A DNA stretch of 64,000 bases from Haloplanus natans DSM 17983 (GTDB lineage Archaea > Halobacteriota > Halobacteria > Halobacteriales > Haloferacaceae), in assembly GCF_000427685.1 (NCBI RefSeq), contig NZ_KE386573.1, positions 3,022,938 to 3,086,937 of the forward strand. The letters are read 5' to 3'. The position numbers were made by a program, and so were the translations under genes. The notes under the pieces were generated by a model. The model was not told the DNA's origin. It did no database searches and worked only from the letters and a program-made list of their open reading frames with translations. Below are positions 1 through 64,000 of the stretch, piece after piece (the first letter of the stretch is position 1; the number at the start of each line of letters is the position of its first letter).

Positions 1-283
1 CTGTTTCCGAAACGAACAGCGGATGCGACGGCGTCACTTCCACCTCGCGGCCGGACTCGGTACGAATCCGGTACATCCGGTCGGGTGCTTCCCGCTTCCA
101 GACCTTCGTCGCCCGTCCACGGGTAATCGTCCCATCGGCAGTCACCGTCTGGACGGGGAAATCGACCGACTGATACACCCCGTCGTCGACCAGCACAGGG
201 TTTTCTAGCCGTGATTCGACCAGCTCGCCGAGTTTTCGCTCGGTCCCGTCCCCGAGCACGACATTAGTATCAAATTTTTGGCA
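1..283 (-). mobile_element. N-terminal part of an intein in the MCM Walker A motif (partial)
   Basis: Self-splicing protein element inserted in frame inside the ATP-binding loop of MCM. It starts with the nucleophile Cys encoded at 281-283, immediately after GDPGTGK. Block A reads CQKFDTNVVLGDGT, and block B reads VTPSHPLF with the conserved Thr and His. Base composition around the junction is more AT-rich (AAATTTG) than the extein, consistent with transfer. The homing endonuclease, if any, and the C-terminal HN splice junction are outside the window. Insertion at the P-loop Lys/Ser junction is a known preferred intein site. Confidence 0.92.
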
Positions 284-1285
284 CTTGCCGGTCCCCGGAT
301 CACCGATCAACAGCATATGCAGGTCCCCCCGAATCCGCGACCCGTCGGGCAGGTGCTTCGTCACCCCCGAGAACAACTGGAGGATCATGGAGAGTTTCTC
401 CTCGTCGTAGCCGTAGATGGAGGGGGCGACGGAGGCGACCATCTCCTCGTAGATGTCGGGGTGGTTCGACAGTTCGATGATGTCGCGCTTGTCCGCCTCG
501 CTGATCTCCATGTCCTCGAACTGTTCGTCCTCGATTTCGACGCTGACGCCGTCCATATAGAGGTCGAACAGTTGGGATTTCTCGTTGCCCTCGGTCACCT
601 GATCGATGTGGAGGACGCCCGTGACGGTGACGTGGTCGCCGGCGGTCACCTTCCCGGTGATGTCGTCCTCGATGTCGATGTCGATGCTCTGGGGCGTCTC
701 GCCGCCGCGGAGGCCTTCGGGCGACTCCTGGACTCGGAGCTTCTGGGAGTCGACGAACTCGCTTTGATCGTAGTTGACGCGGAACGGGCCCTGTCGCTCA
801 CAGCCCTGGCACTCGTGGGGTTCCTGGAAGCCGCCGTCGCTCTGGGGGATATACGTCATCGTGCCACAGCGCTGGCACTCGAAGGCGGCCTCGGTGATCT
901 TCGGACGCACGTCGGTCGCCTTGCGGACGATGCCCGAGACGGCGATCATGCGCCCGACGTGGTTGTCGTGGACGCGGATCGACCGGATGTCGACGGATTC
1001 GGGGAGGTTCCGCAAGCGGACGTGGGCCTGTCCGAGCGACACGTCGGCCGGCAGGTCGTACACCCGAAGGGCCTCCTCCGCGAAGTCCTCGAGTTGGTCG
1101 GGTTGGGAGAGGTAGTCCTCGGCGAGGTCCTGATCGAACTGATACAGGTCGTCGTAGTCGACGTGGAGGGAGCGCTGCTCGTTGGGATATCGCTGGGCGA
1201 GTCGGCTGATCGCGTCGCGGTAGTAGTTCCGGTAGAACCGGACGAATCGATCGACCAGTTCCTGATTCGGCGACGACTGCGCCAT
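1..1285 (-). CDS. mcm: Replicative helicase MCM, 5' part, interrupted by an intein (partial)
   Basis: Replicative DNA helicase of the MCM AAA+ family, acting as a ring at replication forks. The reverse-strand frame opens at an ATG ending at 1285 and runs off the left edge. The N-terminal domain is followed by a zinc-binding element with cysteines at about residues 137, 140, 159 and 162 (FECQRC and ECQGC), then an OB-fold region. The AAA+ domain starts with the Walker A motif GDPGTGK near residue 334. Directly after that Lys the reading frame continues into an intein instead of the expected Ser/Thr, so the rest of the helicase lies outside the window. The start is supported by clear family similarity from the first residues onward. 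Confidence 0.93.
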   Translation of the reverse strand, partial: MAQSSPNQELVDRFVRFYRNYYRDAISRLAQRYPNEQRSLHVDYDDLYQFDQDLAEDYLSQPDQLEDFAEEALRVYDLPADVSLGQAHVRLRNLPESVDIRSIRVHDNHVGRMIAVSGIVRKATDVRPKITEAAFECQRCGTMTYIPQSDGGFQEPHECQGCERQGPFRVNYDQSEFVDSQKLRVQESPEGLRGGETPQSIDIDIEDDITGKVTAGDHVTVTGVLHIDQVTEGNEKSQLFDLYMDGVSVEIEDEQFEDMEISEADKRDIIELSNHPDIYEEMVASVAPSIYGYDEEKLSMILQLFSGVTKHLPDGSRIRGDLHMLLIGDPGTGKCQKFDTNVVLGDGTERKLGELVESRLENPVLVDDGVYQSVDFPVQTVTADGTITRGRATKVWKREAPDRMYRIRTESGREVEVTPSHPLFVSET

Positions 1286-1414
1286 TGAAACACCCTTGCG
1301 CGGGATGACCTAAGAGTCTTCGTTCGGACGACGAGGGCGAGCAGTCGCGCCGGGGGCGCGGCCGCGTCGACGGGGTGAGTCCGACGCCCGTTCGGCGTCA
1401 GGGACGCCGCCCGC

Positions 1415-1588
1415 TCATCCGCCGCCGCCCGCGACGCCGCTCCCGATGGCGGCGCCGCAGTCGTTGCACGCGACGACGTAGAAGCGCTTCGAGGACCGGA
1501 AGAGTCCGCCCATCTTCGAATCCATGTCGACGAACTCCACGTCCGATTCCTCCGCGATGGCGGCGTCGCACTCGGGGCAGTGTACCAT
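1415..1588 (-). CDS. Small zinc-ribbon protein
   Basis: A 57-residue protein with two cysteine pairs, CPEC near residues 4-7 and CNDC near residues 44-47, the layout of a zinc ribbon. Between them is a basic, hydrophobic stretch and the C-terminus is a Gly-rich tail. I chose the ATG ending at 1588 (MVHCPEC) rather than an upstream in-frame start, because the zinc ribbon begins right there. It sits between mcm and the next gene, all on the reverse strand. Probable role is protein or nucleic-acid contact, but no function can be read from the sequence. Confidence 0.75.
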   Translation of the reverse strand: MVHCPECDAAIAEESDVEFVDMDSKMGGLFRSSKRFYVVACNDCGAAIGSGVAGGGG

Positions 1589-1653
1589 ACCGGGAGTACC
1601 GACACCGCGTCCGGGCAAGTGTCTTCCCGACGCTCAAACTGGCGTTGTACCGA

Positions 1654-2181
1654 CTAGAGCGACACGTTCGTCTCGATGTCCTCGGTCGCCTCGCGCAGAC
1701 CGTCCTCGCGGGAATCGCTGGTGAGGCGACCGGAGAGGTCCGCGTCGGTCAACAGGTCGACGAAGGCGTCGCGAAAACGGTCGTTGGCGCGGGTGGCCTC
1801 GCGGTCGGCGGCGACGGCACGTTCGCGGATCGCGTCGGGAGCGTCGTCGTCGCGGTCACGATCGCGGACGAGGTGACAGTCGAGACGCGCCCAGGCGACC
1901 GTCTCGGCGTCGACGCCCACCGCGTCGGCGAGGGCGGCGTCGGTCTCGTCGCCGTAGAAACCCCGGATCAGGCGGAGGTACGCGTCCGTCTCGAGATCGG
2001 TCGCGAAGTCGTAGCGCTCGCGCATGGTCGCGACGAGGTCACGCAGGCGCGCGTCGACCGTCTCGGGGTCGTCGACGTCGACGAGTGAGCCGCGGCGCTC
2101 GGCCTGTCGCTCCGTCACCGTTCCCTCGCCGCCCGTCGCGTCGAGGAAGATGTCCCGTAGCTCCGCGGTTTTGTCGTCCAT
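1654..2181 (-). CDS. Conserved haloarchaeal protein, similar to conditioned medium-induced protein 4
   Basis: A 175-residue, acidic, mostly helical soluble protein with no membrane segment and no recognisable catalytic motif. The opening (MDDKTAELRDIFLDATGG) resembles the haloarchaeal family annotated as conditioned medium-induced protein 4, which I recall from memory and could not check. It lies upstream of the zinc-ribbon gene and mcm in the same direction, with about 65 bp to the zinc-ribbon gene, so co-transcription is possible. Function is unknown. Confidence 0.65.
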   Translation of the reverse strand: MDDKTAELRDIFLDATGGEGTVTERQAERRGSLVDVDDPETVDARLRDLVATMRERYDFATDLETDAYLRLIRGFYGDETDAALADAVGVDAETVAWARLDCHLVRDRDRDDDAPDAIRERAVAADREATRANDRFRDAFVDLLTDADLSGRLTSDSREDGLREATEDIETNVSL

Positions 2182-2231
2182 ACTACGTGTGAGGAGTTCG
2201 TTCGCGGTGAAAAACCCATCGGCGAGGAGTC

Positions 2232-2263
2232 TCGTCGACCACTACGTACTAAGTGGTTGACGA
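2232..2263. promoter_or_regulatory. Candidate BirA operator of the biotin uptake operon
   Basis: An imperfect inverted repeat with half-sites TCGTCGACC (2232-2240) and GGTTGACGA (2255-2263) separated by exactly 14 bases. The known biotin-repressor site of bacteria and archaea is TTGTAAACC-N14-GGTTTACAA, so both arm shape and spacing fit. It ends 15 bp before the bioY start codon and overlaps the expected core promoter, so binding would repress bioYMN when biotin is plentiful. No birA gene is in the window. The call is inferred from sequence match and position. Confidence 0.7.
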
Positions 2264-2277
2264 GCGTGGCTGACGGT

Positions 2278-2862
2278 ATGTCGACGCCAACGGACTCCGT
2301 CGAACTGGTAGGCGACGAGGCGGCGGGCAACGTCGCCCGCGCGGTGTTGTTCGCGGCCGCGACTAGTGCTACGGCGCCCGTGGACATGGTCCACCCGCTC
2401 GCCCCGAACGTTCCGATCACGCTCCAGACGCTCTGGGTCTACCTCGCGGGGGTCGTCCTCGGACCCCTGTGGGCGGGCGTCGCGTTCACCCTCTACCTGC
2501 TCGCTGGCCTGATCGGCCTGCCCGTCTTCGCGGGCGGGAACGCCGGCCTCGGCGTCCTGCTCGGCCCGACGGGTGGGTTCCTCGTCGGGTTCCCCCTCGC
2601 CGCGATGACAATCGGCGCCGTTGCCCACGGCACCAGCGGGTTGAACCCACTCGACTCGATTCCGATCCCCCGCCTCGTAGCCGCGCTCGTGGCGGGGACG
2701 GCCGTCGTCTACGCCGCCGGCGCCGTCGGCTACGCCCTCGTCCAGGCCATCGGCCTCCTCGCGGCCGTCTCGGCCGTCGTGGTTCCCTTCCTGCCGGTCG
2801 CCGGGCTGAAAGTCGCCGCGACGGTCGCCATCGTCCGCAGCGACGGCCTGGTCGCTCGATGA
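2278..2862 (+). CDS. bioY: Biotin ECF transporter S component BioY
   Basis: Membrane substrate-binding subunit of an energy-coupling factor biotin importer. It has about six hydrophobic segments and BioY hallmarks: the motif PNVPITLQTLWVYLAG near the N-terminus, followed by a Gly-rich GPTGGFLVGFPLA. Length is 194 residues, normal for BioY. I chose the ATG at 2278; an upstream in-frame start would read through the putative operator. Its stop overlaps the ATPase start (ATGA), and the three genes bioY, bioM and bioN form one operon. Confidence 0.93.
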   Translation: MSTPTDSVELVGDEAAGNVARAVLFAAATSATAPVDMVHPLAPNVPITLQTLWVYLAGVVLGPLWAGVAFTLYLLAGLIGLPVFAGGNAGLGVLLGPTGGFLVGFPLAAMTIGAVAHGTSGLNPLDSIPIPRLVAALVAGTAVVYAAGAVGYALVQAIGLLAAVSAVVVPFLPVAGLKVAATVAIVRSDGLVAR

Positions 2863-3563
2863 CGATCACCGTCGAGGATTACACGTATCGGTACGACGAC
2901 GACGCCATCCCCGCCGTCGACGGCGTCTCCCTCACCGTCGCGGACGGCGAGTTCCTCGTCCTCGCCGGCGCGAACGGCTCGGGGAAGACGACGCTCGTTC
3001 GCGGGTTCAACGGCCTCGTGACCCCCGACGCCGGCACCGTGTGCGTCAACGGCCGCCCCGTGGACGGGGACCTCGTCGCCGCCCGTGCGAGCGTCGGCAT
3101 GGTGTTTCAGGACCCCCGCGACGGCTTCGTCGCGGCGACGGTCGGGGCCGACGTGGCGTTCGGACCAGAGAATCTGGGGCTGGAACGGGCGGAGATCGAC
3201 CGCCGGGTCGACGACGCCCTCGACGCCGTGCGGATGCGGGGTCGACACGAGGACCGTATCGACGAACTCTCGGGCGGCGAGCGCGAACGCGTCGCCATCG
3301 CGGGCGCGCTGGCGATGGACCCCGATCATCTCGTCCTCGACGAACCGTTCACCGGACTCGACCTCCGCGCGCGGGAGTCGGTGCTCGACCGCCTCGCCGC
3401 CCTCAACGCGTCGGGCGTGAGCGTCGTCGTCGTCACCCACGACCTGCGGGACCTGTCCGCGCTCGCGGACCGAACCGTCGTGCTCGCGGACGGGTCGGTG
3501 GCGCTCGACTGCGCCGACCCGCCGGCCGCCGACCTGCGCGACCTCGGCGTTCGCCCGCCATGA
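2859..3563 (+). CDS. bioM: Biotin ECF transporter ATPase BioM
   Basis: Cytoplasmic ABC ATPase that drives biotin uptake with BioY and BioN. Walker A GANGSGKTT is at about residues 37-45, then the Q-loop (MVFQDP), signature LSGGERERVAIAGAL, Walker B LVLDEPFTGLD and the switch His in THDLRDLS. At 234 residues it is a single-domain EcfA-type protein, here alone rather than as an A1/A2 pair. It starts inside the bioY stop codon (ATGA) and ends inside the bioN start, so the three are translationally coupled. Confidence 0.93.
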   Translation: MTITVEDYTYRYDDDAIPAVDGVSLTVADGEFLVLAGANGSGKTTLVRGFNGLVTPDAGTVCVNGRPVDGDLVAARASVGMVFQDPRDGFVAATVGADVAFGPENLGLERAEIDRRVDDALDAVRMRGRHEDRIDELSGGERERVAIAGALAMDPDHLVLDEPFTGLDLRARESVLDRLAALNASGVSVVVVTHDLRDLSALADRTVVLADGSVALDCADPPAADLRDLGVRPP

Positions 3564-4264
3564 TCACCTACGCCGCGGGTGACACCCTCGTCCACCGCCT
3601 CGACCCTCGGACCAAGCTGTTCGTCCAGGCCACCGTCGCCGTCGCCGCGTTCGCGCACACGACGCCGCGGGGCCTGGTCGTCCTCACGGCGTTTGCCGTG
3701 TCCGTCTGCTGGCTGGCGGCGACGCCCCTGCTCGCCAGCCTGCGCACCTACCGGGCTTTCCTCCCCTTCCTCGTCGCCGGGCCACTCGTGGAGGGCGTCA
3801 CCCTCGGCGCCCCGTGGTTCGTCCCCGCCGACGCCGCCACGCCCGCGCTGGCGAGCTATCGGGTCGTCCTCCTGCTTCTCGTCTCGACGGCGTACATCCG
3901 CACGACCCGGGTCCGGGAGTCGCGGGCGGCGATCCAGTGGCTCGTCCCCGGCCGCCCCGGCGTCGTTCTCGGGGCGGGGGTCGGGTTCGTCCTCCGATTT
4001 CTCCCTCTGCTCCGCGACGACCTCTCTTCGATCCGGGCGGCGATGGACGCGCGTCTCGGTTCGGAGCGCTCGCTCCGCGAGCGGATTCGCCTGGTCGGCG
4101 TCACCGGGCTCCGGCGGGTGTTCGTCCGGGCCGACCGCTTCGCACTCGCGCTCCAGGCCCGCTGTTTCGCCTGGAACCCGACGTTGCCGCCGCTGTCGGC
4201 GACGTGGCGGGACGCACCCGCGGCGCTGGTGGGGGTGGCGCTGGTGGCGTGGGCCGTGCTGTGA
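3560..4264 (+). CDS. bioN: Biotin ECF transporter T component BioN
   Basis: Transmembrane coupling subunit that joins the BioM ATPase to BioY. It has about five membrane segments, the N-terminal HRLDPRTKL motif typical of CbiQ/EcfT proteins, and C-terminal charged helices (RAAMDARLGSERS and RRVFVRADRFALAL) that correspond to the coupling helices. Length is 234 residues. The start overlaps the bioM stop. A T component inside the operon means this is a dedicated biotin system and need not share a general EcfT. Confidence 0.9.
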   Translation: MITYAAGDTLVHRLDPRTKLFVQATVAVAAFAHTTPRGLVVLTAFAVSVCWLAATPLLASLRTYRAFLPFLVAGPLVEGVTLGAPWFVPADAATPALASYRVVLLLLVSTAYIRTTRVRESRAAIQWLVPGRPGVVLGAGVGFVLRFLPLLRDDLSSIRAAMDARLGSERSLRERIRLVGVTGLRRVFVRADRFALALQARCFAWNPTLPPLSATWRDAPAALVGVALVAWAVL

Positions 4265-4299
4265 CAACCTTTAACCCCCACCTGCGCTCCTCACTACGT

Positions 4300-6414
4300 A
4301 TGCCCGTCCTCCAGACGGACGCCGTCACGCGGGAGACGTTCTGGACCATCGGTCCCGTCGGCGAGGCCGCCTTCTACTACCTCGCGGCCGTCGCCATCCT
4401 CGTCTTCCTGTACGGCGTCTACGCCCGCGTCACGGCGTACGCCGCGGCGCCCGCGGACCCGTTCGACCGCCTCGACGACCTGCCCGGCCGCGTCGCCCAC
4501 GCCACCCGCCTCCTCCTCTCGAACGAGGCGCAGTTCGACCGCGACACCTACGCCGGCGTCATGCACACGTTCATCGTGTGGGGCTTTCTCACCCTGCTCA
4601 TCGGGACGACCATCCTCGCCATCGACATGGACATCTGGACGAAGCTGCTGGGTCGGGACTCGTTTTTCGTCGGCGACTTCTACCTCTCGTACTCGCTGGT
4701 GATGGACGCCCTCGGTCTCCTGTTCGTCGTCGGCGTCGGGATGGCCATCTGGCGGCGCTACGGCGTCCGCGATCCGCGGTTGTGGGGCAAGCACACCGAC
4801 CTGGAGGACGACGCCTTCGTTCTCACCCTGTTTGCCCTGGGCGTCGGCGGCTACGTCGTCGAGGGCCTGCGCATCCTCGGCACCGACTTCCCCGCCTTCG
4901 AGACGGTGAGTTTCGTCGGCTACGCGCTGGCGCTGGTCGGACGGGCGGCGGGCATCTCGCCCGCGACGGCCGAAGCCGCCTACGCCGCCGTCTGGTGGAG
5001 CCACGCCCTCCTCGCGCTGGGTTTCATTGCCCTCCTGCCATACGCCAAACCCGTTCACATGCTCACGTCGATGGCGAACATCGTCACCCGCGACGAGAAG
5101 GCGGGCAAGCGCCTGCCGGGCGTCCCCGCCGACCTGCCGCCCGAGGAAATCGGCACCGGCTCCGTGGACGACTTTACGTGGCGCGAACGCCTCGATCAGG
5201 ACGCCTGCACCACCTGTGGCCGGTGTTCCTCGGCCTGTCCCGCAGAGGAGGTGGGCCGCAACCTCGACCCGCGGAACGTCATCCTCGATCTGAAGACCTA
5301 CCGTGAAAGGCGGGCGGCCGGCGACGGCGACGAGATACCCATCGTCGGTTCGGGGGGCGAGAGCGTCATCGACGCCGAGTCGATGCACGCCTGCCTCTCC
5401 TGTATGGCCTGCATGGACGCCTGCCCGGTCGATATCGAGCACGTCAAGCAGTTCACGGGGATGAACCGACGGCTCACGGAGTCGGGCGAGATGGACCCCC
5501 ACGTCCAGGACGCGATGATGAACGCCTTCCAACAGGGCAACGTCTTCGGCGACCCCGCACGCAAGCGCCCGGAGTGGACCGAAGCCCTCGACTTCGAGGT
5601 GCCCGACGCCCGCGAGGAGGCCGTGGAGTTCCTGTGGTACGTCGGCGACTACCCCTCCTACGACGACCGGAACAAGCGCGTCGCGCAGTCGCTCGCGCGC
5701 CTCTTCGAAGCCGCGGGCGTCTCCTACGGCATCCTCTACGAGGACGAAGCCCACGACGGCAACGACGTGCGCCGGGTCGGCGAGGAGGGCCTCTACGAGA
5801 TGCTGGTCGAGGACAACGCCGCCGCCTTCGCCGACGCCGAGTTCGACGAACTCGTCTGTACCGATCCGCACAGCTACAACACGTTCACCCACGAATACCC
5901 CGAGATGGTCGAGGAGTTCGACGCCCCCGTCTCCCACTACACCGAAGTGGTCGAACGGCTGGTCCGCGAGGGTCGTCTCGACGTGCCCGCCTCCCTCGGT
6001 CGGACCGTCACGTACCACGACCCCTGTCACCTCGGGCGCATGAACGACGTGTACGAGGCGCCGCGTGACCTCGTTCGCGCGACGGGGGCGACGCTGGCGG
6101 AGATGCCGCGCAACCGGTCGAACTCCTTTTGTTGTGGCGGCGGCGGTGGTGGGGTCTGGACCGAAGTCGAGGAGGAGATGAAGCCGAGCGAGGAACGGCT
6201 CCGCGAAGCCGTAGAGGACACGAGCGGAGATGTCGAGCAGTTCGTCGTCGCCTGCCCGATGTGTACGACGATGTTCGAGGACGGCCGCAAGACGGGCGGG
6301 TTCGAGGACGACGTGGAAATCGTCGATCTGACGGAACTGCTGGTGGAGGCGATCGACGAAGGTGGGGCCGTCGTCGACGACGCGAACGGTCGAACGGGCG
6401 CGAAAGCGGACTGA
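4300..6414 (+). CDS. Membrane-bound heterodisulfide reductase-like Fe-S protein (possible ETF:quinone oxidoreductase)
   Basis: A 704-residue fusion. Residues 1 to about 270 form five or six membrane helices like the NarI/HdrE cytochrome b subunit, with candidate heme His residues (HTFIVWGF, WWSHALLALGF). Next come two ferredoxin-type 4Fe-4S motifs, CTTCGRCSSACP and CLSCMACMDACP. The C-terminal half carries HdrD-type CCG modules (HDPCHLGRM, FCCGGGGGG, CPMCTTMF); the first module is degenerate. This architecture matches membrane proteins proposed to pass electrons from ETF to the quinone pool during acyl-CoA oxidation. That role is inference; an acyl-CoA dehydrogenase lies about 2.5 kb away. 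Confidence 0.85.
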   Translation: MPVLQTDAVTRETFWTIGPVGEAAFYYLAAVAILVFLYGVYARVTAYAAAPADPFDRLDDLPGRVAHATRLLLSNEAQFDRDTYAGVMHTFIVWGFLTLLIGTTILAIDMDIWTKLLGRDSFFVGDFYLSYSLVMDALGLLFVVGVGMAIWRRYGVRDPRLWGKHTDLEDDAFVLTLFALGVGGYVVEGLRILGTDFPAFETVSFVGYALALVGRAAGISPATAEAAYAAVWWSHALLALGFIALLPYAKPVHMLTSMANIVTRDEKAGKRLPGVPADLPPEEIGTGSVDDFTWRERLDQDACTTCGRCSSACPAEEVGRNLDPRNVILDLKTYRERRAAGDGDEIPIVGSGGESVIDAESMHACLSCMACMDACPVDIEHVKQFTGMNRRLTESGEMDPHVQDAMMNAFQQGNVFGDPARKRPEWTEALDFEVPDAREEAVEFLWYVGDYPSYDDRNKRVAQSLARLFEAAGVSYGILYEDEAHDGNDVRRVGEEGLYEMLVEDNAAAFADAEFDELVCTDPHSYNTFTHEYPEMVEEFDAPVSHYTEVVERLVREGRLDVPASLGRTVTYHDPCHLGRMNDVYEAPRDLVRATGATLAEMPRNRSNSFCCGGGGGGVWTEVEEEMKPSEERLREAVEDTSGDVEQFVVACPMCTTMFEDGRKTGGFEDDVEIVDLTELLVEAIDEGGAVVDDANGRTGAKAD

Positions 6415-6422
6415 ACGCCCGA

Positions 6423-6428
6423 TTTTTT
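6423..6428 (+). terminator. Oligo-T terminator candidate after the Fe-S protein gene
   Basis: A run of six T residues in an otherwise very GC-rich region, about 10 bp after the stop codon at 6414. Archaeal RNA polymerase terminates at such oligo-U stretches without needing a hairpin. Confidence 0.45.
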
Positions 6429-6438
6429 CGTCCGCAAT

Positions 6439-6654
6439 GTGGTCTCCGTCCTCTCGGTCCTCGTCGGCGTCGGCGCCTACGCCCTCCTCGTCGCGCGGGC
6501 CGTCGTCGTCTCGCCCGTGGTCAGCGGCGTCGGTGGCCTCGTTTTCGTCTCGGGGACTCCGACGCCGCCGCTCGGCCCGGCGGCGGTTGGCGTCGTCGCG
6601 TCACTCGGCCGGGCGTTCGTCGTCATCCCGCAGAAAGAGCCCGAACGCCGCTGA
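6439..6654 (+). CDS. Possible small membrane protein (doubtful)
   Basis: A GTG-initiated frame of 71 codons with two hydrophobic segments (residues 1-25 and about 28-58) and a basic tail. It starts 25 bp after the Fe-S protein stop and its last 54 bases overlap the 3' end of the convergent MFS gene. The first 54 residues use a region not claimed by any other gene, which is the only support. High GC makes long chance frames common here, so it may not be real. Confidence 0.25.
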   Translation: MVSVLSVLVGVGAYALLVARAVVVSPVVSGVGGLVFVSGTPTPPLGPAAVGVVASLGRAFVVIPQKEPERR

Positions 6655-7866
6655 GCCGCGGGGTCGGCGCTCCCGGCCGACGAGTCGCCCGAGAGCGAGG
6701 GCGGCGGCCGCGACGGCGAGAAGAGCCGCGAGCAGGCCGAAGCCGACGGTCCAGCCGGCGGCGTCGGCCAGCGTACCGACGACAGCGGGGCCGAGCGCCC
6801 CGACGAGGATGTACCCCGTGCGCACGGCGCCGAAGCCGACGCCACGCTCGGCGTCAGCGAGAGCGTCGACGGCCCGCGACTGCACCGGCGGCCCCCACGC
6901 CATCGCGATACCGACGAGCGCCACGGCCGGGAGGGCCGCGGCGAGACTCCCACCGACCGCGAGCGATACGTAGCCGACGGCGCCCGTCGCGAAGAGCACG
7001 CCGGTGACTGCGTCGCGGCCGAGCCGATCCGAGAGCCACCCGCTCACGGGCTGTAGCGCCGCCACGACGACGAAATACGCCCCGAACAGCGCGCCCGCCG
7101 TCGACAGCGGGAGTCCGTACCCCTCGACGAGGAGTGTGGGAAGAAAGGACAGCGTCGCCAGCGCGGCGAACTCCCCGACTGTCGCCAGCGCGGCCGCCGC
7201 GGCGACCGGCGGGCGGGCGAGTACGCCGAGGAGTTCGCGTGGACGGACCGCCACCCCGCCGTCGGCTCGCGCCGTCGACCGGAGGCGTGGCGACGGATCG
7301 CTCCGACCACGAAAGAGGACGACCCCGAACGCACCGGCGGCGACGACGGCGCCGCTCCCGAGGGCGACGCGCCAGCCGAACCGAGCGCCGAGGAGCGCGG
7401 CCAGCGCGGGGGCGACCAGCCCCGCGGCCTGACTGCCGACGCGGTGAACGCCGATGACGCCGCCCATGCCGTCGAATCGGGCGGCGAGCAACGCCGTCGC
7501 CGGCGTGTAGTAGAGGCCGGCGCCGACGCCCAGTAGGAGGGCAACGGCACCGAAGGTGAGCAGGGAAGGCGCCGCCGCGAGGGCGGCGGCCGCGACGGCG
7601 GTACAGCCGAGTGCCGCGAGGACGACCCGCCGCGGACCGTACCGATCCCCGGCGGCGCCGCTCGGCGCCTGCACGCAGGCGTACACCAACCACATCCCGG
7701 TGAGGATCACCCCGATGGTGCCACGTGAGACGCCGAACGCCCCCCGGAGCGACGGGACGACGGGGCTGACGAGCAACTGCGCGAGACGCACCGCGAAGTA
7801 CGCCCCGACACACACCGAGAGCGCGGCGTACCGCTCGTCCCACCACGACACCGCCAATATCGACAT
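6601..7866 (-). CDS. MFS transporter
   Basis: A 421-residue major facilitator superfamily permease with about 12 membrane helices in two halves. The loop after helix 2 carries the family motif A region (GAAGDRYGPRR) and the second half repeats it (GWLSDRLGRDAV). The substrate cannot be told from sequence. The ATG ending at 7866 gives an N-terminus just before helix 1, and a palindromic TATA element lies 17-28 bp upstream. It is divergent from the cupin gene across about 160 bp. Confidence 0.88.
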   Translation of the reverse strand: MSILAVSWWDERYAALSVCVGAYFAVRLAQLLVSPVVPSLRGAFGVSRGTIGVILTGMWLVYACVQAPSGAAGDRYGPRRVVLAALGCTAVAAAALAAAPSLLTFGAVALLLGVGAGLYYTPATALLAARFDGMGGVIGVHRVGSQAAGLVAPALAALLGARFGWRVALGSGAVVAAGAFGVVLFRGRSDPSPRLRSTARADGGVAVRPRELLGVLARPPVAAAAALATVGEFAALATLSFLPTLLVEGYGLPLSTAGALFGAYFVVVAALQPVSGWLSDRLGRDAVTGVLFATGAVGYVSLAVGGSLAAALPAVALVGIAMAWGPPVQSRAVDALADAERGVGFGAVRTGYILVGALGPAVVGTLADAAGWTVGFGLLAALLAVAAAALALGRLVGRERRPRGSAAFGLFLRDDDERPAE

Positions 7867-7882
7867 ACAGTGTCATGGTTAG

Positions 7883-7894
7883 TACTATATAGTA
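7883..7894. promoter_or_regulatory. Palindromic TATA element upstream of the MFS gene
   Basis: TACTATATAGTA, a perfect 12-bp palindrome in a GC-rich background. Relative to the reverse-strand MFS start (7866) it lies 17-28 bp upstream, where the TATA box of a leaderless transcript should be. The symmetry suggests that a repressor may also bind here, as in many drug-exporter promoters. Promoter role is likely; operator role is inference. Confidence 0.55.
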
Positions 7895-7944
7895 ATATGT
7901 TCTTCGCTGGCGGCGTATAGTAGCCTTCGTAAGTCATCGCACGT

Positions 7945-7970
7945 CTGATCGCGGGACTGCGTGCGATCAG
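7945..7970. promoter_or_regulatory. Inverted repeat in the MFS/cupin divergent region
   Basis: Perfect 8-bp arms CTGATCGC (7945-7952) and GCGATCAG (7963-7970) around a 10-bp spacer, located 55-80 bp upstream of the cupin start. It could be an operator for the cupin gene or a hairpin. No regulator gene is adjacent. Confidence 0.4.
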
Positions 7971-8024
7971 GTGTGCGAACAGTTCCAAACGCGACTATAT
8001 GTGGCGGGGCACCGAATCGCCGCC

Positions 8025-8504
8025 ATGCGTGTCAACGAAACCGACCTCGACTGGGCGACGACCGAACGCGACGAGACGGCGTTCCGGCGCAAGAGACTCG
8101 CGGCGGCGGCCGGCGGCGAACGTCTCGGCTGTTCGCTGTACGAACTCCCGCCCGGCAAGAAGTCGTGGCCCTTCCACTTCCACACCGGCAACGAGGAGGC
8201 GCTGTACGTCCTCGCGGGGACGGGACGGCTCCGAACCGAGGACGGGACGGAACCGCTCGACTCCGGCGACTACGTGGCGTTTCCGATCGGTGCGGACGGG
8301 GGTCACCGCGTGATCAACGACGGTGACGACACCCTGCGCTATCTGGCGCTGTCGACGATGAACGAACCGGACGTGACGGTGTACCCCGATTCCGACAAGA
8401 TCGGCGTCTACGCGGGGTCGGCGCCGGGGAGCGACGACCCGCGGAGCGTGGCGGGCTACTACCGCCGCGACGACGACGTGGACTACTGGCTCGACGAGGG
8501 CTGA
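8025..8504 (+). CDS. Cupin-domain protein
   Basis: A 159-residue protein with one cupin beta-barrel. Metal-binding motif 1 reads HFHTGNEEALYVLAGTG, giving His-X-His and Glu ligands, and motif 2 is around GDYVAFPIGADGGHRV. The C-terminal segment SVAGYYRRDDDVDYW is typical of haloarchaeal single-cupin proteins related to sugar isomerases and dioxygenases. Substrate unknown. I chose the ATG at 8025 (MRVNETDLDW) because the residues before it in the frame are unlike the family. Confidence 0.8.
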   Translation: MRVNETDLDWATTERDETAFRRKRLAAAAGGERLGCSLYELPPGKKSWPFHFHTGNEEALYVLAGTGRLRTEDGTEPLDSGDYVAFPIGADGGHRVINDGDDTLRYLALSTMNEPDVTVYPDSDKIGVYAGSAPGSDDPRSVAGYYRRDDDVDYWLDEG

Positions 8505-8515
8505 GACGGGACGGA

Positions 8516-8806
8516 CTAGCGGCGGTCCGCCCGAGGGGTCGAGAGGGCGGCGCGGATCGAGGCTACTGGCTCCCGGTCACGGTCGGGGGCGTCGTACGTC
8601 GAGAGGGCGTCGCGAACGAGGTCACGGTCGGCCGCGTCGAGTGGCTCACACGACTCGATCCGGTCGAGGATCGTCACGGCACGGTCGGGCGACCGCCCGG
8701 CCGCGACGAGCCGTTCGACGTGGTCGAGGACGGCGGCGTGGAGCACCCACGCCGCTTCACGCGAGAGTTCGACGCCGTCGGGACCGTGGCAGGTGGTCGG
8801 GGACAT
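8516..8806 (-). CDS. Small conserved haloarchaeal protein
   Basis: A 96-residue, helical protein starting at the ATG ending at 8806 (MSPTTCHGPDGVELS). Its core (SREAAWVLHAAVLDHVERL, then a second helix pair ending in RDLVRDALSTY) resembles short haloarchaeal helical domain proteins of unknown function. No membrane segment or catalytic motif. It lies between the cupin and acyl-CoA dehydrogenase genes, on the same strand as the latter and 85 bp after its end. Longer frames through this region only shadow the dehydrogenase. Confidence 0.6.
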   Translation of the reverse strand: MSPTTCHGPDGVELSREAAWVLHAAVLDHVERLVAAGRSPDRAVTILDRIESCEPLDAADRDLVRDALSTYDAPDRDREPVASIRAALSTPRADRR

Positions 8807-8892
8807 GACTGTGCACCTCGGTTGCGCGTAGGGGAACGAGACCTTTGTGGCTACCCCCGCTGGGTGCCGGCCGCGCACGACTCCGAAAGGAT

Positions 8893-10053
8893 CTATTCGA
8901 ACGCCGACAGCCCCGTCAGATCCTCGCCGAGGATCAGCGAGTGGATGTCGTGGGTGCCTTCGTAGGTGTACACCGTCTCCATGTTGGCGAGGTGGCGCAT
9001 CGGCGGGTAGTCGGCCGTGATGCCGTTGCCACCCAGTATCTCGCGGGCGGTCCGGGAGCCCTCGCGGGCCATCCGAACGTTGTTGCGCTTGGCCATCGAC
9101 ACCTGCTGGGGCCGCAGGTCGCCCCGCTCTTTCAGGTCCGCCAGCCGGTGAGCGAGCAGTTGCGCCGTCGTGATCCGCGTCGCCAACTCCGCCAGTTTCT
9201 CCTGCTGGAGTTGGAAGCCACCGATCGGCCGGCCGAACTGTTCGCGCTCCGTGGCGTAGGCCAGCGCCGTCTCGAAGCAGTCGCGAGCGGCGCCGACCGC
9301 CCCCCACGCGATGCCGTAGCGCGCCTGCGTGAGACAGGAGAGCGGCCCCTTCATCCCCGTCACGTCGAGGACGGCCGCGTCGGGCACCCACACCTCTGAG
9401 AGGCTGATCTCGCCCGTGATGGAGGCCCGAAGGGAGAGCTTCTCGTCGATTTCCGGCGTCCGCACGCCGTCGCGGTCCGTCTCGACGAGAAAGCCCCGGA
9501 CGGGCTCGTCGGGGACGCTCCGATCCCGCGCCCACACCACCGCCACGTCCGCGATGGGGGCGTTCGTGATCCACGTCTTCGACCCCGTCAGCCGGTAGCC
9601 GTCGCCGTCGGGGTCGGCGCGGGTCGCCATCGACGACGGGTCCGAGCCGTGTTCGGGTTCGGTCAGGCCGAAACAGCCGACCGCCTCGCCCGTCGCCAGG
9701 TCGGGCAGCCACCGCTCCCGCTGTGTCTCGGTTCCGAACGCGTGGATCGGATACATCACCAGCGCGCCCTGAACGCTCGCCATCGAGCGCACCCCCGAGT
9801 CGGCGGCTTCGAGCTCCTGCATCAACAGGCCGTACGCCCGCTCGCTCACGTTCGGCAGGCCGTGGCCGTCGAGGTTCGGGCCGTAAAAGCCCAGTTCGCC
9901 CATCTCCGGGATCAGATCGGTCGGAAACGTGCCGTCGAGGAAGTGGTCGGCGATGCCGGGGCGGACCTGTTCGTCGACGAACCGGCGGGCGGTGTCGCGG
10001 ATCAGCCGCTCCTCTTCGTCGAGGTCGGCCTCCAAGTCGACGTAGTCGAGCAT
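8893..10053 (-). CDS. Acyl-CoA dehydrogenase, glutaryl-CoA dehydrogenase type
   Basis: FAD flavoprotein oxidising an acyl-CoA ester, feeding electrons to ETF. The sequence closely follows glutaryl-CoA dehydrogenases: RSMASVQGALVM with the Arg that contacts the second carboxylate, GCFGLTEPEHGSDPSS (FAD site), SLRASITG, ARYGIAWG, REILGGNGI, and the C-terminal TYEGTHDIHSLILG carrying the catalytic Glu. Length is 386 residues, normal for the family. The ATG ending at 10053 is preferred over an upstream start. The product would be crotonyl-CoA if the substrate is glutaryl-CoA, which is likely but not proven. Confidence 0.88.
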   Translation of the reverse strand: MLDYVDLEADLDEEERLIRDTARRFVDEQVRPGIADHFLDGTFPTDLIPEMGELGFYGPNLDGHGLPNVSERAYGLLMQELEAADSGVRSMASVQGALVMYPIHAFGTETQRERWLPDLATGEAVGCFGLTEPEHGSDPSSMATRADPDGDGYRLTGSKTWITNAPIADVAVVWARDRSVPDEPVRGFLVETDRDGVRTPEIDEKLSLRASITGEISLSEVWVPDAAVLDVTGMKGPLSCLTQARYGIAWGAVGAARDCFETALAYATEREQFGRPIGGFQLQQEKLAELATRITTAQLLAHRLADLKERGDLRPQQVSMAKRNNVRMAREGSRTAREILGGNGITADYPPMRHLANMETVYTYEGTHDIHSLILGEDLTGLSAFE

Positions 10054-10096
10054 GGCGGGAGTGGGAACCGTTCGGTGAAAACGCTTGCTCGGCGCC

Positions 10097-10444
10097 CTAC
10101 AGGAACTCCCGCACCTCGGAGTACCACATATCGTGGTGGTCGACGGCGTCGACGCGTTCGGCGATGTCGACGGCGAGGGCGTGCCAGCAACGCTGGGTCG
10201 GATCGCCCGAATCGAGGTTGTACTCCGCGTCCTTGCAGGTGCAGCCACCGTCCTCGATGATGTACTCGTCGTCGTGGCCGACGACGACCGTGAAATCGCG
10301 GTACTGCTTCACCCGTTCCTCGGAGACGGCTTCGATGGCCCGTTGGCCACGGTCGCCGTGGACCGAGAGGATGGCGTCGACGATGGGGCCGGATAGCTCT
10401 CCGGCCACCGAGAGCGCTTCGCGCCAGTCCTCCACCTCGCTCAC
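10097..10444 (-). CDS. SWIM zinc-finger protein
   Basis: A 115-residue protein with a SWIM-type zinc motif near residue 70: C-x-C ([10 protein letters not shown]), then C-x-H (QRCWHALAV). SWIM domains bind zinc and contact DNA or protein; archaeal and eukaryotic members (Sws1 type) work with RadA/Rad51 paralogues. I chose the GTG ending at 10444 ([11 protein letters not shown]), because upstream sequence in the frame lies in the divergent promoter region with trm1. A repair role is inference only. Confidence 0.72.
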
Positions 10445-10546
10445 GACGCGAACGGTCGGGCTTGGGCGTCTAAAGCCGTTCGGTCGATCGAACGGGCGGT
10501 CACGCCGAACCGCGGCCCTTTTCGCCACGCCCCGTCCACCTCCGCC

Positions 10547-11662
10547 ATGCGCGTCACCGAGGGCGAGGTCGAGTTCGAAGTCGCGGACGCCCGCGACGGC
10601 GCGAGCCAGGGCCGCGGCGAGGGCGTCTTCTACAACCCAACACAGGAACTGAACCGGGACGTGACCGTCGCCGTCCTGCGGGCCTATCGCGAGCGCGAAC
10701 CCCGTGCGGAGACGTATCTCGACGCCATGACCGCAAGCGGCGTCCGCGCCGTCCGCGCGGCCGCGGCGGGCTGGGACGTGACGGCGCTCGACACCGACCC
10801 CGACGCCGTTTCCCTCGCCCGGGAGAACGCCGCCCGCAACGACCTCGCTGTCGACGTGATCGAACGCGACGCCAACGTCCACATGCACGACTCCACACAC
10901 GACGTGATCGACCTCGACCCCTTCGGCACGCCGATCCCGTTCGCCGACGCCGCCGTCGCCAACGCCCGCGACCTGGTCTGTGTCACCGCCACCGACACCG
11001 CGCCGCTCTGTGGCGCCCACTTCGAGAGCGGCGTCCGCTCCTACGGCGCCGTCCCCCGCAACACTGATTATCACCCCGAGATGGGGCTTCGGGTCCTCCT
11101 CTCGGCGCTCGTGCGCACCGCCGCCCGCTACGACACGGCCGCCCGCCCCATCTGCTCGCACGTCTCCAGACATTACGCCCGCACGTATCTCGAACTCGAC
11201 GGCCGAGCGACGCAAGCCGACGCCTGTATCGACGAACTCGGCTACGTTCACCACTGCGAGGACTGTCTCACCCGCGAGGCCGAGTCCGGCCTGATCGCCC
11301 ACCCGCCCGAGGACTGCCCGGCCTGCGGGGGAAATCGCGTCGTCACCGCCGGCCCCCTCTGGCTGGGGGCGATCCGCGACCGCGAGTTCGTCACCGCAGT
11401 CCGTGAACGGGTCGACGACGGGATGGGCGAGGCGGCCCGCGCCCGCCGGCTGCTGGATACGCTCGAAGCGGAACTCGACGAGCCGACCCACTACGACCAG
11501 CACCGCCTCTGCAAGGAGTGGACGCGCTCTGCCCCCGCGATGGACGACTTCCTCGCCGACCTGCGGGACGCCGGGTACGACGCCTCGCGCGCACACTACC
11601 ACGGGACGGCGTTCAAGACGGACGCCTCCGTCGAGGAGATTCGGGTGGCGACCGCCGAGTGA
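10547..11662 (+). CDS. trm1: tRNA (guanine(26)-N(2))-dimethyltransferase Trm1
   Basis: SAM-dependent enzyme that dimethylates G26 of tRNAs. It has the family opening [11 protein letters not shown] and [11 protein letters not shown], a SAM-binding region ([16 protein letters not shown]), the catalytic motif DLDPFGTP near residue 124, and a C-terminal domain with zinc-ligand cysteines ([17 protein letters not shown]). Length is 371 residues, as in archaeal Trm1. It is divergent from the SWIM gene across about 100 bp. Confidence 0.95.
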
Positions 11663-11720
11663 CACCGCCCGAAAATCGTCTGCCCAAACGTCCATATACA
11701 CCGACGTCGTTTGGTACGGT

Positions 11721-12242
11721 ATGACATTATCCGTGAATCGGATCGTCGTCGCGCTCCTCGTCACCCTCTCCGTTGCCACCGCAGGAGCGCCCGTCGCCGC
11801 CCAATCGGGGGAGCAACCGGCGTGGGCGGACGAGCTGTTCGCGGATCTGCAGGATATGCAGCCGCGGTTCAACGCGAACGTCACCGACGCCGAGATGAAC
11901 TTCGCGGAGCGGCAGGTGTTCAACCAGATCACGGGCAACGTCGTCAACGTCTACTTCGTCGACACCGGCGTCGTGTTCTCCTTCTACATGCGTCCGGACG
12001 GGACGATCACCGACCTCAGACAGTCGCGACGCGACGACGCGAGTCTGAAGATGCTGCTGACCCGCGAGACGGCGGAGAACCTCGTCGACCTCGACGACCC
12101 CGTGCCGCAGTTCGTCGAACACGTCCGGAACGGCCGACGGACCGGTGACACCGTCGAGGGCATCGTCATCAACGGCGAGGACGGCAAACCGATCAAGCAG
12201 GCGACGTGGACGGTCATCAACACGGTGAAAGGGTTGTTCTGA
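11721..12242 (+). CDS. Secreted protein of unknown function
   Basis: A 173-residue protein with a classical signal peptide (MTLSVNRIVVALLVTLSVAT, with a likely cleavage after AAQSG near residue 30). The mature part is mixed alpha/beta with one Cys-free core. Two further haloarchaeal-style motifs (GNVVNVYFVDTGVVFSFYM and ATWTVINTVKG) are seen but no known domain. The start at 11721 follows a purine-rich TATA-like stretch (CATATACACC) about 30 bp upstream. Function unknown; exported location is well supported. Confidence 0.75.
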   Translation: MTLSVNRIVVALLVTLSVATAGAPVAAQSGEQPAWADELFADLQDMQPRFNANVTDAEMNFAERQVFNQITGNVVNVYFVDTGVVFSFYMRPDGTITDLRQSRRDDASLKMLLTRETAENLVDLDDPVPQFVEHVRNGRRTGDTVEGIVINGEDGKPIKQATWTVINTVKGLF

Positions 12243-12296
12243 CGCGCTCGCACTGACCCCCTGAATTTTTGAGGGCTGGCCGGGCAGGTGGGCGTG

Positions 12297-14690
12297 ATGG
12301 TCGAGCACAGACGGACGCTGGATTTCAAGATCGCCTTCGCGATCGGGCTTGGGACCATGATCGCGGCGGGTATCTTCTCGCTGTCGGGCACCGCCGTCGC
12401 GGCGATCGGCAGTAGCGCCGTCGTCGCCTTCGTCCTCGCGGCGCTCGTCGCCGGACTCACCGCCGCCTCCTACTCCGAATTCGCCTCGATCTACGCCGAG
12501 AACGGCGGCGGCTACCTCTTTTCGACGCGCACGTTCGAACACGAGACGCTCGTCTACGCCGTCGGCGCCATGCTCTTTCTCGGCTACACCGGCACCACTG
12601 CCTTCTACCTCGCAACGATGGACGAGTGGTTCTTCCGCTTTATCATCCCCGAGTCGCTGCACGGCCTGCCCCACGGCACGACCGGCGTCGTCGCGGCGGT
12701 CCTGCTGGGTACGCTCAACGCCCGCGGCACCGAGGAGAGCGGGACGTTCCAGCTCCTCGTCACCGGTGCGAAGGTGGCCGTCCTCATTGCCTTCGTCGCC
12801 GGCGCGTTCACGTTCCGCGGCCCGACGGCCGCCGTCGACACCTTCGCCGCGCGCTTTTCGGCCGACGCCGTCGGCATCGTCACCATCGCCGCCCTCGCTT
12901 TCATCACCTTCTTCGGCTTCTCCGCCATCGCCGCCAGCGCCGGCGAGATCATCGAACCGCGCAAGACGGTGCCACGGGCCATCGCCGCGAGTATCGTCAC
13001 CGTCACCGTCCTCTACGCGTTCGTCATCGTCGCGATGGTCAACTCGCCCGTCCCGGCCGAAGTGATCGCCCAGGAGGGTGAGACGGCGATGGGCCGGGTC
13101 GCCGCCGGCTTCCTCGGTCCCGTCGGCCGGTCGCTCATCGTCGCCGGCGCGGTGTTCAGCATGGTCAGCGCCTCGAACGCGAGCGTCCTCGCCGCGAGCG
13201 GTATCGGCTCCCTGATGGGCCGACAGGGGCAGGCACCCCGGCCCTTCGCCCGCATCCACACCCGCTACGGCACGCCGTTTTGGAGCGTGGTGGCGACCAC
13301 GGCCACCATCGTCGCCATGATCGTCGTCTTCATCGGCCTCTTTCCCGCCGAGGGCGGGTTGCTCCCCGTCGACCTCACCGTCTCCCTGCCGGCGCTCGGC
13401 CCCCTGACCCTCACCGAACTCGGCCTGACGACGCTCACCGGGTTCGCGACGCTCAACCTCCTCCTGCCGCTCTCGGTGGTCAACGCCGCCCTCGTCTACT
13501 CCCGGCGGCGGTTCCCCGACCTGGAGCGTGGCTTCCGCGTCCCCGGCGTCCCGGCCGTCCCGATCCTCGGCATCCTCGCCAACGTCGCGCTCATCACCAA
13601 CCTGCCGGTCAAGGGGGTGGTCGTCGGCCTCGTCCTCGTCCTCGTGCTCCTCGTGGCCTACCTCGTCTGGGGCGGCGCGCCGGGCGTCGAGGACCTGTTC
13701 GAGCGGGTGGTCCCCCCGTCGGAACACGCGGGCGTCGGCGCGCCGACCGGCGAATCGGAGGCCGCCGAAAGGGGGGCCGACCGCCACCGCATCCTCGTCG
13801 CCGTTGCCCGGCCGGAGCGGGCCGCCCAGTACGCCGAACTCGCCGCGACGCTCGGGCGCCTCCGCAGCGACGATCCGCTCGTACAGGTCGTCAACGTCAC
13901 CCACATCCCCGACCAGACGCCGTGGGAGACGGTGGAGGAGACGGCCCGTCGGCGCACCGAACGCATCGAATCGCGGCTCGCAGAGGCAGGCGTCGACGCC
14001 GACTACACCGTCGAAGGCCACGTCTGTCAGGACGTTGCCTTCGACATCGTCCAGACCGCTCGCGACGACGACGCCGACCTAATCCTCATGGGCTATCCCG
14101 AGGAACACACCCGCATCGCGGAGACGGTGGAGTACACCGCCCCCTGTGGCGTGCTCTTCGCCAGCGGCGTCTCCGATCCGGACACGAGCGTCGTCAACAT
14201 CGGCGCCGGCGGCGGCCCCCACCACCTCGACGTCCTCCCCCTCATCGAGCGCATGGGTCAGGAAGGGGCGGAACTACACGTCATCAACGTCACGCCCGAG
14301 GGCGGACAGGGGCGGCCGGAGAACGCCGAGACGACCATCTCGCGACTCACTGGCGCGCCCTCCGTTCAGGTGCAGAACGTCGCCGCCGCCAGCATCGCGG
14401 CGGGCCTCGTCCGCACCGCGAGCGAGAACGGCGGCGTCCTCGTCATCGGGGCCACGCGCACCCGGCGGCTCCGGCGGTGGGTGTTCGGCAGCACGCCGGA
14501 TCAGGTCATCGAACTCGCCAAGAGCGAGGATCTGCCCGTCCTCGTCTACGCGAGTCCGCGCGGCGTCCACGGACCGATCGAGGACTACATCTACCCCGTC
14601 TACCGCGCGCTCACCGGGCGGCGGCGCGGCCCCATCGACGCCGGCTCCGACGAGTCCACGGCGTCGACGCCCGAGGGCCGGTCGGGATAA
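12297..14690 (+). CDS. APC-family amino acid transporter fused to two universal stress protein domains
   Basis: A 797-residue membrane protein. Residues 1 to about 460 are an APC permease with about 12 helices, including the helix 1 signature GLGTMIAAGIFSLSG. Residues 490 to 620 and 640 to 760 are two UspA-like alpha/beta domains on the cytoplasmic side. The first has DDADLILMGYPEEH; the second has an ATP-site-like ending VIGATRTRRLRRWVFGS. The fusion is known in haloarchaea and suggests nucleotide-dependent control of transport. I chose ATG 12297 over a GTG three codons upstream. Confidence 0.88.
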   Translation: MVEHRRTLDFKIAFAIGLGTMIAAGIFSLSGTAVAAIGSSAVVAFVLAALVAGLTAASYSEFASIYAENGGGYLFSTRTFEHETLVYAVGAMLFLGYTGTTAFYLATMDEWFFRFIIPESLHGLPHGTTGVVAAVLLGTLNARGTEESGTFQLLVTGAKVAVLIAFVAGAFTFRGPTAAVDTFAARFSADAVGIVTIAALAFITFFGFSAIAASAGEIIEPRKTVPRAIAASIVTVTVLYAFVIVAMVNSPVPAEVIAQEGETAMGRVAAGFLGPVGRSLIVAGAVFSMVSASNASVLAASGIGSLMGRQGQAPRPFARIHTRYGTPFWSVVATTATIVAMIVVFIGLFPAEGGLLPVDLTVSLPALGPLTLTELGLTTLTGFATLNLLLPLSVVNAALVYSRRRFPDLERGFRVPGVPAVPILGILANVALITNLPVKGVVVGLVLVLVLLVAYLVWGGAPGVEDLFERVVPPSEHAGVGAPTGESEAAERGADRHRILVAVARPERAAQYAELAATLGRLRSDDPLVQVVNVTHIPDQTPWETVEETARRRTERIESRLAEAGVDADYTVEGHVCQDVAFDIVQTARDDDADLILMGYPEEHTRIAETVEYTAPCGVLFASGVSDPDTSVVNIGAGGGPHHLDVLPLIERMGQEGAELHVINVTPEGGQGRPENAETTISRLTGAPSVQVQNVAAASIAAGLVRTASENGGVLVIGATRTRRLRRWVFGSTPDQVIELAKSEDLPVLVYASPRGVHGPIEDYIYPVYRALTGRRRGPIDAGSDESTASTPEGRSG

Positions 14691-14729
14691 GCAGTAGCGA
14701 TTTGTGGCCACGAACCGTCGTCGTCGCCA

Positions 14730-15410
14730 ATGAGCGTGCAAGCCGAGTTCGATCGGTGGGCGAGCGAGGGGAAGGATCGAGGCATGGAGAAGCGACACTG
14801 GCACACGGCGAAGGAGGCGCTCGCCCGGATGCCGGTCGAAGCCGGCGAGACGGTGCTCGATCTGGGCACCGGGTCGGGCTACGCGCTCCGGGCGCTCCGC
14901 GAGACGCGGGACGTGGGTCGGGCGGTCGGCCTCGACGCCTCGGGCGAGATGGTTCGAAACGCGCGGAGCTACACCGACGACCCCCGCCTCGACTTCTGCC
15001 GTGGCGACTTCGGCCACCTCCCGCTCCGCGACGACAGCGTCGACCACGTCTGGTCGATGGAGGCCTTCTACTACGCCCGCGACCCGGACGCCGTCCTCCG
15101 AGAACTTCTCCGCGTCCTGCGCCCCGGCGGCACGTTCTTCTGTGCGGTGAACTTCTTCGAGGAGAGCGTCCACACCCACGAGTGGAAGGAGACGGTCGGC
15201 GTCGAGATGCACCTGTGGAATCGCGAGCAGTACCGCGAGCGGTTCCGGAAGGCGGGCTTTCACGTCGCCGAGCAGAGCACCATCCCCGACCGCGAAATCG
15301 AGATTCCGGACGTCGACGCGTTCCCGACCGACGACTGGGAGCGCCGCGAGGCGATGGTCGACCGCTACCGGACGTGGGGGACGCTCCTGACGGTCGGCGT
15401 CGCGCCGTAG
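14730..15410 (+). CDS. SAM-dependent methyltransferase (class I)
   Basis: A 226-residue Rossmann-fold methyltransferase. Motif I is VLDLGTGSGYALRAL, followed by an acidic residue for SAM ribose (VGLDASGEMV), motif II (FCRGDFGHLPLRDDSVDHV) and motif III (ELLRVLRPGGTFF). The C-terminal half (HEWKETVGVEMHLWNREQY) is less common. The overall type is UbiE/COQ5-like, but the substrate cannot be named. It is separated from the APC gene by 39 bp and may be co-transcribed. Confidence 0.82.
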   Translation: MSVQAEFDRWASEGKDRGMEKRHWHTAKEALARMPVEAGETVLDLGTGSGYALRALRETRDVGRAVGLDASGEMVRNARSYTDDPRLDFCRGDFGHLPLRDDSVDHVWSMEAFYYARDPDAVLRELLRVLRPGGTFFCAVNFFEESVHTHEWKETVGVEMHLWNREQYRERFRKAGFHVAEQSTIPDREIEIPDVDAFPTDDWERREAMVDRYRTWGTLLTVGVAP

Positions 15411-15417
15411 CCGGGTG

Positions 15418-16515
15418 CTAGCCGACGAACGCGATGGGTACCGGCGTGAAACACGCCATCCCGAGAAGCAGCGTCAGGACGCCGATCGCCCGCCGTTTCA
15501 CGTCCACTGGCGTCTCGTCCATCGGCGTCGCGTTGCCGGCGCGGGAGAACAGCAGCGCAAGCAGGGCCCAGAGCCCCCAGACCTGGGCGCCCTGGCCGTT
15601 CTCGAACAGGACGAGGTAGCCCGCAAGCCCGAACAGCGCGATCGGAACCAGCCGCTGGACCGAGGCCAGACGGTCGCCGACGAGCGCCCGCGTCACGTGT
15701 GCCCCGTCGAGTTGGCCGACGGGGAGAAGGTTGAGGAACGTGACGAACGCGCCGACCCAGCCGCCGACGACGACCGGGTTGACGGTCGAACCGGGGCCGT
15801 ACGTCAGCGGTTCGCCCAGGAGGGCGGCGATGCCCTGCACCAGCAGGGGGTAGCCGAGTTCCAGGTCGGCGACCATCGACCCGTCCGTCGCCACCGGCGG
15901 GAGCGAGACGCCGACCGCGGTGACGACGACGGTGGCCGCCAGCCCGGCGAGGGGACCGGCGACGCCGATGTCGAACAGGGCACGACGGCTCGGGATGGTG
16001 TCTTTCATGCGGATCACCGCCCCGAGCGTCCCGAGGATGCTCGGGATCGGGATGAAGTAGGGAAGCGTCGCCTCCACGTCGTGGTACCGGCTGAACGCGT
16101 AGTGACCGAGTTCGTGAATCGCGAGGACGCCCATCACCGAGAGGGCGAAGGGCCACGCCCCGACGATGGCGAGCGGATCGGCCGACAGGTCGATGCCGTA
16201 CCACTGTGACCCGGCGTACAGCGTCGTCAACACCGTCGCCCCGAACAGCGCCACGTGGCTCCACGGCACGCCGTCGACCCCCGTCGAGCGCTCCGTCGCG
16301 GTCAGGACGTACTCGCCCGTCTCGTAGGTGAGGTCGACGCGGTAGCCCCGCTCCCGGAACGCGGGGGCGAGCGTCCGCATGACCGACTCCTTCGCGCCGG
16401 CGAGTTCGCCGTAGTACCGAACCCGCTCCTCGGCCACCTCCACCTCGTATACGAGAAACGCCTCCGTGAGCGACCCCGGGTCGGGGAGGTCGCCCGGAAC
16501 CGTGGGTTCGTCCAT
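15418..16515 (-). CDS. Site-2 protease-like membrane metalloprotease (M50)
   Basis: Intramembrane zinc protease of the S2P family, 365 residues, about eight membrane segments. The zinc motif HELGHY lies near residue 140 and the second ligand motif NLLPVGQLDG near residue 260; both are intact, so activity is expected. An N-terminal soluble domain of about 75 residues precedes the membrane part, as in other haloarchaeal members. Its 3' end is only 7 bp from the convergent methyltransferase gene. Confidence 0.9.
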   Translation of the reverse strand: MDEPTVPGDLPDPGSLTEAFLVYEVEVAEERVRYYGELAGAKESVMRTLAPAFRERGYRVDLTYETGEYVLTATERSTGVDGVPWSHVALFGATVLTTLYAGSQWYGIDLSADPLAIVGAWPFALSVMGVLAIHELGHYAFSRYHDVEATLPYFIPIPSILGTLGAVIRMKDTIPSRRALFDIGVAGPLAGLAATVVVTAVGVSLPPVATDGSMVADLELGYPLLVQGIAALLGEPLTYGPGSTVNPVVVGGWVGAFVTFLNLLPVGQLDGAHVTRALVGDRLASVQRLVPIALFGLAGYLVLFENGQGAQVWGLWALLALLFSRAGNATPMDETPVDVKRRAIGVLTLLLGMACFTPVPIAFVG

Positions 16516-16672
16516 CGTCGCGAGTAGGGCCTACAACCACTAGTATTGCTCGGCGGCAAGCGTCGGAATTCCGGTTCGTGAGGACCGAGACCGTCGAATC
16601 CGACGGTAGATACACGGCATCGAGTGCCGGCGACGACGAGCCCTATTTCCCTCCACGACCCGTAGCCGTGCC

Positions 16673-16825
16673 GTGCTCGGACTCCGATATTTCGCCTGTG
16701 AACGGTGCGGAACGGTGTACGCGAGCCCCGACGCCCCGAGCGATTGCGCCGACTGCGACGGCACGCGACTCGCCGAACTCGCCGAGGGGTCGGGCGCCGC
16801 GGCGTACTTCGCGCCCGTGGACTGA
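16673..16825 (+). CDS. Micro zinc-finger protein (50 aa)
   Basis: Short GTG-initiated gene, VLGLRYFACERCGTVYA and onward, with two cysteine pairs CERC (residues 9-12) and CADC (25-28), spaced as in a rubredoxin-like or CPXCG zinc knuckle. It has a separate stop at 16823-16825, and the YihY gene starts 76 bp later. Too short for ordinary gene callers, but the Cys arrangement and hydrophobic residues around it are typical of haloarchaeal zinc micro-proteins. Function unknown. Confidence 0.7.
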   Translation: MLGLRYFACERCGTVYASPDAPSDCADCDGTRLAELAEGSGAAAYFAPVD

Positions 16826-16900
16826 TAGCCGAGGGTCGTGGCGAGGGGGCGCGCCGCCGCGGGCACGGCCTTTTGTCGACGCCGCGCGAACCGGACGAGC

Positions 16901-18142
16901 GTGTCCGCTCGATCACGGGTCGCCCTCGTCCGCGCCGTCGTCCACGAGGTGCGGACGCGGGACGTAACCCTGTTGGCCGCCAGCATCGCCTACTACGCCT
17001 TCGTCTCCCTGCTTCCCTCACTCGTCCTGACGACCGTCGTCGCCACCGCCGTCGGGGGAGCGGCGCTCCGGACGGCGGTCCTCGATCTCGCCGGTCGGTA
17101 TCTCCTCCCCGTCGGGCAGGGGGTGGTCGACGAGGCGCTGGCGAACACGGCGGGTCGAGGCGGCGTCACGCTCGTCGGCCTCCCACTCCTGCTCTGGGGT
17201 TCGCTCAAGCTCTTTCGCGGCATCGACACCGCCTTCGCCCGCATCTACGGCACTCCCGCCCGCGATTTCCTCGGGAGCCTCCGGGTCGGCGTGACGGTCC
17301 TCGTCGCCGTCGGCGTCGGCGCCTTCGGCGGCGTCGCCCTCGTCGGCGCCGCGACCCTCATCCGAACGCCGGTCGCCCTCGTTGCCCCCCTGATCTTCTT
17401 CGCCATCCTCCTCGCCGCACTCTTTCCGGTGTACTACCTGACCCCGGCGGGTAGCGTCTCGCCGGGCGAGGCGCTCCCCGGCGCACTCCTGTGTGCCGGC
17501 GGCTGGACGGTCTTCGGGACGGCCTTTGCCCTCTACGCGGCGGCCGCGACGACGAGCGGCCAAGCCGCCCTCTACGGCACGCTCGGGGCGATCCTCCTGC
17601 TCGTGACGTGGTTCTACCTCGCCGGCCTCGTCTTGCTCGTCGGCGCGACGCTGAACGCCGTCCGGGCCGATCGCTCGGTCGACCGGGATCGGCAGGTACA
17701 ACACCCGCCGGACCGAGACGACGTGACGACGGCAATGACCGGCGACGACACGCAAACGGACCCCTCCCCGGCACCGGATATCGAGGACCTCGAGGACCGA
17801 CTCGACTCGGTCCGCGAGGATCTGGACGCCTTCGAGGCCGACGTGGAGGAACGGACGGTCGACCGGCCGGATCTGGAGTCGGAACTGAAGGCGTACGTCC
17901 GCCGGCGGATGCGCCGCGGCCACGCCCGCGGCTGGGGACCCTATCTCGTTCTCCTCTACGGGACGGCCATGACGCTCGGCGCCTTCTATCTCCTCTCCGA
18001 TCTCGTTGCGCTCGTCGCCATGATCGTGATCTTCCTCTCGACGCTCGGGCTGTACGTCCTTTTCGTCCTCGCGGGCGTCGGCTTCACCCTGCTCGGCAAA
18101 CCCGGGCAGGCCCTCGATGCACTCCGGCGGTTTCGGCGCTGA
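16901..18142 (+). CDS. YihY/BrkB-family membrane protein with C-terminal extension
   Basis: Integral membrane protein; residues 1 to about 270 match the YihY family, with six helices and the conserved early segment LAASIAYYAFVSLLPSL and later GTLGAILLLVTWFYLAG. A further 140 residues follow: a charged coiled segment (IEDLEDRLDSVREDLDAFEA), a basic linker and two more helices. I chose the GTG at 16901 (VSARSRVALV); an in-frame GTG at 16838 would add an unlikely Arg/Ala-rich leader. Function unproven. Confidence 0.85.
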   Translation: MSARSRVALVRAVVHEVRTRDVTLLAASIAYYAFVSLLPSLVLTTVVATAVGGAALRTAVLDLAGRYLLPVGQGVVDEALANTAGRGGVTLVGLPLLLWGSLKLFRGIDTAFARIYGTPARDFLGSLRVGVTVLVAVGVGAFGGVALVGAATLIRTPVALVAPLIFFAILLAALFPVYYLTPAGSVSPGEALPGALLCAGGWTVFGTAFALYAAAATTSGQAALYGTLGAILLLVTWFYLAGLVLLVGATLNAVRADRSVDRDRQVQHPPDRDDVTTAMTGDDTQTDPSPAPDIEDLEDRLDSVREDLDAFEADVEERTVDRPDLESELKAYVRRRMRRGHARGWGPYLVLLYGTAMTLGAFYLLSDLVALVAMIVIFLSTLGLYVLFVLAGVGFTLLGKPGQALDALRRFRR

Positions 18143-18193
18143 CCGACGCGGCGAAGCACGGATTATATATCCGTTCCACGTCACTCACTCCCT

Positions 18194-19060
18194 ATGTCGC
18201 GTGCCGTCCACACCGTCGCCGACCGTGGCGTCGGCGAAACGGCCGTCGTCGAGACGGTTCCCGATACCGTCGTTGGCCTCTTTGGCGTCCTCACCCACCT
18301 CGGCGATCCGGTGGCGCTCCTGTTGCTCGTGGCCGCGGGCTATCTCCTCGCGAACCACCTCGGCGTGTCGTCGACGCGCATGGCGGCCGCGATGGGCCTC
18401 GCGCTCGGCGGCTTCGCCCTGACGCTCGCGCTCAAATACGGCTTCGCCCTCCCACGCCCGCCGGGCGCGGGGACGGACGGCTACGGCTTTCCCAGCGGCC
18501 ACGCCATCGGCGCGACGGTCGTCTACGGCGGCCTCGCGGGGTTGTTGGCCCCCCACGACCGCCGCGTGACGCGTGTCGCCGCCGCGCTCGTCCTCGTCGT
18601 CGCCGCCTCGCGGGTACTCATCGGCGTCCACTACCTCGTCGACGTGGTCGTCGGCGTCGCCGTCAGCGTTGGCTACCTCGCCGTCGCGTTCCGTGTCGGC
18701 CCCGGGTGGGCGCCCGAGGAGGTGAGTCCCGGCGCCGTGGGGCGCACGTTCGCGCTCGCGGCCGGCCTCGGTGCCGCGGCGGTCGGCGTCACGGTCATCG
18801 TAGACACCGTCATCGCCGCCGCCGCGGCCGTGGGCGGGTGGCTAAGCTGGCGAGTGGTCGCGGACCGGGTGGTCGAAAGCGCCGGCACGACCCGCCAGCT
18901 CGTCGCGTCCGTGGTCGTCATCCCGGCCGTCGGCGTCGTCGCCGCAACCGTCGTCGGCGGGGACGTCTCGCTTCCCGTCGCCGCCGGACTCGCCGGCGGG
19001 ACCGTCGCGGTGGTGCTCGCCGCGCCCGGCCTGTCGGCGCTCGGCGTGCCGGCGAGGTGA
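18194..19060 (+). CDS. PAP2-family membrane phosphatase
   Basis: Membrane phosphatase of the PAP2 superfamily (288 residues), acting on lipid phosphates or diphosphates. All three catalytic motifs are visible: K-x6-RP in KYGFALPRP (about residues 82-90), PSGHA (about 99-103), and SR-x5-H-x3-D in SRVLIGVHYLVD (about 139-150). After the catalytic domain there are four more hydrophobic segments with no known motif, which is a longer C-terminus than in bacterial PAP2 proteins. Likely substrates are polyprenyl diphosphates, by inference. Confidence 0.88.
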   Translation: MSRAVHTVADRGVGETAVVETVPDTVVGLFGVLTHLGDPVALLLLVAAGYLLANHLGVSSTRMAAAMGLALGGFALTLALKYGFALPRPPGAGTDGYGFPSGHAIGATVVYGGLAGLLAPHDRRVTRVAAALVLVVAASRVLIGVHYLVDVVVGVAVSVGYLAVAFRVGPGWAPEEVSPGAVGRTFALAAGLGAAAVGVTVIVDTVIAAAAAVGGWLSWRVVADRVVESAGTTRQLVASVVVIPAVGVVAATVVGGDVSLPVAAGLAGGTVAVVLAAPGLSALGVPAR

Positions 19061-19192
19061 GGCCGCGCGTGGATGCGGCGTGTCGAAAAAACTGGATCGG
19101 GTGCTTGCCGCCTCGTACTGTCGTCTGTGACTGTTTCGAGCGATTCGCCAGCTGCGATGGCGAGGATCGTGATCGACCGACAGCCGGCCGTA

Positions 19193-20572
19193 TCAGTACT
19201 TCTCGAGGTAGCGGTCGAGTTCCCAGTCGGAGACTTCGACGATGTACTCGCCGAACTCCTGGGATTTGGCCTCGACGAACTTCTCGGCGACGTGGTCGCC
19301 CATCGCGCTCGTGATGACCTCGTCTTCCTCGAAGGCCTCGACGGCCTCGCCGAGGTTCGACGGCAGCGTCGTGATGCCGTACTCCTCGCGTTTCGCCTCG
19401 TCGAACTCGTAGATGTTCTCGCGGACTGGGTCGGGGCAGTCGAGATCTCGCTCGATGCCGTCGAGACCGGCGTGGATCATGGCCGCGAAGGCGAGGTAGG
19501 GGTTACACGACGGGTCGGGCGAACGGAGCTCGATCCGCGAAGCCGCCGGGACGCGCGCGGCCGGCTTGCGGATGAGCGCCGAGCGGTTGCGGTCGGACCA
19601 GGCGACGTAGACGGGCGCCTCGTAGCCCGGCACCAGCCGCTTGTAGCTGTTCACGGTCGGGTCGGCGATTGCCGTGATGGCCGGCGCGTGTTCGAGGATG
19701 CCCGCGAGGTAGCTCTTGGCCGTGCCGCTCAGGTTGAACTCGTCGTCCTCGTCGTGGAAGGCGTTCTCGCCGTCCTCGGTGAACAGCGACATGTGGGTGT
19801 GCATTCCCGAGCCGTTGATCCGGGCGATGGGCTTGGGCATGAACGTCGCGTGGAGGTCGTGTTCCGCCGCGATGGCGCGAACGACCGAGCGGAAGGTGGC
19901 GACGTTGTCGGCCGTCGAGAGGGCGTCGTCGTACGTGAAGTTGATTTCGTGTTGGCCCTGGGCCACTTCGTGGTGGGAGGCCTCGATGTCGAAGCCCATG
20001 CTCTCCAGGCCGTAGATGATGTCACGGCGCACGTCCGAGGCGAGGTCCTTGGGCGCGAGGTCGAAGTAGCCACCGGCGTCGTTGGTCTTGGTCGTCGCGC
20101 GCCCGTCCTCGTCTTCCTCGAACAGGAAGAACTCGGGTTCGGGCGCCATGTTCACGTTGTAGCCCATCTCCTCGGCGCGCTCGATGGCGTCTTTGAGGAC
20201 GCCTCGCGGGTCGCCCGAGAACGGCTCGCCGGTCGACGTATCGACCACGTCACAGATGAGGCGGGCCGCCGCGCCGCCGTCGGAGTCCCCGTTCCGCCAC
20301 GGGAGGACCGCGAACGTCTCCGGGTCGGGGTCGAGGCGCATGTCCGATTCCTGAATCCGGACGAAGCCGTCGATGGAGGAGCCGTCGAAGTAGATGCCCT
20401 CGGTGAACGCTTTCTCGGCCTGCGTCGCCGGGACCGAGACGTTCTTGACCGTCCCGAGGATGTCGGTGAACTGAAGCCGGAGGAAGTCGACGTTTTTCTC
20501 GTCGATCTGGTCGATTACGTCCTGTTCTGTCGCCGTCAAACCGCCGTCAGTCGCCGTATTTTCGTCCGTCAT
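19193..20572 (-). CDS. glnA: Glutamine synthetase (type I)
   Basis: Makes glutamine from glutamate, ammonia and ATP in the cytoplasm; the main ammonium assimilation step. The 459-residue protein shows the GSI landmarks: FYFDG-type N-terminal loop ([11 protein letters not shown]), the metal/ATP site EFFLFEE, the ammonia/glutamate loop [15 protein letters not shown]-binding region [10 protein letters not shown], and the [19 protein letters not shown] motif. No adenylylation Tyr of the GSI-beta type is apparent. Divergent from lrp across 126 bp, with a palindrome on its TATA region. Confidence 0.97.
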
Positions 20573-20592
20573 GTTCTGGACAGGGTTAATCT

Positions 20593-20605
20593 ATACTCCT
20601 AGTAT
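20593..20605. promoter_or_regulatory. Palindrome on the glnA core promoter
   Basis: ATACTCCTAGTAT, arms ATACT and AGTAT around CCT. Relative to the glnA start (20572, reverse strand) it lies 21-33 bp upstream, covering the expected TATA box. The divergent lrp gene encodes a likely regulator, so this could be an Lrp operator for glnA. The Lrp link is inference from neighbourhood and from known Lrp-glnA pairing in haloarchaea. Confidence 0.5.
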
Positions 20606-20698
20606 TAAGCCCTTTTTGTTGTCTGCAATTTCCTCTCGGTGTCGATCGGAATTGGATATTCGTAAACTTCTATACCCCCGGTGTCGTGTGTAACTGCC

Positions 20699-21160
20699 AT
20701 GACGTACGAAAATCTCGACGCCAAGCTCATCAACGCGCTCCTCGGCGACGGGCGAGCGAGCCTCCGCAGCCTCGCCGAGGAACTCGACGTCTCCGTCACC
20801 ACCGTCTCGAATCACCTTCGTGACCTCGAAGAGGAGGGCGTCATCGAGGGGTACACGCCGCGGGTCAACTACGGGGCGCTCGGCTACGACGTGACCGCCA
20901 TCCTGCAGTTGAAAGTGGAGGGGAGCGCCCTGCCGGGCATCACCGACCGCCTCCAGGAACAAAAGCAGATGGTCAGCGTCTACGAAGTGACCGGCGACTA
21001 CGACGTCATCGCCGTCGGCAAGTTCATCGACACCGACGGGATGAACGAACAGATCAAGACGCTCCTGACCGACGCGGACATCCGTGAATCCAACACCAGC
21101 GTCGTCCTCAACGCCGTCGTCGAGAACAAGCAGTTCGACCTCGACGTCGACGACGAGTAA
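20699..21160 (+). CDS. lrp: Lrp/AsnC-family transcriptional regulator
   Basis: A 153-residue regulator. N-terminal winged helix-turn-helix (residues 1-60; [20 protein letters not shown] contains the recognition helix) followed by the RAM ligand domain (residues 65-145; the [13 protein letters not shown] strand segment is characteristic). It binds amino acids or amides and controls nitrogen genes as an octamer or dimer. The ATG at 20699 is preceded by a TATA-like ATATTCGTAAAC. Position divergent to glnA is conserved in haloarchaea. Confidence 0.93.
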
Positions 21161-21169
21161 CACCCACCG

Positions 21170-21212
21170 TTTCGACGGGGTTCGCTCCCTTCGGTCGCTC
21201 ACCCCGTCGAAA
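21170..21212. terminator. Long hairpin between convergent lrp and aminopeptidase genes
   Basis: Perfect 12-bp inverted repeat TTTCGACGGGGT (21170-21181) and ACCCCGTCGAAA (21201-21212) with a 19-base loop. It lies between two convergent genes (stops at 21160 and 21248), so it could end transcription in both directions. The loop contains GCTCCCTTCGGTCGCTC, related to GAGCGA-type palindromes found near tRNA genes in this window. Confidence 0.55.
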
Positions 21213-21247
21213 AGCCGGAGCAAAAGATCGCACTCGGCCAGCGACTC

Positions 21248-22336
21248 CTACTCGAAGCCGTCTTCGAAGACGAAGGTTCCGTTCCGCTGGACGACTTCCC
21301 CGTCAACCTCGATGGTCGAGTCCTCGGACATGTCGACGATCATATCGACGTGTTCGGCGCTCTCGTTGCGAACGTTCTCCTCGCCGACGGTGTCGGCGTA
21401 GGCGTTGCCAACCGCCATGTGGACGGTGTCGCCCATCTTCTCGTCGAACAGCATGTTGTACGTGAACTGGTCGATGGAGCGGTTCATCCCGATGCCGAGT
21501 TCGCCCAGATAGCGCGCGCCCTCGTCCGTCTCGAGAATCCCCGTGAGCACGTCCTCGTTGCGCTCGGCGCTGTGGCCGACGACCTCGCCGTTCTCGAACC
21601 GGAGGCGAGCGCCCGCGATTTCCGTTCCTTTCCTGTACAGCGGCATGTCGAAGTGGACGTAGCCCTCCACCGACTCTTTGACCGGCGCGGTGAACACTTC
21701 GCCGCCGGGGAGGTTGTGCTCGCCGTAATCGTTGATCGTGGGATTGCCCGCCACCGACATCGTCACGTCCGTCTCGTCGCCGCTCGTGATCCGCACCTCG
21801 TCGGCGCCGTCCATGATCTCGACCATCCGCGCCTGATGCTCGCGCTGTGTGTCCCAGTCGAGGGTGACGGCGTCCCAGACGAAGTTCTCGTAGGCCGCGG
21901 TGCTCATGCCCGCGAGTTGGGCGTGGCCGGAGGAGGGAAACTGGGTGAGACACCAGCGCTTACCCAGTCGCTCGTCGAGGACGGGTCGCATCGCTCGGCG
22001 GTATGCGGCGTTGGTCTCCGGGGTCACGTCGCTTTGCTCGGACACGTTCGCGCCGCCGCGGGCGATGACGAACGCGTCCGCCTCCTCGAAGAGGGCGAGC
22101 TGGTGGCTCGGCGTCTCGAACGCCTCGTCGTCGCTCGCGCGGAGGTACGCCCGCGCCGCGCGCTCGGAATTGTTGATGTAGAGCGGGGTCGCCCCCCGGT
22201 CGCCCAGCACCTCGTGGAGGGCAACGGCGAGGTCCTCCGCGACCGCTGGCATGCTGACGACGACGTTGTCGCCCGACTCGATGCGCGTCGAGTGATCGAC
22301 GATGATCTCCGCGTGGGTCCGAATGCGCGGGTCCAT
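21248..22336 (-). CDS. M29-family aminopeptidase
   Basis: A 362-residue thermophilic-type metallo-aminopeptidase (AmpS/PepT family M29). The region around residue 245 onward carries metal-site residues: EGYVHFDMPLYRKG, RFENGEVVGHSAERNEDVL, ELGIGMN, and TVHMAVGNAYADT, matching the family's Glu/His/Asp pattern. The N-terminal alpha/beta domain reads GDNVVVSMPAVAEDLAVAL. The ATG ending at 22336 fits the family N-terminus; upstream in-frame sequence is a shadow of other genes. Confidence 0.88.
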   Translation of the reverse strand: MDPRIRTHAEIIVDHSTRIESGDNVVVSMPAVAEDLAVALHEVLGDRGATPLYINNSERAARAYLRASDDEAFETPSHQLALFEEADAFVIARGGANVSEQSDVTPETNAAYRRAMRPVLDERLGKRWCLTQFPSSGHAQLAGMSTAAYENFVWDAVTLDWDTQREHQARMVEIMDGADEVRITSGDETDVTMSVAGNPTINDYGEHNLPGGEVFTAPVKESVEGYVHFDMPLYRKGTEIAGARLRFENGEVVGHSAERNEDVLTGILETDEGARYLGELGIGMNRSIDQFTYNMLFDEKMGDTVHMAVGNAYADTVGEENVRNESAEHVDMIVDMSEDSTIEVDGEVVQRNGTFVFEDGFE

Positions 22337-22447
22337 GTCAGGGGATTCCGGTGCGGCCGACAAAGCCTTTCGGAGTGCGACCGGAGTAGGTTCTTGTGGC
22401 TTGGTACCGAAAACCATGCGGTCGCTCACCCGAGTGACCGATCCGGA

Positions 22448-22735
22448 ATGGAGACGGTCGTCAGCCTGGTGAACTACACGGGGGAGGGTGTACAGCACGT
22501 GGACGAGGGCCCGGACCGCCTCGACGGCGCCCGCGAAGTCGTCGAGTCGATGGGGGTCGAACTGACCCACTTCTTCCAGACGATGGGGCAGTACGACGCC
22601 GTCGTGATCATGGAGATGCCGGACGCGGAGACGGCGACGCAGGGTGGCATCGCCATCGCCGGGGCGGTCCGAACCGAGACGCTCCGGGCGTTCCCGGAGG
22701 CCGAGTACCGCGAGTTGATCGACGGACTGCCGTAG
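22448..22735 (+). CDS. GYD-domain protein
   Basis: A 95-residue protein of the GYD family, a ferredoxin-like fold found in bacteria and archaea with no firm role. Motifs: VVSLVNYTGEGVQHVDEGPDR and QTMGQYDAVVIMEMPDAETA, which correspond to the family core (the GYD tripeptide is GQYD here). Start ATG at 22448. A T-rich stretch (CTCTTTTTCTC) follows at about 22745 and could terminate the transcript. Confidence 0.82.
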   Translation: METVVSLVNYTGEGVQHVDEGPDRLDGAREVVESMGVELTHFFQTMGQYDAVVIMEMPDAETATQGGIAIAGAVRTETLRAFPEAEYRELIDGLP

Positions 22736-22777
22736 CCATCCTCGCTCTTTTTCTCGTCGCCGGTCCGAGAGGGAGGT

Positions 22778-23815
22778 ATGCTCGACATCGACCTGCGATC
22801 GGATACGGTCACCCGCCCCTCCGACGCGATGCGGGATGCGGCCCGCGACGCCGACGTGGGCGACGACGTGTACCGCGACGACCCGACGGTGAACGACCTC
22901 GAACGCCGCGCGGCCGCCGTCGTCGGCTGCGAGGACGCCCTCTTCGTCCCGACGGGGACGATGGGCAATCAGATCGCCGCGGCGGTCCACGCCGACCCCG
23001 GCACCGAAGTCGTCGTCGACAGCGAGGCACACATCGTCCGCTGGGAACTCGGCGGCCTCGCCCGCAACGCCGGGCTCCAGACGCACACGGTCGACGCCGA
23101 GGGTGGGGTCCTCACGCCCGAACAAGTCCACGCCGTCTGTCACGACGCGGACCTCCACCGCCCCGGCACCGGCCTCGTCTGTCTGGAGAACACGCACAAC
23201 GCCCGCGGCGGCCTCGCGATTCCGATCGACCGGATTCGAGCCGTCGCCGAGGCCGCAGGGTCCCACGGCGTGCCCGTCCACCTCGACGGCGCCCGCCTGT
23301 TCAACGCCTGTGTCGCCCGCGGCGTCGACCCCGCGGAGATGGTCGCGCCCGTCGACTCCGTCCTCTTCTGTCTCTCGAAGGGGCTCGGCGCACCCGTCGG
23401 CTCGATGCTCTGTGGCAGCGAGTCGTTCGTCGACGCGGCGCGACGGCTCCGCAAACTCCACGGCGGCGGGATGCGACAGGCCGGCATCGTCGCCGCGCCG
23501 GGGCTGCTCGCACTGGAGAACCGGTCACGGCTGGCGGAGGATCACGAGAACGCCGCCCGCCTCGCCGCGGGACTCGACGCCATCGACGGCCTGTCGGTGC
23601 CGACGCCCGAGACGAACATCGTCGTCGTCGACGTATCGGCGGCGCCGTTCGACGCCGGGGCGTTCGTCGACGCCTGCGCCGAGCGCGGGGTCGGAAGTGG
23701 CGCCATCGACGGCGCGCACGTCCGGTTCTGTACCCACCTCGACGTGGACCGCGAGGATATCGAAACGGCACTCGATCGGATCGAGTCGGTCGTTTACAGT
23801 TCGGGTTCGATGTAG
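22778..23815 (+). CDS. ltaE: Low-specificity threonine aldolase (PLP enzyme)
   Basis: PLP enzyme that cleaves threonine or allo-threonine to glycine and acetaldehyde, and may act on related beta-hydroxy amino acids. The N-terminus IDLRSDTVTRPSDAMRDA is the family signature, with DVGDDVYRDDPTVNDLE next. The PLP Lys is in LSKGLGAPVGSML, preceded by the Asp site HLDGARLFNA. Length is 345 residues, normal. Its last 22 bp overlap the end of the convergent cation efflux gene. Confidence 0.92.
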   Translation: MLDIDLRSDTVTRPSDAMRDAARDADVGDDVYRDDPTVNDLERRAAAVVGCEDALFVPTGTMGNQIAAAVHADPGTEVVVDSEAHIVRWELGGLARNAGLQTHTVDAEGGVLTPEQVHAVCHDADLHRPGTGLVCLENTHNARGGLAIPIDRIRAVAEAAGSHGVPVHLDGARLFNACVARGVDPAEMVAPVDSVLFCLSKGLGAPVGSMLCGSESFVDAARRLRKLHGGGMRQAGIVAAPGLLALENRSRLAEDHENAARLAAGLDAIDGLSVPTPETNIVVVDVSAAPFDAGAFVDACAERGVGSGAIDGAHVRFCTHLDVDREDIETALDRIESVVYSSGSM

Positions 23816-24735
23816 GCGAAACGCACGCGGTCGTCCCGGTCCCGGAGTTTCCCCTCGATCAGGTCGATGTCCTCGTCGATGGCCCCGGTTTCGAGGCCGG
23901 TCTCGAAGCTCACGTCGGCGGCGACGAGGATGGCCGACGGGCCGACGAACATCGTCCGGAAGTTGTCGACGTGGTCGACGCCCGGATGCTCCCGGATGAG
24001 TGCCCGAAAGTCGGCTTCGAGCCCTTTAGGCGCGCTCTCACCCAGCAGGAGTCGTTTGTTCTCCCACGCCAGCGCGAGGGCAAAGCACATGAGGAGGAGG
24101 CCGATGAGCGCGGCGGAGACGGCGTCGTAGAGGGGGTTACCCGTCACGCGCGAGAGGCCGATGCCGACGAGGGCGATGACGGCGCCGCCGAGGGCGATGG
24201 CGTCCTCGGTGAAGGCAGTGAGCGTCGTCACGTCGCTGGTCGATCTGAACGCCTCTACCAGCCCCGACCAGCCGTACTCCTCTATCTGCTGTTGCAGTTC
24301 GGCGTTGGCCTTCACGAACGCGTACGACTCGAACGCGATGGCACCGAGGAGGACGACGACGCTCACGTAGACGGCGTCGACGGTGACGCCCGCGAACGTC
24401 ACCGTCCCCGGCGTTGCCGAGTGGCCGTGGCGGATGGCCTCGACGCCGTGTTTCAGGCTCTCCCACCCCGCGATGCCGAACAGGAGGACGGAGACGAGGA
24501 AGCTGTAGAAAAACTGCGCCTTGCCGTAGCCGAAGGGATGCTCGCTGCTCGGCGACTTCCCGCTGTAGCGGATGCCGATCAGGAGAAACACCTGGTTGCC
24601 CGTATCGGAGATGGAGTGGTACGTCTCCGAGAGCATGGAGGGACTCCCGGTGAGGAGGAAGGCCACGAATTTCAGGACGGCGATGGCCCCGTTCGCGACG
24701 AGTGCGGCGAGGACGACCGACTTGCTGCCTGCCAT
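23794..24735 (-). CDS. Cation diffusion facilitator transporter
   Basis: Membrane exporter of divalent metal ions (zinc, cobalt or similar), exchanging for protons; 313 residues, about six helices. The metal site in helix 2 appears as SETYHSISDTGNQ (a His/Asp pair), with partner residues in helix 5 near TAFTEDAIALGG. A C-terminal cytoplasmic domain begins near residue 235 (HPGVDHVDNFRTMFVGP). The ATG ending at 24735 is chosen; upstream in-frame codons are non-coding. Confidence 0.9.
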   Translation of the reverse strand: MAGSKSVVLAALVANGAIAVLKFVAFLLTGSPSMLSETYHSISDTGNQVFLLIGIRYSGKSPSSEHPFGYGKAQFFYSFLVSVLLFGIAGWESLKHGVEAIRHGHSATPGTVTFAGVTVDAVYVSVVVLLGAIAFESYAFVKANAELQQQIEEYGWSGLVEAFRSTSDVTTLTAFTEDAIALGGAVIALVGIGLSRVTGNPLYDAVSAALIGLLLMCFALALAWENKRLLLGESAPKGLEADFRALIREHPGVDHVDNFRTMFVGPSAILVAADVSFETGLETGAIDEDIDLIEGKLRDRDDRVRFAYIEPEL

Positions 24736-24810
24736 ATTCGGCCCGTCGGACGGCCGCCGATTCAACCTTCCGACCGAAATCGAGTTGCCGCTGGGGCGCG
24801 ACTCGTCCCC

Positions 24811-25368
24811 ATGCTCGTCGTCTGCTCCGACACGCACGGCACCGACGACGCCCGTCTGGCCGGTCGCACCCGCGAGGCGGTCGACGCGGCGGACCTCGTG
24901 ATCCACGCCGGCGACTTCACCACGACGACCGTCCTCGACGCGTTCCGGGACCGGGCCAACCGACTCGTGGCGGTCCACGGCAACGCCGACGGGGCGGGCG
25001 TTCGCGACCGCCTCCCGTCCGCCGCGACGACGACGTACGCGGGCGTCCGGGTTGCGATCACTCACACCGAACGCGGCGGAGCGACGGCGCTCTCGCTGTT
25101 CGGTCGCCAGCGGGGGGCCGCCCTCGTCGTCTCCGGGCACACCCATCGGCCGACGGTGGACGTACCCGGGACGGGGCCGATACTGCTCAATCCGGGAAGT
25201 CACGCCGATCCGCGGGGGTATCGCCCGGCCCACGCCGAACTGTGGGCGGCGGGGAGCGACGACGCACCCGAAACCGTCGCCGGCGCCGTCGCGTCCGGAC
25301 TGGTCGGCGTCCTTCGCACGCCCGAGGGCGAGGTGATCGACCGGATTCGAGTGCCGGCGGAGGAGTGA
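24811..25368 (+). CDS. Metallophosphoesterase (YfcE/MJ0936-like)
   Basis: A 185-residue calcineurin-fold phosphodiesterase. Di-metal motifs in order: CSDTHG (residues 5-10), HAGDFTTT, VHGNADG, ITHTERGG (the usual GH pair is TH here), and SGHTHRPTV. This matches small archaeal phosphodiesterases of the YfcE type. Substrate unknown. Starts 75 bp from the divergent cation efflux gene. Confidence 0.86.
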   Translation: MLVVCSDTHGTDDARLAGRTREAVDAADLVIHAGDFTTTTVLDAFRDRANRLVAVHGNADGAGVRDRLPSAATTTYAGVRVAITHTERGGATALSLFGRQRGAALVVSGHTHRPTVDVPGTGPILLNPGSHADPRGYRPAHAELWAAGSDDAPETVAGAVASGLVGVLRTPEGEVIDRIRVPAEE

Positions 25369-25613
25369 ACGGATTGGGAGGGGGACGAAAAGGGAGGGCC
25401 GAAGCGAGGTCGGGGGACCACGCGGTTCGACTTACAGCGGTGAGGATAATATAAACGGCGTAGGCTCAAAGCGCTGTTGTAGCTTTCGACCGGATCGGAG
25501 CGCGGGGGCGGCGGATCGGGGACCCCGGGGAGCCCGAGCTCCCGGACACGCCGTGTCGGCGGGCCGCCTCCGCCGTCGAAAGGGCTTTGCCCGCTCCGGG
25601 CCACCCCCCGATC

Positions 25614-25769
25614 ATGCAGGCGACCGTCCTCCAGTTCGGCGGCCTCCTCGGGGACCCAATCTTCCTCGCGCTGGTGGCACTGATGCTGTTGCTCGTCTTC
25701 TTCGCCTACCTGCTCGTCCGACGAACCCTCCTCTCGCTCCGTGAGGGGTACGACGAGGGGTACCGCTGA
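25614..25769 (+). CDS. Small single-span membrane protein (51 aa)
   Basis: A 51-residue protein with one strong membrane helix (ALVALMLLLVFFAYLLV) and a short basic-acidic tail (SLREGYDEGYR). Start ATG at 25614. Preceded by a 245-bp non-coding stretch containing a TATA-like ATAATATAAA near 25448, so the transcript could have a leader of about 140 nt. Related short proteins occur in other haloarchaea. Role unknown. Confidence 0.68.
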   Translation: MQATVLQFGGLLGDPIFLALVALMLLLVFFAYLLVRRTLLSLREGYDEGYR

Positions 25770-25839
25770 TCGATCCGACGCCGGGCGTACCGACCCCGAC
25801 ACCCCTTAGTACCCCCCTCACACAGACGGACACACCCTA

Positions 25840-27006
25840 ATGGTCGCCACCGGTACACTGCTCACCTTCGTCGTCGCCGCGCTCGCCAGCCTCTTTATGG
25901 CGTGGGCCATCGGCGCCGGCTCCTCGGGATCGACGCCCTTTGCCGCCGCCGTCGGCGCGAACGCCATCTCCGTGATGCGTGCCGGCTTCGTCGTCGGCTT
26001 GCTCGGCTTCGCCGGTGCGGTGTTACAGGGGGCGAACGTCACGGAAGCGGTCGGCACCCAACTGATCGGTGGCGTCTCGCTCACCGCCACCGCGGCCATC
26101 GTCGGCTTGCTCACCGCCGCGGGTCTCGTCGCCATCGGCGTCTTCACCGGCTACCCCATCGCCACCGCCTTCACCGTCACCGGCGCCGTCGTCGGCGTCG
26201 GCCTCGCCCTCGGCGGCGACCCGGCGTGGGCGAAGTACCGCCAGATTGCGACGCTCTGGGTGCTCACACCCTTCGTCGGCGGCGGCGTCGCCTACACGAC
26301 GGCCCGACTGCTCCGGGCCCCGTCCGTGCCCGAGCGCTACGCCGTCTCCCTGCTCGGTGGTCTCGTGGGCGCTCTCGTCGCCACCATCAAGTTCAGCCTC
26401 CTCGGCGCCGAAGGCGAATCGGCGTCCATCGCGGCCGCCCTCGGCGCCGGCCTCCCGGTCGGTGCCAGTGTCGTCACCGCCGTCTGTGCGCTCCTCGTCG
26501 TCGCCGTCCTCTACCGTGGCCTCGTGACCGATCCCGAGGCGACCCAGCGACGCTTCCTCCTCACGCTCGGCGGCCTCGTCGCCTTCTCGGCCGGCGGGAG
26601 TCAGGTCGGCCTGGCCATCGGCCCGCTGGTGCCCCTGCTGGGCGACTTCTCGATCCCCCTGCCGGCCGTCCTCGCCGGCGGCGGGATCGGCCTCCTGCTG
26701 GGCTCGTGGACCGGCGCGCCCCGTATGATCAAGGCGCTCGCACAGGACTACTCCTCGCTCGGTCCGCGGCGCTCCATCGCGGCGCTCATCCCCTCGTTCG
26801 CTATCGCCCAGGCCGCCGTCGCCTTCGGCATCCCCGTCTCGTTCAACGAAATCGTCGTCTCGGCGATCATCGGCTCCGGCTACGCCGCCGGCGGGGGTGG
26901 GGTCAGTCGTCGGAAGATGCTCTACACCGTCCTGGCCTGGATCGGATCGCTGCTGCTCGCGCTCGTACTCGGCTACGGCGCCTTCAGCGCCATCGACGCC
27001 CTCTAA
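25840..27006 (+). CDS. Inorganic phosphate transporter (PiT family)
   Basis: A 388-residue permease with about ten membrane helices and an internal duplication. The PiT signature region appears as AAAVGANAISVMRAGFVVG near the N-terminus and the second half as GSGYAAGGGGVSRRKMLYTV, which is looser than bacterial PitA but normal for haloarchaeal members. It transports phosphate with a cation; haloarchaeal forms probably use Na+ (inference). Its stop codon overlaps the convergent CNNM gene by 4 bp. Confidence 0.85.
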   Translation: MVATGTLLTFVVAALASLFMAWAIGAGSSGSTPFAAAVGANAISVMRAGFVVGLLGFAGAVLQGANVTEAVGTQLIGGVSLTATAAIVGLLTAAGLVAIGVFTGYPIATAFTVTGAVVGVGLALGGDPAWAKYRQIATLWVLTPFVGGGVAYTTARLLRAPSVPERYAVSLLGGLVGALVATIKFSLLGAEGESASIAAALGAGLPVGASVVTAVCALLVVAVLYRGLVTDPEATQRRFLLTLGGLVAFSAGGSQVGLAIGPLVPLLGDFSIPLPAVLAGGGIGLLLGSWTGAPRMIKALAQDYSSLGPRRSIAALIPSFAIAQAAVAFGIPVSFNEIVVSAIIGSGYAAGGGGVSRRKMLYTVLAWIGSLLLALVLGYGAFSAIDAL

Positions 27007-28385
27007 CTCTCGGCTTCCGCCTCGTCGACCGGTTCCTCATGCTCGTCGTCGTGGATCGTGAGTCGGGCCTTCATGATCCGGGTGTTGTCAACCTGCTCGA
27101 TCCGGATGGTGATGCTGTCGTAGTCGATCTCTTCGCCCTCCTCGACGAGGCGGCCGGCGCGGTTGAAGACGAAACCCGCGAGCGTCTCGAACTCCTCGCC
27201 TTCCGGCAGGTCGAGGTCGAGCATCTCGTTTACCTCGTCGATGTTGACCTCGCCGCGGACGATCACCACGTCCTCGTCGACGAACTCGAACGGCTCCTCC
27301 TCGTCGCCCTCGAGGATGTCGCCGACGATCTCCTCGACCATGTCCTCGAGCGTTATCAGCCCCTCCGTGGTGCCGAACTCGTCGATGACGATGACCATCC
27401 GCATCCGGTTGTCCTGGATCTCCTCTAACAGCTCGTCGACGTTTTTCGATTCGGGGACGTGGAGGGTCGGCTGGACCACGTCCGTCAGATCGCTCTGGCC
27501 TTCGCCGTAATCCTTCTCGCGGATCAGATCACGCAGGGTGACGATACCGATGATGTTGTCCAGGTTACCCTCGTAGACCGGAATACGCTCGTGGTCGCTC
27601 TGGACGCAGGTCTCGATGGCCTCGTCGAGGGTTGCGTCTTTCGGCACCGCGGTCACGTCGAGTCGCGGCGTCATCACCTCCTTGGCGATGGTGCGGTTGA
27701 ACCGGAAGATGCGCTGGAACATCTCGCGTTCTTCCTCCTCGATCACGCCCTCGCGCTCCCCGGTCTGGATCATGTTCTGGATCTCGTCGCGGGTGACGTA
27801 CGTGGTCTCGATTGCCGACCGACCGCCGGTCACGCGGTTGACCACGCGTGTCAGGTAGTCGAAGACGACCACCAGCGGGAGCAAGGCGAGCTCCGAGTAC
27901 TTGAGCGGGCGGGCGATCCGGAGCGCCCACGACTCCGTGTTCTCGACCGCGTAGGATTTGGGCGCGCTCTCGCCGAACAGGAGGACGAGCGTCGTGATGC
28001 CGAAGGTTGCGGCGAGCACCGCCTCCCCCTGCGAGAGGTAGATGGCGAACAGCCCGGTCGCGATGGAGGACATCGCGATGTTGACGATGTTGTTGCCGAC
28101 GAGGATCGTGATCAGGAGCCGGTGGGGGTCGGCTTTCAACTCCTGGACGACCGCCGCTCCCGGAATGTCGTCCTCGACGAGCGATTCGACGCGGTGACGG
28201 GCCAGCGAGAACATCGCGATCTCGGACGAGGAAAAAAACGCCGACAGCGCGATCAGAAACAGGATCGCGATCGAGCCGCCGATGGTGACGGTGGTGTCGG
28301 TCAGCGGGACGATATCGGAGATCTGCGCCGGAGTCCCGACCCCGGCGGCGCTCGCTGTCGGCGACAAACCCATGTAAGTACCCAT
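27003..28385 (-). CDS. CNNM/CorC-family membrane protein with CBS domains
   Basis: Putative metal-ion (Mg2+ or Na+/Mg2+) transport regulator or exporter. Order: DUF21 membrane domain with about four helices (residues 30-190; FFSSSEIAMFSLARHR and GESAPKSYAVE), two CBS domains (residues 205-330; MTPRLDVTAVP and FGTTEGLITLEDMVEEIVGDI), and a C-terminal CorC_HlyC domain (to about 440; LPEGEEFETLAGFVF). Start choice between ATG ending at 28385 and at 28373 is open. Confidence 0.9.
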   Translation of the reverse strand: MGTYMGLSPTASAAGVGTPAQISDIVPLTDTTVTIGGSIAILFLIALSAFFSSSEIAMFSLARHRVESLVEDDIPGAAVVQELKADPHRLLITILVGNNIVNIAMSSIATGLFAIYLSQGEAVLAATFGITTLVLLFGESAPKSYAVENTESWALRIARPLKYSELALLPLVVVFDYLTRVVNRVTGGRSAIETTYVTRDEIQNMIQTGEREGVIEEEEREMFQRIFRFNRTIAKEVMTPRLDVTAVPKDATLDEAIETCVQSDHERIPVYEGNLDNIIGIVTLRDLIREKDYGEGQSDLTDVVQPTLHVPESKNVDELLEEIQDNRMRMVIVIDEFGTTEGLITLEDMVEEIVGDILEGDEEEPFEFVDEDVVIVRGEVNIDEVNEMLDLDLPEGEEFETLAGFVFNRAGRLVEEGEEIDYDSITIRIEQVDNTRIMKARLTIHDDEHEEPVDEAEAES

Positions 28386-28476
28386 CCTAGTCACGGGCCT
28401 GAATTAAGCGTTGCCCTCACGACGCCCGTATCACCCGAACGAAGGGCTTAGGCCGGGGGCTGCCGTACGGCGTTAT

Positions 28477-28758
28477 ATGTCCGACAGCGACCCGCCGATT
28501 ACCCTGTATCGCCTACAGGCGTGTCCGTACTGCGAACGCGTCGTCCGGACGCTCGACGACCTGGGCCTCGACTACACCTCGCGGTTCGTCGAACCGATGC
28601 ACTCCGAACGCAACGTGGTCAAACGGGTCGCCGGCTCCCGCCCCGTCCCGGCCATCGTCGACGAACGCACCGGCGTCACGATGTCCGAGTCGGCGAACGT
28701 GGTCGAGTATCTCGAATCCACCTACGGCTCCGGTCTGGTGGCGGGAGGTGACGACTGA
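28477..28758 (+). CDS. Glutaredoxin-like protein
   Basis: A 93-residue thioredoxin-fold protein with a CPYC redox motif (QACPYCERVV) near residues 16-19, the cis-Pro loop SRPVPAIVD, and the C-terminal SESANVVEYLESTYG resembling the N-terminal domain of glutathione S-transferases. It likely reduces disulfides using gamma-glutamylcysteine, the haloarchaeal thiol (inference). The stop overlaps the start of the redoxin gene (TGATG), so the two are co-translated. Confidence 0.86.
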   Translation: MSDSDPPITLYRLQACPYCERVVRTLDDLGLDYTSRFVEPMHSERNVVKRVAGSRPVPAIVDERTGVTMSESANVVEYLESTYGSGLVAGGDD

Positions 28759-29270
28759 TGGTCGATTTCGACGTCGTCTCCCTCCCCGAAACCGACCACG
28801 TCGCCGAAGGCGAGCAGGCGCCCGACTTCACCCGTCCGCTCGTCAACGACGAGTTCTGGGCGGACGCCTCGCTCTCGGAACTGACCGACGAGGGCCCCGT
28901 CTGTCTGGTCTTCTACCCGATGGACGGCGCGTTCCCCGCGACGTACATCTGGAACGAGCTCCGGGACCGCGCTCTCGAAGATCACATCACCGTCGTCGGC
29001 GTCTCCATCTCCACGCCCTACGCCCACAAACGGCTCATCGAGGAGCGCGGGATGGCGTACGACCTCTTTTCGGACCCCGCGAACGGCGTCGCCGAGGCGT
29101 ACGGCGTCGCCAACGACCTCGACGGGATGGCCGGTATCTCGGAACCCCGGCCGGCCACCTTCCTGATCGACGAGGATCGCACCGTTCGGTACGTGTGGGT
29201 GGCTGCGGAGTGGCCCGACTTCCCGCCCTACGACGAACTGGAACACGAGATTCGGGCGCTCGTCGACTGA
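28758..29270 (+). CDS. Redoxin-domain protein lacking the peroxidatic cysteine
   Basis: A 170-residue thioredoxin-fold protein clearly built like peroxiredoxins: N-terminal ADFTRPLV-type strand (GEQAPDFTRPLVNDEF), core VCLVFYPMDGAFPATYI, VGVSISTPYAHKRLIEE, LFSDPANGVAEAYGV and PRPATFLIDEDRTVRYVW. At the active site, where a peroxiredoxin has P-x3-T-x2-C, there is PMDGAFPATYIW with no Cys. The only Cys is in VCLVF, within a strand. It may be a non-catalytic partner of the upstream glutaredoxin. Translationally coupled to it. Confidence 0.86.
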   Translation: MVDFDVVSLPETDHVAEGEQAPDFTRPLVNDEFWADASLSELTDEGPVCLVFYPMDGAFPATYIWNELRDRALEDHITVVGVSISTPYAHKRLIEERGMAYDLFSDPANGVAEAYGVANDLDGMAGISEPRPATFLIDEDRTVRYVWVAAEWPDFPPYDELEHEIRALVD

Positions 29271-29346
29271 TCGTGCGTATCGTCACCATCCGGAGGCTTC
29301 GAACCTGCCGGCCTGCCGACGAATCGCGCTCCGACGCCGGACGTCG

Positions 29347-29952
29347 ATGACTGCCGACGATACGCACGACGAAGCGTCGCTCGCCGACGCTGCCGCCGCC
29401 GTTCGCGAGGGCCGCGCCGTCGTCTACCCGACCGAGACGGTGTACGGACTCGGCGCCGACGCCACCGATCCCGACGCGGTCGAACGGGTGTTCGGCCTGA
29501 AGCGCCGGTCGCGGGCGAACCCGCTCTCGCTCGGCGTCCCCTCCGTCGACGCCGCCCTCGACTACACCCGGCCGACCGCGGTGGAAGAGCAGTTCATGCG
29601 CCGCTTTCTCCCCGGTCCCGTGACCGTCGTCGTCGAACGCCGTCCCTCGCTCCCCGACGTACTCACCGCCGGTCGGGACCGAGTCGGGGTGCGCGTCCCC
29701 GACCACGAGACGGCGCTCGACCTTCTCGAACGGGCGCCACCCCTGACGGCCACCAGCGCCAACCGGTCCGGGTCGCCGAGCGTCACCCGCATTTCCGCGC
29801 TCGACGACCGCATCCGCGACGGCGTCGCCGTCGTCGTCGACGGCGGCGAGACGCCCGGGACCGAAAGCACCGTCGTCGACCCCGGCGCGGGCGTGATCCA
29901 CCGCCGCGGCGCGATGGCCGACGACATCGATGCGTGGTTAGAGACCCAGTAA
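29347..29952 (+). CDS. L-threonylcarbamoyladenylate synthase (TsaC/Sua5 family)
   Basis: Makes threonylcarbamoyl-AMP from threonine, bicarbonate and ATP for t6A formation in tRNAs. The YrdC domain covers nearly all 201 residues: VVYPTETVYGLGADATD, KRRSRANPLSLGV, LPGPVTVVVERR, GVRVPDH and LTATSANRSGSPSVT, ending with TESTVVD. No C-terminal Sua5 extension is present. The last 15 bp overlap the end of the convergent Cas4-like gene. Confidence 0.93.
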   Translation: MTADDTHDEASLADAAAAVREGRAVVYPTETVYGLGADATDPDAVERVFGLKRRSRANPLSLGVPSVDAALDYTRPTAVEEQFMRRFLPGPVTVVVERRPSLPDVLTAGRDRVGVRVPDHETALDLLERAPPLTATSANRSGSPSVTRISALDDRIRDGVAVVVDGGETPGTESTVVDPGAGVIHRRGAMADDIDAWLETQ

Positions 29953-30594
29953 CGACCGAAGCGACCGCGTCCGAACCCCACACTCCTCGTGGTAGTCACA
30001 GGCGTCACACTTCGCCTCGTCGTCGATGCGTGACGGCGGGCCGTCGACGTCCCGAACCGTCCGCACCGTCGTGCGGTACGCCGCCCGGTTCCGCGTCGTC
30101 AGCCGAACCCGCCGGACGACGCCGTGGGCCGGATACTCCACCAGCGCCGACGGAATCTCGCGCCCGCGCTCCCAGGCCAGCGCCTTCGCCATCGCCACCG
30201 CCCGCACCCGCTGTGGGCGCCACACACCCCGATCCGGTGGTTCGCCCGGCGAGACGAACGTCGGTACCGGCGGGTCGCCGTCCAGAATCTTGTGTGCGAT
30301 GCCCCGACACTCCCGACCCGTAAGCAGTACCTCCCGAACCGTCGGATCGGTCAGCCCGTCCCAGTCCGCCCGGTCCGCGAGCCGATCGAGGGCCGTTCGG
30401 TACGCGTCGGGCGGGCGTTCGATGGGTTCGGCCGCCAGTTCGGCGTCGCTCGCCCGCCGGAGCATGGGGTAGCGAAAGGCCAGGTCGCGGCGGGCACGGA
30501 CCGACGGCGGCGGTTCGTTGCCCCCCTCCTGCTGGGCGTAGTAGTACTGACGCGGGCAGTAGGCGGCCCGGGCGAGCGATCCGAAGGTGAGCAC
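29938..30594 (-). CDS. Stand-alone Cas4-like (DUF83) protein
   Basis: A 218-residue protein with the Cas4-type Fe-S cysteine layout: one Cys near the N-terminus (RAAYCPRQYYYAQ) and three at the C-terminus (KCDACDYHEECG). The central part has a Cas4 core (AKALAWERGREIPSALVEYP), but I cannot identify the usual PD-(D/E)XK acidic residues with certainty. No other cas gene or CRISPR array lies nearby. Start GTG ending at 30594 (VLTFGSLARAAYC). A repair role is possible. Confidence 0.72.
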   Translation of the reverse strand: MLTFGSLARAAYCPRQYYYAQQEGGNEPPPSVRARRDLAFRYPMLRRASDAELAAEPIERPPDAYRTALDRLADRADWDGLTDPTVREVLLTGRECRGIAHKILDGDPPVPTFVSPGEPPDRGVWRPQRVRAVAMAKALAWERGREIPSALVEYPAHGVVRRVRLTTRNRAAYRTTVRTVRDVDGPPSRIDDEAKCDACDYHEECGVRTRSLRSLLGL

Positions 30595-30654
30595 GGGCGT
30601 CGATGGCCGCGGCTTTCCGTTTGAACCCTCGGCCGTCCACGGCTCTCTCGGGTG

Positions 30655-30905
30655 GTGACATCCTCCCACGACTAAAGTCGTGGGCTTCCCACGCCCGTTT
30701 GCGCTGGTTTGGGAACTTACGTTTACGACCCGACACGCCGATGGGAGTGCCACGCCCCCGTTACTCCTATCGTGTGAAGGATTCGGAGTTATCTGGTTGT
30801 TTGAGGTCGGTTGAGGTGTCCGAGGGCTTACTTTTTGATGAGGCAAACACCGAGTCAACTGCCAGTTTTCGGACCATCAATCACGACGGGAGTCCGTCGC
30901 AATGA
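30655..30905 (-). mobile_element. Remnant of the 3' end of an IS605/TnpB-type element
   Basis: The 8-bp perfect hairpin CCCACGAC-TAAA-GTCGTGGG (30665-30684) next to GACATCCT is the terminal signature of haloarchaeal IS1341/TnpB elements, read here on the reverse strand as its right end (the omega-RNA 3' end). Upstream on that strand, 30700-30905 holds an AT-richer stretch without a usable transposase frame. tnpB is gone, so this is a solo end or decayed copy. It accounts for most of the 440-bp gap between the Cas4-like gene and the next gene. Confidence 0.55.
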
Positions 30906-31037
30906 CAGCCACAAATACGTAGTGTAGGCACTCAAACCGTCCGATTTCGGCATCTGATAATTGGATGGTAACGTTTACCACGGTGTACGTCGGATCGTCT
31001 GTCGGAGGAACACGGGACCATCCCGATCCGAGCACGT

Positions 31038-31199
31038 ATGAACACGGATTCCAGCGATCCGAACAACGGATCGGTCGACGACCGGCGCCGATACGACGAG
31101 TTGACCATCGGCACGGGTGAATGCATCATCTACGACCGCGAGAACCACCGGGCGTGGATTCAGTCGACGGTCGCCAGATCGATCACCGACCTGGACTGA
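31038..31199 (+). CDS. Small conserved haloarchaeal protein (53 aa)
   Basis: A 53-residue acidic protein: a polar N-terminal third followed by a compact segment TGECIIYDRENHRAWIQS and a short tail. The pattern (IIYD-x4-WIxS) matches a small haloarchaeal family of unknown function. Start ATG at 31038, about 70 bp after a TATA-like region (ACGTTTACC). Single gene between the IS remnant and the protease gene; no operon partner. About 150 bp with no further feature follows. Confidence 0.62.
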   Translation: MNTDSSDPNNGSVDDRRRYDELTIGTGECIIYDRENHRAWIQSTVARSITDLD

Positions 31200-31352
31200 T
31201 ACCGTGTATTGGACCCGTTTTCCGGTTGGTCGCCAGACCGGGTCGGTGTGGCCGGTGTCGGCACGGTGACTCGCCGCATCGGTTGACGGGGGCGCGTGGC
31301 CGTCCGCCCACGATCAGCCGCACTTTTCCGTCCACATCTTGAACCACCGATG

Positions 31353-32483
31353 ATGTCACGGCGGCGCCAGTTTCTCACAGCGATCGGATCGGCACTCACG
31401 ACTGTACTGGCCGGCTGTTCCGCCCTCACGTCGTCCGACGGGGTGACCTCCGAGGGCGAGTCCCCACCCACGGCCACGGGCACGCCGACGTCGACGCCGA
31501 CATCAACGCCGACGCCGACGCCCACCCCCCGCTCGACCCCCGACGGGGCGACCGAGAGCGAGTACACGCAGGTGTATCGTGAGACCATCGATTCGGTCGT
31601 CCTCGTCCGCACCCCGCGCGGATCGCTCGGTTCCGGGTTCGTCTACGGCGACGGGACCATCGTCACCAACGCCCACGTCGCCGGGAATGCCGAGCGGGTC
31701 GAAATCGTCTTCAGCGATGGCGAAACCCGAATCGGGACGGTCCTCGGGACGGACTCGCTGAGCGACCTCGCCGCCATCGGGGTCGGACCCCGTCCCGCCG
31801 ACGCGGCACCGCTCGTCCTCGCCGACGACGAGCCGGCCATCGGCACCCACGTCGCCGTCATCGGCAGTCCGCTCGGCCTCCGTAACTCCCTCACTTCGGG
31901 CATCGTCAGCGCGACGAACCGTCTGATCCCGAACCCGCGGGCTAACTTCCTCCTCCCCAACGCCATCCAGACGGACGCTCCGGTCAATCCCGGCAACAGC
32001 GGTGGCCCGCTCGTCGGCCTCGATGGAACCGTCCTCGGCGTCGTCAACTCCGGCGGCGGCGAGAACATCGCCTTCGCCATCTCGCCCTCGCTGGTCCGCC
32101 GGGTCGTTCCCGACCTCGTTGCCGACGGCGCCTACACACACCCGTTCTTCGGTGCCGCCGTCAGCGACGTGAGCGGCGCCATCGCCCGTGTCCGAGATAT
32201 GCGTCGCACGCGAGGCGTCCTCGTCACCGGCGTCGCGGAAAACAGTCCCGCAGCACGGGTGCTTGCGGTCAACGACGACCGCACCACCGTCGGGGGGTTC
32301 GAGGTTCCCGCCGGCGGCGATATCGTTCTCGCTCTCGACGGGAACGAGGTGAAATCGCGACAGGACTTCCTCTCACACCTGCTGTTGAATACGTCGCCGG
32401 GCGAGACGGTGCGACTCGACGTGTTGCGTGGTGGCGAGACGCGAACGGTCGAGGTGGTACTGGGGGCCAGAGACGGAGGCTAG
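31353..32483 (+). CDS. HtrA/DegP-like serine protease, Tat lipoprotein
   Basis: Exported S1C trypsin-like protease, about 376 residues. The N-terminus SRRRQFLTAIGSA is a twin-arginine signal ending in a lipobox (VLAGC), so it is anchored by a lipid outside the cell. A Thr/Pro linker (residues 40-65) follows. The catalytic triad is visible: His in TNAHVAG, Asp in LSDLAAIGV and Ser in NPGNSGGPLVG. A C-terminal PDZ domain begins near residue 265. Two adjacent ATGs (31350, 31353) could start it. Confidence 0.92.
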   Translation: MSRRRQFLTAIGSALTTVLAGCSALTSSDGVTSEGESPPTATGTPTSTPTSTPTPTPTPRSTPDGATESEYTQVYRETIDSVVLVRTPRGSLGSGFVYGDGTIVTNAHVAGNAERVEIVFSDGETRIGTVLGTDSLSDLAAIGVGPRPADAAPLVLADDEPAIGTHVAVIGSPLGLRNSLTSGIVSATNRLIPNPRANFLLPNAIQTDAPVNPGNSGGPLVGLDGTVLGVVNSGGGENIAFAISPSLVRRVVPDLVADGAYTHPFFGAAVSDVSGAIARVRDMRRTRGVLVTGVAENSPAARVLAVNDDRTTVGGFEVPAGGDIVLALDGNEVKSRQDFLSHLLLNTSPGETVRLDVLRGGETRTVEVVLGARDGG

Positions 32484-32536
32484 GACGCCTACGCGTCGTC
32501 GAGAGTGTGGGTCCGCCGTGTCTTCCGAGGAGGTGG

Positions 32537-32703
32537 AGCGACCGAGGAAAAAGTGGGATGGGCCCTGCCGGATTCGCACCTCGGTCGTTCCGTTCGCTCC
32601 GCTCGTCCGCTGGGCTCGAATCCGTTCTGCGGTCTTTTTCCCCACGTTTTTGCGAGGGAGCGAAGCGACCGAGGAAAAAGTGGGATGGGCCCTGCCGGAT
32701 TCG
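32537..32703 (-). repeat. Direct repeat of tRNA 3' end and flank (tRNA-Met locus)
   Basis: A 40-bp perfect direct repeat at 32537-32576 and 32664-32703, 127 bp apart. The right copy is the T-arm/acceptor 3' end of the CAU tRNA plus its 3' flank; the left copy is a duplicate with no tRNA body. Between them is a spacer with GAGCGAACG- and CGGAGCG-type sequence and GGATTCGAGCC on the tRNA strand. Confidence 0.85.
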
Positions 32704-32791
32704 AACCAGCGATCACCCGGTGTCCCATACCCGCGACGCGTATCGCGACCACTATGAGCCGGGGGCTTTAACCGGACTAAGCTAAGGGCCC
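32686..32791 (-). tRNA. tRNA with CAU anticodon, elongator Met (or Ile2), intron-containing
   Basis: Reverse-strand cloverleaf with 7-bp acceptor GGGCCCT/AGGGCCC, D stem GCTT/AAGC, anticodon stem CCCGG/CCGGG and T stem GCTGG/CCGGC with loop TTCGAAT. The anticodon loop is CTCATA, then a 31-nt intron at the usual position after base 37, then A. Discriminator is A. A CAU anticodon with an intron fits the haloarchaeal elongator tRNA-Met; Ile2 is the alternative. No CCA is encoded. Confidence 0.88.
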
Positions 32792-32943
32792 TCGATCCGA
32801 CATCGACGCCCCGCCGTCTTGAACGTGCCGGACCGTCGGAGTCGACCAAAAGGTTGAGTAGTACCATTCACATATAAGTGTGACAACGAGGGTCGTCGAC
32901 GGCGCCGGGATGGGCCCCGTCGACGGCCGCACTGCCTCATCAC

Positions 32944-34374
32944 ATGACAAACTCTCCCGTCTCCAACGCCGTTCTCGTCACCGTCGACTCCCTGCGTACC
33001 GACGCCATCGAGCCGTACGGCAGCGAGTACCACACGCCCACGCTCTCGGCGCTCGCGGAGCGGGGCACCGTCTTCGAGAACGCCTTCGCCCACGGCAACT
33101 GGACGCCGATGTCCTTCCCCTCGATTCTCGCCTCGCGCCCGGTCTTCGCCGACACGGGGCGTATCGGCGTCGACGGCGAGGGTGTGACCACCCTCGCCGA
33201 ACGGCTCCAGTCGGCGGACGTCGCCACCGGCGGGTTCAACGCCGCCAACGGCTTCCTCACCCAACACTGGGGATACGACGACGGCTTCGACGAGTTCGAC
33301 GCGTTCGTGGGCGGGAGCACCGACGGCCGCGCCGGCGAGTTCGTCGCCGCCCACCCGACGTGGGGGGCGTGGCTCCAACTGCTCACCTCGCCGTTCCGAC
33401 GGGTCGGCAACTACCTCCGCGGGGGCGCGGACGACCAGCCGTTCACCGACGCATCGCGGATGCTCGATACGGAGCGGGCGGCCACCGCGTTCGTCTCGGA
33501 GACGGACGAGCCGTTCTTCCTCTGGATCCACTACATGGACACCCACACGCCCTACGTCCCCGCGCCGCGATACCTCCGGGACACCGACCGCCGCGTCGGG
33601 AAGGTCCGGATGCTGATCGCCCACGTCCGGACGGGACTCGGGTGGTCGGTCGGCGACCGTACCCTCGCGGACCTCCGGACCCTGTATCAGGGCGCGGTAC
33701 GACAGGTCGACGCGAGCCTGGAACGGCTGCTCGACTCCCTCGACGCGGCGGGCGTCGCCGACGACACCGCCGTCCTCGTCGCCGGCGACCACGGCGAGGA
33801 GTTCATGGATCACGGCCACCTCGCCCACTACCCCAAACTCTACGACGAACTCGTCCACGTCCCCCTGATCGTCGACGTGCCGGGGATGGAGGGGCGGCGA
33901 GTGCCGGAACACGTCGGCCTGGACGCCATCGCGCCGACGGTCTGTGACCTCCTCGGTGTCAGCCCGGCCGACGAGTGGGTCGGCGAGAGCCTCCTCCCGA
34001 CGCTCCGGGACGGCGTCGCGCCACTCGACGATCCGGTGGTGACCGTCACCGTCCGCGGCGAGGACGTGACTCAGCAGCCAATCCCCAGGTCGCTCGACGA
34101 GGGCGACCTGCTGGTGAGCGCCCGCGACGCCGACTGGGTGTACATCCTGAACGCGGAGACGGGGACCGAAGAGCTGTACGACCGGCGAGCGGACCCCGAC
34201 CAACGGTCGGACCGCGCGGACGACGACCGACCGGCTATCGCGGCCGCGCGCGAGCACCTGCGGACGGTCGCCGGGGACCACGCGTCGATGCTAGGGTCGG
34301 TCGACCGCGAAGCGGGCGCGGGGGGAGTCGACGGGGATATCGAAACCAGACTGGAAGCCCTCGGGTATCGATAG
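32944..34374 (+). CDS. Alkaline-phosphatase-superfamily protein (sulfatase-like)
   Basis: A 476-residue metal-dependent hydrolase or transferase with a sulfatase fold. Metal motifs: VTVDSLRTDAI near the N-terminus and VAGDHGEEFMDHGHLAHYP near residue 280. At the nucleophile loop (residues 49-60) it reads HGNWTPMSFPSIL: there is no Cys/Ser-x-Pro-x-Arg for formylglycine, but a Thr before Pro, as in lipoteichoic-acid synthase-like enzymes. Phosphate-ester transfer is therefore more likely than sulfate ester hydrolysis. Followed after 8 bp by the GtrA gene. Confidence 0.84.
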   Translation: MTNSPVSNAVLVTVDSLRTDAIEPYGSEYHTPTLSALAERGTVFENAFAHGNWTPMSFPSILASRPVFADTGRIGVDGEGVTTLAERLQSADVATGGFNAANGFLTQHWGYDDGFDEFDAFVGGSTDGRAGEFVAAHPTWGAWLQLLTSPFRRVGNYLRGGADDQPFTDASRMLDTERAATAFVSETDEPFFLWIHYMDTHTPYVPAPRYLRDTDRRVGKVRMLIAHVRTGLGWSVGDRTLADLRTLYQGAVRQVDASLERLLDSLDAAGVADDTAVLVAGDHGEEFMDHGHLAHYPKLYDELVHVPLIVDVPGMEGRRVPEHVGLDAIAPTVCDLLGVSPADEWVGESLLPTLRDGVAPLDDPVVTVTVRGEDVTQQPIPRSLDEGDLLVSARDADWVYILNAETGTEELYDRRADPDQRSDRADDDRPAIAAAREHLRTVAGDHASMLGSVDREAGAGGVDGDIETRLEALGYR

Positions 34375-34382
34375 CTCCGCGG

Positions 34383-34808
34383 ATGCTCCGGCGATTTCTG
34401 CGGGCGATACTGTTCGGTCCCGAAGCACCACAGCTTCGACGGTTCTTCCTCGTCGGGGCGATGGCAGCGGGCTTTCAGACGGCGCTGCTCGGCACGCTCG
34501 TCGAGTGGGGTCGGATTCAGTATCTGCTTGCCGCCGTCATCTCGATCGAAATCACGATTCTGCTCCAGTACGGAATCAACAACTACTGGACGTTCCACGC
34601 CGAGCGCCACCAGGGATGGTGCGAGTACGGTCACGGCCTCCTGCGGACGAACGTCGTCCGCGGGACGGCGATACCCATTCAGGTTGGCGTGCTGTACGCG
34701 CTCGTCTCGGCCGCGGCCATCCCCTACCTCGTCGCCAACGGCGTCGGGATCGTCATCAGCGGTATCTACCGGTACGTGCTCGACTCGCGGTGGACGTGGC
34801 AGGGGTGA
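34383..34808 (+). CDS. GtrA-family membrane protein
   Basis: A 141-residue protein with four membrane helices and the family C-terminal half YGINNYWTFH with the second YRYVLDSRWTWQG. GtrA proteins help to flip polyprenyl-linked sugars or support surface polysaccharide modification. ATG at 34383 gives a short basic leader. It is probably co-transcribed with the preceding sulfatase-like gene, so the two may act on surface glycans or lipids (inference). Confidence 0.84.
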   Translation: MLRRFLRAILFGPEAPQLRRFFLVGAMAAGFQTALLGTLVEWGRIQYLLAAVISIEITILLQYGINNYWTFHAERHQGWCEYGHGLLRTNVVRGTAIPIQVGVLYALVSAAAIPYLVANGVGIVISGIYRYVLDSRWTWQG

Positions 34809-34884
34809 GGGCGGTCGGAAATCGGGGGCGGGGCGATCGGCCTCCGGTACTCGCATCGGCGCCCAGTCACGGCCGGCACCGCAG

Positions 34885-36447
34885 TCACCAGTCGAGCCGT
34901 CGTTGCAGGAGGGTCGTCCCGCCGAACAGCGTCATGCCGAGCGCGAACAGGCAGGCGATGCCCGCGTACGTCAGCGTCGGCTGCAGGTTTCGCATTCCCT
35001 GATTGACGAGAACGCCGAGGCCGTCGTTGGCGACGAACCACTCGGCAATGACGACGCCCGAGAGCCCGCTGACGAGCGAGAGCTTCACCCCGGCGACGAT
35101 GGTCGGCAACCCGTAGCGGAGGCGGACGACCAGGCGCGCTCGGCGAGGGGCGTCGACCGAATCGAGCAGCGAGCGGTGGGTCTCGGGGAGCGTCGCCAGC
35201 CCGCTCGCCGCCGCGACGGCGACCGGGAAGAAGGTCGCGAGCGCGATCAGCACCGTCGCCGCGGAGAAGGAGATGCCGAACCAGACCAGCAGGAGGGGGG
35301 CGGCGACGATGGTCGGGGTCACGCGAACGCCGACGAGAAAGGGGCCGACGACGGGGCGGGTCCGCGGCGCGAACGCGACGAACGCGCCGACGAGGCCGCC
35401 GACCCCCGCACCGACCGCCCAGCCAGCGGCGAGTTTGTGGAGCGAGCCGACCGACGCGTCGACGAACAGGCCGGGTGTCGCCAGAATCGACGCCGCGACG
35501 GCCGTGGGCGCGGGGAGGAACACGGCCGCGTTCGGGACGGTGACCGTCCCGACCACCCAGAGACCGACGAGGGCGGCGAGGGCGAGGGCGCCGGCGCGGA
35601 CGCGTTCGAGCGTCGGCGCCGTGTCGGCGGCGCGGGTCCCGAATCCACTCGCAGTCCCGTCGTCTCGATCCGTCCATCGGACCCGGTGTTCGTAGCCCGA
35701 GACGAGGCCGAAAAGCGTCAGACCGACGCCGACGATCAGCGCCACCTGCCCGAACACGAGGGCGGTGTCGAGGTCCGCGGAGGCCTGCAACACGGCGTGG
35801 CCGAGGCCGCGCGACGAGGCGAGAAACTCGGCGAGCAGGACCCCCTCGACCGCGAGCGGGGTAGCGATTTTCACGCCAGCGAAGACGCTCGGCAACGCGT
35901 TCGGCAGCCGGACGTAGCGGATGCGCCGCCACGTCGACGCCTCGACGGACCGAAGCAAGTCGAGTTGGCTGGACGGCACCGACAGGAGACCGTCGAGAGT
36001 CGCCACCGTGACTGGGAAGAAAGTGAGGATGGCCGCCATCAGGACCCGCGTCCACAGCGTCGCACCGAAGACGACGATCAGGAGGGGAGCGATCGCGACG
36101 AGCGGGACGATGCGGATCGAGACGAGAAGCGGGTAGATCGCGAGTCTGAGCCGACGCGAGGCGGCCATGACGCCAGCGAACGCGACGCCGGTGGCGACGC
36201 CGGCGAGCCACCCGAGGCCGATTTCGTAGGCCGTATACGCGAGGTTGCGTGCGAGGTCGGCCCGATGCCCGCGGACGGCCGCGACCACCTCCGTCGGCGC
36301 GGGCAGGAGGATCGTCGGCACGCCGGAGACGACCGCCGCCACCTCCCACGCGACGACCGCGACCCCGAGCGAGAGGACGGCGACGGCTGGACGGGCGAGG
36401 TCGTCGAGCAGCCGTCGGGTGCGGAACGGGACGCGGGCCGTGGACAT
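34885..36447 (-). CDS. ABC transporter permease, two permease domains fused
   Basis: A 520-residue inner membrane permease holding two BPD_transp_1 domains in one chain. The first (residues 30-255) has VEASTWRRIRYVRLPNALP with the EAA loop, the second (residues 280-515) DSVDAPRRARLVVRLRYGLP. Such domains are usually separate 250-residue subunits of the ThiX/SsuC/TauC class. It lies directly after the substrate-binding gene (stop 36448, start 36447) and no ATPase gene is adjacent. The substrate is likely a thiamine precursor, sulfonate or similar. Confidence 0.86.
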   Translation of the reverse strand: MSTARVPFRTRRLLDDLARPAVAVLSLGVAVVAWEVAAVVSGVPTILLPAPTEVVAAVRGHRADLARNLAYTAYEIGLGWLAGVATGVAFAGVMAASRRLRLAIYPLLVSIRIVPLVAIAPLLIVVFGATLWTRVLMAAILTFFPVTVATLDGLLSVPSSQLDLLRSVEASTWRRIRYVRLPNALPSVFAGVKIATPLAVEGVLLAEFLASSRGLGHAVLQASADLDTALVFGQVALIVGVGLTLFGLVSGYEHRVRWTDRDDGTASGFGTRAADTAPTLERVRAGALALAALVGLWVVGTVTVPNAAVFLPAPTAVAASILATPGLFVDASVGSLHKLAAGWAVGAGVGGLVGAFVAFAPRTRPVVGPFLVGVRVTPTIVAAPLLLVWFGISFSAATVLIALATFFPVAVAAASGLATLPETHRSLLDSVDAPRRARLVVRLRYGLPTIVAGVKLSLVSGLSGVVIAEWFVANDGLGVLVNQGMRNLQPTLTYAGIACLFALGMTLFGGTTLLQRRLDW

Positions 36448-37560
36448 TCAGACTGGGAGATCGTAGTCGGTGGAAACCCGTGCGGCGTAGTCGCCGACGT
36501 AGTCCGTGTCCGTATCCAGATACTCGTTGGTCCACACGTCGTCGACGGCGATGCCGGCGTCGATCACGTCGTTTTCGATGAGCCCCGTGACGACCCGATC
36601 CCAGGCGTCGGCGCGCTGGTAGCCCCAGCCGTGTTCGCGGACCGTCTCGCTCAACACGAGATGCTTCGCCGTGTACTGCATCTTGAGGAGGCCGATCTCG
36701 CGGGATTTCGACAGGCTGGGCCGCGCCTCGACCATGCGATCCATCGCTCCCGCCGGGTTGTTGGACGCCCACGCCCACCCGCGGGCGGTCGCGCGGAGGA
36801 AGCCACGCATCGCCTCGGGGTTCTCCGCGACGGACCCGGGCTGGGCGAAGACGGTCCGGCCGATGGCCGGCGTGTAGTTGGCGAGCCAGAGCATCGAGGC
36901 GTTGTACCCCTTGTCTTCGAGGCCGAGCGAGTCGGAGAAGATGCCGACCGCGGCGTCGACGTTCCCAGAGAGGAGATTCGACGTCTGCTGTTCGACGCCG
37001 ACGTTGACGAGTTCCACCTCCTCACTGATGCCTTCTTGATCGAGAAGCATCTGCAGATACGTCATCGTCTTGGCCGACTCGGCGACGACGGCGACCCGTT
37101 TGCCGGCGAGTTGTGCCGGTTCGGTGAGCGCCTCGCCGAACTGCTCCTCGACGGTGTAGATAGCCGCGTTCGAGTCCTGGGTGCCGGCGAACGAGCGGAT
37201 GTCGAGGTCACGGTTCCGCGCCTGCAACAGCGCGACGCCCGTCCCCAGCCCGATATCCTGGTTACCGAGGCCGACCTGTTTCGCCGCGAACGCACCTCCC
37301 TGTCCGGAGACCAGGTCGACGTTCAGCCCCTCCTCCTCGTAGAAACCGTTCCGGTCGGCGACGAAGTAGCCCGCCTGTGTCGCGTTCGGCTTCCAGTTCA
37401 GAATGACGGAGAGATCGGTCGACGCGGCCGGCGTGTTCGTCGCACTGGCGTCGGCGTTCCCGCCGCCACCCGTGCCGCCGACACAGCCCGCGAGTCCGAA
37501 CGCCGCCGCTGTGCCCGCCGCCCCCAACGCTTCGCGCCGCGTCATGCGTTCCCGAGACAT
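36448..37560 (-). CDS. ABC substrate-binding lipoprotein, NMT1/THI5 type
   Basis: A 370-residue exported lipoprotein with a twin-arginine signal (MTRREALGAAGTA) and lipobox (GLAGC). The mature protein matches the NMT1/THI5-like binding proteins of ThiY/SsuA type: LNWKPNATQAGYFVADRNGFYEEEG at the N-terminus is the hallmark (first 20 residues shown in part), then GTGVALLQARN and MLLDQEGISEEVELVNVG. Ligand may be a thiamine pyrimidine precursor. ATG ending at 37560 is used; one at 37545 is also possible. Confidence 0.85.
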   Translation of the reverse strand: MSRERMTRREALGAAGTAAAFGLAGCVGGTGGGGNADASATNTPAASTDLSVILNWKPNATQAGYFVADRNGFYEEEGLNVDLVSGQGGAFAAKQVGLGNQDIGLGTGVALLQARNRDLDIRSFAGTQDSNAAIYTVEEQFGEALTEPAQLAGKRVAVVAESAKTMTYLQMLLDQEGISEEVELVNVGVEQQTSNLLSGNVDAAVGIFSDSLGLEDKGYNASMLWLANYTPAIGRTVFAQPGSVAENPEAMRGFLRATARGWAWASNNPAGAMDRMVEARPSLSKSREIGLLKMQYTAKHLVLSETVREHGWGYQRADAWDRVVTGLIENDVIDAGIAVDDVWTNEYLDTDTDYVGDYAARVSTDYDLPV

Positions 37561-37679
37561 GCCTTGCAATGGCGATGGGATGCGGGTTAATTAAACATTT
37601 CATCGTTATTTTTATTATAGATTGGTCGACCCGCGCGACGGGCCGGTGGCTCGGCGGGGAAGTCGGCCGGAGAACGGAG

Positions 37680-37752
37680 CGCCGTCGCCAGGGCTCGAAC
37701 CTGGGACCACCTCGTTAACAGCGAGGTGCTCTACCATCTGAGCTACGACGGC
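37680..37752 (-). tRNA. tRNA-Asn (GUU)
   Basis: Reverse-strand cloverleaf: acceptor GCCGTCG/CGACGGC, D stem GCTC/GAGC, anticodon stem CCTCG/CGAGG with loop CTGTTAA (anticodon GUU), and T stem CCAGG/CCTGG with loop TTCGAGC. No intron. Discriminator G. Its 3' flank has no repeat of its own end, unlike the other four tRNA genes here. Confidence 0.97.
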
Positions 37753-37881
37753 TCAGGTGGTGATAGTCGAACTCGGATGAAAGGGCTTTCGTTTTCACCC
37801 GCTCCCCGTCGTACGGATTGTGGACCGACGAGTCGCCGACAGCCGGAACTGACTTACAACAGTCGGTCGGACGATTGCCGC

Positions 37882-39231
37882 ATGAGCGACTTCGAGGCCG
37901 TCACCGCGCGGGTGGCCGACCGCGTGACGCCTGACGCCGCCGAGCGCGAGCGCCTCCGAGTGGCCGTCGACGACCTGACGCGACGGGTCCGCGACGCCCT
38001 CGCCGACCTCCCCGTCGAGGCGAGCGTCGTCCAGGTCGGATCGACGGCCCGTGGGACGTGGCTCGCCGACGACCGGGACATCGACCTCTTCGTCCGGTTT
38101 CCCGCCGACCTCGACCGCGCCGACCTGGAGCGGTACGGCCTCGACGTGGGCCGGGCCGCCCTCCCCGATGGCCACGAGGAGTACGCCGAACATCCCTACG
38201 TCACGGGCGAAATCGGGGGGTTCGATGTGGATCTCGTCCCCTGTTACGACGTGGCCGACGCGACGGCGATCCAGTCGGCGGTCGACCGCACACCCTTCCA
38301 CGACGCGTACCTGCAAGAACGACTCGATGCGACTCTCGCTCGCGACGTGCGCCTGTTCAAGGCGTTCCTCACCGGAATCGGCGCCTACGGGAGCGACCTC
38401 CGCACCCGCGGGTTCTCCGGCTACCTGTCGGAACTGCTCGTCCTCGAGCACGGCGGGTTCGAACCCCTGCTCCGTGCCGCCGCGGACTGGCAGCCACCCG
38501 TTCGTCTCGACCCCGAGAACCACGGAACGGCGGCGTTCGACGACCCGCTCGTGGTGATCGATCCGACCGATCCGGCGCGCAACGTCGCCGCCGTCTGCTC
38601 GTCCGAGAACGTCGCTCGCCTCCAGCATCACGCCCGTGCCCTGCTGGCCGATCCCCGCGAATCGTTGTTTACCCCCAGCGAGCCCGACCCGCTCGACGCC
38701 GCCGCGGTCCACGCCCACCTCGACCGCCGGGAGACGACGCCCGTCGCCGTCGTCTTCGAGACGCCGGATCTCGTGGACGATCAGCTCTATCCACAACTGC
38801 GCAAATCCCTCGACGGGATCACGGGCGAACTCGACCGACGCGGATTCGCGCCCCTCCGGAGCGCCACGTTCGCCGACGGCCGGGCCGTCCTCCTCGTCGA
38901 ACTCGCCGTCTCCGAACTGGCCGCCGTCGAGCGCCACGACGGGCCGCCCGTCCACGTCCGCGACCACGCGACCGGCTTCTACGACGCGTACGCCGACCGC
39001 GACGTGTACGGTCCCTTCCTCGACGGCGACCGCTACGTCGTCGAGCGCGAGCGGGAGTTCACGTCTCCCGACGACTTGCTCGGGAGCGACGCCATCTTCG
39101 AGGTAGCGCTCGGCGCACGCGTCGAGACGGCACTCGACGACGGGTACGACCTGCTCGTCGGCAGCGAGGTGGCGACGCTCGCCGACGACTTCGGCGTCGA
39201 ACTCGCACGCTACTTCGAGCCGCGTCCCTAG
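37882..39231 (+). CDS. cca: CCA tRNA nucleotidyltransferase (class I, archaeal)
   Basis: Adds or repairs the CCA tail of tRNAs; needed because the tRNA genes here encode no CCA. The 449-residue protein has the class I catalytic motif GSTARGTWLADDRDIDLFVRF (GS and DxD) near residue 55, the third carboxylate near DLVPCYDV, and the archaeal palm/tail domains including GFSGYLSELLVLEHGGF. ATG at 37882. It sits 130 bp from the divergent tRNA-Asn and overlaps the 3' end of the histone deacetylase gene. Confidence 0.95.
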   Translation: MSDFEAVTARVADRVTPDAAERERLRVAVDDLTRRVRDALADLPVEASVVQVGSTARGTWLADDRDIDLFVRFPADLDRADLERYGLDVGRAALPDGHEEYAEHPYVTGEIGGFDVDLVPCYDVADATAIQSAVDRTPFHDAYLQERLDATLARDVRLFKAFLTGIGAYGSDLRTRGFSGYLSELLVLEHGGFEPLLRAAADWQPPVRLDPENHGTAAFDDPLVVIDPTDPARNVAAVCSSENVARLQHHARALLADPRESLFTPSEPDPLDAAAVHAHLDRRETTPVAVVFETPDLVDDQLYPQLRKSLDGITGELDRRGFAPLRSATFADGRAVLLVELAVSELAAVERHDGPPVHVRDHATGFYDAYADRDVYGPFLDGDRYVVEREREFTSPDDLLGSDAIFEVALGARVETALDDGYDLLVGSEVATLADDFGVELARYFEPRP

Positions 39232-40232
39232 AGGCCGTGGATCGACCGCACCTCGTCGAGCAGGTCGGTCGTGTCGTCGGTCGGGTCAGCGTCGTCCTCG
39301 ACGGGCGACCGACCGTCGAACGTCTCGTGGACGGTCGCGATGCTCTCGGAGAGCGTATCGAGACTGTAGCCGCCTTCGAGGACGAATCCGAGGCCGGCGT
39401 CGGCGTCGTCGGCGGTCGCCCGAACCCGCTCGGTGAGGCTGGCGTACCCCTCGGTCGAGACGCGCATCCGCGAGATGGGGTCGTGGCGGTGGGCGTCGAA
39501 GCCCGCACTCACCAAGAGCAAGTCGGGGTCGAACCGGTCGAGGACGGGAGCGACCGCCCGCTCGTAGGTCAGTAAGTAGTCGGCGTCACCCGCGCCGGCA
39601 CGGAGCGGGACGTTGAGCGTCGTCCCCTCGCCCGCGCCGGTTCCGGTCTCCTCGATGTCGCCGGTTCCCGGGAACAGCCCCTGTTCGTGGAGCGAGACGT
39701 AACACACGTCGTCGCGGTCGTAGAAGATGTCCTGTGTGCCGTTGCCGTGGTGGACGTCCCAGTCGAAAATCGCGACGCGGTCGGCGGCGCCGGAGTCGAG
39801 GACCGACTGGGCTGCGACGGCCGCGTTGTTGAAAAAGCAAAAGCCCATCGCGTCGGCTTCGACGGCGTGGTGTCCGGGTGGGCGGCCGAGCGAAAACGGC
39901 GTCTCGCGCCCGTCGTCGCCGTCGAGGGCGCGTTCGGCCGCCCACTGGGCAAGGCCGGCGCTCGTGAGGGCGGCGTCCCACGTGCCCCGGGAGGCGACGG
40001 TGTCGGCGTCCCACTCGCCGCCACCGTCGGCACAGAATTCGCGGAGGTCGGCGACGTAGTCGGCGTCGTGGACGGTGCCGACGGTATCGACCGACGCCGG
40101 ATCGGCGTCGACGTACTCGACGCCGTGACGGCGGGTGAGCTGTTGGCGGATCGCCCGGAGGCGGTCCGCCGTCTCCGGATGCCGGGCGCCAGTATCGTGG
40201 TCGAGACAGGTCTCGCTGTAGCCGAACTGCAT
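39228..40232 (-). CDS. hdaI: Histone deacetylase-family protein
   Basis: Zinc-dependent deacetylase (334 residues) of the classical HDAC/acetylpolyamine amidohydrolase fold. Active-site motifs: GRPPGHHAVEADAMGFCFFN (His-His), IFDWDVHHGNGTQ (metal Asp and His), LLVSAGFDAH (metal Asp) and LEGGYSLD with the catalytic Tyr. In Haloferax this gene is reported essential. It directly follows the histone gene with no gap, so the two are co-transcribed. Confidence 0.93.
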   Translation of the reverse strand: MQFGYSETCLDHDTGARHPETADRLRAIRQQLTRRHGVEYVDADPASVDTVGTVHDADYVADLREFCADGGGEWDADTVASRGTWDAALTSAGLAQWAAERALDGDDGRETPFSLGRPPGHHAVEADAMGFCFFNNAAVAAQSVLDSGAADRVAIFDWDVHHGNGTQDIFYDRDDVCYVSLHEQGLFPGTGDIEETGTGAGEGTTLNVPLRAGAGDADYLLTYERAVAPVLDRFDPDLLLVSAGFDAHRHDPISRMRVSTEGYASLTERVRATADDADAGLGFVLEGGYSLDTLSESIATVHETFDGRSPVEDDADPTDDTTDLLDEVRSIHGL

Positions 40233-40664
40233 CTATTCGAAGAGTGCGAAGTACGTCTCGATGTCCTCCGCCTGGATGGTGCGCCGGTCGGCGTGGTTGG
40301 CGAGCGTCGCCGCCGCCGCGGCGACGTTGTCCGCGTAATCCTCCAGGATGTCGGCGAGCGCGATCCGCGCGTCCATCGAGACGCGGTAGTGCCCGTCGAT
40401 TTCGAGGCGAGCGATTCGATCGACCGGCGCCACCGGGAGCTCGAGATCGTCCCGGGCGACCACCTGCTCGACGCCGAAGTCGGCGGCCATCAGCGTCTTC
40501 CGCCCGTCCACCGTTGCGTGCTCGGCGGCGTCGACGGCGAGGTCCGCCCCGTGGCGCTGGATGCGGCGGGCGAGTTCCTCCGCCGCACCCGCACTCACCC
40601 GCAGGTCACCCGCGTTCCGACGGATGATCGTGTCTACGGGGGCGAACGGTAACTCGACACTCAT
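40233..40664 (-). CDS. hstA: Archaeal histone, doublet type
   Basis: A 143-residue protein with two histone folds in one chain, as in haloarchaea. Fold 1 (residues 1-68) begins LPFAPVDTIIRRNAG and ends ATVDGRKTLMAADFGVEQV; fold 2 (residues 76-143) begins LPVAPVDRIARLEIDG and ends DRRTIQAEDIETYFAL. The doublet forms a pseudo-dimer that binds DNA. ATG ending at 40664. Its TATA (GGATTATACG on the reverse strand) is 35 bp upstream. Confidence 0.93.
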   Translation of the reverse strand: MSVELPFAPVDTIIRRNAGDLRVSAGAAEELARRIQRHGADLAVDAAEHATVDGRKTLMAADFGVEQVVARDDLELPVAPVDRIARLEIDGHYRVSMDARIALADILEDYADNVAAAAATLANHADRRTIQAEDIETYFALFE

Positions 40665-40931
40665 ACACCGATAGGCGTCCGTGTCGCGTATAATCCTTTC
40701 CGTCGGTCGGGCGGCGCCCCGGAGTATACCTGCGTGGGCGGACACCTGCGCGCCACGCGACGAACAGCCGGGATGCGAACGCCGGGAGCGCGTACGGGCA
40801 CGTCGGCCCGGATATCGTGCCCGCGGAGAGCCGGCGTGTCCGTTCTATCCCCGGTCGACGACCCGGGCCAATAACCGCCCGTTAGCCGCAAAAATCGGGC
40901 GTTAAGCTTCTGAAAGTGGTGATTAGCTATA

Positions 40932-41029
40932 CGTAGGGGTTGTGTTGACGAACCCGTCTCACTCCGGCGACCGGCGATCGGCGGTGGTTCGACTCCACCC
41001 GTGAGTATCCCCCTACGGGGGGTACAGGC
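40932..41029 (+). promoter_or_regulatory. Structured 5' leader with mutually exclusive helices
   Basis: About 98 nt between a TATA-like TTAAGCTT (40902-40909) and the ATG at 41030. Helices: P1 CGTAGGGG (40932-40939) with CCCCTACG (41010-41017); hairpin GACG-AACC-CGTC (40947-40958); TCAC (40959-40962) with GTGA (41001-41004); hairpin CCGG-CGA-CCGG (40964-40974); T-arm-like hairpin GGTGG-TTCGACT-CCACC (40983-40999). The alternative CCCCC-TAC-GGGGG hairpin (41009-41021) uses the P1 3' strand and covers the G-run before the ATG. Confidence 0.6.
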
Positions 41030-42841
41030 ATGCAAGACGACTTCAATCTCTCTCGACGGAAGGCACTGGCCGCACTCGGCACCATCGGCGTCGCCTCGGC
41101 GGGCGCCGGCCTCGGCACGAGCGCGTACTTCAGCGACCAGGAGACGTTCGAAAACAACCGACTCGTGGCGGGCGAGCTCGATCTGAAGATGGACTGGGAG
41201 GAGCATTACTCCGACTGGTCGGCCGACGAGGACGATCCGGGGGTGCCCGAGGGTGACGCCCTCGACATCACGATGGACGAGCCGGCGGACCCGACCCAGT
41301 ACACCGCCTTCCCGCCCGGTGTGGAGGCGTTCGATGGCGAGCCCGGCGACGACTTCGTCAACGGCGATCCGCTCCTGTACGTCAACAACGACGACGTCGG
41401 CCAGTTCATGGACAACACGTCCGTCGAGGCGTTCCCGGATTCGGACGACGACGGGGTACAGGACGAGTTCGACGCGACGAACGCCTGTACCATCCTCGCC
41501 GACGTCGGCAACGACGACGGTGGCCTCGATTCCGACCTGCGGACCGAAAGCAGCCGTGGCGACCCGCTCATCGGCCTCGACGACGTCAAGCCGGGTGACT
41601 TCGGCGAACTCACGCTCAGCTTCCACCTGTGTGACAATCCGGGCTACGTCTGGCTGAACGCGGCCAACGTCTCGGCGGCCGAGAACGGACTCACCGAACC
41701 CGAAGCCGACGACCCCGACGAGACGGGACCGACCGACGAGACGTCGACCTCGGTGCAGAACGAGGTCGAACTCCTCGACGAGATTCAGACCGCCCTCTGG
41801 TACGACACGGACTGTAACAATCTGACCGGCGGGCGTGGGGGCGCGACCGGCTCCGCAGCCGACGTGGCGCTCGTCCTCGACGATTCGGGATCGATCGGCT
41901 CGTCGGAACGGAACGACATCATCAGCGCCGCGAAGGTGTTTATCGACGAACTCAGCACGACCGACCAGGCCGCGACGGTGGCCTTCGGGAGCAGCGCCGA
42001 GGTAGAGCAGCAACTCACACAACTCGACACGCAGGGCAACGTCGACGCGGTAAAAGACGCCATCGACACCTACGGGAGCTCCGGAGTCGGGAGCAACACC
42101 AACATCGACGCGGCGCTCGACGCGGCGAACGGGGAACTGGAGAGCAGTCGCGCGCGCCAGAGCGCGACGCCGGTCATCGTGTTGTTGAGCGACGGCTCCC
42201 CGTCGGCCAACGACGGAGTCGAGGGCACCGACGACGCCCTCGACAACGACTTCGAGGCCGCCGTCGAGGAGGCCGACGACGTGAAAAGCTCCGGGAAACG
42301 CATCATCACCATCGGGTTCGGACTCGACGCCGGCGGCGACGGCGAGAACCTGCTCAGAGCAGTCGCCGGAACGACCGCCAACAGCGAGTCGGACTACACC
42401 GACTACGAGAGCGGCAGCGGCGACGAGCCGGACGACGAGGGCGACTACTTCGCGGCGCCCGAACCGGAGGACCTCCAGGGGCAGTTCGAGGACATCGCGG
42501 GCGTCATCACGACGGGCGAGGAGATATTCTTCCAAGGGTCGCTCCGCAACGCGCTGGCGGCGCTCACCGACGGCAACGGGATCCCCCTCGACGGCGACGC
42601 CGGTGACGACTTCGACGAACTCGGCAGCGATCCGACCGCCAGCGGCCGTGCCTGCTTCCCACAGACGCCCGCGACCAACTGTCTGGGGTTCTCGTGGTGG
42701 CTGCCGGCCGACCACGGCAACGAGATCCAAGGCGACTCCGTCGCCTTCGACCTCGGCTTCTACACCGAGCAGTGCCGCCACAACGACGGGAGCGGCATGA
42801 ACAACGAGGCAGTCGGCAACCCCGACGAACTCGACGCCTGA
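41030..42841 (+). CDS. Surface VWA protein inserted in a TasA/SipW-type domain
   Basis: A 603-residue exported protein. The signal is twin-arginine (LSRRKALAALGTIGVASAG), followed by the SipW/TasA motif GTSAYFSDQETFENNRLVAG. A VWA domain (residues 275-480) has the MIDAS motif DDSGSIGSS, a Thr in GSNTNIDAAL and Asp in LLSDGSPSAND. After it the chain returns to a TasA-like strand (LGFSWWLPADHGNEIQGDS and FYTEQCRHN), so the VWA is nested in the TasA-like fold. Very acidic. Probably a cell-surface fibre or adhesin. Confidence 0.82.
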   Translation: MQDDFNLSRRKALAALGTIGVASAGAGLGTSAYFSDQETFENNRLVAGELDLKMDWEEHYSDWSADEDDPGVPEGDALDITMDEPADPTQYTAFPPGVEAFDGEPGDDFVNGDPLLYVNNDDVGQFMDNTSVEAFPDSDDDGVQDEFDATNACTILADVGNDDGGLDSDLRTESSRGDPLIGLDDVKPGDFGELTLSFHLCDNPGYVWLNAANVSAAENGLTEPEADDPDETGPTDETSTSVQNEVELLDEIQTALWYDTDCNNLTGGRGGATGSAADVALVLDDSGSIGSSERNDIISAAKVFIDELSTTDQAATVAFGSSAEVEQQLTQLDTQGNVDAVKDAIDTYGSSGVGSNTNIDAALDAANGELESSRARQSATPVIVLLSDGSPSANDGVEGTDDALDNDFEAAVEEADDVKSSGKRIITIGFGLDAGGDGENLLRAVAGTTANSESDYTDYESGSGDEPDDEGDYFAAPEPEDLQGQFEDIAGVITTGEEIFFQGSLRNALAALTDGNGIPLDGDAGDDFDELGSDPTASGRACFPQTPATNCLGFSWWLPADHGNEIQGDSVAFDLGFYTEQCRHNDGSGMNNEAVGNPDELDA

Positions 42842-42845
42842 ACGG

Positions 42846-44279
42846 TTAGTACACCTCGTCCGCGTCGATCCGTCCGTCGTGGATCGGCCCGCGGACGGTC
42901 ACTTCTTCGCCGAGTCGCAGATCAGCCTCGGTCTCGACGCTCCGGGTCTCCGTCCCGTCGTCGAGGACGACCGGGTTTCCGGCCTGGACGACCGTCCCCG
43001 TGAACTGGACCGTCTCGCCGTCGGCTGGATCGGCGTCCGTGGTCGTCGCCTCGGCTCCGACCGATTCGGTCCCCCCGTCATCGGCGAAGGCACCGAGACC
43101 GGGACTGTCGCCGCCCGAGTCCGTCGTCTCGGCGGCCGAGGCACCCGCGTCGGTCCCCGCCGCGTCCTCGGGCGGATCGGTCACCGTCACCGTTGCCCGC
43201 CAGCCCGCGGAGGCTTCGAGGTCGTCCTGCCATCCCTCCTGAATCTCGGCGTCGGTGACGACCACGTAGTCCGCGAGGTCGACGTCGAGGTCGGCCTTTT
43301 CGCCCCAGAGCGCGACCCGGATGTCGCCCGTCCCGTCCTTGATCCGGACGTTCCGCACCTGTCCCTCGCTCCCGTCGTCGCGGTCGAAGGTCCGCTTCGG
43401 GTCCGTCTCGATGACGCCGCCCGCGATGTCGGCCGTCTCGTCGAGTTCGAGGGCGTCGATGTCGGTCGTCTCGGGATCGTACGCCACGTCGGCGTCTATC
43501 TCCTCGACCGCGCCGCGTGACCCGACGTGGAGTTCGAGGTCACCGTCGCGCTCCCGGACGTAGCCGTCGACGACTTCGACCGACGTGCCGGCGTCGAGTT
43601 CCTCGGCCCGATCGGCCTTCTCGTCCCAGAGCGTCACCCGCACACGGCCCGTCTCGTCGCCGAGGGTCAGGTTCGACACTCGCCCTTCGGAGCCGTCGTC
43701 GCGCTCGAACGTCCGCATCGTGTCCGTCGCCAGCACCAGCCCCTGGAGGTTCACGTCCGAGAGGCCAAGCGAGAGGTCGTCGACGCGGTAGGTGTCCTGC
43801 ACCTGTACGTCCACCTCGGCGTCCTCGTCGATCTCGGCTTGATCGACGCTGACCTCGACGCCGCTGTACCCCTCCTGCGGTCGGCCCTTGATCCGAAGCA
43901 CGTCACCGACCTCGACCTCGCCGTCGGCGACCGACTGCGCCATGCGATCCCAGAACGAGATGCGCACCTGTCCGGTGCCGTCCGCCACGTCCAGATTGAT
44001 GACGCGACCCTCGTCGGCCTCGTCGTCGTCGCGCTCGAAGGTCCGCAGGTCGCCGATGCCGACGACCTTCGCGAGGAACTTCACCTCGTCCATCCCCGGC
44101 GCGATGTCCGCGATACCGCTCACCTCCTCGTCCTCGAGTTCGTGGGCGATGAGCATCGCCGCCGTCTCCTCGTCGGCCAGCCCCCCCATCTGCTCGACTT
44201 TGTCGTGAACGGCGGCCTCGAACTCCTCGAAATCGACGTCCGTGTCGAGGTCCTCGTACACGTCCTCGATTACGCCCAT
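42846..44279 (-). CDS. rpa2: Replication protein A homologue (single-stranded DNA binding)
   Basis: A 477-residue ssDNA-binding protein with several OB folds in a row. Three fold starts are near-identical: DLRTFERDDDEADEGRV, MRTFERDDGSEGRVSN and KRTFDRDDGSEGQVRN, each followed by a strand pattern VRISFWD, VRVTLWDEK or IRVALWGEK. A weaker fold ends the protein after a Gly/Ser/Asp-rich linker. ATG ending at 44279 (MGVIEDVYEDLD) is preferred. Overlaps nothing; the VWA gene ends 4 bp before its stop. Confidence 0.9.
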   Translation of the reverse strand: MGVIEDVYEDLDTDVDFEEFEAAVHDKVEQMGGLADEETAAMLIAHELEDEEVSGIADIAPGMDEVKFLAKVVGIGDLRTFERDDDEADEGRVINLDVADGTGQVRISFWDRMAQSVADGEVEVGDVLRIKGRPQEGYSGVEVSVDQAEIDEDAEVDVQVQDTYRVDDLSLGLSDVNLQGLVLATDTMRTFERDDGSEGRVSNLTLGDETGRVRVTLWDEKADRAEELDAGTSVEVVDGYVRERDGDLELHVGSRGAVEEIDADVAYDPETTDIDALELDETADIAGGVIETDPKRTFDRDDGSEGQVRNVRIKDGTGDIRVALWGEKADLDVDLADYVVVTDAEIQEGWQDDLEASAGWRATVTVTDPPEDAAGTDAGASAAETTDSGGDSPGLGAFADDGGTESVGAEATTTDADPADGETVQFTGTVVQAGNPVVLDDGTETRSVETEADLRLGEEVTVRGPIHDGRIDADEVY

Positions 44280-44409
44280 AGTACCCTGCATCAGGAGAAC
44301 CCTCGGGTTAAGCGTTGTCCTTGCCGAAACGCCACGCCGCTGTCCGTCGATTTCGTCCGTCGTCGCTGGTGGTGCACGAGCCGTGATGCACTCGGCTTCC
44401 TACATATAC

Positions 44410-44826
44410 CTACGCCTCGGCGACCGTCCGCCGCCCGTTCGGCGTGTCGTGGATCACGCGGACCGCCACCTCGCCGTCGAGCGTGATCGTCGCCGTGTAC
44501 GCCCGGTAGACGAGCGCCTCGGTACAGGCCACGTCCGGCGGCGCGTCGCGTTCGGTGGTGACGACCACCTCCAGGTCGCCGTCGGTGACGGTCGCGGAAT
44601 CGAGGGTCGCGACCGCACAGCCGTTCGGCCCGGTGATACAGCCCTCGACCGATACGGTCGATCCCTCGGTGTCGACCGTCGCAGTCTCGGCGTTCGAGCA
44701 CTCGCCCGTGTCCTCGAACGACCGATCGGTCACGCGGGGCGGGTCGTCGCCGCCACCGCTGCCACTGCCGAGACACCCACTCAGCGCGAGAAGCGGAGCC
44801 ACCCGGAGCAGAGTTCGTCGGTTCAT
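44410..44826 (-). CDS. Tat-type lipoprotein, unknown function
   Basis: A 138-residue exported lipoprotein: MNRRTLLRVAPLLALSGC carries the twin-arginine and lipobox. The mature part has five Cys in pairs after a Ser/Gly-rich start (GECSNAETAT, EGCITGPNGCAV, DVACTEAL), which can form disulfides. No known domain. ATG ending at 44826. The 3' end lies about 130 bp from the divergent RPA gene start. Confidence 0.75.
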   Translation of the reverse strand: MNRRTLLRVAPLLALSGCLGSGSGGGDDPPRVTDRSFEDTGECSNAETATVDTEGSTVSVEGCITGPNGCAVATLDSATVTDGDLEVVVTTERDAPPDVACTEALVYRAYTATITLDGEVAVRVIHDTPNGRRTVAEA

Positions 44827-44949
44827 AGCTGTCACGAGGGCCGGCGGGATCATACCCCTTCGGTACTCTCAAGTGGTCCTTTGACGTTCCGGCCGTCGTC
44901 GCCGGCGTATCGTAACCGTCTTAAGCGACTCCGCGGTATAGATGAATGA

Positions 44950-45022
44950 GTCCTGATAGGGTAGTGGACTATCCTCTTGGCTTGCGGAGCCAGGGACCGG
45001 AGTTCAAATCTCCGTCAGGACG
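44950..45022 (+). tRNA. tRNA-Arg (GCG)
   Basis: Cloverleaf with acceptor GTCCTGA/TCAGGAC, anticodon stem TTGGC/GCCAG and loop TTGCGGA (anticodon GCG), T stem CGGAG/CTCCG with loop TTCAAAT, discriminator G. No intron, no encoded CCA. It is followed by palindromes and a second copy of its 3' end. Confidence 0.95.
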
Positions 45023-45124
45023 TTCACTTCAGTCGTGACCTAACTTCGTTAGGTCACTCCTTCGTTCACGACCTGACGTGCCCCCACGCTCGCGTCCGCT
45101 CGCGTGGGGACTCCGTCAGGACGT
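45010..45124 (+). repeat. tRNA-Arg(GCG) 3' end and its second copy, with two hairpins between
   Basis: CTCCGTCAGGACGTT occurs at 45010-45024 (tRNA end) and 45110-45124. Spacer hairpins: GACCTAAC-TTC-GTTAGGTC (45037-45055) and CCCCACGC with GCGTGGGG (45082-45109), both with perfect 8-bp stems. Confidence 0.85.
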
Positions 45125-45145
45125 TTCGTTTCAGCACAACACGAC

Positions 45146-45269
45146 GAGCGAAGCGAGGAGTGTCCGCTGAAAGAAACCGTCTCGCGGAGCCTTGAGCGAA
45201 GCGAGGAGTGTCCGCTGAAAGAAACCGTCTCGCGGAGCCTTGAGCGAAGCGAGGAGTGTCCGCTGAAAG
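45146..45269 (+). repeat. 48-bp tandem repeat, 2.6 copies
   Basis: Unit begins GAGCGAAGCGAGGAGTGTCC and continues through CTGAAAGAAACCGTCTCGCG, 48 bp long. Copies: 45146-45193, 45194-45241 (identical), and a 28-bp partial third, 45242-45269. It keeps an open frame (48 = 16 codons), but the frame is an effect of the repeat and not a protein. The unit has no spacer, so it is not a CRISPR array. Confidence 0.9.
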
Positions 45270-45301
45270 GAGTTCACTTCAGACGCCGGCCGACGACTAT
45301 C

Positions 45302-45418
45302 TCACCAGTTCCGACCTGACAGACAGTCGGGACAGCCGTGGACGCGTCCGCTGTCGTCGCCGAAGACGCGCACGAAGTCCGTACTCACCGGGCCGTCGCA
45401 GTTGTGACAGGTGTTCAT
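45302..45418 (-). CDS. Micro zinc-finger protein (38 aa)
   Basis: Reverse-strand gene: MNTCHNCDGPVSTDFVRVF then a loop, ending HGCPDCLSGRNW. Two CxxC pairs (CHNC and CPDC) spaced by about 24 residues form a zinc knuckle. The central VSTDFVRVFGDDSGRVHGC matches a small haloarchaeal zinc-finger family whose members all read FVRVF after the first pair. ATG ending at 45418. Function unknown. Confidence 0.72.
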   Translation of the reverse strand: MNTCHNCDGPVSTDFVRVFGDDSGRVHGCPDCLSGRNW

Positions 45419-45506
45419 ACCCCATCCGACGGCGGCATCGGTAGTGAGTATAGGTAGCGTACAGCACGGATACCGTCCCCTTAGGACGCGACAAACGGGT
45501 CATCCG

Positions 45507-45932
45507 TCACTCCGTCCGCGCGCGCTCCTTCCACGCCGCTTCCTGCCGTCGTTCGGCGACGTGACGCCGCCCGTCGGCCACCTCGTCGTGCACCCGGTCG
45601 CCGAAGGCCACTACGTCCTCCAAGAACGTCGCCTGGAACTTCTCCAGAATGTCGTACGACCAGCGCCCGGCGGTCGCTCCCTCGCCGTCACAGGGCGGCA
45701 CGACGCCCCGCGGCAGGTGGTCGTCGCGCAGGCGGTTCGCGAGTTCGTCGCGTCCGGCCTCGCGGAGCAGCTCCTCCGCCGTGGCCAGATGATCCATCGC
45801 CCGGCCCGTACTGTGGTGAAAGGAGACGAGGTGGCCGTGTGCCCGGTGGAGGTTCTCGACGCCGAGTTCCACCTCGTGAAGCGCCTCGCGTTCGCGGTCG
45901 GTCAGGCCATCGCTCTCGGTGCGCCCGTTCAT
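45507..45932 (-). CDS. Conserved haloarchaeal helical protein
   Basis: A 141-residue acidic helical protein with His-rich segments (LHRAHGHLVSFHHSTGRAMDH) near residues 28-48 and a conserved middle (RDDHLPRGVVPPCDGEGATAG, shown at 20 or fewer per run). No known domain. ATG ending at 45932. It is divergent from the DUF309 gene by 75 bp. The histidine-rich helix could bind a metal, but this is a guess. Confidence 0.65.
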   Translation of the reverse strand: MNGRTESDGLTDREREALHEVELGVENLHRAHGHLVSFHHSTGRAMDHLATAEELLREAGRDELANRLRDDHLPRGVVPPCDGEGATAGRWSYDILEKFQATFLEDVVAFGDRVHDEVADGRRHVAERRQEAAWKERARTE

Positions 45933-46007
45933 AACGTATGGTAGCAAGCGACGAGATTTGTAGCTTGCGACGGTGCGGTTTTTGAACGTCGGGCGGCAAC
46001 ACGTCGT

Positions 46008-46625
46008 ATGGACTCGTCGATTCGGGCCGGCGTCGCCATCTACAACGCCGGCAAGTACCACGCCGCCCACGACGCGTGGGAGGAGCCGTGGCTCGGCCTC
46101 GACGACGGCACCGACGACGAACGGTTTCTGCACGGCCTCATCCAGTTCACGGCCGCGGTCTATCACGCTCGAACCCGGAACTGGAGCGGGGCGACGGGCC
46201 TCGCCGAGAGCGCGGGCGACTACCTCGCCGGCCTCCCCTCGCCGTACCGCGGGGTCGACGTCGACGCCGCGCGGCGCGCGCTGTCGACCCTCGCCACCGA
46301 TCCGGAAGCCATCGAGCGCCGCCGCCCCCCGCCGCTTCGCTACGAGGGGGCGGCGCTCGCGCTCTCCGACCTCCGATTCGAGGCGGCCGCCGTGGCGGCG
46401 CTGGTTCTCGCCGAAGAAGGCGGCTACGACGCCGCGCCGGTCGAGCGAGCGATCACGCTCGCCCGCGAGGAAATCGCGGGCGGCGAGCGGACGCTCTTTA
46501 CCACCGTCGTGATGGAGTTCGTGACCGCCGACGCGGCGCGCTCGCTCGTCTACCGACGGCTCGTCGACCACGTCGCACGCCGGAACCGGGAGGACGCCGA
46601 CGTCGAGGGGCTGTTCGAGGACTAG
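46008..46625 (+). CDS. DUF309-family protein
   Basis: A 205-residue protein. The DUF309 motif (aliphatic-Tyr-His-Ala-Ala-His-x3-Glu-x2-Trp) appears as KYHAAHDAWEEPWLG near residues 16-30, then FLHGLIQFTAAVYHARTRN. The family folds as helices around the motif and has no assigned reaction. The C-terminal 100 residues are specific to haloarchaea. The last 4 bp overlap the convergent micro-protein. Confidence 0.84.
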   Translation: MDSSIRAGVAIYNAGKYHAAHDAWEEPWLGLDDGTDDERFLHGLIQFTAAVYHARTRNWSGATGLAESAGDYLAGLPSPYRGVDVDAARRALSTLATDPEAIERRRPPPLRYEGAALALSDLRFEAAAVAALVLAEEGGYDAAPVERAITLAREEIAGGERTLFTTVVMEFVTADAARSLVYRRLVDHVARRNREDADVEGLFED

Positions 46626-46723
46626 GAGACCCGCGGGTCGTCGCGCGGCGCCTCCTGGCAGTCTTCGAGGTGTTCGGGCAGCAGTTCGACGCGGTCCCCA
46701 CAGAACGGACACGTTCGTCGCAT
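46622..46723 (-). CDS. Micro zinc-finger protein (33 aa)
   Basis: Reverse-strand gene with MRRTCPFCGDRVELLPEHLE then DCQEAPRDDPRVS. The C-x2-C-x10-H-x4-C pattern (CPFC, H, C) is a plain zinc finger. It begins at the ATG ending at 46723 and its stop overlaps the DUF309 stop. Too short for standard gene calling, yet the ligand spacing is clean. Confidence 0.68.
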   Translation of the reverse strand: MRRTCPFCGDRVELLPEHLEDCQEAPRDDPRVS

Positions 46724-46853
46724 GATAACTTTCGTCCCCTCCTGATCGACGGGTCAACTTAACCGCTCGCCCCTGATTTTCGATTCTGGTAACGGGGGGC
46801 GGGCAGTGCCGGCGGATCGTTCGCGAACCCGTCGCCGACGACGGTGGTCGCGT

Positions 46854-46937
46854 TCAGAACAACGAGACGGTGTACGCGACCGACGAGAACAGCATGAGAA
46901 CCACGAAGACGAGGGCGATCAGTTGCTGTCGATCCAT
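46854..46937 (-). CDS. 27-residue single-span membrane peptide
   Basis: MDRQQLIALVFVVLMLFSSV followed by AYTVSLF: one uninterrupted membrane helix with a charged N-terminal cap, no Cys, no tail. It lies 37 bp downstream of the azf stop on the same strand. Similar DRQQ/ERQQ-type peptides occur in haloarchaea as far as I recall. Role unknown. Confidence 0.6.
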   Translation of the reverse strand: MDRQQLIALVFVVLMLFSSVAYTVSLF

Positions 46938-46974
46938 ACGCGCCCGTCGACCTTCGGACAGGAGTAGCTTTCGG

Positions 46975-47760
46975 CTACGACTCTTTCGGCTCGCCGTCGA
47001 GCGTGTAGTCGGCGGCGTCGTCCTGCGGATCGTAGCCCAGCACCTCCTTCGCGCGCTCGATGGCGTAGTACTTGCGCTCGTTGTCGGAGATACCGTAGAC
47101 GATTTCGTAGCCGTAGTCGGCGCGGATGCAGCAGTCGAAGAGGTGGGCGCAGTCGCGGTAGGAAAGCCACATGGCCTGGCCGCGCTCGTAGTTGCGGGGC
47201 GGGTGTCCCTCGGTGAGATTGCCGATGCGGACACAGACGACGGCGAGGCCCTCGGCGTCGTGGTAGTACCGGCCGAGCGTCTCGCCCGCAGCCTTGCTCA
47301 CGCCGTAGAGGTTGCCGGGACGGGGAAGTTCGGTTCCATCGAGCAGGTAGTCGTCGTCGGTGCGGTACATCTCGGGCGTGCGCTCGTCGGTCTCGTAGGC
47401 CGAGACGGCGTGGTTCGAAGAGGCGAACGCGACCTTCTCGACGCCCGCCTCGACGGCCGCCTCGAACACGGTCTGTGTCCCGTCGATGTTGTTTTCCAGC
47501 ACCGAGTTCCACGGCGCTTCGGGCCGAGGGTCGCCCGCGAGGTGGATCGCCGCGCCGACGCCCGCCATCGCGTCGGCCACCGCCTCGCGGTCGGTCACGT
47601 CCGCGACGATAACGTCGTCCTCGTCGACGCCCGCCGGGAGGCGGTCGCTCGGCAGCGGTTCCCGGTCGAGCAGTCGCCACTCGTGGGCGTCGCCGATCCC
47701 GTTCAGGATGGCTTGCCCGACGCGCCCACCCGCGCCCGTCAGTAACACCGGGTCGTCCAT
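46975..47760 (-). CDS. azf: NAD-dependent glucose-6-phosphate dehydrogenase, AZF type
   Basis: Haloarchaeal enzyme that oxidises glucose 6-phosphate in the oxidative pentose phosphate pathway; it belongs to the extended SDR/epimerase fold, not to the classical G6PDH family. The 261-residue protein begins DDPVLLTGAGGRVGQAIL (NAD site), continues with HLAGDPRPEAPW and ASSNHAVSAY, and has the catalytic Tyr-x3-Lys in LYGVSKAAGE. Sequence matches the Haloferax protein in length and opening. ATG ending at 47760. Confidence 0.87.
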   Translation of the reverse strand: MDDPVLLTGAGGRVGQAILNGIGDAHEWRLLDREPLPSDRLPAGVDEDDVIVADVTDREAVADAMAGVGAAIHLAGDPRPEAPWNSVLENNIDGTQTVFEAAVEAGVEKVAFASSNHAVSAYETDERTPEMYRTDDDYLLDGTELPRPGNLYGVSKAAGETLGRYYHDAEGLAVVCVRIGNLTEGHPPRNYERGQAMWLSYRDCAHLFDCCIRADYGYEIVYGISDNERKYYAIERAKEVLGYDPQDDAADYTLDGEPKES

Positions 47761-47851
47761 TCGGGCGTCAAGAGGACGACCGAACTCAAGTAAGGACCGA
47801 TTCGGGGTGGCCGAACGACAGGTCTTACCGGCGGCCGACCCACGGAGCGGT

Positions 47852-48187
47852 ATGGCTACCGACGCACAACAGGCCTGCTTCGAGGCGGGCATCAAGTTCG
47901 GCTCACTCTACCACCAGTTCGCGGGGACGCCCGTCTCGCCCGACAGCGCCACCAGCCTCGAACGCGCCATGGCCGACGCCATCGAGAACCAGCCGTTCTG
48001 CGAGTCGGTGACCGTGGATATCGACGAGGCGGCCCTCACCGACGCCGCCGACGACCACGGCTACGTCGAACTCACCGGCCGCTTCATGGAGGTGGGGATG
48101 CGAATCGAGTACGAGGGCGTCGTCGTCCGTACGGCGATGGAGATGGAGGGAGAGTATCCGCTGATGCGACTCGTCGACGTAGAATAG
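47852..48187 (+). CDS. mptD: Dihydroneopterin aldolase (MptD family)
   Basis: A 111-residue enzyme of archaeal tetrahydropterin/methanopterin-type cofactor synthesis, cleaving dihydroneopterin to 6-hydroxymethyl-dihydropterin. The family opening ACFEAGIKFGSLYHQFAGTP is plain, followed by FCESVTVDI and the C-terminal MEGEYPLMRLVDV. Haloarchaea use it for folate-type cofactors. ATG at 47852, divergent from azf. Confidence 0.9.
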   Translation: MATDAQQACFEAGIKFGSLYHQFAGTPVSPDSATSLERAMADAIENQPFCESVTVDIDEAALTDAADDHGYVELTGRFMEVGMRIEYEGVVVRTAMEMEGEYPLMRLVDVE

Positions 48188-48212
48188 GCGCGTTCTCCGG
48201 GCGAGTCGTCCC

Positions 48213-48233
48213 GTTTCACTTTCACTTTCACTT
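48213..48233 (+). repeat. Short TTTCAC repeat
   Basis: TTTCAC occurs three times in a row before TTTCGGG, 21 bp, in the 86-bp gap between mptD and the next gene. It may be a simple-sequence slip product. Confidence 0.6.
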
Positions 48234-48273
48234 TCGGGCGTGCGTTTAACTCACACGGCGGTGAAATCCGACT

Positions 48274-48675
48274 ATGAGTCAGACGACGCTCGGCGACGAC
48301 GAACTCTTCGGCGAGGCGGCGGAAGAGATGCGCGCGGACGTGGAAGAACACTTGACGAAGGCGCGCGCCGAACTTCCCGCCGCCGCCGACGTCTGGGAGA
48401 CGGAGGCGGAAAACGTCCTCGGCGTCCTGAACGGCCTCCGCTCGGCGCTCGACGTGGGCGAGGCCGAGGCGCACCTCCGGCAGGCGAAAAAGTGGTACAC
48501 GATGGGCGAACGCGCCGACGCCTTCGAGGACGCCGCCGACCTCGCGGCCGCCATCGAGGACCTCGAATCGCTGATCGCCTCGATCGACGAGGCCCACGAC
48601 GGCGTGAGCGACCTCACGAACGCGATTCCGGAGCTCCGCGGGTCGCTACAGGAGTTCGAGGACGCGGAGGAGTGA
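48274..48675 (+). CDS. Conserved haloarchaeal protein (DUF5790-like)
   Basis: A 133-residue, acidic, mostly helical soluble protein. The opening SQTTLGDDELFGEAAEEMR, the central LNGLRSALDVGEAEAHLRQA and KKWYTMGERADAF are strongly conserved among haloarchaea (family DUF5790 as I recall). No enzyme motif or membrane segment. Function unknown. It ends one base before the convergent creatininase gene. Confidence 0.72.
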   Translation: MSQTTLGDDELFGEAAEEMRADVEEHLTKARAELPAAADVWETEAENVLGVLNGLRSALDVGEAEAHLRQAKKWYTMGERADAFEDAADLAAAIEDLESLIASIDEAHDGVSDLTNAIPELRGSLQEFEDAEE

Positions 48676-48676
48676 G

Positions 48677-49414
48677 TTATCGGTCCGCCGGCCGCGACAC
48701 GTCGCGCTCGGCGACCGCCGTCAGCAGTCGGTCGAGCGCGTCGGCCGCCCGCTCCAGCAGTTCCTCGCCCAGTTCGGCGTCGCCCGCTCCCGGATCGCCG
48801 ACGACCCCGTTTGCCGTGAACTCCGCGGAGTCGTAGGCGAGGTTCGTCTTCGACACCCAGTCACCCCACCCCTGACTCGCTCCCGCCCGTGCCTCGTCGA
48901 TCCGCTCGTCCCGCACGAGGTCGGGGTGAGTCGCCCGCAGTAGCGCCGTCTCAAGCGGCCCGCCGTGGCCCATCTCCCCGCTGTGCTCGCCCACCGCCTC
49001 GAACCAGGTGAACGGGACGGCGTACGCGTCGTCGTGGCGGGAGATGGTCGCCGTCACCTCGCCGAGCGCGGGGACGTTCCCCCCGTGCCCGTTGACGACG
49101 ACCACCCGATCCATGCCGTGGTGTGCGAGGCTCCCGACCACGTCGCGGACGTAACTCCGGAAGGTGTCGGGCGACACCCAGAGCGTGCCCGAGAAGTGGC
49201 GGTGTTCCTCCGCGATACCGACGGGAATCGTCGGCGCGACGGCCACGTCGCCGTCGAACCGCTCGGCGCCCGCTTCGGCGACCGTCTCGGCGTGGTACGC
49301 GTCGGTGCCCAGTGGGGCGTGCGGGCCGTGCTGTTCGGTGCTCCCGACAGGCAGGAGGGCCAGTTCGGCGTCGGCGTCGCGCACGTCCGTCCAGGTAACG
49401 TCGCTGAGATGCAT
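48677..49414 (-). CDS. Creatininase-family amidohydrolase
   Basis: A 245-residue metal-dependent amidohydrolase of the creatininase family. Metal ligands: LPVGSTEQHGPHAPLGTDAY (Glu, His, Asp), GIAEEHRHFSG, VVNGHGGNVPAL and HSGEMGHGGPLETAL (Glu). Related archaeal proteins serve as ArfB, the formamide hydrolase step of riboflavin and F420 synthesis; that role is plausible but not shown. ATG ending at 49414. Confidence 0.87.
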   Translation of the reverse strand: MHLSDVTWTDVRDADAELALLPVGSTEQHGPHAPLGTDAYHAETVAEAGAERFDGDVAVAPTIPVGIAEEHRHFSGTLWVSPDTFRSYVRDVVGSLAHHGMDRVVVVNGHGGNVPALGEVTATISRHDDAYAVPFTWFEAVGEHSGEMGHGGPLETALLRATHPDLVRDERIDEARAGASQGWGDWVSKTNLAYDSAEFTANGVVGDPGAGDAELGEELLERAADALDRLLTAVAERDVSRPADR

Positions 49415-49478
49415 ACCGGCCCCTCGGGGGCGAGGGTTTTCAACGCGACGACAACCGAGTCGTGATCGGCGAAGTCGA

Positions 49479-51419
49479 CTAGTCGTCGGCGTCGCCGGAC
49501 CCCGTCAACTCGGCGGTCCGGGCGCCCCGCCGCGTCGCCCGCTCGACGAACTCCTCGGGGAGGTCCTCGATTTCGCCCGCCTGCACGCCCCAGAGGTTGG
49601 CGTAGAGGCCGTCCGCGGCCAGTAGCTCCTCGTGCGTGCCGCGTTCGACCACTCGGCCGTCGTCGAGGACGACGATGCGGTCCGCATCCTTCACCGTCGA
49701 GAGGCGGTGGGCGATGACGAACGTGGTGCGGTCGGCGGTGAGCCGATCCAGCGACCGCTGAATCAGCATCTCCGTCTCGGTGTCGACGTCGCTGGTCGCC
49801 TCGTCGAGAACGAGGATGTCGGGGTCTTTGAGCATCGCGCGGGCGATGGCGAGGCGCTGGCGCTGGCCCCCGGAGAGCTTGACGCCGCGCTCGCCGACCA
49901 TCGTGTCGTAGCCGTCGGGGAGGTTGGTGACGAACTCGTGGGCCTCGGCCGCTTTGGCGGCGGCGATCACCGCCTCCTCGTCGGCGTCGAACGTGCCGTA
50001 GGTGATGTTCTCGCGGACCGTCCCGTAGAAGAGGAACGTCTCCTGGCTGACGTAGCCGATGGCGCTCCGGAGGCTGGCGAGAGTCACGTCGCGCACGTCG
50101 CGGCCGTCGACCCGAACCGATCCTTCGTCAACGTCGTACATCCGGAGCAGGAGCTTCAGCGCGGTGGATTTGCCGGCACCCGTCGGGCCGACCAAGGCGA
50201 CGGTATCGCCCCCGTCGGCGGCGAAGCTCACGTCCTCGAGGATGGAGGCGTCGTCGTAGCCGAAGGACACGTCGTCGTACTCGACGCGGCCCTCGCTCAC
50301 GACGAGTTCGTCGGCATCGGGGCGCTCGTCGATGCCCGCGTCCTCGTCCATCAGCCCGAAGATTCGGGCGGCGGAGGCGTAGGCCCGCTGGTACATATTG
50401 ATGATCTGTCCGAACTGCGCCATCGGCCAGATGAACCGCTGGCTGTAGAGGATGAAGGCGACGAACTCGCCGGGGCGGAGGGTCCCGGTGAAGATCCAGG
50501 GACCCTCGCCACGGAACACCCAGAGGCCGCCGATGGTGAACGTGAGCGCGAAACCGATGCCCGCGAGCACCCGGAGGCCGGGGAAGAATTTGATCCGCGT
50601 CTCGATGGCGTCCCAGTTGGCGTCGAAGTAGTCGCCCGACACGTCCTCGACCCGGTCGGCCTCGTACGATTCGGTGTTGCTCGTCTTGATCACCTGAATG
50701 CCGCCGAGGTTGTTCTCCAGTCGGGAGTTGACCTGGCCGACGCTCGACCGCACCTCGGCGTATTTGGGCTGGATGGTGTTGACGAACCGGTAGGTGAAGA
50801 AGGCGATGAGCGGGACTGGCAGGAGGGCAACGACGGCGAGTTGCGGGTTCATCCAGAACAGGAGCGCGGCGATGCCGACGACCATGACGCCGAGGCGGAA
50901 CGCGGAGTTCAGCCCGTCGTTGAGGAACCGTTCCAGCCGGTTCACGTCGTTCGACAGCACCGACATCATCTCGCCGGTCTGCTTGTCGGCGAAAAACGTC
51001 ATGTTCAGCCGCTGCATCGCGTCGTACGTGTCGGTCCGGATGGCGTGTTGGACGTACTGGGCGAAGCGGTTCCAGCCCCAGTTGCGGACCCAGTGGAGGC
51101 CGGCGCCGCCGAGAAAGGAAAAGAGGACGATGCCGACGACCAACCAGAACTGCGCCTCGGCGTCCGTCGGGAGCCACGCGGTCGGAACGAGCGGGAGGGA
51201 GAACTCGCTCTCGTCGAGGAAGATGGCGTCGACGGCGATGCCGAGGAGGAGCGGCGGCAGGAGGTCGAGGATGCGGGCGAAGAGACTGGCGACGACGCCG
51301 ACGGAGAAGGGGCCGGCCTGCTCGCGTCCGTACGCGGCGAACAGCCGTCGCATCGGGTTGGCCGTCCGCTCCCGTTGCTCCTCGAAGGGGTCGTCGTCCG
51401 CGGCCGCGGGGACGTCCAT
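49479..51419 (-). CDS. ABC exporter (fused membrane and ATPase domains)
   Basis: A 646-residue MsbA/MDR-type half exporter working as a dimer in the membrane. The membrane domain with six helices spans residues 40-345; the ATPase follows with Walker A GPTGAGKST, Q-loop YVSQETFLFYG, signature KLSGGQRQRLAIARAM, Walker B ILVLDEATSDVDTET and the switch His IAHRLST. Substrate may be a lipid or drug. ATG ending at 51419 is preferred. Confidence 0.91.
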   Translation of the reverse strand: MDVPAAADDDPFEEQRERTANPMRRLFAAYGREQAGPFSVGVVASLFARILDLLPPLLLGIAVDAIFLDESEFSLPLVPTAWLPTDAEAQFWLVVGIVLFSFLGGAGLHWVRNWGWNRFAQYVQHAIRTDTYDAMQRLNMTFFADKQTGEMMSVLSNDVNRLERFLNDGLNSAFRLGVMVVGIAALLFWMNPQLAVVALLPVPLIAFFTYRFVNTIQPKYAEVRSSVGQVNSRLENNLGGIQVIKTSNTESYEADRVEDVSGDYFDANWDAIETRIKFFPGLRVLAGIGFALTFTIGGLWVFRGEGPWIFTGTLRPGEFVAFILYSQRFIWPMAQFGQIINMYQRAYASAARIFGLMDEDAGIDERPDADELVVSEGRVEYDDVSFGYDDASILEDVSFAADGGDTVALVGPTGAGKSTALKLLLRMYDVDEGSVRVDGRDVRDVTLASLRSAIGYVSQETFLFYGTVRENITYGTFDADEEAVIAAAKAAEAHEFVTNLPDGYDTMVGERGVKLSGGQRQRLAIARAMLKDPDILVLDEATSDVDTETEMLIQRSLDRLTADRTTFVIAHRLSTVKDADRIVVLDDGRVVERGTHEELLAADGLYANLWGVQAGEIEDLPEEFVERATRRGARTAELTGSGDADD

Positions 51420-51530
51420 CGTCTTTACTGGGGCGCGAGCGGGCAAAAGGCTGACCCGTCGATGGCGACGTTTTCACGGATGATAATCCTCGCCTCGCTT
51501 TCTTTCCGGTCGGTCGGTTATCGGTCGCCT

Positions 51531-52478
51531 ATGTCGAACGCTGCATCCGAACTCGACGCGGGGGTCGACGACGAACTGGACGGCGAGGTGCAACAGGATA
51601 TCGATCGGCAGGAGGACTACGACAACGAGGCGGCCAGCGAGATCCAGACCTCTATCGCCGAGTTACAGGGGAGTTCGGAGGAGATCGCCGAGCGGACGCG
51701 GGAGATCACGGACCACACGACCGAGCAGTACGAGCGGATGACGGAGGTGGCGGGCGAGATTTCGAATCTGAGCGCCGCCGTCGAGGAGGTGGCGTCGTCG
51801 GCGGAACAGGTCGCGGCCGCCAGCGAACGCGCGGACGACCTCACCGGCGAGGGCCACGAGGCGGTACAGCGGGTCGCCGCCGCGATGGAACAGATCGAGA
51901 AGTCGACGACGAACGTCGTCGACGACGTCCGCGCGGTCGAGGAAGCGGTCGCCGAAATCGACGAAGTGGTCGAGATCATCAACGACATCGCGGATCAGAC
52001 GAACCTGCTCGCCTTGAACGCCAACATCGAGGCGGCGCGGGCGGGCGAGGAGGGTGAGGGGTTCGCCGTCGTCGCCAACGAGGTCAAGAGCCTGGCCGAG
52101 GAGTCACAGGAACACGCCGCCGACATCGAACGACGCGTCGACGGGATACAGGACTCCACGTCGACCGCCGCGGAGAGTTTGGGCGAGACACAGGACGCCG
52201 TCGGCGAGGGGGTCGCCGCCACCGAGGACGCCCTCGACATCCTCGACGACATCGACTCCTCGGTCTCGGAGGTGAACGACGGGATCGACGAGGTGGCCGA
52301 AGCCACCGACGAACAGGCCGCCGGCCACGAGGAGATCGCGAGCATGACCGAGAACGTCACCACGGACGCCGAACGGATCGTCGGCGAGACCGAAGAGATC
52401 GCCGACGAGGTGGACGAACAGACCGAACGGATCGAGGATATCGACCGCGCCGTCGGGGCGTTGGTTGACGACCTATAA
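51531..52478 (+). CDS. Soluble methyl-accepting-type signal transducer
   Basis: A 315-residue protein made almost entirely of the coiled-coil chemotaxis signalling domain. The hairpin tip is the canonical sequence EIINDIADQTNLLALNANIE, then AARAGEEGEGFAVVANEVKS, with heptads on both sides. No membrane segment, no HAMP domain and no sensor domain are present; the N-terminal 40 residues are acidic and unstructured. It should dock to CheA/CheW in the cytoplasm. Its last 6 bp overlap the convergent gene. Confidence 0.88.
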   Translation: MSNAASELDAGVDDELDGEVQQDIDRQEDYDNEAASEIQTSIAELQGSSEEIAERTREITDHTTEQYERMTEVAGEISNLSAAVEEVASSAEQVAAASERADDLTGEGHEAVQRVAAAMEQIEKSTTNVVDDVRAVEEAVAEIDEVVEIINDIADQTNLLALNANIEAARAGEEGEGFAVVANEVKSLAEESQEHAADIERRVDGIQDSTSTAAESLGETQDAVGEGVAATEDALDILDDIDSSVSEVNDGIDEVAEATDEQAAGHEEIASMTENVTTDAERIVGETEEIADEVDEQTERIEDIDRAVGALVDDL

Positions 52479-52742
52479 CGACCGGCTCTCGACCGCCGGA
52501 TCGACGCCCGCGGCGTCCAGATCGATCCGCACCCGTTCACGGAGCGGGTCGGGGACCGTCCCCCGACCCACCGGCACCGCCGTCTCCCCGTCGCCTCTCA
52601 CCTTCCAGTAGAGCACGCAGTCACTCGGCGCGTAGTACTCGACCGAGTACCGATCACCCTCGCCGCGGTAGTGGACGCGGGCGGCGAAGCCCTCGGCACG
52701 CCAGCCCTCACGGTCGGCGAGGGCGTCGATCACGTCCGTCAT
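52473..52742 (-). CDS. Small conserved haloarchaeal protein
   Basis: An 89-residue acidic protein: TDVIDALADREGWRAEGFA, VHYRGEGDRYSVEYYAPSD and CVLYWKVRGDGETAVPVG. The core is a predicted beta-sheet with aromatic residues (YYAPSDCVLYW). No known function. It follows the DUF192 lipoprotein gene with a 4-bp ATGA overlap, so the two are co-translated. Confidence 0.66.
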   Translation of the reverse strand: MTDVIDALADREGWRAEGFAARVHYRGEGDRYSVEYYAPSDCVLYWKVRGDGETAVPVGRGTVPDPLRERVRIDLDAAGVDPAVESRSL

Positions 52743-53278
52743 CGGCCCTCGATCCGAACCCGGTCGCCGACGTCGATACCCGTCCGGTTCGTATAGCCCA
52801 TCGGCACTTCGAGGACGAACTTCGCCCGGCCCGAGTACTGTGTCAGGTCGCCGTCGGATTCGACCGGCGCGTGGTGGATGGCCGTGATCGTCCCGTCCGC
52901 GCCGATAAACACCATATCGAGCGGGAAGGCCATATCGCGCATCACGAACGCGCGGTCACCCTCGCTATCGAACACGAACAGCATCCCCTGGCCGGGTTCG
53001 AGCGCGCTCGTGTCGCTCAGGCCGGTGTACTGTTTCGAGAAGGTGTCGGCCACCCATACGTCGACCGTCGCCACCGCCGTCCCGTTCGCGTCGAGGAGGA
53101 CGACGGTCGCCGTGTCGTAGTCGCTTCCGGGCGTCGATACCGGCGCGCTCGTCGCCGTCGCGGCCGTGCCGGGCGCGTCGGTGGCCGTCGCGGTCGGTGC
53201 CGTCGGTCCCACGCCCGAACAGCCGGCGAGGCCGACGAGGAGGACGACGAGGAGGGGCCGGATCGCTCGACGGAGCAT
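52739..53278 (-). CDS. DUF192-domain lipoprotein
   Basis: A 179-residue exported protein with signal and lipobox (LVGLAGCSG), a Thr/Ala-rich linker and a C-terminal DUF192 domain (residues 65-178). Domain motifs: WVADTFSKQYTGLSDTSAL, GMLFVFDSEGDRAFVMRDM and FPLDMVFIGADG, then PMGYTNRTGIDVGD. Family role unknown, possibly a small-ligand or cell-surface function. Overlaps the downstream gene by 4 bp (ATGA). Confidence 0.86.
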   Translation of the reverse strand: MLRRAIRPLLVVLLVGLAGCSGVGPTAPTATATDAPGTAATATSAPVSTPGSDYDTATVVLLDANGTAVATVDVWVADTFSKQYTGLSDTSALEPGQGMLFVFDSEGDRAFVMRDMAFPLDMVFIGADGTITAIHHAPVESDGDLTQYSGRAKFVLEVPMGYTNRTGIDVGDRVRIEGR

Positions 53279-53364
53279 AGTGGACGAATCGCGTCCGCGG
53301 CCCTAAGGGTTTCGCGACCCGAGACAGAAACCGTTATTCGGTCGGGGGACGGTGTTCGTGCCGA

Positions 53365-53438
53365 GGGCTCGTGGTCTAGCTGGTTATGACGCGGCCTTTA
53401 CAAGGCCGAAGTCGGTGGTTCGAATCCGCCCGAGCCCA
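53365..53438 (+). tRNA. tRNA-Val (UAC)
   Basis: Cloverleaf: acceptor GGGCTCG/CGAGCCC, anticodon stem CGGCC/GGCCG with loop TTTACAA (anticodon UAC), T stem GGTGG... reading CGGTGGTTCGAATCCGCC, discriminator A. No intron. Followed by a second copy of its T arm and acceptor end. Confidence 0.96.
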
Positions 53439-53561
53439 CTACTTCTGTGCGAGCGTCAGCGAGCACGAAGTCGGTACCGAGGGCGATTCGAATCAGGGAA
53501 CGGAGCGAACGTAGCGAGCGGAGTGACCGTGGTTCGAATCCGCCCGAGCCCACTACTTCTG
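53415..53561 (+). repeat. Direct repeat of the tRNA-Val 3' end
   Basis: 33 bp starting GTGGTTCGAATCCGCCCG are repeated perfectly: 53415-53447 (the tRNA end plus CTACTTCTG) and 53529-53561. The 81-bp spacer holds GATTCGAATC (53485-53494) and CGGAGCGAACGTAGCGAGCG. Confidence 0.93.
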
Positions 53562-53579
53562 CGCGTCGTCCGAGTCCGC

Positions 53580-54026
53580 TCACTCCGCCCGCGGCGACTG
53601 CCGGCCGCTCGACTCGTCGACGGAAAGTTCGTACCAGTTCGACTCGATATCCGCCAGCGGCCGGTCGAACACCGGCGCCCCGACGACGGTGGCGAAGTCG
53701 GCGAACACGGCGGCGGCGTCGACGGCTTCGGGCGAGTCGTCCGGGATGGCCGACAGGTCGCCGTCGACGACGACGCTACGCCACTCGTCGACGCCCTCCC
53801 ACTCGTACGCGACGAGATTCACCGCCGGCGAGTCGTCGAGATACGCCGCTTTCTTGCCGTCTTCGGCCCCCAGTGGTTGGAAAATGACGCGCTCGTTCAC
53901 CACGTCGTAGCCGAACGACACCGGGAGTCCGTACGGCACCTCGCCGCCGAACGAGAGCACACCGTGGCCCCGTCGTGCGAGAAACGATCCGATCTCCTCG
54001 TCCGACATCTCGACGCCGTACTCCAT
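53580..54026 (-). CDS. Pyridoxamine 5'-phosphate oxidase-family protein
   Basis: A 148-residue split-barrel FMN/F420-binding-type protein. Motifs: SDEEIGSFLARRGHGVLSFG at the N-terminus and GLPVSFGYDVVNERVIFQPL, KKAAYLDDSPAVNLVAYE in the barrel. Members bind flavin, F420 or heme and reduce varied substrates; this one is generic. ATG ending at 54026 (MEYGVEMSDEE). Confidence 0.82.
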   Translation of the reverse strand: MEYGVEMSDEEIGSFLARRGHGVLSFGGEVPYGLPVSFGYDVVNERVIFQPLGAEDGKKAAYLDDSPAVNLVAYEWEGVDEWRSVVVDGDLSAIPDDSPEAVDAAAVFADFATVVGAPVFDRPLADIESNWYELSVDESSGRQSPRAE

Positions 54027-54200
54027 AGTGGGCCGGTTCCGTCGGCGCATCAAGAAACCCCTGACATCGGTCGGCCCAGGGACTCGTTCGGGCCAGGCCT
54101 GGTCGGGGACGACCCACGGGCCGCTGATCCGTCTCGGACGAACTAGTGGAAGTCGATGTCGGTGGTTCGCCGTCCCGTCGTGGCGACCCGTCGGGACCCC

Positions 54201-54545
54201 TTACGCCGGACTCGCCGTCGCCCGCAGGTCATCCGTCCCTTCCGGTACGTCGACCGAGAACGTCACCCGCTTTCGCTCGTCGGCCCCCATATCCGTCGTC
54301 TGGGTCTCGTCGAGGAGGACCGTCCCCTCGCTGTCGAGCAGTTCGAGCGTCACGTCCACGTCGCCGGCGGCGCCGTCGTTTTGCACGGTGACGAAGATGT
54401 CGGTATCGCCGAGGAGGGAGTCGATACCCCCGTCGACTTCCGTCCCGACGACGGTCGGATCGGGACCGGAGATGGCGCTACAGCCGGCGAGGCCGGTCAC
54501 GAGTGTGAGACCGAGGCCGCCGAGGACCGCGCGTCTGGAGTACAT
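54201..54545 (-). CDS. Tat-type lipoprotein, small, unknown function
   Basis: A 114-residue exported lipoprotein: MYSRRAVLGGLGLTLVTG then LAGC lipobox. The mature part has a likely beta-sandwich: VVGTEVDGGIDSLLGDTDIF, TVQNDGAAGDVDVTLELLDS and RKRVTFSVDVPEGTDD, typical of haloarchaeal FxLYD/CARDB-like surface domains. Divergent or adjacent genes are on the same strand; the next lipoprotein gene begins 40 bp upstream. Confidence 0.75.
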   Translation of the reverse strand: MYSRRAVLGGLGLTLVTGLAGCSAISGPDPTVVGTEVDGGIDSLLGDTDIFVTVQNDGAAGDVDVTLELLDSEGTVLLDETQTTDMGADERKRVTFSVDVPEGTDDLRATASPA

Positions 54546-54584
54546 GGGCGGCGTTCGGTGATCGCCTCCTAAGGCCCTTCTGGC

Positions 54585-55556
54585 CTACAACAGGCGGATC
54601 AACGAGTTCTCCACCTCGCCGGCGACGGTGAGAAGCCGGCCGTCGCGGGTGAACTCCCCGATGGGTTGGCCGACGTGGCGGAGTCGGATCTCCTCCTCGA
54701 CCGCGTCCCGATCGATCGTCGCGTCGGGTGGGAGGACGTACGTGCGCTCGGTTCGGGTCGTCGCGCCCTGTACGTCGAGGCGGCGGCCGGTGGCGACGGC
54801 CTTGCTCAGGGCGTAATCCTCCGCTGCAGGCTGGAGTTCGCGCCCGCTGACGTAGTCGGCGGTGCCGAAGTGGTCGATCAAGAGGGCGAGGCCTTCGTCC
54901 TCGTCGGGTCGAATCGTGCCGGCGGCGTGTTGTGCGACGGCCGTTTCGAGCGGCGTCGCTGCGGACGCGTCGGTGCCGATGCTGACGATCACGTCGGGGT
55001 GGAGGCCGACGACGCGGAGCCGGCCGTTTTCGGTCCGGACGAACCGCTGGAAGTCGTCGACGGCGCCGTCGGCGTCGAAGCCGGCAGTGTCGAGGGCGAC
55101 CCGGAGCGCCGACGGGTCGAACGACCCGGCCGCGACGCGGTAGGACTCGTTGGCGACGCTGGTGTGGTTGACCGTGAGGACCGATTCGAGCGCGGCAACG
55201 GGCACCTCGAAGCCGAAGTACGACCCGGTTCGCTGGCGCCAGTAGGTATCGAGCGACTCGGCGAAGTCGGCAGTGGCGTCGGCGCGGACGGCCGCCAGTG
55301 AGAGGTGGCTGAACTCGTAGGTGTACGGCGAGACGGGGGTGGGGGCGACGAGCCACGAGCGGTACGGCGAGAGCGAGCGGTCGCCGGGGGTCGGCGTGGG
55401 TTCGGACGTGGCCGTCGGAGTGGCGGTTCGCGTCGCGGTGGCGGTGGCCGTCGCCGTCGTCGTGGGGACGGGTGTCGACGGCGACGATCCGGCGTCCGAA
55501 CAGCCGGCGAGTGGGCTCAGTCCGGCCAGTGCGAGGAGGTAGGCGCGCCGCTGCAT
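54585..55556 (-). CDS. Lipoprotein with Thr-rich linker, unknown function
   Basis: A 323-residue exported lipoprotein. Signal MQRRAYLLALAGLSPLAGC (lipobox), then a Thr/Pro/Ala linker (residues 25-60) and a globular acidic part of about 260 residues with repeats of a FGFEVP/YVSGREL type but no known domain. ATG ending at 55556, 85 bp from the divergent srp54 start. In the same direction as the preceding small lipoprotein gene, so they may be co-transcribed. Confidence 0.72.
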   Translation of the reverse strand: MQRRAYLLALAGLSPLAGCSDAGSSPSTPVPTTTATATATATRTATPTATSEPTPTPGDRSLSPYRSWLVAPTPVSPYTYEFSHLSLAAVRADATADFAESLDTYWRQRTGSYFGFEVPVAALESVLTVNHTSVANESYRVAAGSFDPSALRVALDTAGFDADGAVDDFQRFVRTENGRLRVVGLHPDVIVSIGTDASAATPLETAVAQHAAGTIRPDEDEGLALLIDHFGTADYVSGRELQPAAEDYALSKAVATGRRLDVQGATTRTERTYVLPPDATIDRDAVEEEIRLRHVGQPIGEFTRDGRLLTVAGEVENSLIRLL

Positions 55557-55640
55557 CGGGCGGCGTAGGGTAGGGAGTGACTTATACTCGTTCCCGTCGT
55601 GAACAAAGCCTTTACCGGCGCCAGCGCGTATCGAGGGGTA

Positions 55641-57038
55641 ATGGTACTCGACAATCTGGGGAGTTCCCTGCGCGGCACCTTCTCGAAACTGCAGGGGAAG
55701 TCCCGTCTCGACGAGGACGACGTCTCGGAGGTCGTCAAGGAGATTCAGCGCTCCTTGCTCCAGGCGGACGTCGACGTCTCCCTCGTGATGGCGCTCTCGG
55801 ACTCGATCGAGACGCGCGCGCTCGAAGAGGAACCGCCGGGCGGGACGAGCGCCCGCGATCACGTCCTCAAGATCGTCTACGAGGAACTGGTCGATCTGAT
55901 CGGCGAGTCGACGGAGATTCCGCTGGAACCGCAGACGATCCTGCTCGCCGGCCTCCAGGGTTCGGGCAAAACCACCTCCGCGGCGAAGATGGCGTGGTGG
56001 TTCTCGAAGAAGGGGCTCCGCCCCGCGGTCATCCAGACCGACACCTTCCGTCCCGGTGCGTACGATCAGGCCGAGCAGATGGCCGACCGCGCCGAGGTGG
56101 AGTTCTACGGCGACCCCGACGCCGACGACCCCGTTCGGATCGCCCGTGAGGGGCTGGAAGCGACGGCCGACGCCGATGTACATATCGTCGACACGGCGGG
56201 TCGACACGCCCTCGAAGACGACCTGATCGCCGAGATCGAGGAGATAGACTCGGCCGTCGATCCCGACCGCTCGCTGCTCGTCCTCGACGCCGCTATCGGG
56301 CAGGGCGCCAAGGATCAGGCCCAGCAGTTCGACGCGTCGATCGGCATCGACGGCGTCGTCATCACCAAACTCGACGGGACGGCGAAGGGTGGGGGCGCCC
56401 TCACTGCCGTCAACGAAACCGAGTCCTCCATTGCCTTCCTCGGCACCGGCGAGACGGTACAGGACATCGAGCGCTTCGAGCCCAACGGCTTCATCTCCCG
56501 CCTGCTGGGGATGGGCGACCTCAAACAGCTCTCCGAGCGGGTCGAACGCGCGATGGCCGAGACGGGCGAGGAAGAGGACGACTGGGACCCCCAAGACATA
56601 ATGAAGGGGTCCTTTACCCTGAAGGATATGCAGAAACAGATGGAGGCGATGAACAACATGGGGCCGCTAGATCAGGTGATGGACATGATCCCCGGGATGG
56701 GCGGCGGCCTCATGGATCAGTTGCCCGACGACGCCATGGACGTGACCCAAGACCGGATGCGGAAATTCGACGTGGCGATGGACTCGATGACCGAGGAGGA
56801 GTTGGAGAACCCGCGCGTCATCGGCCAGGAACGCGTCGAGCGCATCGCCCGCGGCGCCGGCGTCGACGCCGAGTCGATTCGCGAACTCCTCGAACAGCAC
56901 AAGATGATGGAGCGGACGATCAAGCAGTTCCAGGGGATGGGCGACGGCGATATGCAGCGGATGATGAAAAAGATGCAGCAAGGCGACGGCGGTGGCGGCG
57001 GGATGGGTGGCATGGGCGGCATGGGTCCGTTCGGGTAG
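55641..57038 (+). CDS. srp54: Signal recognition particle protein Srp54
   Basis: GTPase of the signal recognition particle, binding 7S RNA and signal peptides. The NG domain (residues 1-300) has Walker [27 protein letters not shown] and [12 protein letters not shown]. The M domain (residues 310-440) is Met-rich ([20 protein letters not shown]) and ends in a Gly-rich tail of GGMGG repeats. Length is 465 residues, normal. ATG at 55641. Confidence 0.97.
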
Positions 57039-57202
57039 GCGTCGGCCGGCCGGAACGGTCGCACTTTTATCCGTGACCGTCCATCCCTCGCCGTGTCGCT
57101 CGTCGCCCGCCGCTGGCTCCGTCGCCGCACGCTCGGTGGACTCGCACAGACACGGTGAGGGAGTCGGCCGACTTTTCATCCCGGCCCGCATTGCTCCCCA
57201 CG

Positions 57203-57784
57203 ATGACCGTCCGCGAGGTGGCCGTGGCGGCGTACCGCGAGGCGCTCCCCGCCCTCGGCGCCAGCCTCGTCGGTGGCCTGCTCGCCGGCGTCGTCCTCGG
57301 CGGGATGCGATCCGACCTCCGCGCAGTCGAAGGGTTGCTCGTCCTCGTCCCCGCGCTCCTCGCCACCCGCGGCAACGTCTACGGCTCGCTGGGCGCGCGG
57401 CTGGCGACCGGGCTCCACCAGGGGTTGATCGAACCGCGGGTTCGGGCCGGCGACCGGCGCATCCGGGCGGCCGCGGCGGCGGCGCTCGCCAACGGTATCG
57501 TCGCCTCGGTGTTCGCCGCGACGGCCGCGTTCGCGGTTCTGACGACCCTGGGATCGCCCGTCGCGAGCCTCGGGCGGCTGGTCGGTATCGCGCTCGTTGC
57601 CGGCCTTCTCTCTGGAAGTACGCTCGTCGTCGTCGTCGTCACCGTCGTCTTCGCGGGCTACCGCCGCGGCCACAACCCCGACACGCTCGTCGGGCCGCTC
57701 GTCACCACCACCGGCGACGTCTTCGGCGTCCTCTTCTTGCTGGTCGCGGTCCGAACCGTCGCGCTCGTCCTCGGGGGTGTCTGA
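57203..57784 (+). CDS. MgtE-type magnesium transporter membrane domain, first half
   Basis: A 193-residue protein equal to only the membrane part of MgtE (no N or CBS domain). The signatures LVLVPALLATRGNVYGSLGA and RLATGLHQG appear near residues 45-75, and GPLVTTTGDVFGVLFLL near the C-terminus. About five helices. Its stop is directly followed by the next gene (GTG at 57785), which encodes a second such half, so the pair probably forms a heterodimer. Confidence 0.84.
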   Translation: MTVREVAVAAYREALPALGASLVGGLLAGVVLGGMRSDLRAVEGLLVLVPALLATRGNVYGSLGARLATGLHQGLIEPRVRAGDRRIRAAAAAALANGIVASVFAATAAFAVLTTLGSPVASLGRLVGIALVAGLLSGSTLVVVVVTVVFAGYRRGHNPDTLVGPLVTTTGDVFGVLFLLVAVRTVALVLGGV

Positions 57785-58342
57785 GTGACGACCGACTGGA
57801 CCGTCCGGGCCATCACGCGGGCGATGCTGCCCGTCCTCCTCCTCCTGACGCTCGTCGAACTCGGCAGCGGCCTCGTCCTCGGGAGCTTCGAGGATACCCT
57901 CCTTCGATACCCCTCCTTGCTCGTTCTCGTCCCCGTCACCATCGGCACCGCCGGCAACCTTGGTAGCGTCCTCGCGGCCCGTCTCTCCACTGCCTTCCAC
58001 CTCGGTACCCTCTCTTTTGCCCCGGACGACGAGACGCTCGTGGGCAACGCCCTCGCCACCGTCGCTCTCGCGGCCACCGTCTTCCCCGTCGTCGGCCTCG
58101 GGGCCTGGAGCCTGAGCGCGCTCACCGGCTCGACCGACCTCTCGCCGTGGACCGTCCTCGCCGTCTCGCTGTCCAGTGGCCTCTCGCTCGCCGTCCTCGC
58201 CGTCGTCGTCACCGTCGTTGCCACCTACGCCGCCTATCGCCTCGAACTCGACCCCGACGACGTGGTGATCCCCGTCGTCACCAACACCTGCGACGTGCTC
58301 GGGGTCGTCCTGCTCTACGTCGCCGTCCTCGTGTTCGTCTAG
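57785..58342 (+). CDS. MgtE-type magnesium transporter membrane domain, second half
   Basis: A 185-residue partner of the preceding protein, same fold: PSLLVLVPVTIGTAGNLGSV and LAARLSTAFHLGTLS correspond to the first signature, and IPVVTNTCDVLGVVLLY to the second. Helices and Asp/Asn at the MgtE cation site are kept. It begins with GTG immediately after the previous stop, and its last 4 bp overlap the end of the convergent yjbQ gene. Confidence 0.82.
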   Translation: MTTDWTVRAITRAMLPVLLLLTLVELGSGLVLGSFEDTLLRYPSLLVLVPVTIGTAGNLGSVLAARLSTAFHLGTLSFAPDDETLVGNALATVALAATVFPVVGLGAWSLSALTGSTDLSPWTVLAVSLSSGLSLAVLAVVVTVVATYAAYRLELDPDDVVIPVVTNTCDVLGVVLLYVAVLVFV

Positions 58343-58713
58343 ACGACTCGGACCGTCCGCTCTCGGGGACCGTCACACTCCACCAAGAGCACCGACTGCC
58401 ACCGCCCGAGCGCCGGTTCGCCATCTACCACCGGCACCGTCGCCGACGGCCCCAGCAGCATCGCCCGCAGGTGCGAATCCGCATTCCCGTCGAGTTCGTC
58501 GTGGCGCCAGCCCTCGTCGGGCACCAGATTCGAAAGGAACGTTCGGACATCCTCCAGCAACCGTGGTTCGGCCTCGTTGACGACGACGCCCGCGGTGGTG
58601 TGGTCGACGAAGACGGTGGCCGTTCCCTCGTCCTCGCCCGCGACCGCCGCGGCGACTCGGTCGGTCACGTCCACGACATCGAGCCGTGCATCCGTCGAGA
58701 CGGTGAACTCCAT
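58339..58713 (-). CDS. YjbQ (UPF0047) family protein
   Basis: A 124-residue protein of the YjbQ family, which forms beta-barrel trimers with a conserved metal-binding His site and has weak thiamine-phosphate synthase activity in some bacteria. Motifs: VFVDHTTAGVVVNEAEPRLL, EGWRHDELDGNADSHLRAML, and the C-terminal GRWQSVLLVECDGPRER. All His residues are present. ATG ending at 58713. Confidence 0.88.
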   Translation of the reverse strand: MEFTVSTDARLDVVDVTDRVAAAVAGEDEGTATVFVDHTTAGVVVNEAEPRLLEDVRTFLSNLVPDEGWRHDELDGNADSHLRAMLLGPSATVPVVDGEPALGRWQSVLLVECDGPRERTVRVV

Positions 58714-58783
58714 ATTCGCCCTCGGTCGCCGGGGCGCAAAACTCCGGGGTAAGCTATTCGGTACCACGTGTCGTACGGCCGTC

Positions 58784-59299
58784 ATGGTCGACAGCCGAGA
58801 CTACGCGTTCGAAGGGGTTCGACCGACGATCCACGACGACGCCCGGGTGAGCCACGAGGCGACGCTCGTCGGCGACGTTCGCGTCGGAGCCGACGCGAGC
58901 GTCTGGCCCGGGGTCGTCCTCCGGGGCGACGTGGCGCCGGTCGAAGTCGGGGCGGAGTCACACGTCGGCGACGGCGCCGTGTTGCACGCGGCGTCGCTCG
59001 GCGACCGGGTCATGATCGGACACGGGGCCGTTCTCAACGAAGCGACGGTCGACGACGGGGCGCTCGTCGGGTTCAACACGACGGTCAACGCCGACGTGCA
59101 CGTCGGTGAACGCTGCATCGTCGCCTCCGGGACCGTCGTCCCGAACGGGTACGACATTCCGGCCGAGTCGTTCGTCCGCGGCGTGCCCGCGCGGGCGACG
59201 CCGCTCGACGAGACACGGATCGACGCCGAATCGATCTTCGAGGCGTACAGTACGGGTGGGTACACCGACCTCGCCTCACGACACAGCGAGCTATTCTGA
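58784..59299 (+). CDS. Gamma-carbonic-anhydrase-like hexapeptide protein
   Basis: A 171-residue left-handed beta-helix protein of the gamma-CA/YrdA family. Family motifs ASVWPGVVLRGDVAPVEVG and VGDGAVLHAASLG are present, and the second metal motif reads RVMIGHGAVLNEATVDD. In metal-active members this segment is GHGAVLHGC, so the third His ligand is Asn here. It therefore probably cannot bind zinc in the usual way. ATG at 58784. Confidence 0.86.
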   Translation: MVDSRDYAFEGVRPTIHDDARVSHEATLVGDVRVGADASVWPGVVLRGDVAPVEVGAESHVGDGAVLHAASLGDRVMIGHGAVLNEATVDDGALVGFNTTVNADVHVGERCIVASGTVVPNGYDIPAESFVRGVPARATPLDETRIDAESIFEAYSTGGYTDLASRHSELF

Positions 59300-59327
59300 C
59301 GCTCGCACGCCTCTCGGACCGAATCGG

Positions 59328-59493
59328 CGCCTCGCACTACCCGCTCACTCGTCCGACTGTACCGGTCGTCCGTCCTCCGTCGGCGGCGCGACGTGATCCA
59401 CGACCGTGGCCACGTCACGCCTCGCACTACCCGCTCACTCGTCCGACTGTACCGGTCGTCCGTCCTCCGTCGGCGGCGCGACGTGATCCACGA
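59328..59493 (+). repeat. 76-bp perfect direct repeat
   Basis: 76 bp beginning CGCCTCGCACTACCCGCTCA occur at 59328-59403 and 59418-59493, 90 bp apart start to start. The right copy is the last 59 bp of the UPF0201 coding region with its stop (59435-59437) plus 3' flank; the left copy lies past the stop. A recent tandem duplication is the simplest reading. Confidence 0.95.
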
Positions 59494-59848
59494 ACCCCTC
59501 CACCTCGGGGTCGTGAACCGTCACCTGCACCTCGATGTCACCGAGTTCGTCCGGGTTGCCGACCGCGAAATTTATTACGCTTTTGAACGCCGCCTGTTTC
59601 TTCAGCGCGAAGGCGAACCCCTCGTCGTCGGCCCGGCGGAAGAACTCGCGGCGGGCGGTGTCGAGAATTTCCTGTTCGTGGAGGCGCTCCGAGAACGCGT
59701 CCATCGAGTGGGCCTCGGCGACGAGCTGTCCCGGCTCCTCGCTGAGTTCCGCGTTCGGGAACAGGTTGCGCACCGCGTCGGCGACTCGATCCGTCACCTC
59801 GGTGTCGCGGACGGGAGCGACCACCCGCACGTCGATGCGGTGTATCAT
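59435..59848 (-). CDS. UPF0201-family RNA-binding-like protein
   Basis: A 137-residue protein (COG1325 type) found with exosome or ribosome-linked genes in archaea. Conserved: HRIDVRVVAPVRDTEVTDRV at the N-terminus, RREFFRRADDEGFAFALKKQ in the middle, and SVINFAVGNPDELGDIEVQV near the end. No catalytic motif. It starts inside the stop of the upstream UPF0200 gene (ATGA overlap), so the two are co-translated. Confidence 0.85.
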   Translation of the reverse strand: MIHRIDVRVVAPVRDTEVTDRVADAVRNLFPNAELSEEPGQLVAEAHSMDAFSERLHEQEILDTARREFFRRADDEGFAFALKKQAAFKSVINFAVGNPDELGDIEVQVTVHDPEVEGFVDHVAPPTEDGRPVQSDE

Positions 59849-60402
59849 CGATCGGCCTCCGCGGACTCGTTCAAGAGCCCTCGAACCCGCTCGTGGAAGG
59901 CCTCCAGCGACCCCGTGTTCTCGACGGTCACGTCCGCGCGATCCATCACCTCACCCATCCCGAAGCCGAGTTCGCGCTCCTCTCGCTCCCGGAGTGCCTC
60001 GCAATCGAGGTCGGAGTCGTCGCGCCCGCGGTCGGCCAGCCGTTCGGCTCGCGTCTCGAACGGCGCCTCGACGCTCACGAGGACGAACGCGTCGCGGAAG
60101 GCGTCCTCGAAACGCGCCACTTCCGCCGGCGAGCGCAGACCGTCGACGAGGACCGTCTCCGACTCCTCGAGTGCCGCTTCGATGTGCGGGAGCGACCGCT
60201 CCGCGATGGCCGTCTCACCCTCCTCCTCGCGGATCGCCCGCGCCACCGAACCGTGGTGTTCTTCCGGGTCTAGCCCCCGGTCGCGACACGCCTCGCGGAT
60301 CACGTCGCCCATCGTGACGACCGGGATGCCGACCTCGCGGGCGACGGCCGCCGCCTCGCCCTTGCCGCTTCCCGGAAGCCCGACGGTGCCGAGTACCCTC
60401 AT
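59845..60402 (-). CDS. UPF0200 AAA-type kinase-like ATPase
   Basis: A 185-residue P-loop protein related to adenylate and dephospho-CoA kinases. Walker A GLPGSGKGEAAAVA is at residues 8-21; further motifs VTMGDVIREACRDRGLD and VLVDGLRSPAEVARFE. Precise substrate unknown. ATG ending at 60402. Overlaps UPF0201 downstream, and the pairing of the two families is conserved in archaea as far as I recall. Confidence 0.86.
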   Translation of the reverse strand: MRVLGTVGLPGSGKGEAAAVAREVGIPVVTMGDVIREACRDRGLDPEEHHGSVARAIREEEGETAIAERSLPHIEAALEESETVLVDGLRSPAEVARFEDAFRDAFVLVSVEAPFETRAERLADRGRDDSDLDCEALREREERELGFGMGEVMDRADVTVENTGSLEAFHERVRGLLNESAEADR

Positions 60403-60490
60403 CGGTACCCGATACCCGTCTCGCGGCCTTATACCCTCTCCTCTGTCCCGGTCGCGCTAGCCTTTTTACCGCGTTCCGCCTTCCCTCGGT

Positions 60491-60868
60491 ATGACCCAGC
60501 GGTCCCTCCTCACGCGCGCCCTGTGGTTCGTCGCCGTCGGCTGGTGGGCGACGCCCGCCGTCGTCAACGCCGCGTGGTTTCTCTGTGCCACCATCGTCGG
60601 CGCCCCCATCGGCGTCAAACTGATCAACCTCGTCCCCACCGTCCTCACCCTCAAAGAGCCGCGGTCGGTCGTCGACCCCGATACCGCACGCGGGCAGCGA
60701 TCCCTCGCCGTTCGTGCCGTCTACTTCGTCGTCGTCGGCTGGTGGCTCGGCTGGCTCTGGGCGAACGTCGCGAGCGTTCTGGCGATCACCATCGTCGGCC
60801 TCCCACTCGCGATTCCGATGTTCGACCGGCTACCTTTCGTCACCTCGCTCTATCGGTTCGACGGATAG
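60491..60868 (+). CDS. YccF-domain membrane protein
   Basis: A 125-residue protein with two copies of a short hydrophobic YccF-type domain: ALWFVAVGWWATPAVVNAAW and TIVGAPIGVKLINLVP, then AVYFVVVGWWLGWLWANVAS and TIVGLPLAIPMFDRLP. Four membrane helices. Family role is unknown. Lone gene between UPF0200 (divergent, 90 bp) and tRNA-Arg. Confidence 0.87.
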   Translation: MTQRSLLTRALWFVAVGWWATPAVVNAAWFLCATIVGAPIGVKLINLVPTVLTLKEPRSVVDPDTARGQRSLAVRAVYFVVVGWWLGWLWANVASVLAITIVGLPLAIPMFDRLPFVTSLYRFDG

Positions 60869-60987
60869 GCTTTCTGCGGCCCGTAGAAATCGTCGCCGGT
60901 CAGCCGAAACCGGGCGGCGACCCAGCGGAACCGGCTGACGACGGAGCTTATCGAACGGTTTTTTCATTCGCCCCCCGTTTCGCCGGT

Positions 60988-61092
60988 GGGGCACGTAGCT
61001 CAGTCCGGATAGAGCGTCGGACTTCTAACCGCACGCGGTCGCGTGTGTGGGAAGTCATCCGACGGTCGTGGGTTCAAATCCCATCGTGCCCG
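60988..61092 (+). tRNA. tRNA-Arg (UCU), intron-containing
   Basis: Cloverleaf: acceptor GGGCACG/CGTGCCC, D stem GCTC/GAGC, anticodon stem TCGGA/TCCGA with loop CTTCTA-intron-A (anticodon UCU), T stem GTGGG/CCCAT with loop TTCAAAT, discriminator G. The intron is about 29 nt, starting ACCGCACGCGG after base 37. Followed by a degenerate copy of its 3' end. Confidence 0.95.
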
Positions 61093-61136
61093 TGACGGCG
61101 TGCCCGAGCGACAGCGAGGCCCGCCGAACCCCTCGT

Positions 61137-61194
61137 GGGATTCGAATCAGGGAGCGGCTTCGCCGCGACCGTGGTTCGAATCCCACCGCGCCCG
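61137..61194 (+). repeat. Degenerate second copy of the tRNA-Arg(UCU) 3' end
   Basis: Contains GGGATTCGAATCAGGGAGCGG, the 5-bp hairpin GCGGC-TTC-GCCGC (61154-61166), then GACCGTGGTTCGAATCCCAC and CGCGCCCG. The last part is a diverged T arm and acceptor end, 102 bp beyond the true tRNA end (61092). Its first part matches the tRNA-Val spacer. Confidence 0.75.
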
Positions 61195-61261
61195 CTATGA
61201 TCGATCACGGGGGTCTACGCCCCGCTCGAAGGTTTTTTCGCCGTCCCTCCGAAGAGCGTGT

Positions 61262-62929
61262 ATGTCGATATCACGGACCAGCCTACTGACGCTCCTGACG
61301 CTGTCGGTGCTCGTCGCACCGGTCGGCGGAGCGGCGGCCGCGACACCGCACGCGACAGGCGCCGCCGCCGACATGGTCGACTCGCCCCCGGACCCCGAGT
61401 CCGACGTGCAGGGCTGGGAGAACGGCTACTGGCACAACGAGACGCTCTCGAACGTGACGCCCGACGACGGGTACACCGGCGCGGAGATAGGGAAAGTCAG
61501 GGCGCGATCGATGGCCCGTATCGAGGTCGTCAGAGGAATCGAGTTCGAAGAGACCCCGCCGGTGCGGGTCATTTCGCGCGAGGAGTACGTCTCCAACGTG
61601 CGGGACCGGCGGCAGGGAGTGAACGTCTCGACCCCGGCCCGCCTCCACCAGAACGCGAAGTTCGAGGCGTTGCTCATGGTCGACGAGGAGACGGACTATT
61701 TCGACGAGCAACAGCAGTTGCAGTCGAGCACCATCGGGGGGTTCTACGTGGTCGACGACGTGCCGGGGACCGACACGATATCCGAGGGCGAAATCGTCCT
61801 CATCTCGGAGAACGCCGAGACCCCGCAACTCTCGGAGATCACCCTCGCACAGGAGCTGTTCCACTCGTATCAGGACAAGCAACTGCGCATCGACGGGCGG
61901 TACAACCGGACGACAGAGGAGGACGCTCGGCGGATCGACGCCGTCATCGAGGGCGACGGCAACTACGTCGACTATCGTTACGAACAGCAGTGTGGGAGCG
62001 AGTGGACGTGTTTTCAGCCGTCGAGCGGATCGAGCGGGGACGGGAATGGGGTCGGGAGCACTACGCGGCCGAACCTGGGGCTGCTGGTGTACTCGTTCGT
62101 CCAGTATTCCGAGGGGCCAGCGTGGGTGCAGTCCCTGTACCAGAACGGCGGATGGGAGGCCGTCGACCGGACCTACGCGAACCCGCCCCGGAGCACCGAG
62201 CAGTATATCCACCACGACAAGTACCTGCAGGACCCACCGACGAACGTGACCGTCACGGACCGCTCGAACGAGGAGTGGTACGTGCCGCAACTGGAGGGTG
62301 GCGTGAACTACGCCACCTTCGGCGAGGCGGGGATGTACTCGATGCTGTGGTACGCGAGTCCGGCCGTGCCGAGAAACGACATCCTGACCCAGCGACAGCT
62401 CGACCCGTACGACTACGCGCATCCGGCCTCGGCCGGGTGGGACGGTGATAAACTCTACCCGTACGTGACCGACGAGTCGAACGAGACGGGCGAGATGGGC
62501 TACGTCTGGAAGAGCGTGTGGGACACGCCCGGAGACGCTCAGGAGTTCGCCGAGGCGTACCGGGCCATTCTGGAGGGAACCGGCGAGCCGGTCGAGGGGC
62601 GAGCGAACACGTGGCGCCTGCCGGAGTCACATCCGTTCGACGACGCCTTCTACGTCGCCGTGAACGGGACGACGGTCACCATCGTCAACGCACCGACCGT
62701 CGCGGAGCTCTCCGCGGTGCGGTCCGGCGCCGCCCCGACGGTGGCGACGCCGACGCCCGACGCGGACGGCACCGGTACGGCGACGGATAGCGCCGGGACG
62801 GACGGGACGCCGACACCGGCAGAGACGACGACGGCCCCGACGGTGACCGAGAGCACGTCGCCCGGCTTCGGCGTCGGCGTGGTGGTGGCGGCGCTCCTCG
62901 TGGTGGCGCTCCGGTTCCGTCGCCGGTAG
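61262..62929 (+). CDS. Hvo_1808-family surface protein, PGF-CTERM type
   Basis: A 555-residue secreted protein with a Sec signal (SISRTSLLTLLTLSVLVAPV), a large ectodomain with many N-glycosylation sequons, a Thr-rich linker and a C-terminal SPGF motif before a helix and RFRRR, the archaeosortase-processed PGF-CTERM signal. The ectodomain carries a gluzincin-like segment TLAQELFHSYQDKQ: the first His of HELxH is Gln, so it is probably not an active metalloprotease. ATG at 61262. Confidence 0.83.
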   Translation: MSISRTSLLTLLTLSVLVAPVGGAAAATPHATGAAADMVDSPPDPESDVQGWENGYWHNETLSNVTPDDGYTGAEIGKVRARSMARIEVVRGIEFEETPPVRVISREEYVSNVRDRRQGVNVSTPARLHQNAKFEALLMVDEETDYFDEQQQLQSSTIGGFYVVDDVPGTDTISEGEIVLISENAETPQLSEITLAQELFHSYQDKQLRIDGRYNRTTEEDARRIDAVIEGDGNYVDYRYEQQCGSEWTCFQPSSGSSGDGNGVGSTTRPNLGLLVYSFVQYSEGPAWVQSLYQNGGWEAVDRTYANPPRSTEQYIHHDKYLQDPPTNVTVTDRSNEEWYVPQLEGGVNYATFGEAGMYSMLWYASPAVPRNDILTQRQLDPYDYAHPASAGWDGDKLYPYVTDESNETGEMGYVWKSVWDTPGDAQEFAEAYRAILEGTGEPVEGRANTWRLPESHPFDDAFYVAVNGTTVTIVNAPTVAELSAVRSGAAPTVATPTPDADGTGTATDSAGTDGTPTPAETTTAPTVTESTSPGFGVGVVVAALLVVALRFRRR

Positions 62930-62959
62930 TCGGCGCGAACGTCGCACCCCCGTGGATCG

Positions 62960-63325
62960 TCACACCCCGTCGACGAAGTACGCGCCCAGATACCCGCCGA
63001 GCGCGCTCAGACCGACGGTGTAGGCGACGGCGACGACGCCGACGAGGAGGAGGACGAAGAGACCGCCGAGGCCGACGCCCATGCCGCCGCCGGGACCACT
63101 GACGGCGAAGAGGCCGAAGATAGCGAACGCGAGGAGGCCCAGCAGGAGGAGCGGAATGGTGGCGATCAGCCCGGAGAGCGCACCGATCCGGACGCCGGCG
63201 TTCGTGTCGGCGTCGTTCAGGTAGGCGGCGACGCCGCCGCCGAGGACGGGCGAGAACGGAACGAACGAGAACACGACGGTCACGACGGCGCCGATCAGCG
63301 CGTGGAGAGTGGAGTCGGAGACCAT
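62960..63325 (-). CDS. DUF5518-like small membrane protein
   Basis: A 121-residue protein with three to four hydrophobic helices: ALIGAVVTVVFSFVPFSPVL, GGGVAAYLNDADTNAGVRIG and AIFGLFAVSGPGGGMG then GLFVLLLVGVVAVAYTVG. The AAYL/DxN/GVRIGALSGL pattern is that of a haloarchaeal family (DUF5518 as I recall). ATG ending at 63325 preferred. Function unknown. Confidence 0.75.
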   Translation of the reverse strand: MVSDSTLHALIGAVVTVVFSFVPFSPVLGGGVAAYLNDADTNAGVRIGALSGLIATIPLLLLGLLAFAIFGLFAVSGPGGGMGVGLGGLFVLLLVGVVAVAYTVGLSALGGYLGAYFVDGV

Positions 63326-63364
63326 GCCGGACGGTCGGCGGGCGGTCAAAAAACGTCTTCGGCC

Positions 63365-63949
63365 CTATCGGCTCCGCTCGATGACGCGCTTTGCCGCCGT
63401 GGCCTTCTCCTTCCAGCCGTAACCCGCCTCGTAGACGTGGCGTTTCTTCTCGACCAGCGCCTCGGGAGAGGCCTCCTCGAAGCCGCCGCGGTCCCACGCA
63501 CCGCTCTCGCGGAGCCACTCGACGACGTTCGCTTTCGTCTCCGGCCACGAGAGACCGACCATCTCGTACCACGCGATCATGGCAAAGACGGCGTTGTCGT
63601 GACAGCCGGGGACGCTCCCGCGTTCGTAGATGGTCTTGATCGGATCGCGGGTCGGCACCGACACCGCCTCGCGGTACTCCTCGGCGGGGAGGAGGCGGAG
63701 GCGGTCGTTCGAGTCGTCGATTCGGCCGTCGCGACGGAGTCGTTCCAGCGCCGCTTGCCGGACCGGTCCCCACTCCGTGACCGCCTCGGGCACCGCGTCC
63801 GCGTCGACGACGCCGCCCGAGAGGACGGCCACCACGTCGACGTAGGCGGCCTCCACCTCGGCCCAGGGAGTCCCTTCGAACCGGCAGTCGGCGTCGTGGA
63901 GGCTGTTGGTCGTCCGGCAGTCGGGACAGGGGTAGTCGAACGTCGGCAC
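63365..63949 (-). CDS. Conserved protein with N-terminal zinc-knuckle
   Basis: A 194-residue protein. N-terminus PTFDYPCPDCRTTNSLHDAD then CRF: three Cys and a His form a zinc-binding start (CPDC-x9-HDADC). The rest is acidic and helical (TKANVVEWLRESGAWDRGGF, KKRHVYEAGYGWKEKATAAK) and ends in a basic helix. The segment RGSVPGCHDNAVFAMIAWYE is conserved-looking. No known function; a nucleic-acid role is possible. ATG ending at 63949. Confidence 0.68.
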   Translation of the reverse strand: MPTFDYPCPDCRTTNSLHDADCRFEGTPWAEVEAAYVDVVAVLSGGVVDADAVPEAVTEWGPVRQAALERLRRDGRIDDSNDRLRLLPAEEYREAVSVPTRDPIKTIYERGSVPGCHDNAVFAMIAWYEMVGLSWPETKANVVEWLRESGAWDRGGFEEASPEALVEKKRHVYEAGYGWKEKATAAKRVIERSR

Positions 63950-64000
63950 TGCTGGGGCCGTGGCGTGGCGTGGACTTAGGGATTGCTGTCCGTCAGTTTC

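Follow-up and report, generated by a model that had tools for sequence, protein, structure and literature searches.

The locus examined here raises the question of what a structured leader does in front of a haloarchaeal surface-protein gene. The window analyzed, a stretch of 64,000 nucleotides (genome positions 3022938-3086937), contains on its forward strand, like all leader features described below, a gene (41030..42841, ATG at 41030) whose product is an exported protein of 603 aa. It carries a SipW-type signal peptide (TIGR04088; 28.6 bits in a profile search, with a cut-off of 19) and a von Willebrand A domain (PF00092; E 9.9e-17), so that a surface-protein gene does follow the leader, as an earlier, sequence-only reading had proposed. 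The gene is one of a large set of paralogues, represented many times both in this genome and in related ones. The same reading had viewed the leader as a riboswitch-like device in which an 8-bp helix closes a multi-branched structure unless its 3′ strand folds into a hairpin immediately 5′ of the ATG. The comparisons described below indicate that a conserved structured leader is present, and that its architecture differs from the one drawn.

The two hairpins proposed earlier are found in the sequence: GGTGG-TTCGACT-CCACC lies at 40983-40999, with its T-loop at 40988-40994, and CCCCC-TAC-GGGGG lies at 41009-41021, can be extended to 8 bp (41006-41024) and stands just before the ATG. Folding of the single sequence was no better than folding of shuffles (z 0.01 for 40932-41040; z −0.51 for 40953-41032), and the evidence for structure is therefore comparative. 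No relevant Rfam match was obtained at the locus, either at the gathering threshold or at E 10; neither ARAGORN nor the Rfam tRNA model called a tRNA there, and no full cloverleaf with an anticodon arm was found. When the leader DNA was used for a similarity search of its own genome, it matched itself only, because the paralogues have structure more than sequence in common. We retrieved the sequences upstream of 74 other members of the family; 74 leaders, the window counted, had a usable start, and 37 of these carry the motif.

The element starts with an acceptor-like helix, P1, and continues with a GG 2-5 nt further on and the T-arm (P3). The 3′ strand of P1 adjoins the T-arm, and a linker of 3 nt leads from it to a second hairpin, P4. 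In the window, P1 is formed by CTCAC (40958-40962) and GTGAG (41001-41005), the GG occupies 40966-40967, and the two hairpins given above are P3 and P4. A variable region (40968-40980) with an optional P2 hairpin, weakly paired in the window, follows the GG, and the inner region from P1 to the T-arm ranges from 8 to about 100 nt across homologues. P1 stacked on the T-arm makes a mini-tRNA without an anticodon arm, and the GG is a candidate D-loop-like partner that could dock into the T-loop. The T-loop sequence is TTCGACT in 116 of 141 elements and TTCGATT in 19 of them. The consensus of P1 is CCCAC/GTGGG, with compensatory versions such as CCCAT/ATGGG, CCCAG/CTGGG and the CTCAC/GTGAG of the window. 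At the junction of P1 and the T-stem, the window has C opposite C (40982-41000), a C-C mismatch in place of a sixth T-arm pair.

Conservation of pairing was measured in two sets of sequences. Among 36 leaders, 7 of 15 pairs had changed on both sides; among 100 further loci, 9 of 15 had done so, and none of 500 shuffles matched the score in either case. Covariation across homologues, which had been suggested as a check, upheld the conserved P1, P3 and P4 but not the closing helix of the sequence-only reading. Alignment A2 had its variable region trimmed; a MAFFT alignment with the region kept (A1) misplaced P1. Because P1 partners had been picked by pairing in some rows, we ran a control for partner choice on the 141 elements by permuting the 3′ strands. 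An exact upstream P1 partner was present in 114 of 141 elements (25 ± 3.5 expected), and in 108 an exact P1 5′ strand was soon followed by a GG (4.4 ± 1.7 with permuted strands). Covariance model R3, derived from 100 other loci without the window, gave the window element 42 bits (E=9e-7), the top match in the 64 kb. A second R3 match (17058-17127, E 0.019) was taken as chance because it lies inside a coding ORF.

The closing helix proposed earlier involves an 8-nt inverted repeat, CGTAGGGG (40932-40939) and CCCCTACG (41010-41017), that is present as letters in the window. Its complementarity is peculiar to the window: no homologue has the helix, and the longest complement between post-box and P4-region sequences in 17 sibling leaders bearing a TATA-like box was 2-5 nt (2-4 in most of them). 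As a conserved structure, the repeat is rejected, given that the 17 sibling leaders have no equivalent. Furthermore, its 5′ strand begins 2 nt past the TATA-like box TTAGCTAT (40923-40930) and should therefore lie upstream of the transcript start. This box stands 27 nt before P1, and the spacing is kept in siblings: 25-28 nt in 12 of 18 box-bearing leaders and 32-36 nt in 5, with a single outlier of 6 nt. Conserved spacing places the predicted start a few nucleotides before P1, near 40953 (region 40950-40956), when the position of the box is combined with the standard TATA-to-start spacing of archaeal promoters. The sequence-only reading had chosen TTAAGCTT (40902-40909) as the promoter box and had put the start at 40932-40939, regarding a start downstream of 40940 as incompatible with its model. 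The box with a conserved distance to the element is, however, TTAGCTAT, and the start predicted from it does fall downstream of 40940. By the same spacing, first-gene promoters stand where the transcript would be expected to begin just 5′ of P1.

A GTTAA-type block and AAAGTGG are found just 5′ of the TTAGCTAT box in the window (40900-40919) and in sibling leaders L045, L065 and L081. This block is probably a BRE plus a regulator site, and TTAAGCTT belongs to it.

The conserved P1 and P4 occupy separate bases and can form together, which leaves a switch between mutually exclusive forms without a basis. A metabolite riboswitch of that kind would nonetheless account for a conserved structure that precedes a coherent gene set, and T-loops are known from riboswitches. 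The leader also has in common with riboswitches and with leaders that sequester a Shine-Dalgarno sequence a structured 5′ UTR and a hairpin beside the start codon; it differs from them in that no conserved exclusive alternative fold exists and no ligand is known. As the exclusive helix is found in the window only, as P1 and P4 are compatible, as Rfam riboswitch matches are absent even at E 10, and as the length of the inner region varies so much, we consider a riboswitch highly improbable. What the element does resemble is a processing signal of 5S rRNA, as described below.

P4 deserves separate consideration. The hairpin is formed in 112 of 116 copies with a nearby ATG and is more stable than the shuffle mean in 95% of the 116 (median z −2.4). 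Its pairing is kept through sequence changes, CTTCCTCC/GGAGGAAG and ACCGGG/CCCGGT being examples of compensatory change. The distance from T-loop to ATG is 38-46 nt in most of the 116 copies, and P4 ends mostly 5-9 nt before the ATG, with GGGG(A) as its 3′ strand. Control of translation by P4 is possible because of this location. The main rival explanation is built on it: the mini-tRNA would remain uncut as a stable domain or protein-binding site, P4 would hide a Shine-Dalgarno-like G-run, and a bound factor would open or close P4. The sequence and position of the 3′ strand and the narrow distance to the T-loop fit such a leader, as does L080, which has a perfect GGAGG inside P4. The fit is poorer in L033 and L041, where P4 is followed by one more hairpin and by a distinct GGAGG-like site, and in a subgroup (L040, L046 and L060) that lacks the usual P4. 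Furthermore, translational control leaves the likeness to the 5S element unexplained, and we regard it as rather unlikely. In Haloferax volcanii, 72% of protein-coding transcripts are leaderless, and control by structured leaders was judged atypical by the authors (PMC4983044), an additional argument against this explanation.

Of 292 haloarchaeal genomes sampled, 99 contain a match to the element (E<=0.001); the matches cover 35 of 77 genera. A class of structured leaders found in at least 35 genera is noteworthy, given that haloarchaeal transcripts are mostly leaderless and structured leaders are deemed atypical (PMC4983044). When the exact core pattern was scanned against species genomes of bacteria and archaea (84,980 in all), all matches were haloarchaeal; a scan of viral contigs for the exact pattern gave zero matches. 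The element mostly lies about 40 nt before genes for SipW/TasA-type exported (fimbrial) proteins: 73 of 93 scanned downstream proteins match TIGR04088, and many of the 93 match NCBIfam fimbrial TafA, TafC or TafE. Other downstream proteins are of the DUF1102 type, also exported. A few target proteins look cytoplasmic. One good copy of the element (L113, G007:C1:2654917-2654975) precedes a gene for a 59-aa zinc-ribbon-like protein, and another (L164) precedes a gene for a 171-aa protein with cysteine pairs; neither product is obviously exported.

Two further types of upstream region were observed among the paralogues. A second conserved leader, devoid of T-loop, is found in L032, L043, L056, L073 and L077, before paralogues that start with MTNDRQFS or MNDDRQFS; the blocks common to these leaders, before the ATG, are CCCGAACCG and GTCGGC..CGGCGGGC. 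It may be a further structured leader belonging to this gene family. In the G034 array, paralogues without the element (L098-L103) have a common upstream block, CTTTGCAAAGG, which is perhaps a regulator site.

Elements occupy two places, the start of promoter-borne transcripts and the space between ORFs. In tandem arrays of named haloarchaea (49 cases), each element follows the preceding stop codon by 2-163 nt (median about 49), and these short gaps leave little space for a separate promoter. An element that recurs before and between fimbrial genes is probably a signal to cut or control mRNAs. It might also be conceived as a DNA element, an attachment site for an integrase or a site of recombination that descends from the T-arm of a tRNA and has spread along with the gene family: the ends of tRNA T-arms are frequent integrase targets, and the family is both paralogous and arrayed. 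Such a site would hardly require a fixed orientation, a narrow distance to the ATG, conserved promoter spacing or compensatory changes in P1, P3 and P4, and exact matches are absent from viral contigs. We therefore give this possibility almost no credence.

A better precedent is provided by the 5S rRNA of H. volcanii, which is preceded by a t-element cut by tRNase Z according to passages of PMC3296008 and PMC4326828 that cite Holzle et al. 2008, 2012. A model of the mRNA leaders trained without 5S sequences ranked the 5S leader sixth in the window's own genome, ahead of all tRNAs. Reciprocally, six mRNA leaders ranked directly after 5S, and ahead of tRNAs, in a genome-wide search with a model of the 5S leader. 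Alignment A3 and model R3 include one 5S leader (L140), so the match between R3 and 5S is not independent; the independent evidence is the two reciprocal genome-wide searches. In nearly all relatives with a readable leader, an equivalent mini-tRNA and a short linker precede 5S; the GG after P1 is nearly invariant, and the linker between P1 and the 5S sequence (2-3 nt) is similar to that of the window.

The mRNA element thus has in common with the H. volcanii 5S t-element P1, a GG 2-3 nt after it, a T-arm with a TTCGA loop and a linker of 2-3 nt. In contrast, it is located in mRNA leaders before fimbrial/SipW-type genes, its cleavage is predicted, it is followed by P4, and its P1 is CCCAC/GTGGG rather than CCGAC/GTCGG. 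Within the family, the window copy is divergent: it has the C-C mismatch, and its 5S-model match covers the T-arm only (14.6 bits, E 0.09). Hence, the family as a whole is firmly linked to 5S, and the window copy is linked through its membership of the family.

Since the mini-tRNA matches the 5S leader t-element, we take the leader to carry a t-element of mRNA, a processing signal that would be cut upon recognition by tRNase Z, and we hold this interpretation with moderate confidence. The traits of a t-element found here are a T-arm with an acceptor-like P1, the GG, and the reciprocal model matches, the latter at the level of the family. Also in favour are the covariation with its partner-choice control, the detection of the window element by R3, the short gaps in tandem arrays and the position of first-gene promoters. 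What sequence comparison establishes is the structure, along with its conservation in Halobacteria, its position in front of fimbrial/SipW-type genes and its resemblance to the 5S leader t-element; the cut itself is predicted. The element would be a minimal tRNA mimic, with P1 stacked on the T-arm and the GG docking into the T-loop. tRNase Z would recognize the mini-tRNA and cut just 3′ of P1, at about 41005-41008, within a predicted cleavage zone (41005-41009) that contains the linker TAT, and RNase P might cut 5′ of P1. The mature mRNA would then begin at P4, with a 5′ UTR of about 22 nt, and P4 would shield this new 5′ end or adjust access to the start codon.

In tandem arrays, such cuts would separate co-transcribed fimbrial genes in the manner of the tRNA punctuation of mitochondria. 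A more tentative extension, to which we give somewhat less than even chances, is that haloarchaea use tRNA punctuation for protein-coding operons, with tRNase Z and RNase P cutting at a mini-tRNA in front of every fimbrial gene and so releasing separate mRNAs that each bear a protective 5′ hairpin. As in mitochondria, tRNA-like structures lie between ORFs and could be excised to free mRNAs; unlike in mitochondria, they are archaeal and incomplete tRNA mimics, and their excision is putative. From tRNA genes, with which it shares the T-arm, an acceptor-like stem and the T-loop sequence, the element differs in having neither an anticodon arm nor a D stem. Several observations weigh against the t-element interpretation: promoters of tandem genes could lie inside the ORF before them, a first gene that has its own promoter would need no punctuation, the window copy is divergent, and P1 has 5 bp in most copies, compared with the 7 bp of an acceptor stem.

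A literature search found nothing on the mRNA element; Holzle 2012 lay outside its reach and may list mRNA-linked copies, which limits any claim of novelty. If cleavage as an mRNA t-element is true, the role of tRNase Z extends from stable RNA to mRNA, and a way is suggested by which archaea might make separately tuned mRNAs from TasA/SipW-type fimbrial operons.

Elsewhere in the window, the Rfam tRNA model matched 32686-32791 (reverse strand) and 60989-61092 (forward strand). Both matches span 104-106 nt and were not picked up by ARAGORN, as would be expected of intron-containing archaeal tRNA genes.
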